Below are positions 1 through 39,984 of a stretch of DNA of 39,984 nucleotides, piece after piece (position 1 is the stretch's first letter; each line of letters opens with the position of its first letter). Under the pieces are notes generated by a model. It saw only the letters and a program-made list of their open reading frames with translations, was not told the DNA's origin and did no database searches. Source of the DNA: Flavobacteriales bacterium (GTDB taxonomy: Bacteria; Bacteroidota; Bacteroidia; Flavobacteriales_G; Salibacteraceae); assembly GCA_013204105.1 (NCBI GenBank), contig JABMOM010000027.1, forward strand, positions 1 through 39,984, read 5' to 3'. Made by a program: the position numbers and the translations under genes.

Positions 1-3
1 ACA

Positions 4-138
4 AGAAGCGCTGCGATAGCAGGGCTTATTTTTTGGCCCTTGGTCAAAATAACTGGGCGAGAAGTTTACCCCGCAAATGGCGGGGAGTCCAGTCTTGGGC
101 ACCGAAGGTGAACGAGAAGCGCTGCGATAGCAGGGCTT
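4..138. repeat. Intergenic hairpin-rich element with a 24-bp direct repeat
   Basis: Positions 4-27 and 115-138 are identical over 24 bp, with starts 111 bp apart. Each copy contains the small hairpin CTGC-GATA-GCAG. Between them lies a perfect stem, CCCCGC and GCGGGG around an AAATG loop (about 70-86). The element follows the stop of the leftmost gene, so it could form structure in that gene's 3' untranslated RNA. I see no third copy in the window. It is probably part of a dispersed or tandem intergenic repeat that continues to the left. The family is not recognised. Confidence 0.6.
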
Positions 139-165
139 TTCCCGCTCTCATGTTGATCCGAGTAC

Positions 166-1365
166 TCATCCCATCCAAGGGGCGTCGGTGTACGCTTCGT
201 CGCGTGAGGCAGCCTCCCTGTTCTTCATTATGTAATGGTCTCGGTCTCGACGCCTACTTCTGTATCCCAATAAGTGGAAAATCTGCTTGGCAAAGAAGCG
301 TGCGACATTTCGATCAACGATCAGTGCTTCCCGAGAAGCTGAGGCCCAATACACGCCAGGGAGCCATGTAAGCAAACGATCAGCATTACTGTTCCTGAGC
401 AGTATCGACAATTTTAAGAAGATCGAAGGTATCCGGCGAATGGCAAAAAAACCTTCTGACCCTTGGGTCTGATACAAAGGCATGAACACCCGAGCGTTGC
501 GATCGGCATAGATTGGCCTTCCTTCACTTGTAGCAAGTTGCTGACCTAAGCTGATCCGTTGGAAGTTGACATACCCCGGGTACATTGCAAAATTTTCTCC
601 TTGCGCTATGCGGTGGCGATAAAAAATCTCAAAAAAATGCGTGACGCCTTTTGATGCTTCTTGGAGAAGTTGCGCATCCTCCCTCACCGGAAACAATCGT
701 TCATCAAGCATTCCACACAGATGGATGGACAAGCGGGCGAAAGCCAAATGGCGATCTATTGAATTGGGATCTTCATGCTGACCTGCCTCAAATCCGAAAG
801 CGACATAGCCTAACTCATTGATATAACTGAGCAAAGGCCCATCAAGGTACTCTTCAATCCCTAATATGATGGGCAACGGATACTGCCGCGTATAACGTCT
901 GTTTAATAAACTATCATTCACGACAACAAAGGGAATCGTGTCGCTGGACGTCGTGTGCAGGTCCATGAAATAGAACGGACCCGAATCCGAGGCTAAAATT
1001 TCATCAATAGCCTGTAAAAGCTCCACCTGTTCTGCTTCATCTCGCTCTAGAGCGACAAACTTTTTCTGGCGTATTTCCGCAACCCTTTGTACAGACCAAA
1101 TCCGGTTTAGGTCAGTGTCAAGGTATCTTTCCCCTGACTGAACTGCGCCTATATTTCCTGTCAGGCCATGCACCGCTCCTTTCAAGGAAGACTTCAGCGG
1201 CTCGATCATCCCAGCCAACCTTTGCATGGCACGCACTCCAGAAGGTTCATTCCCGTGCATTCCAGCGATAAAAATGATGGATGGCCCATCATGATCGCCT
1301 TGAATAGAGAACAGTTTTCTTTGATGATCGGTCTTCGTTTCCACTAGGCTATCCTCTAACGTCAT
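166..1365 (-). CDS. Succinylglutamate desuccinylase/aspartoacylase family protein (M14-type zinc hydrolase)
   Basis: Predicted zinc-dependent hydrolase of N-acyl amino acids or amide-linked small molecules, probably cytoplasmic since no signal peptide is visible. The M14/AspA zinc and catalytic motifs are all present: H37 and E40 in MHGNEPSG, the third zinc-ligand His in FMDLHTT, and the likely catalytic Glu in GFEAGQ. At 399 residues it is longer than E. coli AstE; the C-terminal half carries no domain I can name. The ATG at 1365 is preferred over an upstream in-frame TTG at 1374. The gene overlaps the end of the upstream GCS2 ligase by 17 bp, implying translational coupling. A ligase and a hydrolase of similar bonds side by side suggest a shared metabolite, but the substrate cannot be read from sequence. 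Confidence 0.82.
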   Translation of the reverse strand: MTLEDSLVETKTDHQRKLFSIQGDHDGPSIIFIAGMHGNEPSGVRAMQRLAGMIEPLKSSLKGAVHGLTGNIGAVQSGERYLDTDLNRIWSVQRVAEIRQKKFVALERDEAEQVELLQAIDEILASDSGPFYFMDLHTTSSDTIPFVVVNDSLLNRRYTRQYPLPIILGIEEYLDGPLLSYINELGYVAFGFEAGQHEDPNSIDRHLAFARLSIHLCGMLDERLFPVREDAQLLQEASKGVTHFFEIFYRHRIAQGENFAMYPGYVNFQRISLGQQLATSEGRPIYADRNARVFMPLYQTQGSEGFFAIRRIPSIFLKLSILLRNSNADRLLTWLPGVYWASASREALIVDRNVARFFAKQIFHLLGYRSRRRDRDHYIMKNREAASRDEAYTDAPWMG

Positions 1366-3229
1366 TTTTGTCAAAGGCTTTCACATCGTCAATGGTAACA
1401 ATGCCGATCAAATGGTGTTCGTGGACAACGGGTAGACTGCCGATTTCAAACTTCTTCATGACGCGTATGGCTTCGCTGATCTCGGTACCTGGATTCGCTG
1501 TAATCACGCTCCGTATCATCACATCTTTCACCAAGGCATCGTCTACTTCCCCCCCTCTGAGTCTGAAGCGATCCAAATGGGTGGAAGTCAATATTCCTAC
1601 CAGTTTCGCTTTGTCATCTTCCACAGGTATATGATGAATGTGATTCCAATCCATGACATTGATGGCTAGTTCAGCAGAATCATTCTCGTGCACAGTAAAG
1701 AGGTCGGTACTCATGACGTGTTCAACGGTATGAGCGGCTTCATGGGTTTCGAGATGGACATCGATGGATGGCCAATCTGAGATGGGGAAACCCGTGCGTT
1801 GATAATGATGGATAGCCTTGGTCAAGGCCAAGAGCGCATCATCTCGCTTCATTTCCTTTCTCAAGGCGCGGTAGTTCGCAATGATCCATTGAGCTCCCGT
1901 CTTCCCAATTGCTCTGCGTTCAATGATGCCCAGATAGTGGTCAATATCGACAGCGTTTATGCCACAGGACGCAAGCCCCTCACGAGCGATAGGAAGTAGG
2001 TGGTCGATGACCAATTCGCGCACAGAGATTTGTTCTCCCATCCAACGCATTACGCTTTCTTTTCCCGTCCGCGAAGCTTTGAAGAAATTGGACTTGGCAT
2101 CCTTAAATTCCATGATGGAGGCAATGTCATCACATGTCTTAGGCCGACCCTTCATCAATCCAACCCAAAATGCAAAATTGGCCACCTCATCCATGGTAGT
2201 AGGGCCGGCGGGTATATATCGGTTTTCAATGCGCAAATGTGGCTTTCCATCGGTAACCCCATAGCAAGGACGATTCCACCGATACACCGTACTGTTATGC
2301 AAGCTAAGTGCTTGCAGTTTGGGCACTTTGCCCTCCGCGAGATCCTCGAGCGAATCGCGCTCAATATCACACGACATGATCACTCTGAATTTAGCAATGG
2401 AATTCTTGAAGATGTCAACCACACTCCCTTCTTCCCATCTGTTGCCAAAATTGACGCGTGGGATTTGATCCTTTACAGCAAAAGTAGAAACCCGTGTATC
2501 GATGCTCTGCTGAAAGAGGGCAATCCGCGTCTCACTCCACAATTCACGCCCCAACAGCAACGGTGAATTCGCGCAAATTCCGAGAATTGGACCAGAGATC
2601 GCTTGTGCCCAATTGTAACTCGACACGAAATCATCCGGCGCAATTTGAAGATGCATCTGAAAACTAGTATTGCAGGCTTCGAACAAGACCGATTGATGCC
2701 TCACGGAAAGTTCGTCAATGCCCTTGATGTGCAATTCAAAATCTGCGCCCCGTACATTTCTGATCATCTCGTTGAGCGCCATGTAGCGAGGATTTGGAGT
2801 CATGTACTCCAACTCGAGTTCGTTCTTTGAAATCGTAGGAAGAATTCCCGTTAAAACAACCTTATCGTGGTATCGCTCGGCGATGGCATCTGCCCTATTC
2901 AAGGAATCGTTGAGCGCGTGTTCCATTTGCCGAAAACAATCACCCTTTAAGGCGATAGGATCCAGATTGAGCTCTATGTTATAGCGGGCTAGTTCGGTAG
3001 TAAAGCGTGGATCTGAAAGCCCTTCAAGAATCTCTGCACTGTGAAAAGAGGGCCTCCAATTTTCATTCACCAGACAGAACTCCTGCTCGGCCCCAATGCG
3101 CTCACGATCCGATTCGATCATGTTCTCTTTGAGCATGACCTCGAGCGCGCGAATATCATTGAGTAAATGACGAATGAACTCAGCTCGAGCCATTTGCTGC
3201 ACACCTCCGGAATGTTTGGCTTCTTGCAT
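1349..3229 (-). CDS. GCS2-family carboxylate-amine ligase with C-terminal CBS pair
   Basis: The N-terminal two thirds resemble the glutamate-cysteine ligase family 2 (YbdK-like) ATP-dependent carboxylate-amine ligases: RIGAEQEFCLV near the N-terminus, then HLQIAPDDF and LRIENRYIPAGPT, the last a family-type substrate/ATP-site segment. The last 120 or so residues form two CBS motifs (VEHVMSTDLFTVHENDS and VKDVMIRSVITANPGTE), which in other proteins bind adenine nucleotides and regulate activity. The reading frame extends upstream to a TTG at 3265, but ATG 3229 is a better start. A second ATG at 3193 is preceded by a Shine-Dalgarno-like GGAGG 10 nt upstream and is a serious alternative. First gene of a two-gene unit with the M14 hydrolase. 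True glutathione synthesis is doubtful, since this lineage also encodes bacillithiol BshA. Confidence 0.83.
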   Translation of the reverse strand: MQEAKHSGGVQQMARAEFIRHLLNDIRALEVMLKENMIESDRERIGAEQEFCLVNENWRPSFHSAEILEGLSDPRFTTELARYNIELNLDPIALKGDCFRQMEHALNDSLNRADAIAERYHDKVVLTGILPTISKNELELEYMTPNPRYMALNEMIRNVRGADFELHIKGIDELSVRHQSVLFEACNTSFQMHLQIAPDDFVSSYNWAQAISGPILGICANSPLLLGRELWSETRIALFQQSIDTRVSTFAVKDQIPRVNFGNRWEEGSVVDIFKNSIAKFRVIMSCDIERDSLEDLAEGKVPKLQALSLHNSTVYRWNRPCYGVTDGKPHLRIENRYIPAGPTTMDEVANFAFWVGLMKGRPKTCDDIASIMEFKDAKSNFFKASRTGKESVMRWMGEQISVRELVIDHLLPIAREGLASCGINAVDIDHYLGIIERRAIGKTGAQWIIANYRALRKEMKRDDALLALTKAIHHYQRTGFPISDWPSIDVHLETHEAAHTVEHVMSTDLFTVHENDSAELAINVMDWNHIHHIPVEDDKAKLVGILTSTHLDRFRLRGGEVDDALVKDVMIRSVITANPGTEISEAIRVMKKFEIGSLPVVHEHHLIGIVTIDDVKAFDKNDVRG

Positions 3230-3355
3230 AGGCAGTTTGTGCTTGCTGTTCAAGACAGAATGCAAAAACAGACGTTCCGAAAGAACATCTAACGAACTGC
3301 AATAAACATGATAGGACTCCCTCTCAAAAGTGAGAGTTGTCAGCGTGGCTGGAGC

Positions 3356-4243
3356 CTAATGTTTCGGACGGTATACTGAAAACACGCGGCTTACATTGAA
3401 TCCAAAATGCACATCTCCCTTCAACCAATCGCCGGTAGTTTGTGTCATGAAGGCATTTTCAACCATACCCGTTGAATTGGTAAAATGTAGTTGGAAGACG
3501 TGTCCTCCTGTCTCAATGTCGAATCCTACGGATAGAGAGTTCTTAAAGCCTGGTGCTAACTGGTCAGGAAGCACATAGTAATATTCAATGTTGAGTGCAA
3601 TGCGCTTTGTCAATTTCACCCTTCCTCCTACTCCCAAGACAATCACTTCGTTTGCCTCAGCGCTTGTGATGACAAAGTTTCTGTGAACCAACGTCGGCAT
3701 AAATTGGAGTGAAATGGCTTCGTTGAATTTTCTTCCGACGATCAACTGGTGCGTATAATTTAAACGGTGCGAGAATAGGTATGGGTCAATCGATGTGTTG
3801 GTGTTTTTCTGAGAAACAATCGCCATGTCAGACACCCATAAAGCAGTGATAGGAATGTTCCGCTTTCCTTTCTGCTGTTTGAAAAACTTCACTTTGACAA
3901 AACCATCGTAGGTCTTTAAAAAGCTACTCCTTCCCACGCCAACGTTCAACCATGGAGTAACTCCGTAATCCAGACCCAATCTTATCGATGCTGCATCAAG
4001 ACCGAAGAAGTCATAGGGCCCGGTATTGAGACGCCCAAAGCGGTGAGAAATCTTGAAATCCATCACACCATGACTGTTCAGTTCGAACGAATGCCCGTTG
4101 ATGATCCGTGTTGTCTTAAAGCCCGCTGTAGCGTACTCAGCGGTAGGCTCATCCTCAGGTAGCAAATCAAGCATAGATCCCTCTTGCGCCCTTAGCGATG
4201 AAAATGCAACCAAAAGCGAGCACAAAAACAGGAATCTAGCCAT
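3356..4243 (-). CDS. DUF5777 family outer-membrane beta-barrel protein
   Basis: A 295-residue protein with an N-terminal signal peptide ending near SLRAQEG. The body has alternating hydrophobic and polar strands with aromatic girdle residues, as expected of an outer-membrane beta-barrel. It matches the Bacteroidota DUF5777 pattern, including HRFGRLNTGPYDFFGLD followed by IRLGLDYGVTPWLNVGVGRS. Function is unknown. It is the last gene of a five-gene operon, 3 bp after the YceI gene, with two haem-binding lipoproteins at the front. That context suggests an outer-membrane partner for periplasmic electron-transfer or lipid-binding proteins, which is inference. The C-terminal residues (RVFSVYRPKH) lack the classic terminal Phe of a BAM signal. 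Confidence 0.8.
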   Translation of the reverse strand: MARFLFLCSLLVAFSSLRAQEGSMLDLLPEDEPTAEYATAGFKTTRIINGHSFELNSHGVMDFKISHRFGRLNTGPYDFFGLDAASIRLGLDYGVTPWLNVGVGRSSFLKTYDGFVKVKFFKQQKGKRNIPITALWVSDMAIVSQKNTNTSIDPYLFSHRLNYTHQLIVGRKFNEAISLQFMPTLVHRNFVITSAEANEVIVLGVGGRVKLTKRIALNIEYYYVLPDQLAPGFKNSLSVGFDIETGGHVFQLHFTNSTGMVENAFMTQTTGDWLKGDVHFGFNVSRVFSVYRPKH

Positions 4244-4246
4244 TGA

Positions 4247-4807
4247 TTACTTTTTCAATGGTACGATCACGGCAGAAACGGTCACTTTGATCTCCTGCGC
4301 GATGTTGTCGCGGACTGTATTTGGGATCTCGATGTCGTAGTCCGAAGGTTTCACTGTGAATATGGAGCTAAGCCTATACTCGTCGCCATCAGGAGTGACA
4401 ATAGCAGGGAGCACCACATCATTCGTGACGCCGTGTATGGTCAGTTTGCCATGCGCCGCCATTTCCACTCCAGGAGGAAAATTTGAATTGCGAATTCCGA
4501 CAAAATCTTCGATTTCTCCTACAAAGCTCGCCTTAGGAAAGTCATTGGATTCCATGTAGTTCTCATTGAAATGCTCTTCCATTAGGGCCTTCTCAAACTC
4601 AAACGATTTGATCAGCACAGCGAACTCAAATTTCCCATTCTCGAAGTCGACCACAGAGGTCATCTTATCGTTCGTTGCTTCGATGTTCTCTAACGGTGTC
4701 TCTGAGAAGAACTCAACGTGACCGTCACGAGTAAAATACCGATTCTGTGCAAGAGCCACCTGACCTAGTCCTAGGGCAAGCAGTGCTATGATTATTCCTT
4801 TTTTCAT
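4247..4807 (-). CDS. YceI family periplasmic lipid-binding protein
   Basis: A 186-residue YceI-like lipocalin-fold protein with a signal peptide (MKKGIIIALLALGLGQVALAQ). YceI family proteins bind polyisoprenoid or other amphiphilic lipids in a beta-barrel in the periplasm. Family hallmarks include GHVEFFSETPLENIEA near the N-terminus, MESNDFPKASFVGEI in the middle and HGKLTIHGVTNDVVLPA, the family's 'G-LT-(H/R)G-T' strand. It lies 21 bp downstream of the OB-fold lipoprotein and 3 bp upstream of the DUF5777 barrel, so the three are probably co-transcribed. Pairing with haem lipoproteins recalls YceI proteins encoded with cytochromes, where an isoprenoid quinone or tail may be the ligand; that is inference. 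Confidence 0.9.
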   Translation of the reverse strand: MKKGIIIALLALGLGQVALAQNRYFTRDGHVEFFSETPLENIEATNDKMTSVVDFENGKFEFAVLIKSFEFEKALMEEHFNENYMESNDFPKASFVGEIEDFVGIRNSNFPPGVEMAAHGKLTIHGVTNDVVLPAIVTPDGDEYRLSSIFTVKPSDYDIEIPNTVRDNIAQEIKVTVSAVIVPLKK

Positions 4808-4828
4808 GTGCTTTTCTATGTTACAAAT

Positions 4829-5239
4829 CTAGTCAACGATCGCTGCCCTTTTCAATTCCACCGTTCCACCTGGCAACATAGATGAAGCGTCTCCCAAAAA
4901 TCCGGAACATATGCCTTTGACGGTCACTGAACCCCCCTCGGCGCGTGCGGGTTCTACAGGATTTTGAAAAGTACAGTTCACGATATTGAATTCGTCGTTC
5001 GATAGTTTTAAGCCAGTAATCATGCCATTCTCCTTGATGACTTCCATGACCGGACCGCTGACCTCTATTATTAAGTCGTTGTATTTCAAATTGGATGCCC
5101 CCTCGTCTTCCAAAAAGGCATTTACCACTTCCTCCACAGTCAAGGTATATGCGGCTTCTTCATTGGATGTGTCATCATGACCACATGACGCAAAGAGGAG
5201 AAGGCCAGCAATTAAAATAGAAGCAAAGGCTTTTTTCAT
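4829..5239 (-). CDS. OB-fold (tRNA_anti-like) lipoprotein
   Basis: A 136-residue lipoprotein. The signal peptide ends in the lipobox LLFASC, so Cys19 is the likely acylated residue. The remainder resembles the Bacteroidota OB-fold putative lipoprotein family (tRNA_anti-like): YTLTVEEVVNAFLEDE followed by NLKYNDLIIEVSGPVMEV and a strand-rich end with SVTVKGICSGF. Despite the family name there is no reason to expect tRNA binding; these are envelope proteins of unknown role. It sits 3 bp downstream of a haem lipoprotein and upstream of yceI in the same operon. Confidence 0.75.
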   Translation of the reverse strand: MKKAFASILIAGLLLFASCGHDDTSNEEAAYTLTVEEVVNAFLEDEGASNLKYNDLIIEVSGPVMEVIKENGMITGLKLSNDEFNIVNCTFQNPVEPARAEGGSVTVKGICSGFLGDASSMLPGGTVELKRAAIVD

Positions 5240-5242
5240 AGC

Positions 5243-5614
5243 TTAGATAGTTGGGAAATTATGATCGATCCAAAGGATTAGGCTTTCTTTATCACACGTA
5301 GATAGTACTCCACCCTGAGGCATTGAACCTTCTACGACACGTTTTTTGAGGTCGTTGTTCACGATGGCCGATGTGACTTTTTGCTGGCTGATAAGTTCGA
5401 TACGGCCACCCCCATTTCCCGCAGCATGACATCCACTTATTGCGCAGTTGGTTTCCAATATGGGGAGGATATCATTCTCAAAAGAAATCGATTCGGCGGG
5501 CGTATTTGCCACGCCACAATCCACGCCATATAGATCCTCAGCGTTGTCCATGTAGCAGCCCTGTAGCATAGCGCAGAAAATGCTAAAAATTAATCCTGTC
5601 TTGAGTTGACTCAT
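5243..5614 (-). CDS. Small c-type-cytochrome-like lipoprotein with CX4CH motif
   Basis: A 123-residue lipoprotein with lipobox MLQGC. It has one putative haem c site, NCAISGCHAAG, in which four residues separate the cysteines (CX4CH) instead of the usual two. The layout (FENDILPILETNCAISGCH ... AIVNNDLKKRVVEGSMPQGG ... ILWIDHNFP) matches the cytochrome-like domains of planctomycete-cytochrome type seen in the upstream gene. A Met in SMPQGG could be the distal haem ligand. ATG 5614 is chosen over an in-frame TTG at 5620 that overlaps the upstream stop codon; with ATG the gap is 2 bp. It probably shuttles electrons in the periplasm. Haem attachment to CX4CH is known for a few cytochromes but is not assured here. 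Confidence 0.75.
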   Translation of the reverse strand: MSQLKTGLIFSIFCAMLQGCYMDNAEDLYGVDCGVANTPAESISFENDILPILETNCAISGCHAAGNGGGRIELISQQKVTSAIVNNDLKKRVVEGSMPQGGVLSTCDKESLILWIDHNFPTI

Positions 5615-5616
5615 AT

Positions 5617-6306
5617 TCAATTATTCAACGATCCTTGATCAATCCATGCCTTGATGGTTTCAATGCTGCAAGAATCAATCTGCGCTCCGCCCTGGGGCAT
5701 GGCCAAATAGGATGAATCATGGGTGACCGCCCCGAAAAGTCGACCGTTGGCTGCAACGGTTGAAACACCTTCAAAATTCGCAAGAATTACAGTCCCGGCC
5801 GAATGACAACCGACGCATCCGTTGCCTTCCAGAATGGGTTTAATGTCCTGACTGTATGATATACCTATTCCTCCACAAGCAATGGATACTGTATCAAAAT
5901 TACAGGTGTTATTCAATGCTCCTTGTTCAATCCATTTGCGTATCAAGGCAATGTTCTCATTGGACAAAGCCGGCTTTTCGAAAGGCATCCGAACTTCTGG
6001 AACGGTTATGATCAAAACTTCATATATGTCGCTCTCATCAGGTTCACCAGCCCGAGGCTCAGTGGTGGCCACCATCCGAGCGTAAGAAGTCAAAACTACA
6101 CCTTCTTCCGCCGTCACTTCATCGTGACATCCAGTTACACAGTAGGTGGTAAGAATCGGCTGAATGTCTTTCTCGTAGTAAACCGTATCCGGATCGCATT
6201 CACCTGGTACAGGTGTCACAAACGATTCGTGCACACAAGCCTCCATCACCAATACGAGCATGGAAGACAAAGTAGCCAGGTGAAGTAGACTGCGTTTATA
6301 CGTCAT
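5617..6306 (-). CDS. Di-haem c-type-cytochrome-like lipoprotein
   Basis: A 229-residue lipoprotein (lipobox LVMEAC) with two tandem cytochrome-like domains of the planctomycete-cytochrome (PSCyt1) kind. Domain 1 starts at YYEKDIQPILTTYCVTGCHDE and has a CX3CH site; domain 2 starts at SYSQDIKPILEGNGCVGCHS and has a canonical CXXCH site. Each domain ends with a possible Met ligand (RMPFEKP, AMPQGGA) and an IRKWIEQGALNN / IKAWIDQGSLNN helix, showing internal duplication. It is the first gene of the five-gene operon. Predicted periplasm-facing electron carrier, or a redox-sensing surface lipoprotein. Partners outside the operon are not visible. Confidence 0.8.
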   Translation of the reverse strand: MTYKRSLLHLATLSSMLVLVMEACVHESFVTPVPGECDPDTVYYEKDIQPILTTYCVTGCHDEVTAEEGVVLTSYARMVATTEPRAGEPDESDIYEVLIITVPEVRMPFEKPALSNENIALIRKWIEQGALNNTCNFDTVSIACGGIGISYSQDIKPILEGNGCVGCHSAGTVILANFEGVSTVAANGRLFGAVTHDSSYLAMPQGGAQIDSCSIETIKAWIDQGSLNN

Positions 6307-6368
6307 AAATAGTTTTCGAAAATATCATATTTCTTAAAACAAGATGCACGGACACACAAAAAAGTTGG

Positions 6369-8147
6369 TTAGATGATGCCATGACTTTTCAACAGTTGAG
6401 TGGCGTTCGGTGTCCTGCACACCCCTTCCCGCAGTGAATAGTCAAAATGCAATTCACCACTTACAAAGTTCGACTCGAAAAAATAGTTCTTAAAGACAGA
6501 AGGTGCGTCGGTAGAAACGTCTGCAATCTCTACGTCATGCGTGGCTATTACGCCGATCACCGGTTGATCTGACAACTTCAATAAGAACGCCCTGGTACCG
6601 TTTCTTTTATCTTCTGAGTTCGTGCCTCGAAGTATCTCATCAAAGAGTAGAAAACTTGGCGTTTGCTGTTCAATCCGATCTAACACCATCCGGAGTCGTA
6701 GGACCTCCGCTTGGAAGTAGGATCGATCGTCGTTGATGGAATCTTGCGGCTTCATACTCGACAGCAATTGGAAGGGCGAAATGGACATACGCTTTGCGCA
6801 CACGGGCAATCCCATTGCTGCCAGAATCATATTTACACCCAAGGTGCGCAAGAAGGTACTTTTACCTGCCATGTTGGAGCCTGTGAGTACCATCAATTTA
6901 TAGCCGTCAAAATGAACGTCGTTCACCACGCGCTTGTCTTCTTTGAGAAATGGATGTCCAATACCAGTGGCTCTGAATGTATTTCCACTTACCACCTCGG
7001 GAAAAGCGAAGTCTCGGTGATTAAAATGAAATTGTGCCTTGCTTACCCATGCTTCTATTTCCTCAATGGTCTCCAACCAGTCAAGTACGTGCTTTCCGTA
7101 ACGGCGCTTCCAAGACATCAACTGCGAAAACACATGTGCATGGTAAAGAAATACACCATTCAGCACAGCTGCCCCGAGCAAATTGCTCATGCCGTCCAAT
7201 TGTCCAATGATGCGTCCTAACCGCAGCAACTCCTGATCGGCTCTTGCTTGCTCAACATTGAACCTTTCACGCAGTCCGCTCATTAAAGGACTCTGAATAT
7301 CCCATTGCAAGAAAGCGTCTATGAGCCTGCTTTTAACTGCCATGGATTTGTGGACCGCATCCACCGAAGCATGCTGCCGCTTAATGTGCTTTAAACCGGC
7401 TCCGAGGAGGATGAGATTGAACAGAAAAGGATAGATCAGATTACCCGTCGACTCTAAGCCCCCTAATGCAAAGAGCCATACCGCAGCAATCGGAAAAACC
7501 AGACTTAGTCCCAACAGCATCCAACGCGAAAAAAACCAAGGCGTTGTATCCTCCGCCTCAAGCCATTTTAGCACCATCCCTTTTACGTCATTTTGGTCCA
7601 ACCCGGCTAATATGGACTGGAATTCAAGCAGATAGCCTGGCTGCTCGCTTATGGAACGAACCGCGGCTTGCTTCTCACCCATCGCCTTCCAGCTCAATTG
7701 CTGGAGTTCTTCGGCAAGTTTGGTGCGTCCACCCTTGCTTTTGGCTCGGTTGATACGCTGAAAAAGTGAGCCCCTCCCAAACACATCGAGATCGGTTGAA
7801 TAGGGATGATCTTCTTTCTGAAACGCAGTTCCGTCATCAAATGCAGCTAAATCGTAATTCAAGTAGCTCAATTCGGCCCCTATCACAACCAGTTTCCGAT
7901 TAACGTGCTCCAACCTCGACCTTAACTTCACATGCGACCGTAGGACCCAGCCAAAGACAATGATCAAAAGGACGGCAACCCCCCATAATAAGGGAATGCT
8001 GCGAACGATGGCAATGTAGATAAGCACCCATGCGGACACCATAAGTATTCCCCTTATGATCGAAAAGCGCGTATCTCGCTTTTTCAGCAATGCTTGCTCC
8101 GCCGAATTTGCAGCGAATTCGTCTTGATAGAATGCCTTGCTATCCAT
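6369..8147 (-). CDS. Membrane-anchored MutS-like ATPase (MutS domain V only)
   Basis: A 592-residue member of the MutS-related group that keeps the C-terminal ABC-type ATPase and lacks the mismatch-recognition N-terminus. The Walker A loop is GSNMAGKST and Walker B is FLLFDEILRGTNSEDK; the His of VIGVIATHD matches the switch histidine. Unlike repair MutS it has four predicted membrane helices: two near residues 30-70 and two near 205-255 (RWMLLGLSLVFPIAAVWLF and the next). The ATPase therefore faces the cytoplasm from the inner membrane. A coiled, lever-like region lies between membrane and ATPase. Such proteins recur in Bacteroidota without assigned function. Monocistronic; divergent from the T9SS gene at 8287. 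Confidence 0.85.
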   Translation of the reverse strand: MDSKAFYQDEFAANSAEQALLKKRDTRFSIIRGILMVSAWVLIYIAIVRSIPLLWGVAVLLIIVFGWVLRSHVKLRSRLEHVNRKLVVIGAELSYLNYDLAAFDDGTAFQKEDHPYSTDLDVFGRGSLFQRINRAKSKGGRTKLAEELQQLSWKAMGEKQAAVRSISEQPGYLLEFQSILAGLDQNDVKGMVLKWLEAEDTTPWFFSRWMLLGLSLVFPIAAVWLFALGGLESTGNLIYPFLFNLILLGAGLKHIKRQHASVDAVHKSMAVKSRLIDAFLQWDIQSPLMSGLRERFNVEQARADQELLRLGRIIGQLDGMSNLLGAAVLNGVFLYHAHVFSQLMSWKRRYGKHVLDWLETIEEIEAWVSKAQFHFNHRDFAFPEVVSGNTFRATGIGHPFLKEDKRVVNDVHFDGYKLMVLTGSNMAGKSTFLRTLGVNMILAAMGLPVCAKRMSISPFQLLSSMKPQDSINDDRSYFQAEVLRLRMVLDRIEQQTPSFLLFDEILRGTNSEDKRNGTRAFLLKLSDQPVIGVIATHDVEIADVSTDAPSVFKNYFFESNFVSGELHFDYSLREGVCRTPNATQLLKSHGII

Positions 8148-8247
8148 GGTTCAAATAAGCGAATTTATATGCGGACAGCGCCGATTAAACTGGGCATAGC
8201 AAACTTCCTTTGACATATGCTTAAAACTCACGCAACCCTCCTTTCAT

Positions 8248-8264
8248 TTATACGACTAGTATAA
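8248..8264. promoter_or_regulatory. Perfect inverted repeat in divergent promoter region
   Basis: TTATAC-GACTA-GTATAA is a perfect 6-bp inverted repeat with a 5-bp centre, in the 139-bp region between the divergent MutS-like and T9SS genes. It lies 23 bp before the ATG at 8287. It could be an operator or simply an AT-rich promoter core; the right half also reads TATAAT. No full TTG-N-TAnnTTTG promoter is obvious beside it. Confidence 0.35.
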
Positions 8265-8286
8265 TGTACTTTTAAGGCCACTTTCG

Positions 8287-11181
8287 ATGCACGATATGAA
8301 AAGATTGTTTCCGCCGGTATTTATCGCAACGTTGATGAGCATGTTCTGGTTCAATGCAAACGCACAGACCAATTTGTTGCCACAACCGAGCTTTGAGAAC
8401 TTCATCACTTGTCCGAATAGTTTGAGTGACATCGCTGAAGCCTATTGGGACAAAGCTCCTTTCCATACAGGTTCAAGCGACTATTTTCATGCTTGCGCCA
8501 CCACCACCACTTGTGATGTTCCTACGAATATTTTCGGTTCATCTGCGGCCAACACAGGGTCAGCCTATGCCGGTGGATATTGTGGCCTTTCTACGGGAAG
8601 CACCTACCGTGAGTACATCTTCGACACACTCTCACAAACCTTAGTTTCTGGAGTAAAGTATGTCGTGACCTTCCATTATCGTCTTGCGAGCAACGCGCGT
8701 TTCTCTAGCAATGACATGGGATTTTACCTGAGTTCAACAGTTCCAACAGGCACTGGAACTGGCTCACTGGGCGTAACGCCAACATCGTGGAACCCGACTG
8801 GTGGACAGCTTCAAAACAACACTTCTTGGGCGATGTACACTGACACTATCGTAGCAACAGGCGGCGAGCAGTACATTACTATCGGAGCCTTCAACACAAA
8901 CCCCACTACTGTCCTTTACAATACTTCCGCTACCATTGGTGGAGCGTATTACTACTTCGATGATGTAAGTATCTTTTTACATGAAGGCATTGGCGGAGAC
9001 ACCAACATTTGCCTAGGCGACAGTGGTCAAGTGTACAGCATTGAATTGGACTCGGTTTCATGGAGAGATTCATTGGCACCGACCGTGGTATTGTCTACCC
9101 AAGACACCTTGACCGTAGCGCCTACCCAAACCACAACGTACATGGCAGTGGTTCCTGGAGACACTTATTACTTCACGATGAATGTGATCGCGCCCATCTC
9201 TGGATTCCTTGGCAATGACACCATCATTTGTGAAGGTGAAACCGTGACCAAGGTGGTCAACCTTCCTAACCCTTATTCTTACGAATGGTCCGATGGAGGG
9301 ACAGACAGCGCTTTGATTACCCAAGACTCCGGTACATTTTGGCTAGAAGTTAACTTGCACGATTGTATTTCAGCAGACACATTTCACATTGAGTACTACG
9401 TTTTCCCCGATTATGATCTGGGACCAGACCTTACGATATGCTGGTACGACAGCACGGTACTGGATCCGAATGTTACGGGAGGCACCGTCAACTCATACAC
9501 CTGGAGCACCGGGGAGAACACGCCTACCATCACCGTTCAGAATACTGGCATATACTGGGTGGATCTCACCAACGATGACTGCACCATGCGCGACAGCATC
9601 GAAATCTCCTACCACCCAACTGTGGTCGTTGACCTTGGACCGGACCAAGAATTCTGTTACAGCGCTTCTGAGGCACTCATTCCGAATGCCCAAAACGCTT
9701 CCTCCTTCCTTTGGTCGAATGGTGCCACCACACCGACCACCAACGCCACTACTACCGGCATGTACTACGTGACGGCGACTGGGAATGGATGCAACGCCTA
9801 TGACTCGGTAAATTACACGTTCTACTACGATCCTTTCTTCAACCTACCTGAGACGTTGATGTATTGTGATTATGATACCGCCATTATATCTACCGGACTG
9901 GATCCCGCAGGATTGAATTTTATTTGGAATACAGGTGTAAACACACCTACCATATCCATTGCGGGAGGAAGCCAAGGAAACTACTGGGTTCAAGTGGCCG
10001 GTGAGCATTGTACGATGAGGGATACCGTATACGTTGGTATGTATCTACCTATCAATCTTGAGCTCGGAGAAGACATTCCGATCTGCGAGGGTGACTCTGT
10101 GACGATCACACCGAATACGAATCCATTGTTCGATTACAGTTGGAGCACGGGTACGAATGCAAGTGAAATCACCATCACTGAGAGCGGCGTCTTTACACTT
10201 ACGGTTACGAACGGATTCTGTACCGAAGTAGATAAGATCCGCGTGTTTGTGTACAAGTACCCCAATGTAAACCTCGGTGATGACATTACGCTTTGTGCAC
10301 CTTCCGAACTCTCCTTTAACGTGACTACGGTTTGGAATGCTGTAGACTTCAATTGGTACGACGGCACCATAACACCACTTCACGTGATGTATGCAGATGA
10401 AGATCAAACGATCTGGGTACGGGCCACAAATTATATCTGTTCTACGACTGATTCATTGAACATCCGTTTAGCGACTCCACCGAACATTACCTTACTCGAT
10501 GACACCATTCTCTGTGAGAATCGAACTGCTCGGATAAAAGCAGAAGGAAATCCTGCTTGGAATTACACATGGTCCAATGGCGATACTTCCCAAGTACTTG
10601 CTACTTCGATTGGAGGTGTATATGAAGTGAGCGTTTACGATGGCACTTGCACTACTGTGGATTCGATCATGATCCATGACCTGACCAATCCAGACCTCGA
10701 TATTTTGGGCCCAGAATACATTTGTTTGGGAGAGGTAGACATTCTCGACGCTAGGGTTGAAGGAGCTTACCAGTACAAATGGGGGGACGGCAGCAACGAA
10801 CCAAAACTGAGCATTTACGATCCGGGAGAATATACTGTCGAAGTAACCCACGAATGCGGTGTTGCACGAGATACCATCTACGTCAAAGACTGTGAATGCT
10901 TTGTCCGTTTCCCATCGGCTTTCCGCCCTACTCCCTCTGGAGTCAATAAGACCTTCGGTGCAGAAATCGAATGTGAAATCACACAATTCAAGTTGAGGGT
11001 GTTCGACCGATGGGGTGAGACACTTTTCTACACGGAAGATGCTACAGAACGATGGGATGGTCGTGTAAATCGGAACCTCGCTCCTGTTGGATCCTACGGA
11101 TGGAACTGTGAATACAAGGGTCTATACGACGGTGCGAAAATCACAAGGACGCAGCAAGGAAGCGTAATGCTAATCCAATAA
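8287..11181 (+). CDS. Secreted T9SS type B protein with nine Ig-like repeats
   Basis: A 964-residue secreted surface protein. The signal peptide ends near FNANAQT; the ATG at 8296 (MKRLFPPVF) is an equally good start. Residues about 30-235 form a jelly-roll-like N-terminal domain (LLPQPSFENFITCPNS ... YYYFDDVSIFL), common in gliding or adhesion proteins. Nine Ig-like repeats of 65-85 residues follow, most opening with LG-D-x-x-x-C and ending with a second Cys, for example LGPDLTICWYDS and LGEDIPICEGDS. The last 95 residues are a gliding-motility (CHU_C) type B sorting domain (FKLRVFDRWGETLFYTED). Its usual FTPNGDGxND motif is diverged to FRPTPSGVNK. Probably a surface-attached adhesin or matrix protein. 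Confidence 0.88.
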   Translation: MHDMKRLFPPVFIATLMSMFWFNANAQTNLLPQPSFENFITCPNSLSDIAEAYWDKAPFHTGSSDYFHACATTTTCDVPTNIFGSSAANTGSAYAGGYCGLSTGSTYREYIFDTLSQTLVSGVKYVVTFHYRLASNARFSSNDMGFYLSSTVPTGTGTGSLGVTPTSWNPTGGQLQNNTSWAMYTDTIVATGGEQYITIGAFNTNPTTVLYNTSATIGGAYYYFDDVSIFLHEGIGGDTNICLGDSGQVYSIELDSVSWRDSLAPTVVLSTQDTLTVAPTQTTTYMAVVPGDTYYFTMNVIAPISGFLGNDTIICEGETVTKVVNLPNPYSYEWSDGGTDSALITQDSGTFWLEVNLHDCISADTFHIEYYVFPDYDLGPDLTICWYDSTVLDPNVTGGTVNSYTWSTGENTPTITVQNTGIYWVDLTNDDCTMRDSIEISYHPTVVVDLGPDQEFCYSASEALIPNAQNASSFLWSNGATTPTTNATTTGMYYVTATGNGCNAYDSVNYTFYYDPFFNLPETLMYCDYDTAIISTGLDPAGLNFIWNTGVNTPTISIAGGSQGNYWVQVAGEHCTMRDTVYVGMYLPINLELGEDIPICEGDSVTITPNTNPLFDYSWSTGTNASEITITESGVFTLTVTNGFCTEVDKIRVFVYKYPNVNLGDDITLCAPSELSFNVTTVWNAVDFNWYDGTITPLHVMYADEDQTIWVRATNYICSTTDSLNIRLATPPNITLLDDTILCENRTARIKAEGNPAWNYTWSNGDTSQVLATSIGGVYEVSVYDGTCTTVDSIMIHDLTNPDLDILGPEYICLGEVDILDARVEGAYQYKWGDGSNEPKLSIYDPGEYTVEVTHECGVARDTIYVKDCECFVRFPSAFRPTPSGVNKTFGAEIECEITQFKLRVFDRWGETLFYTEDATERWDGRVNRNLAPVGSYGWNCEYKGLYDGAKITRTQQGSVMLIQ

Positions 11182-11196
11182 ACGGCGAGCAAGCGC

Positions 11197-11535
11197 ATGA
11201 AGATTTATCACAATCCCCGCTGCAGAAAAAGCAGGGAAACCTTGGCCTTGATAGAAGTTGCTGGGATCAAGCCAGAAGTGATCGAATACCTTAAAGATGT
11301 CCCCAGTGCCATTGATCTCAAGGCTATCATTCAAAAACTCGGAATTTCTGCTGAAGCACTCGTTCGCAAGGGCGAAGCCGAATACAAATTGCTTTACAAG
11401 GGGAAATCACTAAGCGAGGATCAGTGGATTCAAGCCATGCTTGATCATCCGAAGTTGATCGAGCGTCCGATCGTAATCAAAGGCGATACCGCTGTATTAG
11501 GACGCCCCCCTGAAAACGTTGAACGTCTACTCTAG
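11197..11535 (+). CDS. arsC: ArsC/Spx-family thioredoxin-fold reductase
   Basis: A 112-residue ArsC family protein. KIYHNPRCRKSRETL places the redox Cys at residue 9 after NP, as in glutaredoxin-dependent arsenate reductases, and ERPIVIKGDTAVLGRPPE is the typical C-terminal arginine/anion-site segment. Predicted cytoplasmic arsenate reductase or a related thiol oxidoreductase. Other ars genes are absent nearby, so an arsenic role is unproven; Bacteroidota carry many stand-alone copies. It starts 15 bp after the T9SS gene and may be co-transcribed with it. Its stop codon interlocks with that of the convergent hydrolase through CTAG. Confidence 0.85.
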   Translation: MKIYHNPRCRKSRETLALIEVAGIKPEVIEYLKDVPSAIDLKAIIQKLGISAEALVRKGEAEYKLLYKGKSLSEDQWIQAMLDHPKLIERPIVIKGDTAVLGRPPENVERLL

Positions 11536-12389
11536 CCCTTAGGCAAAGCTTTCATCCAAGCGATGAAATCGTCCATCACGCGCGCATCTTTGAGAATCCT
11601 TCTATGCCCGATGCCTTCATACTTATGTGCCTCCATAGCTGGGTGAATCGAGGTTAGCACGTCCAAATGACGCACTGGTACATCCATGTCATTCAAGCCA
11701 TGCACACCAAAGACAGGACATTTCACTGACTTGAAGGTTTCCTCCATTGTTACACTTTCAAAGGACCTTCCGAATTCCTCGAACGTCCGATCTCGTATCG
11801 CTTGAATCGTACGATCGGTCCCATTGATCCGCCGCATGTACTCATCCAATATATCCTTTGCTACAACAGGCGCACCAAAAGTGGCGAATGCGGGCAACTC
11901 CTCTCCCTCTGAGATTGCGTACGAAATAGATGCTGCACCCAAAGAATGACCAACCGCTGCAATGGGATGTTCCAAACGGCTCCAAACTTCTCGAAACACT
12001 TCTGCAAATTCAAACAAATTGGTCCTCTTGCTTTTGTTTTTACCATGTCCTGGCGCATCAATTAACACGCACCGATATCCTTCCTCTACCATTCGATCCG
12101 CGAGGACCCTGAACTGCATGGACTGCCCTGACCAGCCATGTAAGAAAAGCACCTCTGGACCCGATCCTTTTGCATAAACTACCGCATCATGTCCTCTTAC
12201 CCTGACGTTTTTTTGCTCAAACGTCAAGGCGGCTTCTTTATCGGCAGGCCGCATGGGAAATGAGATCGGCGTGAGAAATAACCTAACTGCAACAGCCTTC
12301 GCTAATGCCGGAGACAATGACTCGAGCAAAGGAAAGAGCGTCCGCAAGATGCGAAACGGCAGAGGGTATTCGAGTGCTTGTCTAGCCAT
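11532..12389 (-). CDS. Alpha/beta-fold hydrolase
   Basis: A 285-residue alpha/beta hydrolase. The oxyanion loop is VLFLHGWSGQS, the nucleophile elbow is VGHSLGAAS (Ser in GHSLG), the acid is likely in FGVHGLNDMDVPV and the histidine in YEGIGHRRIL. The N-terminus (FRILRTLFPLLESLSPALAKAVAVRL) is hydrophobic and may form an amphipathic helix rather than a signal peptide. The substrate is unknown. It is convergent with arsC (4-bp overlap) and divergent from the DMT transporter gene. Confidence 0.85.
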   Translation of the reverse strand: MARQALEYPLPFRILRTLFPLLESLSPALAKAVAVRLFLTPISFPMRPADKEAALTFEQKNVRVRGHDAVVYAKGSGPEVLFLHGWSGQSMQFRVLADRMVEEGYRCVLIDAPGHGKNKSKRTNLFEFAEVFREVWSRLEHPIAAVGHSLGAASISYAISEGEELPAFATFGAPVVAKDILDEYMRRINGTDRTIQAIRDRTFEEFGRSFESVTMEETFKSVKCPVFGVHGLNDMDVPVRHLDVLTSIHPAMEAHKYEGIGHRRILKDARVMDDFIAWMKALPKG

Positions 12390-12478
12390 GCTGTTGCAAG
12401 GTTACGATGATAAGCCCACTAACGGCCTCAAGACTTGGTCGATTCTCCAGCGAGAAGATAAACAGATAGCTTCGCAGC

Positions 12479-13348
12479 TTGCAGTACAAGGGAATCGCAT
12501 ACATACTTCTCTCATCGCTGGCGTATGCCGTCGTGAACTTTTGCGTCAAATACCTTGAAGACATTCCAACGCATGAAATCGTTTTCTTTCGGTCGATCAT
12601 ATCCCTTTCGATTTGCATTGTTTGGATCCGCCATCTCAAGCTGCCCTTTTGGGGGAACAATAAGAAATGGCTAGTGATAAGAGGATTTGCAGGAATGTCG
12701 GCCCTCTTCCTCTTTTTTGTCACCATCAAGCACATGCCATTGGCGAGCGCCACAACGATCCAATACATCTCCCCAATCTTCACGGTCCTTCTGGCGACCC
12801 AACTATTGGGAGAACGGGTGAAGACAGTACAATGGTTGCTCTTTGCATTAGCGTTCATTGGAGTTTTGATGATCAAAGGCTTTGATGACCGTATCTCCTA
12901 CCTCTACCTTGGGATCGGTGTTGTTTCTGCCTTGATCTCTGGTGTGGCCTACAACGCTATCATGAAATGCCGGATGACCGACCATCCGTTGACGGTTGTT
13001 CTCTACTTCCCCCTCATCGCCACTCCGATCATGGGGGTAGCTTGCGTCACCGTAGAATGGGTAACACCACAAGGGATTGAATGGGTCTTATTGCTCATCA
13101 TGGGTGTTTTTACCCAGATTGCACAGGTGTACATGACCAAAGCCTTGCACGCTGACCACAGCAGTCGGATCATGCCTTTCAAATACTTTGGTGTGCTCTA
13201 CGCCATTGGCATCGGCTTCCTGTTCTTTGGCGAACACTTGCCGTGGTTGAGCATCATCGGAATCGGCTTGGTGTTATTGGGAGTGATCTTGAATGCCTTT
13301 GTGAAGAACCTCAACAAGCAGCTTCCTCCAACGCAAGGACTGGTCTGA
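12479..13348 (+). CDS. DMT family (EamA) transporter, TTG start
   Basis: A 289-residue inner-membrane transporter with about ten hydrophobic helices arranged as two EamA repeats (roughly residues 5-130 and 145-282). Segments such as FLFFVTIKHMPLASATTIQY and QVYMTKALHADHSSRIMPF are typical of the drug/metabolite transporter superfamily. The substrate is unknown. No ATG is available: an in-frame TAG lies 12 bp upstream of the TTG at 12479, and the first helix begins straight after it, so TTG is the likely start. Its TGA directly abuts the stop of the convergent lectin gene. Confidence 0.85.
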   Translation: MQYKGIAYILLSSLAYAVVNFCVKYLEDIPTHEIVFFRSIISLSICIVWIRHLKLPFWGNNKKWLVIRGFAGMSALFLFFVTIKHMPLASATTIQYISPIFTVLLATQLLGERVKTVQWLLFALAFIGVLMIKGFDDRISYLYLGIGVVSALISGVAYNAIMKCRMTDHPLTVVLYFPLIATPIMGVACVTVEWVTPQGIEWVLLLIMGVFTQIAQVYMTKALHADHSSRIMPFKYFGVLYAIGIGFLFFGEHLPWLSIIGIGLVLLGVILNAFVKNLNKQLPPTQGLV

Positions 13349-16345
13349 TCATCGGAGCGGAATCGGCTTCCCCGAAGTACTGATGATCACTTTATCATCC
13401 AGTGTCCTCAATTCGCCCAGGTGATCTCGGTACCGTAAGTTAAATGGGTAAACTCCATGAGGCGCCAAAGAACCATCTGGCATGCGGCCGTTCCAAGATT
13501 TGGAAAGCGATTCAGATGCAAACAAAATACGCCCCCATCGATCGTAGATGCTCAGTAGATAATCTATTTCAGAAATCACTTCTCCTACAATGACAAATTC
13601 ATCGTTTAATCCATCTCCATTCGGAGTAAATGCAGAGGGGTAATACAGCAGTGTCTCATAATCGTACATCATCTGCTTATCAAGCGTATCCGTGCATCCA
13701 TCATTTGAGATGACCACTTGGCGGATCGTCATCGGCATCCTCCATTCAGCAAAATGGTATTCAAGGATGTCTTGGTCATAAATCGTATCCTCGCCGATGA
13801 ACCAAATCATCTGCTTCGCGCCAATCGACGCGTCGTAAATATTCAGCATCTCATCGGTATTGCTGGGTTGAGCAGGGTCAGTAGTAAACGCAGCCAATGG
13901 TTGCGCAAGGATTTTGACCGCACACACTTCCGTGGAGCGCGCATAGCATCCAAATGCCGTAACCGACGCGATATCGATGTCATAGCAACCGGGAAGCTTA
14001 TAGGTGTGATAGAATGAATCTACGTTTAGATCCGCTACCACCGTACTATCTCCCAGGTACCAGGTGTAGTCATTGTCCTTGTCAAAGTTCGTAATCCTGA
14101 TCAGCACGTCGCTTTGGGCACAGGCCTCTTTCGGTGCTACGTCGATGATCGCTGGATCCGGCTTTCCTACGTGCACCGTCACCGTGGCCGCACCAAGTTT
14201 TGAAAGGCAGAGGTCCGTTATCTCAACGCTGAAAGTTCTTGTTGAATTCGGACGTACGAATTGAATAGGATCTGTCTCACCGTTGTGCAGCCATTTGAAC
14301 CGGTACTCATCAGGACCTCTGAATCCTCCTCGGCCCGATGCAATCAAGTGGGTGACCTCTCCCGCACATAGTGAATCGTCTTCCACGCGTATGCTAGCAT
14401 CAATGGCGGAATACCCTCCCACTTGAACAAATACGCTGTCTTCATAGCTCGGTGAGCCGCAGAAGTCACTCACAGTCACCGCGTACCATACTGGCTCATC
14501 AGGACTCACATCGATTTCATCCCCAAACAATCCAGCACTCCAGCTGTACGTGTAAATCGAGTCTCCTCCAAATCCTTCAACAAAAAGTTGGGTCGTATCA
14601 TACGGACAAATCGTATCCACCGGGTCAATGACAGACGATAAAGGTGGCCTCACCTTCACGAGGACTTCAGATGTATCTCCAGGGCAGCCCTTGGCATCTG
14701 TGGAAGCGACAAAGTATTGAGTGGTCAATGATGGAGACACATTGACTGCCTGATCGGTAGAGATCACTACTCCTGAGAGAGAGAGAGCTCTCCAAACATA
14801 ACTGAAAGGCGGTGTTCCTCCAGTGCTAGCAGCAATGATCGATGCCACATTCGAAATACACATCATAGTGTCGCCGTACGCGGTAGTCCTAATCGTATCA
14901 GGGATCTCAATAATGACGTAAGACTCAGAAGAACAACCGTGCGCATCGGTGACCGTTACCCAGTTCGTGTCAGCACATAATTGGTTCGCTATAGGCGACA
15001 CCTCTCCGCTCGTCCATAAATAATAATAAGGGAAAGTTCCACCGCTTGCCGTAGCCTCAGCACTAGCATCGCAGGTGGATCCATCTGAACACGACGTCTT
15101 AGATGGATTGATGATACTTGAAGTGAGCAACGTGGGCTCGCCTACCGTAAAGTCTTCAATCAGGGTACACAAATAAGTAGATGAAGCCGTATCCACGTCC
15201 TGCACGGTCACGGTATAGGTGCCCGCACAAAGTCCGGTTATGTCTTGGGTAGTGTCGTTGGTGCTCCAGTCATAAGTATATGTGCTCGTACCATTTGCTA
15301 GCGTAAGGTCGATGGAGCCGTTGCATGAATCCTTGCACAAGGCATCCTCCACCGCGGCAAAGACGTTAAAGGTGGGTTGAATCACCGTAACAGTAACGGT
15401 GTCCTCTAGAGTATCGCAGAGGTAAGCCTCTTCAACGTAGTACGTTGTCGTGTTAGAAGGCGATGCATAGGGGTCTGCAATAGATGTAGAGCTAAGTCCA
15501 GTGGAAGGTGTCCAACTGTAGCTGATTGCCGTTTCGCCGGCATCCAATTGCACGGAATCACCATTGCATATGGTTACATCCTCCAAGTGGTTGACCAAAC
15601 TATCGATGACCTCGGTAAGGCAAAAGCGCTGAACGTTGTTGGCACCCCCAGTAGTGCCCAAGAAACCCCAATGAACGGTTGAATCGCCACCGAAAATACT
15701 GTCGATCATATCCCCCGAATACTGCAAGCGATAATTGCAGTCAAGGTAAACCTCAAATTCCTCAGCTGAAGGATCCCAGCGAATGTTGAGCGTATGATAG
15801 TTGCCATCTTCCACATTTGCCGTGGTCGGTGAAGCCTGAATAGGACCTGCAAGTGCATTGGCTGAGCCGTGATCGACGGTTCCATTCTTTTGAATTCCGA
15901 TGTGATCAGCGGCCATGTCGCTGTAGCCTCCATTGTACCACGTATCCACTTCTACTCCCAAGGAGTTCGATGAAAACCCAGTACCGTTATACCCTAACCC
16001 TCCACCGCCGGTGCCGATGTACGGAGTACCCAAGGAACCTCGCAGTACGAATACGATGCCATCAGCGCCTCCATTGTTGTTGCCGAGGTAGACCCGAAAT
16101 TTGTAATCAAAAGGTTCATTCAGGTTGATCGCTTGGTTTTTGTAGACGTAGCCCGCTTGGCTATTCGTGGCGGAGGTAAGTTGGTAACATCCGCCGGAGA
16201 GGGAAGACGCGGAACCCCCGACCAAGTACTGCGCAGTAAGAGCAGTGGGTAGCGCCAAGAAGACGACAACCGAAACGCCAATTTTTAACGCGTGTTGTAT
16301 GGAGGCAAGTAGGGGCAACAAATGCAGAGAAATTTCTAAGTTCAA
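13349..16345 (-). CDS. Secreted L-type lectin with SprB/PKD repeats and T9SS type B signal
   Basis: A protein of up to 998 residues with a signal peptide ending near ALPTALTAQ. Residues about 40-255 are a legume-like bacterial lectin domain (YKFRVYLGNNNGGADGIVF, then SLGVEVDTWYN and HWGFLGTTGGAN). Next come an Ig-like domain, SprB-like repeats with the pattern GSIDLT ... YDWSTNDTTQDITGLCAGTY, further Ig-like units and a PKD-like domain near residue 800. A CHU_C/type B sorting domain ends the protein (FTPNGDGLNDEF ... LLSIYDRWGRILF). Predicted exported glycan-binding adhesin. There is no ATG: the most upstream frame opens at a TTG (16345) that overlaps a promoter-like TACATTTG, so TTG at 16321 or 16318 may be the real start. 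Confidence 0.85.
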   Translation of the reverse strand: MNLEISLHLLPLLASIQHALKIGVSVVVFLALPTALTAQYLVGGSASSLSGGCYQLTSATNSQAGYVYKNQAINLNEPFDYKFRVYLGNNNGGADGIVFVLRGSLGTPYIGTGGGGLGYNGTGFSSNSLGVEVDTWYNGGYSDMAADHIGIQKNGTVDHGSANALAGPIQASPTTANVEDGNYHTLNIRWDPSAEEFEVYLDCNYRLQYSGDMIDSIFGGDSTVHWGFLGTTGGANNVQRFCLTEVIDSLVNHLEDVTICNGDSVQLDAGETAISYSWTPSTGLSSTSIADPYASPSNTTTYYVEEAYLCDTLEDTVTVTVIQPTFNVFAAVEDALCKDSCNGSIDLTLANGTSTYTYDWSTNDTTQDITGLCAGTYTVTVQDVDTASSTYLCTLIEDFTVGEPTLLTSSIINPSKTSCSDGSTCDASAEATASGGTFPYYYLWTSGEVSPIANQLCADTNWVTVTDAHGCSSESYVIIEIPDTIRTTAYGDTMMCISNVASIIAASTGGTPPFSYVWRALSLSGVVISTDQAVNVSPSLTTQYFVASTDAKGCPGDTSEVLVKVRPPLSSVIDPVDTICPYDTTQLFVEGFGGDSIYTYSWSAGLFGDEIDVSPDEPVWYAVTVSDFCGSPSYEDSVFVQVGGYSAIDASIRVEDDSLCAGEVTHLIASGRGGFRGPDEYRFKWLHNGETDPIQFVRPNSTRTFSVEITDLCLSKLGAATVTVHVGKPDPAIIDVAPKEACAQSDVLIRITNFDKDNDYTWYLGDSTVVADLNVDSFYHTYKLPGCYDIDIASVTAFGCYARSTEVCAVKILAQPLAAFTTDPAQPSNTDEMLNIYDASIGAKQMIWFIGEDTIYDQDILEYHFAEWRMPMTIRQVVISNDGCTDTLDKQMMYDYETLLYYPSAFTPNGDGLNDEFVIVGEVISEIDYLLSIYDRWGRILFASESLSKSWNGRMPDGSLAPHGVYPFNLRYRDHLGELRTLDDKVIISTSGKPIPLR
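14777..14789. repeat. Dinucleotide (GA)6 tract inside lectin gene
   Basis: Six GA units plus G (CT units on the coding strand) lie inside the lectin frame, flanked by AGCTCT so that a short inverted repeat forms. A change in repeat number would shift the frame. The tract is short, so slippage may be rare. Confidence 0.6.
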
Positions 16346-16350
16346 ATGTA
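16343..16350 (-). promoter_or_regulatory. -7 element TACATTTG of lectin gene
   Basis: A perfect match to the Bacteroidota -7 consensus TAnnTTTG on the minus strand. The expected start of transcription lies near 16338. No TTG box sits at the expected distance, so the promoter is only partly supported. It overlaps the most upstream TTG codon of the lectin frame, arguing for a downstream start codon. Confidence 0.4.
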
Positions 16351-16407
16351 CTTAACAAACGCCTTCAGATTATGTGCGTTGCCTTCTAAAAGCTGGCCTC
16401 CGAACAT

Positions 16408-16415
16408 TAATTTTG
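16408..16415 (+). promoter_or_regulatory. -7 element TAATTTTG of S4-protein gene
   Basis: A perfect TAnnTTTG match ending 4 nt before the ATG at 16420. Transcription should begin at or next to that ATG, predicting a leaderless mRNA. The nearest TTG is 26 bp upstream (16379-16381), longer than the usual spacing. Confidence 0.4.
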
Positions 16416-16419
16416 CGGC

Positions 16420-16788
16420 ATGCGCGTGGATAAGTACTTGTGGTGTGTTCGGTTGTTCAAGACGCGCTCTGTTGCTACAAAAGCTTGTTCCGCTGAGAAA
16501 GTGCGATTGAACGATGAAATCATCAAACCCAGCAAGGAGCTAAAGGTGGGTGATACCGTAGCCTTAAAGGAGCCACCGATCTGGAGAACATTTCTGGTAA
16601 TCGACATTCCAAAGAGTCGTGTAGGCGCCAAATTAGTCCCAGAATTGATGAAAGAGACCACCTCGGAAGAGGACCTACGCGAACTTGAAGTGGTGCAACG
16701 AATGAATTCCGAAAGTCGTTCGTTTGGAATCTTCGGGCGACCTACCAAACGCCACAGAAGGGACCTAGACAGCTTCAAAGGGGGTTAA
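16420..16788 (+). CDS. S4-domain RNA-binding protein (Hsp15-like)
   Basis: A 122-residue protein beginning with an S4 RNA-binding domain (MRVDKYLWCVRLFKTRS, then GDTVALKEPPIWRTF), as in the ribosome-associated heat-shock protein Hsp15 of E. coli, which handles stalled 50S subunits. The tail is basic (GRPTKRHRRDLDSFKGG), fitting RNA binding. Predicted cytoplasmic. A promoter-like TAATTTTG immediately precedes the ATG. The glycosyltransferase gene follows after 25 bp and may be co-transcribed. Confidence 0.85.
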   Translation: MRVDKYLWCVRLFKTRSVATKACSAEKVRLNDEIIKPSKELKVGDTVALKEPPIWRTFLVIDIPKSRVGAKLVPELMKETTSEEDLRELEVVQRMNSESRSFGIFGRPTKRHRRDLDSFKGG

Positions 16789-16813
16789 GCTTACATTCGT
16801 CCGAGATCCGAAT

Positions 16814-17902
16814 ATGAAACACATCGTTTTCACTGTCACCAATGACCTCACCTATGACCAGCGGATGCAACGCATCTGCACCGCGCTTTCCAGTGCCGGA
16901 TTTAGGTGTACGTTGATCGGACGTGAACGCTCTTCATCTGCACCCCTCGCTAACTACACGTTTCAACAAGTTCGCTTGGGATGTTGGTTTGAGAAAGGCA
17001 AACTCTTTTACTTGGAATACAATGCAAGGCTTTTGTTGCACTTACTCCGTTACAAGCCCGCAGCATTTTGCGCCATCGACCTGGATACTGCACTCCCGGT
17101 CTACTTTGTTTCTAGGATGCGTAATCTACCCTTCGTCTTCGACTCACATGAATATTTCAGCGAGTTAGAAGAAGTCGTGACTCGACCTCTGGTGCACAAG
17201 GTCTGGCAATGGGTCGAGCAGTTTATCATGAAACGATTCGATGTCGGCTTTACCATAAGCACAGGTTACGCTAGCCTATTTAAAGGCCGATACAATGCGG
17301 ACTTTGCTGTGGTTCGAAACGTGCCTGTCAAGCGCCCCATCTCCCAAGCCAGAGCAGATGCTAATCCTTATTTGATCTACCAAGGTGCCCTAAACGTTGG
17401 TAGAGGCCTACAAACAGCTATTCTAGCGATGAAAAATATCGATGGCCTGGCTTTAAAGATCTACGGAGACGGTCCTATTCGAACAGAACTGCAAACCTTG
17501 ATCAAGCGGGAAGGGTTGCAAGCAAAAGTTGAACTCTGTGGGCCTGTCCCTCCTGAGGAGTTGAGAAGCCACACGCAAAAGGCCTTTGCAGGATTGACGC
17601 TGTTTTCATCCAAAGGATTGCATCATCAATATTCCTTGGCCAACCGCTTCTTCGACTACTTCCACTCCGGCATTCCTCAGATCGCCATTGACCACCATGA
17701 ATACCGGTCATTCAACGATGCATATGACATTGCTTTCTTGATCGCAGACGATAGTATCGAACAGGTAACGGCTGGAATAAAAAAGCTTCAATCAGACGTA
17801 GAATTGTATGAACGATTGAGAGCGAATTGCTCGCGTGCGGCGGACGAGAACAACTGGCAAAAAGAATCGATCTCCTTGACCAACATTTACAAAGACATAT
17901 GA
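16814..17902 (+). CDS. Glycosyltransferase, GT4-like (GT-B fold)
   Basis: A 362-residue glycosyltransferase. The N-terminal half (FTVTNDLTYDQRMQRICTAL, then AIDLDTALPVY and FDSHEYFSE) is typical of a Bacteroidota GT4-like group. The C-terminal half has the nucleotide-sugar domain: LIYQGALNVGRGLQTAILAM, LKIYGDGP and a final LANRFFDYFHSGIPQIA, where the family often has EGFG-like segments. Predicted cytoplasmic enzyme adding sugars to cell-surface polysaccharide or lipid; the acceptor is unknown. The stop overlaps the start of the next gene as ATGA. Confidence 0.85.
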   Translation: MKHIVFTVTNDLTYDQRMQRICTALSSAGFRCTLIGRERSSSAPLANYTFQQVRLGCWFEKGKLFYLEYNARLLLHLLRYKPAAFCAIDLDTALPVYFVSRMRNLPFVFDSHEYFSELEEVVTRPLVHKVWQWVEQFIMKRFDVGFTISTGYASLFKGRYNADFAVVRNVPVKRPISQARADANPYLIYQGALNVGRGLQTAILAMKNIDGLALKIYGDGPIRTELQTLIKREGLQAKVELCGPVPPEELRSHTQKAFAGLTLFSSKGLHHQYSLANRFFDYFHSGIPQIAIDHHEYRSFNDAYDIAFLIADDSIEQVTAGIKKLQSDVELYERLRANCSRAADENNWQKESISLTNIYKDI

Positions 17903-18402
17903 GACTGACAATACTCTTTGCATTCCTAGCCATGATTTCCTTGACGTCTTTGCGTATGGACAACCCGCATGCATTCTACGTGTCCATCACGGAATTGGAA
18001 GTAAAGAACGACACGTTGCAAATCTCCTTGCGTCTCTTTACAGAAGATTTAGAGCGCGCCCTCAACGAACGTACCAATGAAAAGGTGTTCTTGAACGAAC
18101 CGCAAGAAATGCCTAAGAATTTCGTACACATCCGCGATTATGTCGCCAAGAATTTCATCGTCAGCAATGCTGCGAAACCGGATCGAATCACTTGGCTAGG
18201 ACACGAATTTGAAGAAGATGTTTGTTGGATCTACGGAGAAGTGGCGCTTTCGCCGGAACAGAACCTACTGTTCATCAAGAACGAGCTGCTGATGGACATC
18301 CATGATCGGCAGCAAAACATCATCCATTTCAATACGTCAGGAGGGATCGAAACGAAGCTCGCTACCAAGGGATATGCTGAGGTTCGTTTTGCCCTGAAAT
18401 AA
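17899..18402 (+). CDS. DUF6702 family exported protein
   Basis: A 167-residue protein with an N-terminal signal or membrane helix (MRLTILFAFLAMISLTS), then HAFYVSITELEVKNDTLQI and SLRLFTEDLERAL, the DUF6702 hallmark of Bacteroidota. The remainder is strand-rich (IHFNTSGGIETKLATKGY near the end). Function is unknown; probably periplasmic. The start is the ATG of an ATGA overlap with the glycosyltransferase stop. The frame is open further upstream, but that portion lies inside the glycosyltransferase and is ignored. Confidence 0.8.
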   Translation: MRLTILFAFLAMISLTSLRMDNPHAFYVSITELEVKNDTLQISLRLFTEDLERALNERTNEKVFLNEPQEMPKNFVHIRDYVAKNFIVSNAAKPDRITWLGHEFEEDVCWIYGEVALSPEQNLLFIKNELLMDIHDRQQNIIHFNTSGGIETKLATKGYAEVRFALK

Positions 18403-18427
18403 AAAAGGCACCCTATGGGATGCCTTT
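18401..18427 (-). terminator. Rho-independent terminator of the DUF5606 gene (possibly bidirectional)
   Basis: The stem AAAGGCA/TGCCTTT (18404-18410 with 18421-18427) has an inner CCC-TAT-GGG pairing. On the minus strand it is followed by a T-rich tail (TTTTTTATTTC) 25 bp after the DUF5606 stop. On the plus strand it directly follows the DUF6702 stop, with a weaker T run further on, so it may serve both convergent genes. Confidence 0.75.
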
Positions 18428-18451
18428 GAAAAATTCGTTTTTGGTGCTGGA

Positions 18452-19024
18452 CTAGCTTCCTCTTTGCGTTCCCCCCGCCTTCCTCGGTGCGGTCACCTTT
18501 CCTCCACCTGCGGGCTTCTTTGAAGCTGATTTGCTCCCAGCTTTGGCTGAGGATGGCTTCTTGGCTGCTTTCTTCGGGGCGGCTTTGGCATCTTTCTTCT
18601 CCGCTCCATCACTAGCTCCATCTTCCTCGACAACTTCATCATTCGGATCGAAGGCATCGTGCGCTATCAACAAATTGTACCAACGCACAACCTTAGCCAT
18701 GTCGCTTGAGTAGACACGCTCACGATCATATTCAGGAAGCACTTCCTCGAAGAGCACTTTAATCTTAGCGTCTGATTCTTTGTGGCTGATCGTCTGCTTC
18801 CCGCCTTCCTTTTTATGGATTGCCTTGAAGACTTCACGCAATGCAACTTCATCCGTATCGGTGTAAATGCTGATCTCTTCCAGTGCGCTAACTTTTGCAG
18901 ATCCGTGAACGGGAAAACGCTTTCCATCAACGATAGATTCAACAATGATTCCGTTCTTCATCTGACCTACCAATTTGAAGAGTCCTGATTTGCCGGAAAC
19001 GGATAAGATTTGTTCTTGTGCCAT
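18452..19024 (-). CDS. DUF5606 protein with lysine/alanine-rich histone-like tail
   Basis: A 190-residue cytoplasmic protein. Residues 1-125 match the Bacteroidota DUF5606 family: MAQEQILSVSGKSGLFKLVG, KVSALEEISIYTDTDEVALR and VLPEYDRERVYSSDMAKVVR. The function is unknown. After an acidic linker (NDEVVEEDGASDGAEK) come about 50 residues of lysine/alanine/serine/glycine repeats such as AAPKKAAKKPSSAKAG, resembling the tails of histone H1-like proteins and suggesting nucleic-acid binding. ATG 19024 is chosen because a good promoter (19046-19074) lies over the upstream part of the open frame. Confidence 0.82.
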   Translation of the reverse strand: MAQEQILSVSGKSGLFKLVGQMKNGIIVESIVDGKRFPVHGSAKVSALEEISIYTDTDEVALREVFKAIHKKEGGKQTISHKESDAKIKVLFEEVLPEYDRERVYSSDMAKVVRWYNLLIAHDAFDPNDEVVEEDGASDGAEKKDAKAAPKKAAKKPSSAKAGSKSASKKPAGGGKVTAPRKAGGTQRGS

Positions 19025-19045
19025 ACGTGCTAATGCTTGAGGCGC

Positions 19046-19074
19046 CAAATGTAGCGCAATTCTAAATTGTTCAA
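19046..19074 (-). promoter_or_regulatory. Bacteroidota promoter of the DUF5606 gene
   Basis: On the minus strand TTG (19074-19072), 18 bp, then TACATTTG (19053-19046) matches the TTG-N(17-23)-TAnnTTTG promoter exactly. The start of transcription is expected near 19041, 17 bp before the ATG at 19024. The -33 box overlaps the stop codon of the upstream peptidase gene. Confidence 0.65.
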
Positions 19075-21896
19075 GGGTTCAAATAAATGATCGGATAAAT
19101 CTCTGAACTCCCTTCTGATTGAAGTTCCACATAATAGGTTCCAGAAGTAAGCTTAGGAAGTGCTATGGTCAAGGCATTGAATCCTGCATAGATCTGACCC
19201 GTATTCGTCGCGCTTACCAATAATCCATAGGCGTTGTAGACATATACATCGATTTGACCATCTCGTTTTTTACCCAGTTGGAGGTTCAATTGGCCCTGCG
19301 TAGGATTCGGCCACATTCCCATTACTTCAAATGCACCATCCACATTTTGTCCAGGGGAGTAACCAAAATAGCGCACAAAAGCAGAATCGCCGCTTGCCAA
19401 AACTTCTTCTATATCTCGTCCGGCATGAATCGCGAAAGCCAAGGTTTCCTTCTGGCCGTTCATGATGTCTATGCCCTTCATACTCGCTACCTGGATTACA
19501 TCATTGCCCTTTCCGTCTTCTCCTGCACTGCCCGCCGAGTTCCGATTAACCGTCATTGTCTTGTACTTCCTTCGAGAGGAATAGTCCTCTTCATCATACA
19601 TATCCACTCCTCCCCATCCCCCGGCGACATTGTCGATCATGTAGGAAACGAATTCGTATTCACCCAAGGCTTGTATTCCTCCTGTAAATTTCTCACTGCC
19701 CGTGTTGTACACATAGCCCATCCGCTTTCCGTATGCCGACTCTGCCTTGTTCTTCGTAGCATCGTTGATGTCCCAATCTGCAAACATGCCCACTGCAAGG
19801 TCGTAGAGGTCTTCTCCTGTGCGGTTCTCAATGGTATACTCCATCACCACATAATTTTCATGACCTGGATCCGTGTACGCGGTAGCTTTTTGTTCGATCA
19901 GGAAACCTATCTCATCCTGACGAGCACTGGTGTCGGTAAACGAACCCATAGCTAAAAAAGCCTCCGCTCCAGATGGAGATTGACGTTCAATGACTTCTTC
20001 CTGCCAAAAATCACGATCATAGATTTCTGGACCGCGGACGCGATCTACAACCCGCTCCCGCAACTGGTCTTTGTAGCCGATCATCAGGCCACATTCATAC
20101 ACGAAATTTCCAAGGTTTTCCAATTGAAACCCAAGTCCATGGGTCTGGAATAGATCCGTAAAACCCACCAATCCATGCTGAGAAACGGTGGTCTTGATGT
20201 TGTTTACATTGATATTGACGTACGATGGATTGAGCGTAAACGTCAAGAACTGCGTCATCTTATAGGTCGTCGAAGGACTGGTGGCGGTGACCTTGACGGC
20301 CACTTCGATATCGTATGAATCGACCGGGAGAATGTCTAAGGAAAAGGGGGCTAATAGATTGTTGAGCCGTCCATTTTGGGCCAGGTCTCCTACAGACCAT
20401 GTTCCATTTGACACCTGGACATGTGGACTGGCAGATTCAATGGTCAGTGTGATGTCAGACATCGGCAAGAGGTAGTTGGCGAGCTCCAATCCCAGATTCA
20501 CTTGTTCACCACCTACAAAAACTTCATCATCCCCATCCGTAAACTCATAATAGTCGATGCGTAGCGCAGGAGATGAAATGGAATCGACCGCGCGAAACAT
20601 ATCCAAACGGCCTACGCCAAGCTTATCTGCATAGGCTGCATTCTGTGGCAGGTCGTAGATGGATGCATCTGAAGTGACTCGGAGCTGTTCTCGCACCTGG
20701 GTGGCAGACAGGGCAGGGAATCGACTTCGCACCAAACCAGCTGCACCTGCAGCAATGGGAGAAGACATGCTTGTTCCACTGTCGTATCCATAGGTGCCGT
20801 TCTTCAAACTGAAGATCAAGGTTCCTGGAGCAACCAGATCGATGTCGTGATTGTAATTTGAAAAATCCGCTTTGCCATCGCTCCAATCTGTGGAGCCCAC
20901 GCTCAAGACTTCTGTATAAGATGCCGGATAGAATCGATCTTCTCTGTTGTCATTTCCAGCGCCACCTACTAAGAGAGCGTCCTGGTTATACGTCGCATAA
21001 CGTACAATGTCGTACGAAAACTGGGTAGAGCCGAAGCTTCCCCAAGAACAGTTGATCACGTCTGCCCCATTGTTGGCCGCATATACAATACCGTCATAGC
21101 CATAAGGAAGCGTCAACTTATCTCCTGCTTTGATGCCCATTATTTTACACGCCCAACCGGTTCCTGCCATGCCCGTAGCATTGTTGGTAGATGCGCCAGC
21201 TAGCCCCGCCACATGCGTGCCATGGGAGAATCCAGTTTCGTTGATGTCGTTGTTGCCATCGTAAAAATTCCATCCTTGGAAATCATCGATCAGGCCATTC
21301 CCGTCGTTGTCCAGCCCGTCGATCGGGTCCTTGACATTGACCCACAGCTTTTCTTCCAAATCTGGGTGGTCCTTGTCTACTCCGGTATCGACAATAGCTA
21401 TCGTGATCGTGGAAGCACCCGTGTCCACATCCCAAGCTTCAAATGCTCTGATGATGGGCAAGTGCCAAAGACTATCGATAAGCGCATCGTTGGGAGAGAC
21501 AATGGCTCTTTGAATGAACCAAGGTTCAGCATACTCAAGAACACCCGTCCGCTCCAGCTGCTTAGCCGCTTTATACACATCCCAATTGGGGTTTATGCGA
21601 ACAGTGTAGATCAAGGAAATGTCCACCCGATTATCAACTGCACCCTCCTGCGTAGGCGAACGCGCTGGGTCTAATGGTTCGATGGATGGGAAACGCTTGG
21701 CCACTAATTCAACGCCCATGGCGTCAAGTGAAGCGTTGAGAATCGCTAGATCAATATTATCATCAGTACAATGGGATCGGTATTGCGGCATCACTTTGAT
21801 GATCAAGGCACCTTCAACATAACTTTCCTGCGCCATCAATCCATTACCTAGAAGGAATTGTGCGATCAGAAGTATGTACATCAGGTCTTTTCTCAT
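19071..21896 (-). CDS. Secreted subtilisin-like protease (S8) with T9SS type A signal
   Basis: A 941-residue exported serine protease with a signal peptide ending at LMAQES. The catalytic triad is D170 (AIVDTGVDKDHPDL), H225 (SHGTHVAGLAG) and S376 (SGTSMSSPIAAGAAGL); N315 in GGAGND is the oxyanion residue. Residues about 30-130 look like an inhibitor or fervidolysin-type propeptide. LDNDGNGLIDDFQGWNFYD is typical of calcium-binding Bacteroidota subtilases. A long beta-rich region (about 560-850) follows the catalytic domain, and the protein ends in a type A sorting domain (VMGMWPNPTQGQLNLQL ... SGTYYVELQ). It probably degrades extracellular protein. It overlaps the preceding subtilase by ATGA. 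Confidence 0.93.
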   Translation of the reverse strand: MRKDLMYILLIAQFLLGNGLMAQESYVEGALIIKVMPQYRSHCTDDNIDLAILNASLDAMGVELVAKRFPSIEPLDPARSPTQEGAVDNRVDISLIYTVRINPNWDVYKAAKQLERTGVLEYAEPWFIQRAIVSPNDALIDSLWHLPIIRAFEAWDVDTGASTITIAIVDTGVDKDHPDLEEKLWVNVKDPIDGLDNDGNGLIDDFQGWNFYDGNNDINETGFSHGTHVAGLAGASTNNATGMAGTGWACKIMGIKAGDKLTLPYGYDGIVYAANNGADVINCSWGSFGSTQFSYDIVRYATYNQDALLVGGAGNDNREDRFYPASYTEVLSVGSTDWSDGKADFSNYNHDIDLVAPGTLIFSLKNGTYGYDSGTSMSSPIAAGAAGLVRSRFPALSATQVREQLRVTSDASIYDLPQNAAYADKLGVGRLDMFRAVDSISSPALRIDYYEFTDGDDEVFVGGEQVNLGLELANYLLPMSDITLTIESASPHVQVSNGTWSVGDLAQNGRLNNLLAPFSLDILPVDSYDIEVAVKVTATSPSTTYKMTQFLTFTLNPSYVNINVNNIKTTVSQHGLVGFTDLFQTHGLGFQLENLGNFVYECGLMIGYKDQLRERVVDRVRGPEIYDRDFWQEEVIERQSPSGAEAFLAMGSFTDTSARQDEIGFLIEQKATAYTDPGHENYVVMEYTIENRTGEDLYDLAVGMFADWDINDATKNKAESAYGKRMGYVYNTGSEKFTGGIQALGEYEFVSYMIDNVAGGWGGVDMYDEEDYSSRRKYKTMTVNRNSAGSAGEDGKGNDVIQVASMKGIDIMNGQKETLAFAIHAGRDIEEVLASGDSAFVRYFGYSPGQNVDGAFEVMGMWPNPTQGQLNLQLGKKRDGQIDVYVYNAYGLLVSATNTGQIYAGFNALTIALPKLTSGTYYVELQSEGSSEIYPIIYLNP

Positions 21897-24715
21897 TTCA
21901 CGATACGCCTTGCATATATCTTTTTACCTCCATCCAGCAGCGACAATTGATACACTCCACTCGGTAAGCTACTAACGTCAATTACATGGACGTTATCTTG
22001 AACTGTACCCCACGCCATCAGGCGCCCCCGAAGATCGTGTATTTCCCAATGTTGAAACGGCTCAATTAGATTAAGGTTCAACACATCCTTCACAGGATTG
22101 GGATATACTTTAAGAAAGTTTAGATCATCCTCAATGCCGCCCAAAGCATAGACGTTGATTCGGTCCGTAAAGTGAGTGCATCCGTTGCTGTCTTCATAGG
22201 CTGCTTGGTAGACCCCAGGAACTGGTTGCACTATACTGAAAGAACTCGTCGGTTCAATTGTTTGATCGTTCAAGTACCACGAAGTATTCACAGCGAGCAG
22301 TGAGTCAGTAATCAATCGCAAAACGCCATCTTCTTGCAAGTGCAACATGGGAATGGGCATCGTCGGAAACAATGAAACTTCAATCGAATCAGAAACAGCT
22401 TCACAGTGATATAGGTTGGAAACCGTACAGGTATAAATTCCAGCTTCTGCAACTGTGACGGATTGCTTGAAGGAGCCGTTGCTCCATCGGTAGGCACCAT
22501 AAGCATCGATGACGTTCAATTCGACGTTCTCACCTTCACAGAGAGGTGTAGTCCCTTTCACTTCTATGTTGGGTTTGATCGGACTAGGGCGTTTAGACAC
22601 TTGTAAACTGTCAGAATACCCGTGGCAACCTATCTCATTGGTTACCTGAGCGAAATACAATCCCGATTCATCCACCACAATTGCAAGTGACGTGTCGCCA
22701 GAATTCCAAAGCATCTCATTGAAGGCTTCATCCAAGGAAATATCCAAGGATGTCCCATCACAAAATTCATCGTTATCGTAGACCAAAGAAGGTCGCGGCG
22801 TAGTCGAGCGCAAGGCATCGAGGGCGTCTACTTTACCATGCCCCCATTGATCATTGGGAAGATTACCTGTAAAACCATCTTCCTCGAAGGTCGTGCTGGT
22901 GATGGCTGCCTTAAAATCCTCCCAAGTGCCGTTGGGGCATTTCTCCAGAAACAGTGCGCCGATTCCAGCTACCACGGGCGATGCACTGGAAGTCCCTCCG
23001 GCTCGGTGGTGCATTCCTCCAATGCCAACCCGGCTTCTTGTATTTGGATTGGACAAGAGATTATTCAATTGAAAGAAGGCTCCTGCAGTCAACGTATTAT
23101 CCCCCGGCGCGGTTACCTCCGGTTTGACCGAACCTGTTCGCGCAGGCCCTCGGCTACTATTCGCGGCAATGGCTCCCTCTGTCTGACCTGACATCGTGAC
23201 GACGTTGTTGTCGACATCCGTGTAGGTGCTTCGGTTGATCATATTTCCAACGGTAATCACCTTATCAGAACAGGCCCATGCACTCACAATGCTCTGTTTG
23301 GTATCTGGCAACGCATAGTTCGACATCTCCGCATACTGCGTGGGAGACGGTAGGTTTTGGTACAGCATGTTCCTATATCCAAGCCAATTGGCTGACCAAA
23401 GATCAAAGCGACCTGAACCGGTTATCATGAGACGATAGTTGTAATCAATAGAATCTATCAGATCAACCAAGACCTGAAGGCGATACGTTCCATTGATGGA
23501 GTCAGCATAGGTTTCTACCCTTCCCAAATAGTTGCCGCTCGTGCTCAGTAAAGTGTCTTCATAGATAACGTTGATCCTATTCAGGATGCTGTCAAAACCA
23601 GTACGACCTCGATAGGCGTATTGCGATACCAATTGATCCGCTCCGATCGCGAATTGAAGGGGTTCCATGTCTCCCACATCCCCATATATGACAAATGAAA
23701 TCAGTCCATTTCCGACCTGTGCTCCAGACTGTACACGAAACCATGTAAACGTGGTATCACTATTCGCCTCATACCCCAAATGGTAGGGGTCCAGATCACC
23801 TGAATTCCCTGCAGCACAAACCATTATCCTCCCAGGCCCGGCCGTAATATCTTCGTCGATGGCTAGGGTAGCCATGTCTCGCCCATCGTGCGAGCCTAGG
23901 TAAGTTCCAATGCTCGCGTTGATGACGCATGGCCTGCCGAGCGCTTCCGCCTTAGAAAAAATATAATCCACTGCATCCGCTACGGTATTAGTCCATCCTA
24001 CAGCTGAAAAATTCGAGGACACAATGATCAATTCTGCGTCGGGTGCTATGCCTTTGTAACCTGGATAAGAACTACCATCACCCGCTGCAATTCCAGCAGT
24101 ATTGGTGCCGTGTCCAAACCATTGCCCCTGATCCGTGTGTGGACAAATGCTGTCATTGATCTCGGTACTATCCCATACTTGACCATAGCCATAAGAAGGA
24201 GTACGTTGACTCACTTGCATGGTCTGATCCCATACTTCGATGATCCTCGTATTGCCATTTGCGAATTGAAAGTCTGGATGGTTCAATTCAATTCCCGCAT
24301 CAATCACCCCTACGATTACCCCTGATCCGGTGTAGGCTGCTGGCAACCCATGGCTGCCTTGATGAACCTGGCTTACCCTGGTGTGCTCCCTAGATCTTGA
24401 CAGCAATGGTTGGCCCTTGGCGCCATCAAAGTGAATCGCGGAAATGAAAGACGCTGTATCCAAAGCCAGTACATCTGCTGCTCTGAGAAGAAGGGCATCG
24501 TAGGCCTTTATTGAGTACTTAACCGTCCCGCTGTGTGAACCCACGAAGGCAGCAATCCTTGCTCGGTCTCCTTTCACAAAAAGGTGCACCCATTCTTCAG
24601 CACTTGATGCTTGCAGTGCCATTCTCAAATCAAGCGGCAACCTGGTCGGTTGAATGCGCTGCGCTGAAGCTGCAAAGTGAATGATAAGGATTATATAGAG
24701 AAGGATGCTCTTCAT
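21893..24715 (-). CDS. Secreted subtilisin-like protease (S8) with insert domain and T9SS type A signal
   Basis: A 940-residue exported serine protease with a signal peptide ending near FAASAQR. The triad is D139 (GVIDAGIELNHPDF), H202 (GHGTNTAGIAAG) and S576 (GTSSASPVVAGIGAL); N304 (AAGNSGD) is the oxyanion residue. About 270 residues separate N304 and S576, against about 60 in the downstream protease, because a beta-sandwich insert (about 315-475) lies inside the catalytic domain. Two Ig-like repeats follow (DEFCDGTSLDISLDEAF and TPLCEGENVELNV), then a type A sorting domain (LKVYPNPVKDVLNLNL). ATGA overlaps on both sides show translational coupling with the HsdR_N-like gene and the next protease. 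Confidence 0.93.
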   Translation of the reverse strand: MKSILLYIILIIHFAASAQRIQPTRLPLDLRMALQASSAEEWVHLFVKGDRARIAAFVGSHSGTVKYSIKAYDALLLRAADVLALDTASFISAIHFDGAKGQPLLSRSREHTRVSQVHQGSHGLPAAYTGSGVIVGVIDAGIELNHPDFQFANGNTRIIEVWDQTMQVSQRTPSYGYGQVWDSTEINDSICPHTDQGQWFGHGTNTAGIAAGDGSSYPGYKGIAPDAELIIVSSNFSAVGWTNTVADAVDYIFSKAEALGRPCVINASIGTYLGSHDGRDMATLAIDEDITAGPGRIMVCAAGNSGDLDPYHLGYEANSDTTFTWFRVQSGAQVGNGLISFVIYGDVGDMEPLQFAIGADQLVSQYAYRGRTGFDSILNRINVIYEDTLLSTSGNYLGRVETYADSINGTYRLQVLVDLIDSIDYNYRLMITGSGRFDLWSANWLGYRNMLYQNLPSPTQYAEMSNYALPDTKQSIVSAWACSDKVITVGNMINRSTYTDVDNNVVTMSGQTEGAIAANSSRGPARTGSVKPEVTAPGDNTLTAGAFFQLNNLLSNPNTRSRVGIGGMHHRAGGTSSASPVVAGIGALFLEKCPNGTWEDFKAAITSTTFEEDGFTGNLPNDQWGHGKVDALDALRSTTPRPSLVYDNDEFCDGTSLDISLDEAFNEMLWNSGDTSLAIVVDESGLYFAQVTNEIGCHGYSDSLQVSKRPSPIKPNIEVKGTTPLCEGENVELNVIDAYGAYRWSNGSFKQSVTVAEAGIYTCTVSNLYHCEAVSDSIEVSLFPTMPIPMLHLQEDGVLRLITDSLLAVNTSWYLNDQTIEPTSSFSIVQPVPGVYQAAYEDSNGCTHFTDRINVYALGGIEDDLNFLKVYPNPVKDVLNLNLIEPFQHWEIHDLRGRLMAWGTVQDNVHVIDVSSLPSGVYQLSLLDGGKKIYARRIVK

Positions 24716-25173
24716 TGATACAGAGGCAATTCACTTATAAAGACGATTCTCGGCTCAGAAGGTTGAACTTCAGCATAGACATGTTTGAGTCCATTCGTCA
24801 ACACTAAAAACCTCGAGCCGCTGATCGAATAATACGTCGCAATTTGTAAAAATACATCTTCATTCAGGGCAATGTCAGGCGCCTTGCACTCGACTAAGAT
24901 TTGCGGAGCGCCATCCCTGTCTATGAACCCGATGTCCGGACGCTTTTTACGGCTGTGATAATTCAGTTCATACTCCAGTTGCATCCTTCCCTTCGGGTAG
25001 CCCAAATGATCCGATAAAAAATGTGCGAAGTGCTGCCGCACCCACTCTTCCGGGGTGAGCACCACATATTTCATTCGAAAGTCATCGTGGATGTGGATCA
25101 CCTCATTGATGATCCTAACTTTGGCGTCAAACACCGGAAGATCTAGCGGCGGGTATTTCTTTGGGTCGATCAC
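24712..25173 (-). CDS. Stand-alone HsdR N-terminal-like nuclease domain protein
   Basis: A 153-residue cytoplasmic protein matching the 'type I restriction enzyme R protein N-terminus' domain (HSDR_N_2). The PD-(D/E)XK-like core is visible as KRPDIGF followed by QILVECKAPD: D in RPDIGF, then ExK in VECKA. There is no helicase part and no methylase or specificity gene nearby, so it is not a restriction system. Start is GTG at 25173; there is no ATG until a third of the way in. It is divergent from holA, the two start codons 23 bp apart, and overlaps the subtilase gene by ATGA. A role in DNA handling is inference. Confidence 0.8.
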   Translation of the reverse strand: MIDPKKYPPLDLPVFDAKVRIINEVIHIHDDFRMKYVVLTPEEWVRQHFAHFLSDHLGYPKGRMQLEYELNYHSRKKRPDIGFIDRDGAPQILVECKAPDIALNEDVFLQIATYYSISGSRFLVLTNGLKHVYAEVQPSEPRIVFISELPLYQ

Positions 25174-25196
25174 AAATAAAGGAAAGCGATTGTAGA

Positions 25197-26216
25197 ATGG
25201 CGAATGTAAAGGAGTACTTGGACATCATGAAGGAAATGAAGGCAGGGAATTTTCGCCCGGTCTATTTGCTCCATGGTGAAGAGCCTTACTACATTGACAA
25301 GATCAGTAAGTTCATCGAGCAACACGGAATCGAGGAACATGAGCGGGATTTCAACTTAAACATCTTTTATGGGAGAGATCTCAACGCGGAGACCTTGCTG
25401 GAAACGCTCAAGCGTTTCCCTATGATGGCGCAGCGACAAGTAGTCATTATTCGCGAAGCACAGGATTTTGGTGGGAAATGGACCGACTTGGAAAATTATT
25501 TCCAACAACCCGTAGCTTCCACTGTCTTCGTCATCGACTTCAAATACAAAAAGGTGGATGCTAGGTTCAAGTGGGTAGATCACGTCAAGAAAAACGGAAT
25601 ACTCTTTCACTCCGCAAAGCATTACGACTCGGACATACCCCGAGTAGTGGAAGAGTTCGCCAAGTCAATGAAGTACCGCATCAATCAGCATGCATCTCAT
25701 CTGATGGCGGAGCATCTTGGAAATGACCTAGAAAAGATTGAAGGTGAGTTGCACAAGTTGACGATCAACGTACCGCTCTCTCAAGAAATCGGAGTAGACG
25801 ATGTCAAGAAGCACATTGGAATCAGCAAGGAATTCAGTCAATTTGACTACGTCAATGCACTAGCCGTACGCGATGCTGCGAAAAGCTACCACATCGCCTT
25901 TCAGATAGGTCGCAATGACAAGAACACGCCTATGGTCTTGGTCATTTCCGCCTTGTTTGCGCACTTCAGCAAGGTGATGATGTACCATTCCTTGAGCGAC
26001 AAGTCTGCAAACAATATAATGCGCACAATTCCGGGGATCAGGAGTCCGTATTTTGCGAAGAGCTTCATGAACTCAGCTCCGCTCTATCCTTTTCCTAAAA
26101 CGGCCCAGATCATTGAAAAACTTAGAGAAGTGGATGCAAGGTCGAAAGGAGTTGGCTCCTCGAGCATAAGTTCGGTTGAGCTCTTGAAGGAATTGACCTA
26201 TTTCATTCTGAATTAA
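25197..26216 (+). CDS. holA: DNA polymerase III subunit delta
   Basis: A 339-residue HolA. The clamp-loader delta subunit opens the beta clamp during replication. The N-terminal signature FRPVYLLHGEEPYYIDKISK is the ATPase-like fold without a working P-loop. Further family segments are LETLKRFPMMAQRQVVIIREA and the C-terminal collar helices ending in SSSISSVELLKELTYFIL. The start is ATG 25197; an upstream extension of the frame is not supported. It is convergent with rsmG, the two stop codons sharing TTAA. Confidence 0.92.
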   Translation: MANVKEYLDIMKEMKAGNFRPVYLLHGEEPYYIDKISKFIEQHGIEEHERDFNLNIFYGRDLNAETLLETLKRFPMMAQRQVVIIREAQDFGGKWTDLENYFQQPVASTVFVIDFKYKKVDARFKWVDHVKKNGILFHSAKHYDSDIPRVVEEFAKSMKYRINQHASHLMAEHLGNDLEKIEGELHKLTINVPLSQEIGVDDVKKHIGISKEFSQFDYVNALAVRDAAKSYHIAFQIGRNDKNTPMVLVISALFAHFSKVMMYHSLSDKSANNIMRTIPGIRSPYFAKSFMNSAPLYPFPKTAQIIEKLREVDARSKGVGSSSISSVELLKELTYFILN

Positions 26217-26848
26217 GTAGCTAAATCGACCCAAACAACCTTCTTCGTCTCGAAGAATGGATCATCAAACCAATCCGCCATTTCAAAAATGCGATTAGCC
26301 TTACGGAGCAAAGAGAGCTCCGCCCCAAAATCGCCTCCTTTGATATAGATGAATCCATTGGGAAGCGCATGTTCTTTGCCTTTATGGATCTTGCCACTTA
26401 ACCATTCCTTCATGATCGGCAAAGATTTCACGGCTCTGCTCACGGCGAAATCAAATGTTTCCTGCAAGTCCTCAACCCTAACATGCTCCGTCCGAACATT
26501 CTTTAGCCCTAGCGACTCCACCATTTCTGCTACAATGCGTATTTTTTTCCCAGTGGAATCCACGAGCAGAAAGGATGATTCTGGAAATAAAATGGCAAGT
26601 GGAATTCCTGGAAGTCCGCCTCCTGTTCCGAAATCGAGGACACGGGTTCCGGGTTTGAACTGAATTACCTTGGCAATACCGAGAGAGTGCAACAAATGCT
26701 CCTCCCAAACCCGGTCTTCGTTCTTCCGAGAGATCACATTTACGCCTTGATTGTGTTCTACCAATTCCCGGGCATACTGTTCCAATAAATCCAGCTGTTG
26801 TTTGGTTAGATCAGGAAAATAGGAAGCGACGAGTGTTTTTCCAGACAT
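26213..26848 (-). CDS. rsmG: 16S rRNA (guanine(527)-N(7))-methyltransferase RsmG
   Basis: A 211-residue SAM-dependent methyltransferase that makes m7G527 in 16S rRNA. The SAM motif is VLDFGTGGGLPGIPLAILFP, followed by LLVDSTGKKIRIVAEM, and the catalytic-site region is FDFAVSRAVKSLPIM. Length and order match GidB/RsmG. It lies 3 bp downstream of the sigma factor gene and probably ends a four-gene operon. Loss of RsmG in other bacteria gives streptomycin tolerance (established for the family). Confidence 0.95.
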   Translation of the reverse strand: MSGKTLVASYFPDLTKQQLDLLEQYARELVEHNQGVNVISRKNEDRVWEEHLLHSLGIAKVIQFKPGTRVLDFGTGGGLPGIPLAILFPESSFLLVDSTGKKIRIVAEMVESLGLKNVRTEHVRVEDLQETFDFAVSRAVKSLPIMKEWLSGKIHKGKEHALPNGFIYIKGGDFGAELSLLRKANRIFEMADWFDDPFFETKKVVWVDLAT

Positions 26849-26851
26849 GAA

Positions 26852-27472
26852 TCAGAATTGATTTCCACGGTGTTTGACGATCTCGTACATCAATTCTCTG
26901 GCGCGGAACAATTGCGCCTTCACCGTACCCAAGGGTAGATCCATTTCTGCAGCAATTTCATCGTAACTGTACTCTTTTAAATAGCGCAACTCAACGAGCA
27001 ATTTGTATTTAGGCTTTAGTGTGTCGATGATTTTATGGATTTCCTCTATCCGCTGTCCTTTCATGAATTCTTGTTCCGGATTCAGACCATCAGACCTGAC
27101 ATCAAAAGCAGTTCGACCATCATCGTCCTCCGCATTCTGATCTATCGAAAAGGTCGAAGCCTTCTTTTTCTTTCTGATAAAATCAATGGCATTATTAGAA
27201 GCTATGCGAAAAAGCCAGGTACTGAAAGCGTATTCGGGATTAAAAGACGGCAGCCGTTTGAACGCTTTACCAAAGGCTTCGATGGTCAGATCCTCCGCGT
27301 CGTCAGTGTTCCGTACCATCTTGAGCATCATGTAGTAGATGTTGTCATGGTAGGTCTCTAGAAGCTCGGTATACGCAGCCTGATCACCATTCAAAGCACG
27401 CTCAACCCATGCCTGATCACGCTTTGCGCTCGAGCCTACGGGTTTCTCTTCCATGCCTTGTCCTTCGTCCAT
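26852..27472 (-). CDS. ECF-type RNA polymerase sigma factor
   Basis: A 206-residue sigma-70 family factor of the extracytoplasmic type. Region 2 is visible as NIYYMMLKMVRNTDDAEDL followed by FSTWLFRIASNNAIDFIRKK. Region 4 is LLVELRYLKEYSYDEIAAEM followed by LGTVKAQLFRARELMYEI. The linker is longer than usual and acidic (DQNAEDDDGRTAFD). No anti-sigma gene is adjacent. ATG 27472 is chosen; ATG 27454 is also possible. Both overlap the 3' end of the GT2 gene, which suggests translational coupling. Confidence 0.88.
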   Translation of the reverse strand: MDEGQGMEEKPVGSSAKRDQAWVERALNGDQAAYTELLETYHDNIYYMMLKMVRNTDDAEDLTIEAFGKAFKRLPSFNPEYAFSTWLFRIASNNAIDFIRKKKKASTFSIDQNAEDDDGRTAFDVRSDGLNPEQEFMKGQRIEEIHKIIDTLKPKYKLLVELRYLKEYSYDEIAAEMDLPLGTVKAQLFRARELMYEIVKHRGNQF

Positions 27473-28557
27473 ATCGCGTAAATCGAAATTAATGCATTCA
27501 TCCAAGATGCGGGGTACTCCCATCGCCAAAGTTGAATAACCGCCTCAGGTCGCCCTGCTAAGTTTATGATTCTCTGAAAGTTACTAGCCGAAAGTACCGT
27601 CCTAACAATGATCAGCGGCACCACCCAAGCCATGGTTGGAACGCCCATCCAAAACGACCACAGTAAAATCAGCGGCATCAAAAGAAGGGAAAGATCATAG
27701 AGCATCAGCAAAGACGAAATGTTCACTGGGTAACGCGGTGCCGCACCTAAGTGCCTCTTTTTTTGATGCGACCATGCTTTCCAAGTAGAAGGTGCATCAG
27801 AAAGCGTAAGCGCCGCTGGACAAGATCGAATGACCGTTCCTTCTTCAAAGGATTGCAGTAGAAGATCGTCAGAGCCTGTAAGCAGGTCAGCATGGGCAAG
27901 AAAGCCTTCTGAGCGCTCAAATGCTTGACGGGTGTACCCCATCGAACGACCCACACACATATAAGCGCTGCCAAGACCAATCCCAGCGTGGTACATCAAA
28001 GCAGTGCGGATCGTTTCGGAAGCGTATAGGGAACTTATCATTCCATCTCCAACCCGGTGAAATCCCGACCCAACCACTACTTCGGACCCCGTAGCAAAAG
28101 ATCTAGCAAAGCGACGCAACCAATGGATATCGTTCGGAAGGCAATCGCCATCGGTAAAAACCAATAAAGGGTGCCTTGCCGCCTCAATCGCCGTCTGTAA
28201 CGCGGCCTTTTTTCCGTCTAGTTTATGTCGCTGTTCTTCACCCGTTTGAAGCACCTTGAATCGCTCTTTCCCAGCAACGAAAGCATCGATGATTTCAAAG
28301 GATCTATCCGAAGAATGATCATCGACGAGAATGAACTCAGCGTTTGGATACTCCTGCTCGCCAAGGGCCGTGAGGAGGCCACGTACATGGCTTTCCTCAT
28401 TTTTTACAGCAATCAACACGGAGAGAAAAGGCTCGGCTCCTGTTTCTTGTTCCAACTGAGCATTCCCAACTTTTCTAAGTCCACGTTGCATGAGCAGCGC
28501 AGCAATGATCTGGAAAGACAATGCAGATAGGGCGACCCACGCAAGGATTGCGATCAT
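27436..28557 (-). CDS. Glycosyltransferase family 2, membrane protein
   Basis: A 373-residue GT2 (GT-A fold) enzyme with an N-terminal membrane helix (residues 1-23). The catalytic domain has FLSVLIAVKNEE, ILVDDHSSDRS and FTDGDCLPND (DxD-like), and HQKKRHLG stands in the place of the Q/RxxRW motif. The C-terminus has two or three membrane helices (about 285-330 and 345-365). It probably transfers a sugar to a lipid or polysaccharide at the inner membrane; the acceptor is unknown. It overlaps the upstream small protein gene by ATGA and the downstream sigma gene by 37 bp. Confidence 0.87.
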   Translation of the reverse strand: MIAILAWVALSALSFQIIAALLMQRGLRKVGNAQLEQETGAEPFLSVLIAVKNEESHVRGLLTALGEQEYPNAEFILVDDHSSDRSFEIIDAFVAGKERFKVLQTGEEQRHKLDGKKAALQTAIEAARHPLLVFTDGDCLPNDIHWLRRFARSFATGSEVVVGSGFHRVGDGMISSLYASETIRTALMYHAGIGLGSAYMCVGRSMGYTRQAFERSEGFLAHADLLTGSDDLLLQSFEEGTVIRSCPAALTLSDAPSTWKAWSHQKKRHLGAAPRYPVNISSLLMLYDLSLLLMPLILLWSFWMGVPTMAWVVPLIIVRTVLSASNFQRIINLAGRPEAVIQLWRWEYPASWMNALISIYAIWTKDKAWKRNP

Positions 28558-28832
28558 CGATAGAGTAAGAGATAAGCGATTACGGCAAGTAATCCAGCGA
28601 TCAGAAATACCACCTTATTGGATCTTCGTCGTGAACGATCACCCGAACCTTCTCGCCAGGCTGTTTGCATTCGGCTGCGCATAGCGCCGGCACTGCTCGG
28701 CCCGGATTCCATTTGAAGCTCCTTTTTTACCGCTTCGATGCGCGCATTGAGTTGCTCCTTTCGCTCATTGTAGAAGCGCGGTTTGAAATCAAAACGTTTC
28801 GGTTTAGGCTGCTTGAACAAAAAACGAATCAT
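28554..28832 (-). CDS. Small membrane-anchored protein, conserved in Bacteroidota
   Basis: A 92-residue protein with a basic, phenylalanine-rich start (MIRFLFKQPKPKRFDFKPRF), a charged helical middle (about 25-45) and a single C-terminal membrane helix (VVFLIAGLLAVIAYLLL), so it would be tail-anchored with most of the chain in the cytoplasm. Similar flavobacterial proteins are sometimes labelled riboflavin synthase subunit, which the sequence does not support. Function is unknown. It is the first gene of the operon with GT2, sigma and rsmG; a promoter-like TAACTTTG ends 4 nt before its ATG. Confidence 0.72.
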   Translation of the reverse strand: MIRFLFKQPKPKRFDFKPRFYNERKEQLNARIEAVKKELQMESGPSSAGAMRSRMQTAWREGSGDRSRRRSNKVVFLIAGLLAVIAYLLLYR

Positions 28833-28836
28833 AGGT

Positions 28837-28844
28837 CAAAGTTA
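28837..28844 (-). promoter_or_regulatory. -7 element TAACTTTG of the GT2-sigma-rsmG operon
   Basis: A perfect TAnnTTTG match on the minus strand ends 4 nt before the ATG at 28832, predicting a leaderless transcript. No clear TTG box lies at the usual distance upstream. Confidence 0.4.
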
Positions 28845-28950
28845 AGAGGATTTTTCGGCGGGAGATTTGTAACACCCCATTGATGAAAAGTACGTTAACA
28901 ACGAGGTGTTTAGCCTCCTACAGTCGGTATCTTCACACTTTAGAATTTGC

Positions 28951-31839
28951 ATGATCTATCAACGCGTCCATATTCTTCTGATTGCCTTCCTAGGGTCCCT
29001 TTTGATCTCTGGCAATCCTCCTTTGAGACATCCCGATCGTGAGATGCCATTTTCCCCTGTTTCAATGGATGCCACAGACAGCCTACTCGCAACAATGGAT
29101 CTCGACGAAAAATTGATGCAATTCTTTGTCGCAAAAAAGGCAGAACCCGGATTTTCCAATGCGCTTATCATTCCTTTTAGCGCCATCAACGAGGTTGGAT
29201 TTGACGGTGAAAGGAGTTCGCTCTCCTTAGTAGGAATCGACCTCATCAATGACCCCTCAGTCTACGCCATCCTAGGCCTGCCCAAAGCGCCCCTACTTTC
29301 ATCGGTCAAAGATCCTGAGACCATCTATGGCTATGCGTTGCAACTCGGGCATGTACTTCGCGCAAAGGGCGTGGATTTTGTCATCGGACCTTCTCTTGAC
29401 ATCGAGATCAACGATGATTCTCCCTACACTTCTTTGCATTCATTTGGAAATGACATTGCCACGGTTTCCGAAAAGGCCCAGTCCTTCGTTGATGGAATGC
29501 GGACCGCAGGCGTGATGTGTGTTGCTGGTCATTTCCCAGGACTTGGCAACACGCTGCGGGGAGCGGATGCCAATCCTCCTATGATCTACAGCAAAAGAAA
29601 AGAGCTCAACAACAGGGACCTCGTTCCATTCAAGGCACTGATCAATGACGGGCTTCAGGGGGTCATGATGGCCTCTGCCTTTGCGCCGGGTATGGATAGC
29701 ACCCTCAATGCAACCGCGGCATCTTCCATTATTGCACATCAAACATTGAAAGGACAACTTGGATTTCAAGGACTCGCATGGTGTGATTTAAGTACCGAAA
29801 TCAATCTTCAAGAACGAACCATTCAGGAGATGTTCCTCGCTGGGAACGACCTTATCATACTTTCTAATGAACTGAATTTGGGCATCGATGCACTCAAGGA
29901 CTTGATTCGTTCGGGCACCTTGAACGAGCAACAAATCGATGAACGATGCAAACGCATTCTTCAACTCAAATTGTGGACGGAACGAAAGCCGCAGCTTGTA
30001 AGCAGCGGTGTGTTTTCTGACCGCATGATAAAGCTAGGATTAAAGGAACGTCAGCTATTCTCTGATGCATTGGTCCTCCTAAAAAACGACGGCGTCGTCC
30101 CTTTTCAGGCGCTCGACACCCTTTCATTGGCCATCGTAAAACTCAGCGATTCCACGAACAAGCACTTACCAGGGCTCATCGGTCGTTACGCCCCGGCAGA
30201 TGTGTTTCAGCTGAACAACATGTCTCTCGAAAAAGACTTTCAAATATTTGAAGCCAAGGCGGGACGGTACGACCATATCATCATCATTGGCGAACCAACC
30301 AATGCTGACCTGGACAAACGTCGATTTGGCTTGAGTGAACATGCCCAATCCATCATCGATCGGATTTCAACATCGCACCGAACCACCTTGGTCTGGAATG
30401 GAAACGCAAAAGCCTTGAGAAGTATAGCGACCACTTCGCGCATGAAAGCTGTTCTTTTGGGTCATGAAGTGAGCGCATGGTCTGACGACCTTACCATCCA
30501 AGCACTCTTTGGTGGAAGAGAGATCAAAGGTGAATTGCATCGGAAGATCGACGATCGCTTTCATGACATGCCGGTAATCAGAACAGAAAAAATACGTCTT
30601 GCCTACGGCCTTCCTGAAGAGGTCGGCATTGATCGGAACGACTTAAAAAAGATCGATTCCATCGCCAAAAAAGGCATCGAAGAAATGGCCTATCCTGGCT
30701 GTCAAGTCTGGTTTGCAAAAGATGGAATCGTGGTAGTGAACAATCCGTATGGCTACCACACCTACCAAGCTGAACGAAGCGTCAAAAACACTGATCTCTA
30801 CGACCTTGCTTCGATTACCAAGATTGCAGGATCCGTCGCGGGACTCATGCGACTAACAGAAGAAGGGCAATTCAACCTAGACAATCGCCTTTGCGATTAC
30901 CTGTCTGAATGGGTAGATACCACGACCTACATGCAGCTTAACATGCGTGAAATTCTAGCCCATCAAGCCGGACTGACTCCGTGGATCCCCTTTTACACGA
31001 AGACTGTGACCAAGGGTGTTCCACGCTATGACGTTTACAGCCTAGCCGCATCGGAGACCTATCCTCTGCGTGTCGCACGCGAATTCTACATCCGATCGGA
31101 TTATCCAGATAAGATGTTTAGGCAAATCCTCAACCATGACTTGGCTGAAAAAACGTACAAGTACAGCGACATCGGGTACTACTTTGCTTTGCGGATCATC
31201 GAAAAACAAACGGGCACTTCTTTGGATCGCTTCTTAGATTCAACCTACTATCGTCCTTTAGGATTGACCACCATGGGCTTCCGTCCGCTAGAGCGCTTTG
31301 AAAAGTCTGAAATCGCTCCAACGGAATACGATCGCTATTTCAGAAATCAATTGGTTCATGGAGACGTGCATGATCCAGGTGCTGCCATGCTTGGAGGCGT
31401 TGGTGGTCATGCAGGTTTGTTTTCCGATGCAAACGATTTGGGCGTGATGATGCAGATGTACCTCAATGGAGGCTTTTATGGGGGGCAACGTTTTTTCGGA
31501 CAGGAGGTGATCGATGACTTCACTAAATGTCAATTCTGTGAAGACGACAATCGCCGTGGCGCCGGGTTCGACAAACCCTTGACCGATGGCTCCGAGGGAC
31601 CCTCCTGCGGGTGCACTTCATTGGATGCCTTCGGACACCAAGGTTTTACGGGAACGGTAACTTGGGCAGACCCCGACGAAAAGGTAGTTTACGTTTTCTT
31701 ATCCAACAGGGTCTATCCGGATGCCAACAACAAAAAATTGTTGGAACTCAACATCAGAACAGAAATTCAGAAGGAGTTCTATAGGGCCATCGAAAGAGGA
31801 AAGGACCTCGCGACAGGTGATCAATCTTCGATCGATTGA
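28951..31839 (+). CDS. Exported GH3-like domain fused to a serine hydrolase (beta-lactamase fold)
   Basis: A 962-residue fusion with a signal peptide (MIYQRVHILLIAFLGSLLIS). Residues about 45-370 align to the GH3/NagZ barrel, but the KHFPGHGDTxxDSH motif is degraded: AGHFPGLGNTLRGAD keeps His194 while the Lys, the second His, the Asp and the catalytic-dyad His are replaced. Asp279 (AWCDLSTE) stands where the GH3 nucleophile is expected. A GH3 C-terminal-like part follows. Residues about 570-950 are a serine hydrolase with SITK (S621, K624), YSD and GHQG. GH3-beta-lactamase fusions are common in Bacteroidota and are thought to act on peptidoglycan fragments. Here the hydrolase half looks active and the GH3 half may only bind. 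ATG 28951 is preferred to an upstream GTG at 28906. Confidence 0.85.
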   Translation: MIYQRVHILLIAFLGSLLISGNPPLRHPDREMPFSPVSMDATDSLLATMDLDEKLMQFFVAKKAEPGFSNALIIPFSAINEVGFDGERSSLSLVGIDLINDPSVYAILGLPKAPLLSSVKDPETIYGYALQLGHVLRAKGVDFVIGPSLDIEINDDSPYTSLHSFGNDIATVSEKAQSFVDGMRTAGVMCVAGHFPGLGNTLRGADANPPMIYSKRKELNNRDLVPFKALINDGLQGVMMASAFAPGMDSTLNATAASSIIAHQTLKGQLGFQGLAWCDLSTEINLQERTIQEMFLAGNDLIILSNELNLGIDALKDLIRSGTLNEQQIDERCKRILQLKLWTERKPQLVSSGVFSDRMIKLGLKERQLFSDALVLLKNDGVVPFQALDTLSLAIVKLSDSTNKHLPGLIGRYAPADVFQLNNMSLEKDFQIFEAKAGRYDHIIIIGEPTNADLDKRRFGLSEHAQSIIDRISTSHRTTLVWNGNAKALRSIATTSRMKAVLLGHEVSAWSDDLTIQALFGGREIKGELHRKIDDRFHDMPVIRTEKIRLAYGLPEEVGIDRNDLKKIDSIAKKGIEEMAYPGCQVWFAKDGIVVVNNPYGYHTYQAERSVKNTDLYDLASITKIAGSVAGLMRLTEEGQFNLDNRLCDYLSEWVDTTTYMQLNMREILAHQAGLTPWIPFYTKTVTKGVPRYDVYSLAASETYPLRVAREFYIRSDYPDKMFRQILNHDLAEKTYKYSDIGYYFALRIIEKQTGTSLDRFLDSTYYRPLGLTTMGFRPLERFEKSEIAPTEYDRYFRNQLVHGDVHDPGAAMLGGVGGHAGLFSDANDLGVMMQMYLNGGFYGGQRFFGQEVIDDFTKCQFCEDDNRRGAGFDKPLTDGSEGPSCGCTSLDAFGHQGFTGTVTWADPDEKVVYVFLSNRVYPDANNKKLLELNIRTEIQKEFYRAIERGKDLATGDQSSID

Positions 31840-31892
31840 AACGCTATGACCGAGATTAAAATCGTTCATTTGTTACGCGAAGATTGCCAATA

Positions 31893-33017
31893 ATGAAGAT
31901 CGGAATTGTGTGTTATCCAACCTTTGGTGGAAGTGGCGTAGTAGCTACTGAGCTTGGGCTGGAAATGGCCGCACTTGGCCATCAAGTTCACTTCATTTCC
32001 TACTCCCGTCCGGTCCGTTTGGATGCCAATGTGGCCAATGTTCACTACCATGAAGTTGTCGTGACCGACTACCCCCTCTTTGACTATTCTCCTTATGAGC
32101 TGGTTCTGACCTCGAAGTTGGTGAGTGTGGTCAAACAAGAAGGCCTAGACATTCTGCATGTTCACTACGCCATTCCACATGCTTCTGCGGCCTATATGGC
32201 AAAGCAAATTTTGCGCGAAGATGGGATTGACCTGCCGATCGTATGCACGCTGCACGGAACAGACATAACGCTCGTTGGCCGCGACGCTTCCTATGAACCC
32301 GTGATCACGTTCGCCATCAACAAAAGTGATGGAGTCACGGCCGTTTCTGAAAGCTTGAGAAAAGACACCTTGGAGCATTTCAAGGTGAAACGATCGATCG
32401 ATGTTATTCCGAACTTTATTAACCTCAAACGCTACGAAGGTTTGAAGCGGAATGAGATTCGAGAACGATACAGCAAGAACGGCCAACCGTTGATCCTGCA
32501 CGTTTCAAATTTCCGTAAGGTCAAACGCGTTCAGGACGTGGTTAAAGTCTTTGCAGGGGTTCGGAAACGGATGAATGCTTCTCTCTTGCTGGTTGGGGAT
32601 GGCCCAGAACGCTACAACATAGAACAAATGTGCCGCGACCTCGATGTTTGCGATGACATTCACTTTCTTGGTAAGAATTCGAAGGTTGAACAAATCCTGG
32701 TGAATGGCGACCTCTTTATCCTTCCATCAGAAACGGAAAGTTTCGGATTAGCGGCGTTGGAAGCGATGGCCGCTGGGATGCCCGTGATATCATCAAATTC
32801 AGGGGGTCTTCCTGAAGTAAATGAACACGGTTTTTCTGGATACCTGAGTGATGTCGGAGACATCGATGACATGATACACCACACGTTACAATTACTCTCA
32901 GACCCAAGTGAATTGCAACGATTCAAACAACAGGCGCGCGTGCAAGCGAAGAAATTTAGCCTGCCCGAGATACTACCGAAGTACATCAAACTCTATGAAG
33001 ATTTGCTGTCAGCGTAG
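31893..33017 (+). CDS. bshA: N-acetyl-alpha-D-glucosaminyl L-malate synthase BshA
   Basis: A 374-residue GT4 enzyme catalysing the first step of bacillithiol synthesis, the transfer of GlcNAc from UDP-GlcNAc to L-malate. The N-terminus MKIGIVCYPTFGGSGVVATE is diagnostic. HVHYAIPHASAAYMAK, VCTLHGTDITLVG and, in the donor domain, PSETESFGLAALEAMAAGMP (the EX7E region) follow. ATG 31893 is chosen over an in-frame TTG 9 bp upstream. It indicates that this organism uses bacillithiol as its low-molecular-weight thiol. bshB and bshC are not in the window. It lies 53 bp after the GH3 fusion gene. Confidence 0.95.
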   Translation: MKIGIVCYPTFGGSGVVATELGLEMAALGHQVHFISYSRPVRLDANVANVHYHEVVVTDYPLFDYSPYELVLTSKLVSVVKQEGLDILHVHYAIPHASAAYMAKQILREDGIDLPIVCTLHGTDITLVGRDASYEPVITFAINKSDGVTAVSESLRKDTLEHFKVKRSIDVIPNFINLKRYEGLKRNEIRERYSKNGQPLILHVSNFRKVKRVQDVVKVFAGVRKRMNASLLLVGDGPERYNIEQMCRDLDVCDDIHFLGKNSKVEQILVNGDLFILPSETESFGLAALEAMAAGMPVISSNSGGLPEVNEHGFSGYLSDVGDIDDMIHHTLQLLSDPSELQRFKQQARVQAKKFSLPEILPKYIKLYEDLLSA

Positions 33018-33028
33018 AATTCCGTTAG

Positions 33029-33062
33029 TTTGGAACGGAAGTTGTTTTACACATTAAAATTG
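33029..33062 (+). promoter_or_regulatory. Promoter of small Cys-rich lipoprotein
   Basis: TTTG (33029-33032), 22 bp, TAAAATTG (33055-33062): one mismatch to TAnnTTTG and spacing within the accepted range. Transcription would start about 2 nt before the ATG at 33069, so the leader is near zero. Confidence 0.45.
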
Positions 33063-33068
33063 AACGCC

Positions 33069-33275
33069 ATGAAAAAGCTCCTCCTTATCCTCGCCGTCGC
33101 TTTGTCAACTTCCGCTTGCTCTACTTGCTACGAATGCTACCAACAAGTTCCATTGATAGATGCCAATACCGGAGACACCATCGACTACACTACTGACACC
33201 GATGATTTTTGCACCGCTGACGCTTCAGAGGTTTCTCAAAAGGAATCGGACGGAGCAGTCTGCCAAGTACAGTGA
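33069..33275 (+). CDS. Small cysteine-rich lipoprotein (C-x2-C-Y-x-C type)
   Basis: A 68-residue lipoprotein: signal MKKLLLILAVALSTSAC, with the lipobox Cys starting the mature protein. The mature part opens CSTCYECYQQ and has four further cysteines (two near the start, two near the end), enough for two disulfides. It is related in pattern to the lipoproteins at 35051-35275 (CKKCYQC) and 36252-36458 (CTTDYVC). Function is unknown; envelope. Its stop abuts the stop of the convergent Lon-N gene as TGATCA. Confidence 0.7.
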   Translation: MKKLLLILAVALSTSACSTCYECYQQVPLIDANTGDTIDYTTDTDDFCTADASEVSQKESDGAVCQVQ

Positions 33276-33884
33276 TCAATTCAGAATAATACCGTTCTCC
33301 GCACTGCTCTCTTGAGCCAGCAGAAGGTTTAGGTATTTGATCGCGTTCATTAGAAATCGATCTTGTCGCTCGGAGGAATCCAGAAGAATCAATTTCATCT
33401 TATCCGTATTACTAAGCGCGGTACTCGCTGCAAGATCCACAAGCTTATAGTTCTTGATATTGGCTGGCTGAGGCTTTGTATTATAGCGCAACTGGATGTA
33501 TTCTCTGAAAACCTCTACGAGTTCATCGGAAGGCATTTCATTCAGGACTTCATTGTTCCATTCTCGAACATAGCCACCTGGATATAGTTTCTGCCCAAAA
33601 ACAGGCTCATAATCCTTGAGTTCGGCAATTCTTTTGGCCTCAATGATCACATCTAACTCTCCAGATTCATAGCGTTTCACAACTTTCAAGAGATGGCAGA
33701 TACTAACAAATCCTCGTTTTAATACATCATCTTCACAGGGAAGACCAAAGTCCAAGGCACTTCTTTCTGCTTCCTCAAACAGTTGGCGATAGCGGGGTTC
33801 AAAAATGTGCAAAGGCAACTGTTCTCCCGGAAGAAGGAAGATGTTCAATGGGAAAAATGGTATATGCAATATCTCCGTATTCAC
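33276..33884 (-). CDS. Lon N-terminal substrate-binding domain protein
   Basis: A 202-residue stand-alone LON substrate-binding domain (PUA-like): LHIPFFPLNIFLLPGEQLPL and HIFEPRYRQLFEEA match the N-terminus of Lon protease, without its ATPase or protease parts. The C-terminal half is helical (LVDLAASTALSNTDKMKLIL). Such proteins are widespread and largely uncharacterised. The start is GTG at 33884, since an in-frame TAG lies two codons upstream and no ATG is available. A weak promoter (TTG-N20-TATACTTA) lies upstream. Confidence 0.88.
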   Translation of the reverse strand: MNTEILHIPFFPLNIFLLPGEQLPLHIFEPRYRQLFEEAERSALDFGLPCEDDVLKRGFVSICHLLKVVKRYESGELDVIIEAKRIAELKDYEPVFGQKLYPGGYVREWNNEVLNEMPSDELVEVFREYIQLRYNTKPQPANIKNYKLVDLAASTALSNTDKMKLILLDSSERQDRFLMNAIKYLNLLLAQESSAENGIILN

Positions 33885-33923
33885 AATCTAATAAACGCTT
33901 GTAAGTATAAAAGAGTTTATCCG

Positions 33924-35069
33924 TTAAAACAATGGCCATATCTCATCTTGTCGTAAATAACCACCTCGGATCGAATTGGTGAGCACGATGGCAACCTTGT
34001 CATCTGAACCGGACATCCAGAAATAAGATCGAAATCCACGCCACCAACCATTGTGAAAAATCAGCGTGTCAGATTCCATCGGTCGAATTCTCCAACCCAA
34101 GCCATAGAATTGACCATTGCCGCTGCGCGTTGACGGCCGCATGGCTTCTTGGAGCAATGCCGCAGACCAGAGCTGAGCTTTACGCAGTCCCTTGTACAAT
34201 TTGAACAGATCTCCTACCGAACTGTAGAGGCTCTTATCTCCAATCACCGCATCCAGGTAAAATGGGCGTTTAGGATCACCATTTGGATAGTGGCCCAACA
34301 CACGGTATTGATCAGATGGCCTAAGCCAAGGATTCAAATAGTGGGTGCTGTCCATCTGTAGCGGAAGAAATATCTCACGTTCCATGAATGCCTGAAAGGT
34401 GAGCCCACTCACCCGCTCAATGAGGACAGGGAGAAGCGCATAATTCGTATTGCAATAATCAAAACGCTGATGAGGTGGGTGGTACTTTGGCACTTGCTCG
34501 CATCGAATGATGTCATACACATCGTCATTGCTCATGAACGAATCAGGGTTGTTCCAAAGGCTGTCAGTGACGTAGATATAGTTGCCCATTCCGCTGGTGT
34601 GGTCTAACAGACTGCGTACCGTAATATCTTCATCGGGGAAATCAAAGAGATAATCTCGGACAGGAGCATCGAGCGCAAGCTTTCCCTGTTCAACCAATCG
34701 TAAAATCCCCAGCGCGGTGATGGGTTTTGACAAGGACGCCAATTGAAAGACATCATCCAAACGAAGGGTGTCAGTTCCTCGCAGCCTGGCCTTCCCAATG
34801 GCAAAACGACTGACGGTGTCGTGGGATGAAAGTAAAACAACCCCATTGAATCGCCCCTCATTGTGCAATGAGTCGAAGTAAGCCCGAGCTGCTCGTCGAC
34901 CAACCTGAACCACCACCTCCTGCTTAGTCTCCGGCAATCGCAATTCAGCCTTGACAGAAGCGTCTTGTGAGCAAGCCACACATAAGGCGACTATCGCAAA
35001 CAAAAAACCCCGATGTTTCGGGGTTAATATCTTTAGATGGGCAGTGTACCTCACTTCACTTCGGCGCAT
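33924..35069 (-). CDS. Serine hydrolase lipoprotein (beta-lactamase/class C PBP fold)
   Basis: A 381-residue predicted lipoprotein. The n-region is long (MRRSEVRYTAHLKILTPKHR), followed by a short hydrophobic stretch FLFAIVALCVAC with the likely lipid Cys. The hydrolase motifs are SLSK (ASLSKPITALG), YCN (DYCNTNYALL) and HNG (FHNGWWRGF). Predicted periplasmic D-Ala-D-Ala peptidase or esterase. ATG 35069 overlaps the upstream lipoprotein gene by 19 bp. An intrinsic terminator of that gene (35001-35025) lies inside codons about 15-23 of this one and encodes part of the n-region, so expression may depend on readthrough or coupling. Confidence 0.83.
   Translation of the reverse strand: MRRSEVRYTAHLKILTPKHRGFLFAIVALCVACSQDASVKAELRLPETKQEVVVQVGRRAARAYFDSLHNEGRFNGVVLLSSHDTVSRFAIGKARLRGTDTLRLDDVFQLASLSKPITALGILRLVEQGKLALDAPVRDYLFDFPDEDITVRSLLDHTSGMGNYIYVTDSLWNNPDSFMSNDDVYDIIRCEQVPKYHPPHQRFDYCNTNYALLPVLIERVSGLTFQAFMEREIFLPLQMDSTHYLNPWLRPSDQYRVLGHYPNGDPKRPFYLDAVIGDKSLYSSVGDLFKLYKGLRKAQLWSAALLQEAMRPSTRSGNGQFYGLGWRIRPMESDTLIFHNGWWRGFRSYFWMSGSDDKVAIVLTNSIRGGYLRQDEIWPLF
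35001..35025 (-). terminator. Intrinsic terminator inside the serine hydrolase 5' coding region
   Basis: A perfect 8-bp stem AACCCCGA/TCGGGGTT with a 4-nt loop (35006-35025) is followed on the minus strand by TTTTTTG. It lies 25 bp after the stop of the 74-residue lipoprotein gene and 43 bp inside the serine hydrolase frame, whose codons read through the stem (LTPKHRGF). Confidence 0.7.
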
Positions 35070-35275
35070 GAACAAGTAAAGTCTTCGAAAGCCCCAAACT
35101 CGACTTCACAACGCTCCTGATAATTATCATAATCGCCTTTTGACCCGCAAATTTCCGGATAGGAATAAGCAGCCACTTGATCTTCATCCAAAGCGGTGCA
35201 CTGGTAACATTTTTTACAGGAGGACATGCCAATCACCAAGGCGGTGAGTCCCAAAATTATCGCTACTCTCTTCAT
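35051..35275 (-). CDS. Small cysteine-rich lipoprotein (C-x2-C-Y-x-C type)
   Basis: A 74-residue lipoprotein: signal MKRVAIILGLTALVIGMSSC, the final Cys being the lipid anchor. The mature protein begins CKKCYQC and has six further cysteines (including YPEICG, QERCE and FTCSCAE), enough for three disulfides. ATG 35275 is chosen; the frame opens slightly upstream but MKRVAIIL is the natural signal start. It lies between the MauE-thioredoxin protein gene and the serine hydrolase gene on the same strand. Function is unknown. Confidence 0.72.
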   Translation of the reverse strand: MKRVAIILGLTALVIGMSSCKKCYQCTALDEDQVAAYSYPEICGSKGDYDNYQERCEVEFGAFEDFTCSCAEVK

Positions 35276-35317
35276 ATTAATCATCAATTTTCTCAACGCA
35301 AGAAGTGCGAATATAGT

Positions 35318-36244
35318 CTAGTCTAAAGCGAGTAGTTCATTGAGTAAACGAATATTCACATCACGTCCTTTCCATTTCTTAGTGACTTCTCCGGCTTCCA
35401 AATAGAGGACCGTGGGAAAAGTGCCATCGATCGCGCCGATCAACTCCCGATCCTTTGTCTGTACGTAATGAAAGTCCTTGATTCCTGTTTCTTCCACGAA
35501 GAAATCTACCCCTGCGTCCTCTCCAACAATGATGATACGTAGGTCATCCGCAACATCTTTCGGAGCAAGCGTAGCGATGAATGAACTCAATTGTGCGCAA
35601 TGAATGCAATTCGACAACATAACCACCACCGTCTTATTGCCTTCTGTCATTGGAGATTCAGCACCAAACGATTCTCTACTCAGCATTTCTAGGTCGACTT
35701 CAAAATCCGCATTCCGAGAGAACGCTGGCATGGGTTCGATAAGGAGCAACACAGGAATGGCCAAAACAGCGAGCAAAGGACCCGCAACGCGCAAGCTCCA
35801 TTCTTCTGCCCACGAGGATCGAATCAAAAGCATTCCTCCGAGCAGCATGAATCCGAAGTTCTTGATCAAGCTACTAGGTCCGTCCAAGGGAATCAATTCG
35901 CCAAAGCATCCGCAATCAGCATCCCCTTCTCCTTGTAAAATTTGCATGAATAGGAAGACTTGAAAGGCGCTGAGTAATCCAAGACTAAACCAAAGTGAAA
36001 AGCGAAGTTGATATCCACTCAGAATAAAAACGCCCAGTCCAAACTCAGTGACAAGCAGGATGCGCGAAGCAATGGGAACAAAGGCCCACGAAACTCCAGC
36101 TTGATGAACGAGAATCAATTCGAAATAATCCAGCGGAAAGAGCTTTAAAATTGCCGAAGCAATGAACAGGGCCCCGTAGAACATCCTTACAAATGGGAAA
36201 CTTCTCTCTAGAGTAGAAGGAGCATTTTCTTCTAGGTGATCCAA
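35318..36244 (-). CDS. MauE/DoxX-type membrane protein fused to a thioredoxin-like domain
   Basis: A 308-residue inner-membrane protein. The first about 170 residues hold four or five membrane helices of the MauE/DoxX superfamily, with the MauE-like cysteine pair in DADCGCFGEL after the third helix. The C-terminal 110 residues form a periplasmic thioredoxin-like domain with CIHC (MLSNCIHCAQLSSF) and the cis-Pro segment GTFPTVLYL. MauE is needed for disulfide formation in methylamine dehydrogenase (known). Here a thiol-disulfide exchange role is inferred, possibly for the flanking Cys-rich lipoproteins. No ATG fits the N-terminus; TTG 36244 is used, 7 bp after the upstream lipoprotein gene. 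Met21 is a less likely start, at the edge of helix 1. Confidence 0.8.
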   Translation of the reverse strand: MDHLEENAPSTLERSFPFVRMFYGALFIASAILKLFPLDYFELILVHQAGVSWAFVPIASRILLVTEFGLGVFILSGYQLRFSLWFSLGLLSAFQVFLFMQILQGEGDADCGCFGELIPLDGPSSLIKNFGFMLLGGMLLIRSSWAEEWSLRVAGPLLAVLAIPVLLLIEPMPAFSRNADFEVDLEMLSRESFGAESPMTEGNKTVVVMLSNCIHCAQLSSFIATLAPKDVADDLRIIIVGEDAGVDFFVEETGIKDFHYVQTKDRELIGAIDGTFPTVLYLEAGEVTKKWKGRDVNIRLLNELLALD

Positions 36245-36251
36245 TCTTCTC

Positions 36252-36458
36252 TTATTTATCCTCCATCCAAGTGCAGATGCTGCGATCCTCGCATTCTACC
36301 TCTACCAATTCGGCTTCACTCTTTCTCAATCCTGGGTAGTGCGTGGCCTCGTTTAAGGTAGTTCCTTCTGCCTCCACTTCACAGACACAAACGTAATCCG
36401 TTGTGCAAGACGACATCGCTACCACAAGGAGCGCACATATGACCATCGCATACTTCAT
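36252..36458 (-). CDS. Small cysteine-containing lipoprotein
   Basis: A 68-residue lipoprotein: signal MKYAMVICALLVVAMSSC, then mature CTTDYVCVCEVEAEG with four further cysteines (VCVC, VECE, SICTW), an even number. The start resembles the C-x2-C-Y-x-C lipoproteins nearby, with Asp in place of the second Cys and an extra Cys two residues on. First gene of the unit with the MauE-thioredoxin gene. Function is unknown. Confidence 0.68.
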   Translation of the reverse strand: MKYAMVICALLVVAMSSCTTDYVCVCEVEAEGTTLNEATHYPGLRKSEAELVEVECEDRSICTWMEDK

Positions 36459-36476
36459 TTCATCATAGCTTTAAAA

Positions 36477-36484
36477 CAAATGTA
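36477..36484 (-). promoter_or_regulatory. -7 element TACATTTG of the MauE-lipoprotein operon
   Basis: A perfect TAnnTTTG match on the minus strand, 18 nt before the ATG at 36458. No TTG box lies at the usual distance upstream, so only the -7 element is supported. Confidence 0.4.
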
Positions 36485-36503
36485 CGAGCTTCCGGATTCA
36501 GCC

Positions 36504-36534
36504 TTGGGCTCCTCCTGTCAATTCTTTAACTTCG
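36504..36534 (+). promoter_or_regulatory. Promoter candidate of the unknown helical protein gene
   Basis: TTG (36504-36506), 20 bp, TAACTTCG (36527-36534): one mismatch to TAnnTTTG. Transcription would start near 36539, 14 nt before the ATG at 36553. Confidence 0.4.
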
Positions 36535-36552
36535 GCATTCACAGGCTTTATC

Positions 36553-36993
36553 ATGGGCTACACACTGAAAGGACTCAAATACGATGTGAAGGTTCTCCTC
36601 GCTTGGGGAGAGAGTATTTCCGGCAATAAGAAGATTACGGAGTTTCTAATGAAGAACGGCTTTCCTGAATTAGGACTCTTTCATTACGCGCTCAGAAATG
36701 AAGAGCGCAGCAGGGATTGGCTGATGGAGAATAAATTTCCACACTTGCTCGCACTCATCAGTGCTACAGAAGGGAGCAAAGACGCACGAAAATGGCTTGC
36801 TCTGCAGGGATTTGATCTGCTGTTGGATATGGCCCTTTCTGCAGATGGTGATGAAGAAGCCTACACCAGAATGCTTGGTGAAGACATGCAAATATTTGCC
36901 GTACTCTCAAAGAAAATCGAGTCGATCAAGAACGAAATTGAGGCGCGGAAATTTGATCCGCACAAGTACTCCAGTTCACAGGGGGGTGGATGA
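36553..36993 (+). CDS. Hypothetical helical protein
   Basis: A 146-residue cytoplasmic protein that I do not recognise. It is strongly helical, and pieces such as KKITEFLMKNGFPELGLF, RSRDWLMENKFPHLLAL and DARKWLALQGFDLLLDM form a threefold pattern of about 35 residues (x-W/F-L-x-x-x-G/K-F-x-x-L), which suggests a small helical repeat. The C-terminus is charged and ends in a Ser/Gly tail. It has its own promoter candidate and a TGATCA junction with the convergent MORN gene. Coding nature is supported by a sensible start and by good codon-like composition. Confidence 0.65.
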   Translation: MGYTLKGLKYDVKVLLAWGESISGNKKITEFLMKNGFPELGLFHYALRNEERSRDWLMENKFPHLLALISATEGSKDARKWLALQGFDLLLDMALSADGDEEAYTRMLGEDMQIFAVLSKKIESIKNEIEARKFDPHKYSSSQGGG

Positions 36994-37458
36994 TCAGTCT
37001 TTCAAGGCCTTGTTATTGCTGAACTGCCCTTTCCAAAAAGTTCCATCTGAGTACTGCATCTTGCCCTTTCCGGCCATCTGTCCGTCCTTGAACTGCCCTT
37101 TATAGATCCGGCCATCTGCCCAGCGCATCTCCCCTCTTCCATTCATTTCGTCCACTTTCCATCGACCATGGTATTTACGCCCATTGCTCCAGCTTTGAAA
37201 CCCTTTGCCATGGCGCATTCCATTTTGCCAGCTACCGTCGTAATAGCTGCTGTCTGGCCATACCATGTTTCCTTTTCCGCTGAACTCACCGTTGAAAATC
37301 TCACCGTAGTATTTAGAGCCATTTTCCCAAAAAATAGTGTGAAAACCATCGGGAAGACTGCGAATGTCATTTCCATTCACCTCTTGGGCAGAGGCGTTGA
37401 AACCAGCAACTAGAACCAAAAGAAAGAAAGCCGCGAATTGAAAGTACCTCATCCGCAT
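36994..37458 (-). CDS. Secreted MORN-repeat protein
   Basis: A 154-residue protein with a signal peptide ending near FNASAQE. Four MORN repeats of 23 residues follow, starting near residue 50: YYGEIFNGEFSGKGNMVWPD, YDGSWQNGMRHGKGFQSWSN, YHGRWKVDEMNGRGEMRWAD and YKGQFKDGQMAGKGKMQYSD. A partial fifth (FWKGQFSNN) ends the array. MORN repeats form a beta-hairpin sheet that binds lipid or protein; this copy is probably periplasmic or on the surface. It lies 2 bp downstream of the head-GIN gene. Confidence 0.88.
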   Translation of the reverse strand: MRMRYFQFAAFFLLVLVAGFNASAQEVNGNDIRSLPDGFHTIFWENGSKYYGEIFNGEFSGKGNMVWPDSSYYDGSWQNGMRHGKGFQSWSNGRKYHGRWKVDEMNGRGEMRWADGRIYKGQFKDGQMAGKGKMQYSDGTFWKGQFSNNKALKD

Positions 37459-37460
37459 TC

Positions 37461-38159
37461 CTATAGCTTGGAAACAGATCCAGCTCCCGTGATGCTTTGC
37501 TCAATCTCTGGATCACCGACGTACTTAACATCACCAGCACCGGTAACGTCAACCTTGAGCCGATCAGCAACGGCAATCTCTACATTCCCTGCTCCTGTAA
37601 TGTCAATGTCAGCGCGCTTCACATGCAATTCAGAAGCTTCGATGTCGCCAGCCCCTGTTATCTTAATATGGGCTTCATCTGCTTCGCCGGTTAATTCCAA
37701 TTCTCCTCCGCCAGAAATTTGAATGATGATTTCGTCTACCTGGACATCTAGCGCTCCATCACAGGCCCCCGAGACGTCCAATTCAAATGATTTTTCCTTA
37801 ATGGTTTCGTTCGAAGAAATTTCAATAGCTCCAGAAACATCAATTTCCTTAAGGTCCTTGTAATGGATGCGAAGCAGGAGCTTCTCTGCTTCTAAAAATT
37901 TATTTTCGGTATCAATGGACAGTTCCCCGTCCTCCACCTCGATGGAAATATGTTCGTGCAGGTTCTCATCCGTGATCACTTCAATGGAGCTCCCTCCTTT
38001 GATCAACTCAACCTGAAAAACACCGGAAATCTCAATTTCATCAAAAGCATCCAGCTCATGGCTGACCTCAACGACGTTGCCATTTCCTTCGATTCGCTCT
38101 CCGCAGCTGGAAAGTAATCCAGTAAGTGCGAGTACAATAAGTGAATATCCAAGTTTCAT
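37461..38159 (-). CDS. Head GIN domain (DUF2807) lipoprotein
   Basis: A 232-residue lipoprotein with lipobox LLSSC. DUF2807 proteins are right-handed beta-helices formed from short repeats. Here the repeated units are visible as ITGAGDIEAS, ITGAGNVEIA, VTGAGDVKYV and ITGAGSVSKL, the last four of the protein, and DVSGAIEISS and ISGGGELELT before them. The role of the family is unknown; Bacteroidota often encode several copies in the envelope. First gene of a pair with the MORN gene and divergent from pepE. Confidence 0.9.
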   Translation of the reverse strand: MKLGYSLIVLALTGLLSSCGERIEGNGNVVEVSHELDAFDEIEISGVFQVELIKGGSSIEVITDENLHEHISIEVEDGELSIDTENKFLEAEKLLLRIHYKDLKEIDVSGAIEISSNETIKEKSFELDVSGACDGALDVQVDEIIIQISGGGELELTGEADEAHIKITGAGDIEASELHVKRADIDITGAGNVEIAVADRLKVDVTGAGDVKYVGDPEIEQSITGAGSVSKL

Positions 38160-38170
38160 AGTGCTTTGGT

Positions 38171-38202
38171 TTTGTCCAAAAGTGTAAAATGTTTCACATT
38201 TG
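38171..38202 (+). promoter_or_regulatory. Promoter of pepE with overlapping inverted repeat
   Basis: TTTG (38171-38174), 20 bp, CACATTTG (38195-38202): one mismatch to the Bacteroidota promoter. Transcription would start near 38207, 27 nt before the ATG. AAATG-TTTCA-CATTT (38187-38201) is an inverted repeat that overlaps the -7 box and could be an operator. Confidence 0.5.
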
Positions 38203-38233
38203 GCGCCTACCGCTCATGTAAAGAACCAAACGA

Positions 38234-38923
38234 ATGAATCTTCTTCTCCTTAGTAATTCTACCATCCAAGGACAGCCATACCTCGATTGGCCGAAACCAC
38301 TTATACAAAGATTCCTTCCAGAAGGAACGGAAGCGGTGTTCATCCCCTATGCTGCAGTGACCTTTTCTTATGATGACTACGAAAAAATGGTTCGCGAAGC
38401 GCTAGGTCAAATCGGAATCAAAGTACGTTCGATTCACACCTTTGATGACCCTGTCAAAGCGATCAATGAGGCTCAAGCCATTCTCGTAGGAGGTGGAAAT
38501 ACATTCAAGCTGCTCTCCGAGCTGTATAAGAATGAAATCATTGAACCCATTCGAACTAAGGTGACCAATGGAACACCATACATTGGCTGGAGTGCGGGTT
38601 CCAACGTAGCCTGCCAAAGCATCAAGACCACCAACGACATGCCAATCATGGAGCCACCCAGTTTCGACGGGCTTGGGCTTTTGGACCTCCAAATCAATGC
38701 ACATTACACGGAGCAAACGATCCAAGGCCACGGAGGAGAAAGTAGGTTACAGCGCCTACTCGAGTACAGCGCAGTGAACGAAACACCCGTATTATGCTTA
38801 CCGGAAGGTTGCGCCTTGAAGATTGAAGGAGAGTCGTGGAAGCTTATCTCTTCAGAGCCCTGCAAACTGATCCGAAAAGGAGGCGTGATCCAAACCCTTC
38901 ATCATGGCCCGTTGACCCTCTAA
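38234..38923 (+). CDS. pepE: Alpha-aspartyl dipeptidase PepE
   Basis: A 229-residue cytosolic peptidase of family S51 that hydrolyses dipeptides with N-terminal aspartate. The nucleophile Ser120 lies in YIGWSAGSN, with His157 in QINAHYTE and Asp135 in TTNDMP, the same numbers reported for the enterobacterial enzyme. Other family motifs are ILVGGGNTFKLL and LPEGCALKI. Length matches the family (about 229 residues). It stands alone on its strand, with its own promoter. Confidence 0.95.
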   Translation: MNLLLLSNSTIQGQPYLDWPKPLIQRFLPEGTEAVFIPYAAVTFSYDDYEKMVREALGQIGIKVRSIHTFDDPVKAINEAQAILVGGGNTFKLLSELYKNEIIEPIRTKVTNGTPYIGWSAGSNVACQSIKTTNDMPIMEPPSFDGLGLLDLQINAHYTEQTIQGHGGESRLQRLLEYSAVNETPVLCLPEGCALKIEGESWKLISSEPCKLIRKGGVIQTLHHGPLTL

Positions 38924-38929
38924 AACGCC

Positions 38930-39235
38930 TTACTTTTTCTTCGGATAGCTATTCTTGACGCTGTCCAATTTACCATCGTCTGGTGTGCCATGGTTTGGCG
39001 CTTCCTGCTGATCTATTGATTTCACTGTAGAATCAACAGGCGAACTCGTGTTATTCGCTGGAGCCACACTCTCTTGAACGGAAGGAGCAATGGAATTTTC
39101 ATCAGGTGCTGCAGCACGCTTCATTTCCTTCGGCTGCACTTCGATTTGCGTTTCTACGTTTTTTTCATCCCCATCACCGCAAGATGCAGCGCACAGGATC
39201 AGCGCCAGAACGCTACTGAACAATGATCTTCTCAT
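38930..39235 (-). CDS. Low-complexity lipoprotein
   Basis: A 101-residue lipoprotein: signal MRRSLFSSVLALILCAASC, lipid Cys19, then a disordered, Ser/Pro/Asp/Glu-rich chain without hydrophobic core (for example SVQESVAPANNTSSPVDS) ending in a basic SYPKKK. Function is unknown; its composition resembles a flexible envelope linker. It overlaps the 3' end of the upstream T9SS gene by 23 bp and is convergent with pepE, 6 bp apart. Confidence 0.65.
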   Translation of the reverse strand: MRRSLFSSVLALILCAASCGDGDEKNVETQIEVQPKEMKRAAAPDENSIAPSVQESVAPANNTSSPVDSTVKSIDQQEAPNHGTPDDGKLDSVKNSYPKKK

Positions 39236-39984
39236 ACTGTGTGATCTGTCCTTCTCGGCTCACCTGAACGATATAATGTCCTGGATCGAGGGCTAATTTA
39301 TTAAACGTTAAGCGATGTAGACCAGGCTTCATGTCGTCCGCATAAAGCTGCTTCACCAAGCGACCTTGTACATCAATGATTTCAACCACCACAGAAGACC
39401 AAGTGGGGTTGTCAATGTCCATATTGATCAACTCATACGACATACTTGGGTTGGGGAAAACGGAGACTTCGTCCTTTTGAGCCATTCGAGCAATTACGCC
39501 CGCTGGAATTACTGGTGCGGTGTCTGTCGTCCAAACATCGATGTAGTCTTCCCTTGTCAATGAGTCCGAACCAAATTCATTGGTCACTACCAATTTTACG
39601 TTGAACATCCCTGTGTCGGCAAAGCTTACCAATGGGTATTGGTAAATGGAAGTAGCTGGATTTCCACCTTCAAAGTACCACATCCAACTATCTGGATCAT
39701 TCAATGTGCTATCGCTGAATTGGACGGTCAACGCTTGATATCCTTCAAGGGTATCTGCTTCGAAATCGGCTATTGGTGTGGGTGCCGGCTCATAGGTGCC
39801 GTTGATCTGCGCGATCCACGTATTCCAAACGTGCGAATTCGGGCCAAAGCACCCCCCAAACCAGACCTCTACTGAGTCCGCGTTATGTCGTCGTTGCAGG
39901 TCAGAATAATCTCCCCAACGCTCAACCGTGTTCACATAATAATGGTCGATATAACTGTCGCCATCTCTGACGGTAATGGCGTCT
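39213..39984 (-). CDS. Secreted protein with PKD domain and T9SS type A signal (3' part only)
   Basis: The frame is open to the right edge, so the N-terminal part is missing; 256 codons are visible. The visible part opens with DGDSYIDHYYVNTVERWGDY and SDLQRRHNADSVEVW, a tail seen in several Bacteroidota secreted proteins, then a PKD domain (IADFEADTLEGYQALTVQFS ... WMWYFEGGNP). It ends in a type A sorting domain with SVFPNPSMSYEL and VVEIIDVQGRLVKQLYA. The full protein is probably a large exported enzyme or adhesin. A GTG within the frame at 39935 is not a convincing start, since homology-like sequence continues upstream. Confidence 0.85.
   Translation of the reverse strand, partial: DAITVRDGDSYIDHYYVNTVERWGDYSDLQRRHNADSVEVWFGGCFGPNSHVWNTWIAQINGTYEPAPTPIADFEADTLEGYQALTVQFSDSTLNDPDSWMWYFEGGNPATSIYQYPLVSFADTGMFNVKLVVTNEFGSDSLTREDYIDVWTTDTAPVIPAGVIARMAQKDEVSVFPNPSMSYELINMDIDNPTWSSVVVEIIDVQGRLVKQLYADDMKPGLHRLTFNKLALDPGHYIVQVSREGQITQYEKIIVQ

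Follow-up and report, generated by a model that had tools for sequence, protein, structure and literature searches.

Linkage of a MauE–thioredoxin membrane protein to small lipoproteins with even cysteine numbers suggests a dedicated disulfide-forming system in Bacteroidota

A tight same-strand cluster of three genes in the genome of a Flavobacteriales bacterium encodes a membrane protein with a MauE domain fused to a thioredoxin domain (MauE–Trx), and two small predicted lipoproteins, LP3 (type A) and LP2 (type B). Our preferred explanation, which we hold with moderate confidence, is that this cluster is a dedicated disulfide-forming system. According to this model, the exported lipoproteins would arrive with their cysteines reduced, and the periplasmic Trx domain with its CxHC motif would oxidise these cysteines pairwise, giving two disulfides in the type A proteins and in LP1, a further lipoprotein encoded nearby, and three in most type B proteins. 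Re-oxidation of the reduced Trx pair would then fall to the CGC cysteines, where the MauE helices end on the periplasmic side, and the electrons would enter the membrane via MauE, with a quinone as the probable acceptor. As the main clients, the lipoproteins would use their disulfides to stabilize a very small beta-beta-alpha-beta fold at the envelope. We infer the oxidation, the electron acceptor and the function of the lipoproteins; the dedicated thiol-disulfide system proposed in an earlier note on this DNA is supported by gene linkage and by the conservation of the cysteines, with the lipoproteins as its presumed clients.

The cluster lies in a window of 39,984 nucleotides, the whole stretch that was analysed, and the four ORFs that had been described for it are all present. 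The first gene of the cluster, recognized from its ORF and the family alignment, encodes LP3 (36252..36458, minus strand, 68 aa), and is followed after a gap of 7 bp by the gene for MauE–Trx (35318..36244, minus strand, 308 aa), which was assigned from the ORF, the Pfam MauE match and its invariant motifs, and which starts with TTG but has an in-frame ATG at 36184. Downstream of it, after 33 bp, or 42 bp if the alternative start of LP2 at the ATG at 35275 is used, the ORF and the alignment place the gene for LP2 (35051..35284, minus strand). The earlier note was right that two lipoproteins flank MauE–Trx on its own strand; the third one, LP1 (33069..33275, plus strand), is encoded about 2 kb off on the opposite strand downstream of bshA and is outside the cluster proper. 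LP1, LP2 and LP3, like the rest of the family, have a signal peptide ending in a lipobox cysteine, and are thus predicted lipoproteins as judged by this sequence pattern. Their mature parts have four, six and four cysteines, respectively, exactly as had been counted. In LP3, the lipid cysteine is followed by the pattern C-x-x-x-Y-x-C-x-C ... C ... C; the shared C-x2-[C/D]-Y-x-C start described before belongs to a broader signature, C-x-x-x-[mostly Y or W]-x-C. LP3 and LP2 match the type A and type B profiles with E-values of 1.6e-8 and 8.3e-20, respectively, each being itself one row of the profile concerned.

The fusion of a MauE-like domain with its CGCFG motif to a thioredoxin domain with CIHC was borne out. 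Residues 18-141 match the MauE family of Pfam (PF07291, E 1.6e-20, 74.1 bits at a cut-off of 27), and the two motifs are found at residues 111-115 and 213-216. The Trx domain has no Pfam match at an E-value of 1; the family profile of MauE–Trx matches ResA (3c71, E 3.2e-5), and so does the predicted fold of the domain (Foldseek, E 3.1e-5, TM 0.65 of the target) in an AlphaFold2 model with a pLDDT of 83.5. Both the CxC and the CxxC pair are invariant in 30 of 30 homologues, as is P277, by inference the cis-proline; MauE–Trx thus has the fold, the CxxC motif and the putative cis-proline of a Trx-fold thiol-disulfide oxidoreductase. Three divergent MauE–Trx partners lack the CGC motif and have CYGC, CYLC, or no pair at that place. 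About five membrane helices are predicted. The CGC loop and the Trx side are rich in acidic residues whereas the opposite turns are rich in K and R, and due to this charge pattern both the CGC loop and the C-terminal Trx domain are predicted to be periplasmic. The closest solved folds found in a structure search with the predicted model are ResA, CcmG and StoA, which are mostly reductants in their own pathways. This speaks for a reductive system, in which MauE–Trx would feed electrons to the periplasm and keep the lipoprotein cysteines reduced for metal binding or thiol chemistry; the Trx motif, however, is CxHC in 27 of the 30 homologues, which argues against such a role.

The cysteines of the lipoproteins provide a further argument in this matter. 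All 33 type A proteins examined retain each of the four mature cysteines, and not one of 130 lipoproteins has an odd number of cysteines after the lipid cysteine; these 130 (118 plus 12 in which the lipid cysteine was placed by the family alignment) were read from 147 profile matches, 17 being left out. Thus, the cysteines are conserved in the homologues, and the claim that their number is always even holds for every protein read. There is no such even bias among ordinary exported proteins of G009, a close relative (53 even and 69 odd counts), as judged by a crude signal-peptide and ORF rule applied to 990 kb of this one genome. The number of lipoprotein cysteines varies between two, four, six and eight, and their spacing is loose. 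Proteins with two cysteines retain differing pairs: C7 and the helix cysteine are kept in one protein (G002:C158), C7 and the last cysteine in three proteins encoded downstream (in L015, L017 and L025) that are outside the profile counts. In the metal version of the reductive explanation, the C-x-C ... C ... C arrangement would provide four ligands, and four invariant cysteines in the compact fold predicted for type A, a tiny beta-beta-alpha-beta structure, could indeed form a four-ligand site; cysteine numbers that vary loosely but are never odd fit pairs better than one metal site.

The cluster defines a lipoprotein family of about 50 mature residues that, as judged by profile comparison, is modelled neither in Pfam nor in NCBIfam. 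Among the 33 type A members, a single one matched a single Pfam family (E 0.0073), and the assignment of type A to PG1828 or another NCBIfam family was rejected since the matches were weak and confined to the N-terminal half, PG1828 reaching 21.5 of the required 50 bits as the best value seen with a cut-off. LP1 and LP2, the two proteins through which the LP1 group and type B were scanned, gave nothing above the cut-off in Pfam and NCBIfam. In the PDB, the sequence search gave nothing convincing (two antibody light chains, E 0.29 and 0.79), and the fold search gave no match at an E-value of 0.001.

The association of the two partners is conserved. A lipoprotein with at least four mature cysteines lies within 3 kb of MauE–Trx, the distance set beforehand for this check, in 37 of the 43 listed genomes across 14 families (raw counts that ignore kinship), a fraction that would fall if the left-out genomes other than G071 and G015 were counted. 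The list holds genomes with a single long match of at least 91 bits, picked by hand, and includes G008 and G107, which run off contig ends; partial, split or weaker matches, e.g. in G056 (124 bits, positions 2-151), were left out, as were G102, G085, G079, G118, G111, G071 and G015. In G071 and G015, a type A lipoprotein is found near a shorter membrane–Trx protein. Similarly, 29 of 30 MauE–Trx loci are flanked by a lipobox ORF whose mature part has four or more cysteines, a figure that leans to close relatives because the loci came from the best-scoring 30 of 39 matches. The arrangement is conserved as well: every one of the 48 linked type A matches and all but one of the 21 linked type B matches are on the strand of MauE–Trx, with type A upstream in 43 of the 48 and type B downstream in 20 of the 21; linked copies were the source of the profiles A1 and A2, which recover them by construction. 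Among 120 genomes, 39 have both type A and MauE–Trx, four only MauE–Trx, nine only type A (i. e. they have no long MauE–Trx match on the list of 43) and 68 neither. Starting from the lipoproteins, the matches led to adjoining divergent MauE–Trx genes in G026, G041, G089 and G086 that had been missed by the first MauE–Trx search at an E-value of 1e-8.

It is very improbable that ubiquitous cysteine-rich small lipoproteins adjoin MauE–Trx by chance. Similar ORFs do occur elsewhere, since 400 kb of G009 contain six lipobox ORFs with at least four mature cysteines, some of which are probably not genes. However, the flanks of the 30 MauE–Trx loci contain 50 such ORFs in about 86 kb, a density about 39 times higher than in this one control genome, the nearest one (the close relative from the profile search of genome contigs is not counted apart from G009), and on this basis we rejected a background of such lipoproteins as the explanation; the linkage regained from the lipoprotein side points in the same direction. 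A related possibility is that MauE–Trx and the lipoproteins are physiological neighbours that serve one envelope response without reacting together. The unlinked copies on both sides are in agreement with this idea: 43 of 91 type A matches in MauE–Trx genomes are paralogues away from MauE–Trx, and at seven loci with long MauE–Trx matches in another class of the phylum no such lipoproteins were seen, so that the tie between the oxidoreductase and the lipoproteins is not a strict one. But order and strand are conserved over 14 families, no further protein group is common to all 21 wider loci (13 loci of the genus and eight others, selected for carrying both genes), and the redox pairs of MauE–Trx are invariant while the lipoprotein cysteines are never odd in number; we therefore regard mere neighbourhood as quite improbable.

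The bacillithiol glycosyltransferase gene bshA (31884..33017, plus strand; TIGR03999, E 7.9e-163) adjoins the cluster in 13 of 13 loci of the genus but in none of the eight others. The hint that it might belong to the system is not supported, and bshA was rejected as a component: it is a neighbour by genus synteny only. LP1 is likewise present in all 13 genus loci, always with four cysteines after the lipid cysteine, and was seen only there.

Are the cysteines oxidised or reduced? The two known membrane disulfide makers are scarce in these bacteria: VKOR (PF07884) was found in four of 120 relatives, in none of the 43 MauE–Trx genomes as compared to four of the 77 others, and DsbB (PF02600) in one of 60, in one of the 29 MauE–Trx genomes searched as compared to none of the 31 others searched. 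The genome under study has no match for either, and MauE–Trx itself matches neither at an E-value of 1. Since VKOR and DsbB are scarce in the genomes without MauE–Trx too, a general oxidase may be dispensable in these bacteria. On the other hand, the reductive domain DsbD_TM is already present in 57 of 60 relatives including the own genome, which speaks against the reductive explanation; we consider the latter improbable. Oxidation is thus favoured over reduction due to the near absence of DsbB and VKOR, the presence of the DsbD domain, the prevalent CxHC motif and the even cysteine numbers. Observations that weigh against the disulfide-forming system are the fold of the Trx domain, the unlinked type A copies, the MauE–Trx proteins without lipoproteins, the three divergent partners without CGC, and the scarcity of VKOR and DsbB also where MauE–Trx is missing. 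The lipoproteins might also be redox-active carriers of a disulfide relay from MauE–Trx in the inner membrane to proteins of the outer membrane. Their lipid anchor, their very small size, the tandem copies and the linkage of the genes would suit such carriers, as would the distribution of VKOR and DsbB among the listed MauE–Trx genomes; yet no large client pool is visible, since the exported proteins of G009 have no even-cysteine bias, and the four cysteines of type A do not vary, as in structural disulfides. We consider this relay improbable.

Taken together, dedicated disulfide formation remains our preferred reading, and the data point to a disulfide-forming machinery of their own in bacteria for which searches for the two established membrane oxidases, DsbB and VKOR, mostly gave no match. 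It is tempting to go further: besides DsbB and VKOR, MauE–Trx might represent a third type of enzyme that generates disulfides de novo, linked to quinone via its MauE domain, and in many Bacteroidota that have neither DsbB nor VKOR it might be the chief or sole one, with this lipoprotein family as the principal disulfide-bonded class of the envelope; this wider proposal is tentative. If true, MauE, named from methylamine oxidation, would gain a wider role. Among the open-licence papers listed in our searches, none deals with this operon, and none describes how disulfides are formed, if at all, in Bacteroidota lacking both DsbB and VKOR; in PMC6083913, "Maue" is the name of an author. With the putative oxidase and client genes in one unit, the question is directly testable.

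MauE–Trx resembles known disulfide-forming systems in its general design. In VKOR–thioredoxin fusions and in DsbB/DsbA, a membrane oxidase and a periplasmic Trx-fold donor form a relay of two cysteine pairs; here, a membrane part is likewise combined with a periplasmic Trx domain and there are two cysteine pairs, but the membrane domain is MauE, and most members have CGC instead of CxxC. In the maturation of methylamine dehydrogenase, the partner of MauE has a thioredoxin-like fold. The MauE/MauD pair thus shares with our protein the combination of a MauE-family membrane protein and a thioredoxin-like partner, whereas here both are in a single protein, with small lipoproteins as the presumed clients; neither mau genes nor methylamine dehydrogenase were found among the ten window proteins scanned (31884–38159). 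MauE had been described in the earlier note as known to be required for disulfide formation in this enzyme, which is stronger than the wording in PMC7794033, a paper that cites van der Palen et al. 1997 on this system: there, a role of MauE in forming the disulfides of the beta subunit is "speculated". The same source, where it treats candidate RiPP families of Streptomyces, describes MauE homologues in clusters with small precursor genes, and the authors propose a modification of the precursors (PMC7794033); these clusters, as presented there, differ in the phylum and in having predicted RiPP precursors rather than lipoproteins. The BT_3928 family (NCBIfam NF045576) is similar in its MauE-like N-terminal domain, which matches, but membership was rejected (53.2 bits versus a cut-off of 250). 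A separate MauE-like protein of the own genome (C19, a frame of 451 aa) matches. Finally, the genes for DsbL/DsbI adjoin that for ASST, and those for BdbA/BdbB adjoin that for sublancin, i. e. the oxidoreductase genes lie next to their own client. The cluster described here shares with both systems an oxidoreductase encoded beside its presumed client, and differs from them in the enzyme family and in the type of client.

The MauE–Trx protein, in which a MauE domain (CGC pair; recognized as Pfam MauE) is fused to a C-terminal thioredoxin domain (CxxC pair), is encoded in the middle of three genes on the minus strand. In transcription order, these are the lipoprotein gene LP3 (36458-36252, type A), MauE–Trx (36244-35318) and the lipoprotein gene LP2 (35284-35051, type B), separated by 7 and 33 bases, respectively. 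The third small lipoprotein gene, LP1 (33069-33275, plus strand), is placed after bshA. With none of the three lipoproteins did any Pfam or NCBIfam family reach above its cut-off. The window spans an entire contig from a Bacteroidota-like genome, and its nearest named match comes from the MAG of an uncultured Flavobacteriales bacterium (protein 88 percent identical). The same genome carries a second, off-cluster type A lipoprotein (G000:C9:18704-18901) with four cysteines after the lipid Cys, and unlinked copies of this kind also occur in the relatives G001, G003, G007 and G009. Moreover, a profile search gave a weak match to a second MauE-like protein (G000:C19:17297-17629, in a frame of 451 aa), which is possibly BT_3928-like; similar partial matches are present in many relatives.

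The arrangement LP3–MauE–Trx–LP2 is a real gene cluster that is widely conserved. A sequence search at E 1e-8 detected MauE–Trx in 39 of 120 sampled genomes (own genome included), among them all 12 other genus members in the sample. For the best 30 of these 39 matches, each taken with flanks of at most 1.5 kb, a lipobox ORF with at least four mature cysteines, i. e. those after the lipid Cys, was found at 29 loci, the sole exception being L020 of G014. Such ORFs numbered 50 in about 86 kb of flank, as compared to 6 in a 400 kb control sampled from one genome, the closest relative. Profiles were built from the linked copies, one for type A, which mostly lies upstream, and one for the six-cysteine type B, which lies downstream. 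They matched in 48 and 28 of the 120 genomes, respectively, at E 0.01, the informative matches being those not among the seeds: Non-seed lipoproteins lie beside divergent MauE–Trx genes missed by the first search in G026, G041 and G089, and in G086, likewise missed, the positions of the two genes coincide as well. The earlier note had regarded the lipoproteins as clients of the membrane protein, and linkage in the Bacteroidota relatives was borne out: A long MauE–Trx profile match was listed in 43 genomes, and in 37 of them a lipoprotein lies within 3 kb. The genomes with linked lipoproteins are spread over 14 families; those without are G014, G030, G039, G081, G107 (at a contig edge) and G115. 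All 48 linked type A matches and 20 of the 21 of type B are on the same strand as MauE–Trx. Across the 120 genomes, MauE–Trx and type A occur together in 39, MauE–Trx only in 4, type A only in 9 and neither in 68 (Fisher p 2.3e-18, a statistic that ignores relatedness). Unlinked type A paralogues are common within MauE–Trx genomes (43 of 91 matches).

An all-against-all comparison covered 21 loci, each 5 to 16 kb long and picked for carrying both genes, 13 from the genus (in the window, the part from 27 kb on) and 8 from outside. Only the lipoproteins and MauE–Trx are common to all 21 loci; no third shared gene was found. The groups of bshA, LP1 and a beta-lactamase-fold gene were confined to the 13 genus loci, so that LP1 is a companion seen in the genus only, and bshA, which had been considered a suggestive neighbour, loses this status. 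All 13 LP1 orthologues have four mature cysteines. In one genus, a further, partly LP1-like type of small lipoprotein (C-x-x-x-Y-E-C-C-Y, four mature cysteines; L023, L027, L031) adjoins MauE–Trx. In a phylum sample of 395 genomes, the MauE–Trx profile matched in 129 genomes at E 1e-10, most of the matches listed covering the MauE half only, and type A lipoproteins matched in 3 genomes at E 1e-4, own genome included. No lipoprotein of this kind was seen beside seven long relatives from another class (family f66) or beside the one in G115. MauE–Trx is thus more widely distributed than its lipoproteins.

We consider dedicated disulfide formation in the small lipoproteins the most likely function of the cluster, with somewhat better than even confidence. 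The paired cysteines noted earlier are conserved in the homologues: The four mature cysteines are invariant in 33 of 33 type A proteins, and all 11 type B proteins have six. Among 130 of the 147 profile matches, two cysteines after the lipid Cys were counted in 2 proteins, four in 98, six in 29 and eight in 1, and an odd number in none; the two-cysteine cases are a G002 protein ending at a stop inside the matched stretch and a G106 protein broken by a stop. Even-cysteine tests have been used on whole genomes, and as a yardstick we applied a crude form, with a simple prediction rule, to 990 kb of G009, the nearest relative. Even (above zero) and odd counts were 53 and 69 for exported proteins (n=160), 24 and 17 for lipoproteins (n=55) and 191 and 204 for cytosolic proteins (n=464). 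Evenness is therefore a property of this lipoprotein family, and the exported proteins give no sign of general oxidative folding in G009. That the lipoproteins relay disulfides to outer-membrane proteins seems unlikely. Two other small G009 lipoproteins with a C-x-x-C-x-x-C start (G009:C1:855775-856155 and 741894-742094; six and four cysteines) do not adjoin MauE–Trx.

The redox setting of these genomes agrees with disulfide formation by MauE–Trx. VKOR is present in 4 of the 120 relatives, in none of the genus and in none of the 43 MauE–Trx genomes; DsbB was found in 1 of 60 genomes (G014:C1:25864-26304), and this single case belongs to the six MauE–Trx genomes lacking a linked lipoprotein. 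In contrast, DsbD_TM is present in 57 of 60 genomes including our own. Thus, a reductive arm exists, and the two oxidative arms known to be linked to quinones are absent from most of these genomes. This fits an oxidative role but is no proof, since genomes without MauE–Trx also lack both (VKOR in 4 of 77, DsbB in 0 of 31), which lowered our confidence very slightly. It is unlikely, though slightly less so than the relay, that MauE–Trx provides a reductive service, keeping the lipoprotein cysteines reduced.

CxC and CxxC, the two cysteine pairs of MauE–Trx, are kept in all 30 first homologues. In the 30 aligned proteins, acidic residues average 2.6 to 4.0 and basic ones 0.3 to 0.9 in the CGC loop, the loop preceding it and the thioredoxin linker; for the two short turns on the opposite side, the averages are 1.8 and 3.3 for basic residues and 0 to 0.7 for acidic ones. 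The positive-inside rule thus predicts a periplasmic location for both the CGC loop and the thioredoxin domain. For the type A member L030, a beta-beta-alpha-beta structure was predicted (mean pLDDT 89.4), with strand 1 carrying C7 and C9, the helix C35 and the last strand C45; no similar solved fold was found at E 0.001.

A literature search on this operon gave nothing among the matches listed. The earlier statement that MauE is known to be required for disulfides in methylamine dehydrogenase goes further than the relevant passage of PMC7794033, where a role in disulfide formation of the beta subunit is called speculated. The same paper describes MauE homologues within Streptomyces candidate RiPP families. 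What stays constant in the protein is the thioredoxin domain, and the putative electron exit in the membrane varies. In place of CGC, G041 (L049) has CYGC and G089 (L057) has CYLC, G026 (L059) has no pair at this position and a single Cys in a later helix, and all three proteins adjoin type A lipoproteins; in G015 (L044), the membrane part is shortened. CxxC is retained in all four. The CYGC and CYLC replacements are VKOR-like. At L044 and L163 (G071), a type A lipoprotein lies near a shortened membrane–thioredoxin protein matching the C-terminal part of the profile only. In the AlphaFold2 model of MauE–Trx (mean pLDDT 83.5, pTM 0.60), the thioredoxin part is similar to ResA, CcmG and StoA; the best match among solved sequences is the ResA variant 3c71, by its title with a CPHC motif, and the motif is CxHC in 27 of 30 MauE–Trx proteins.
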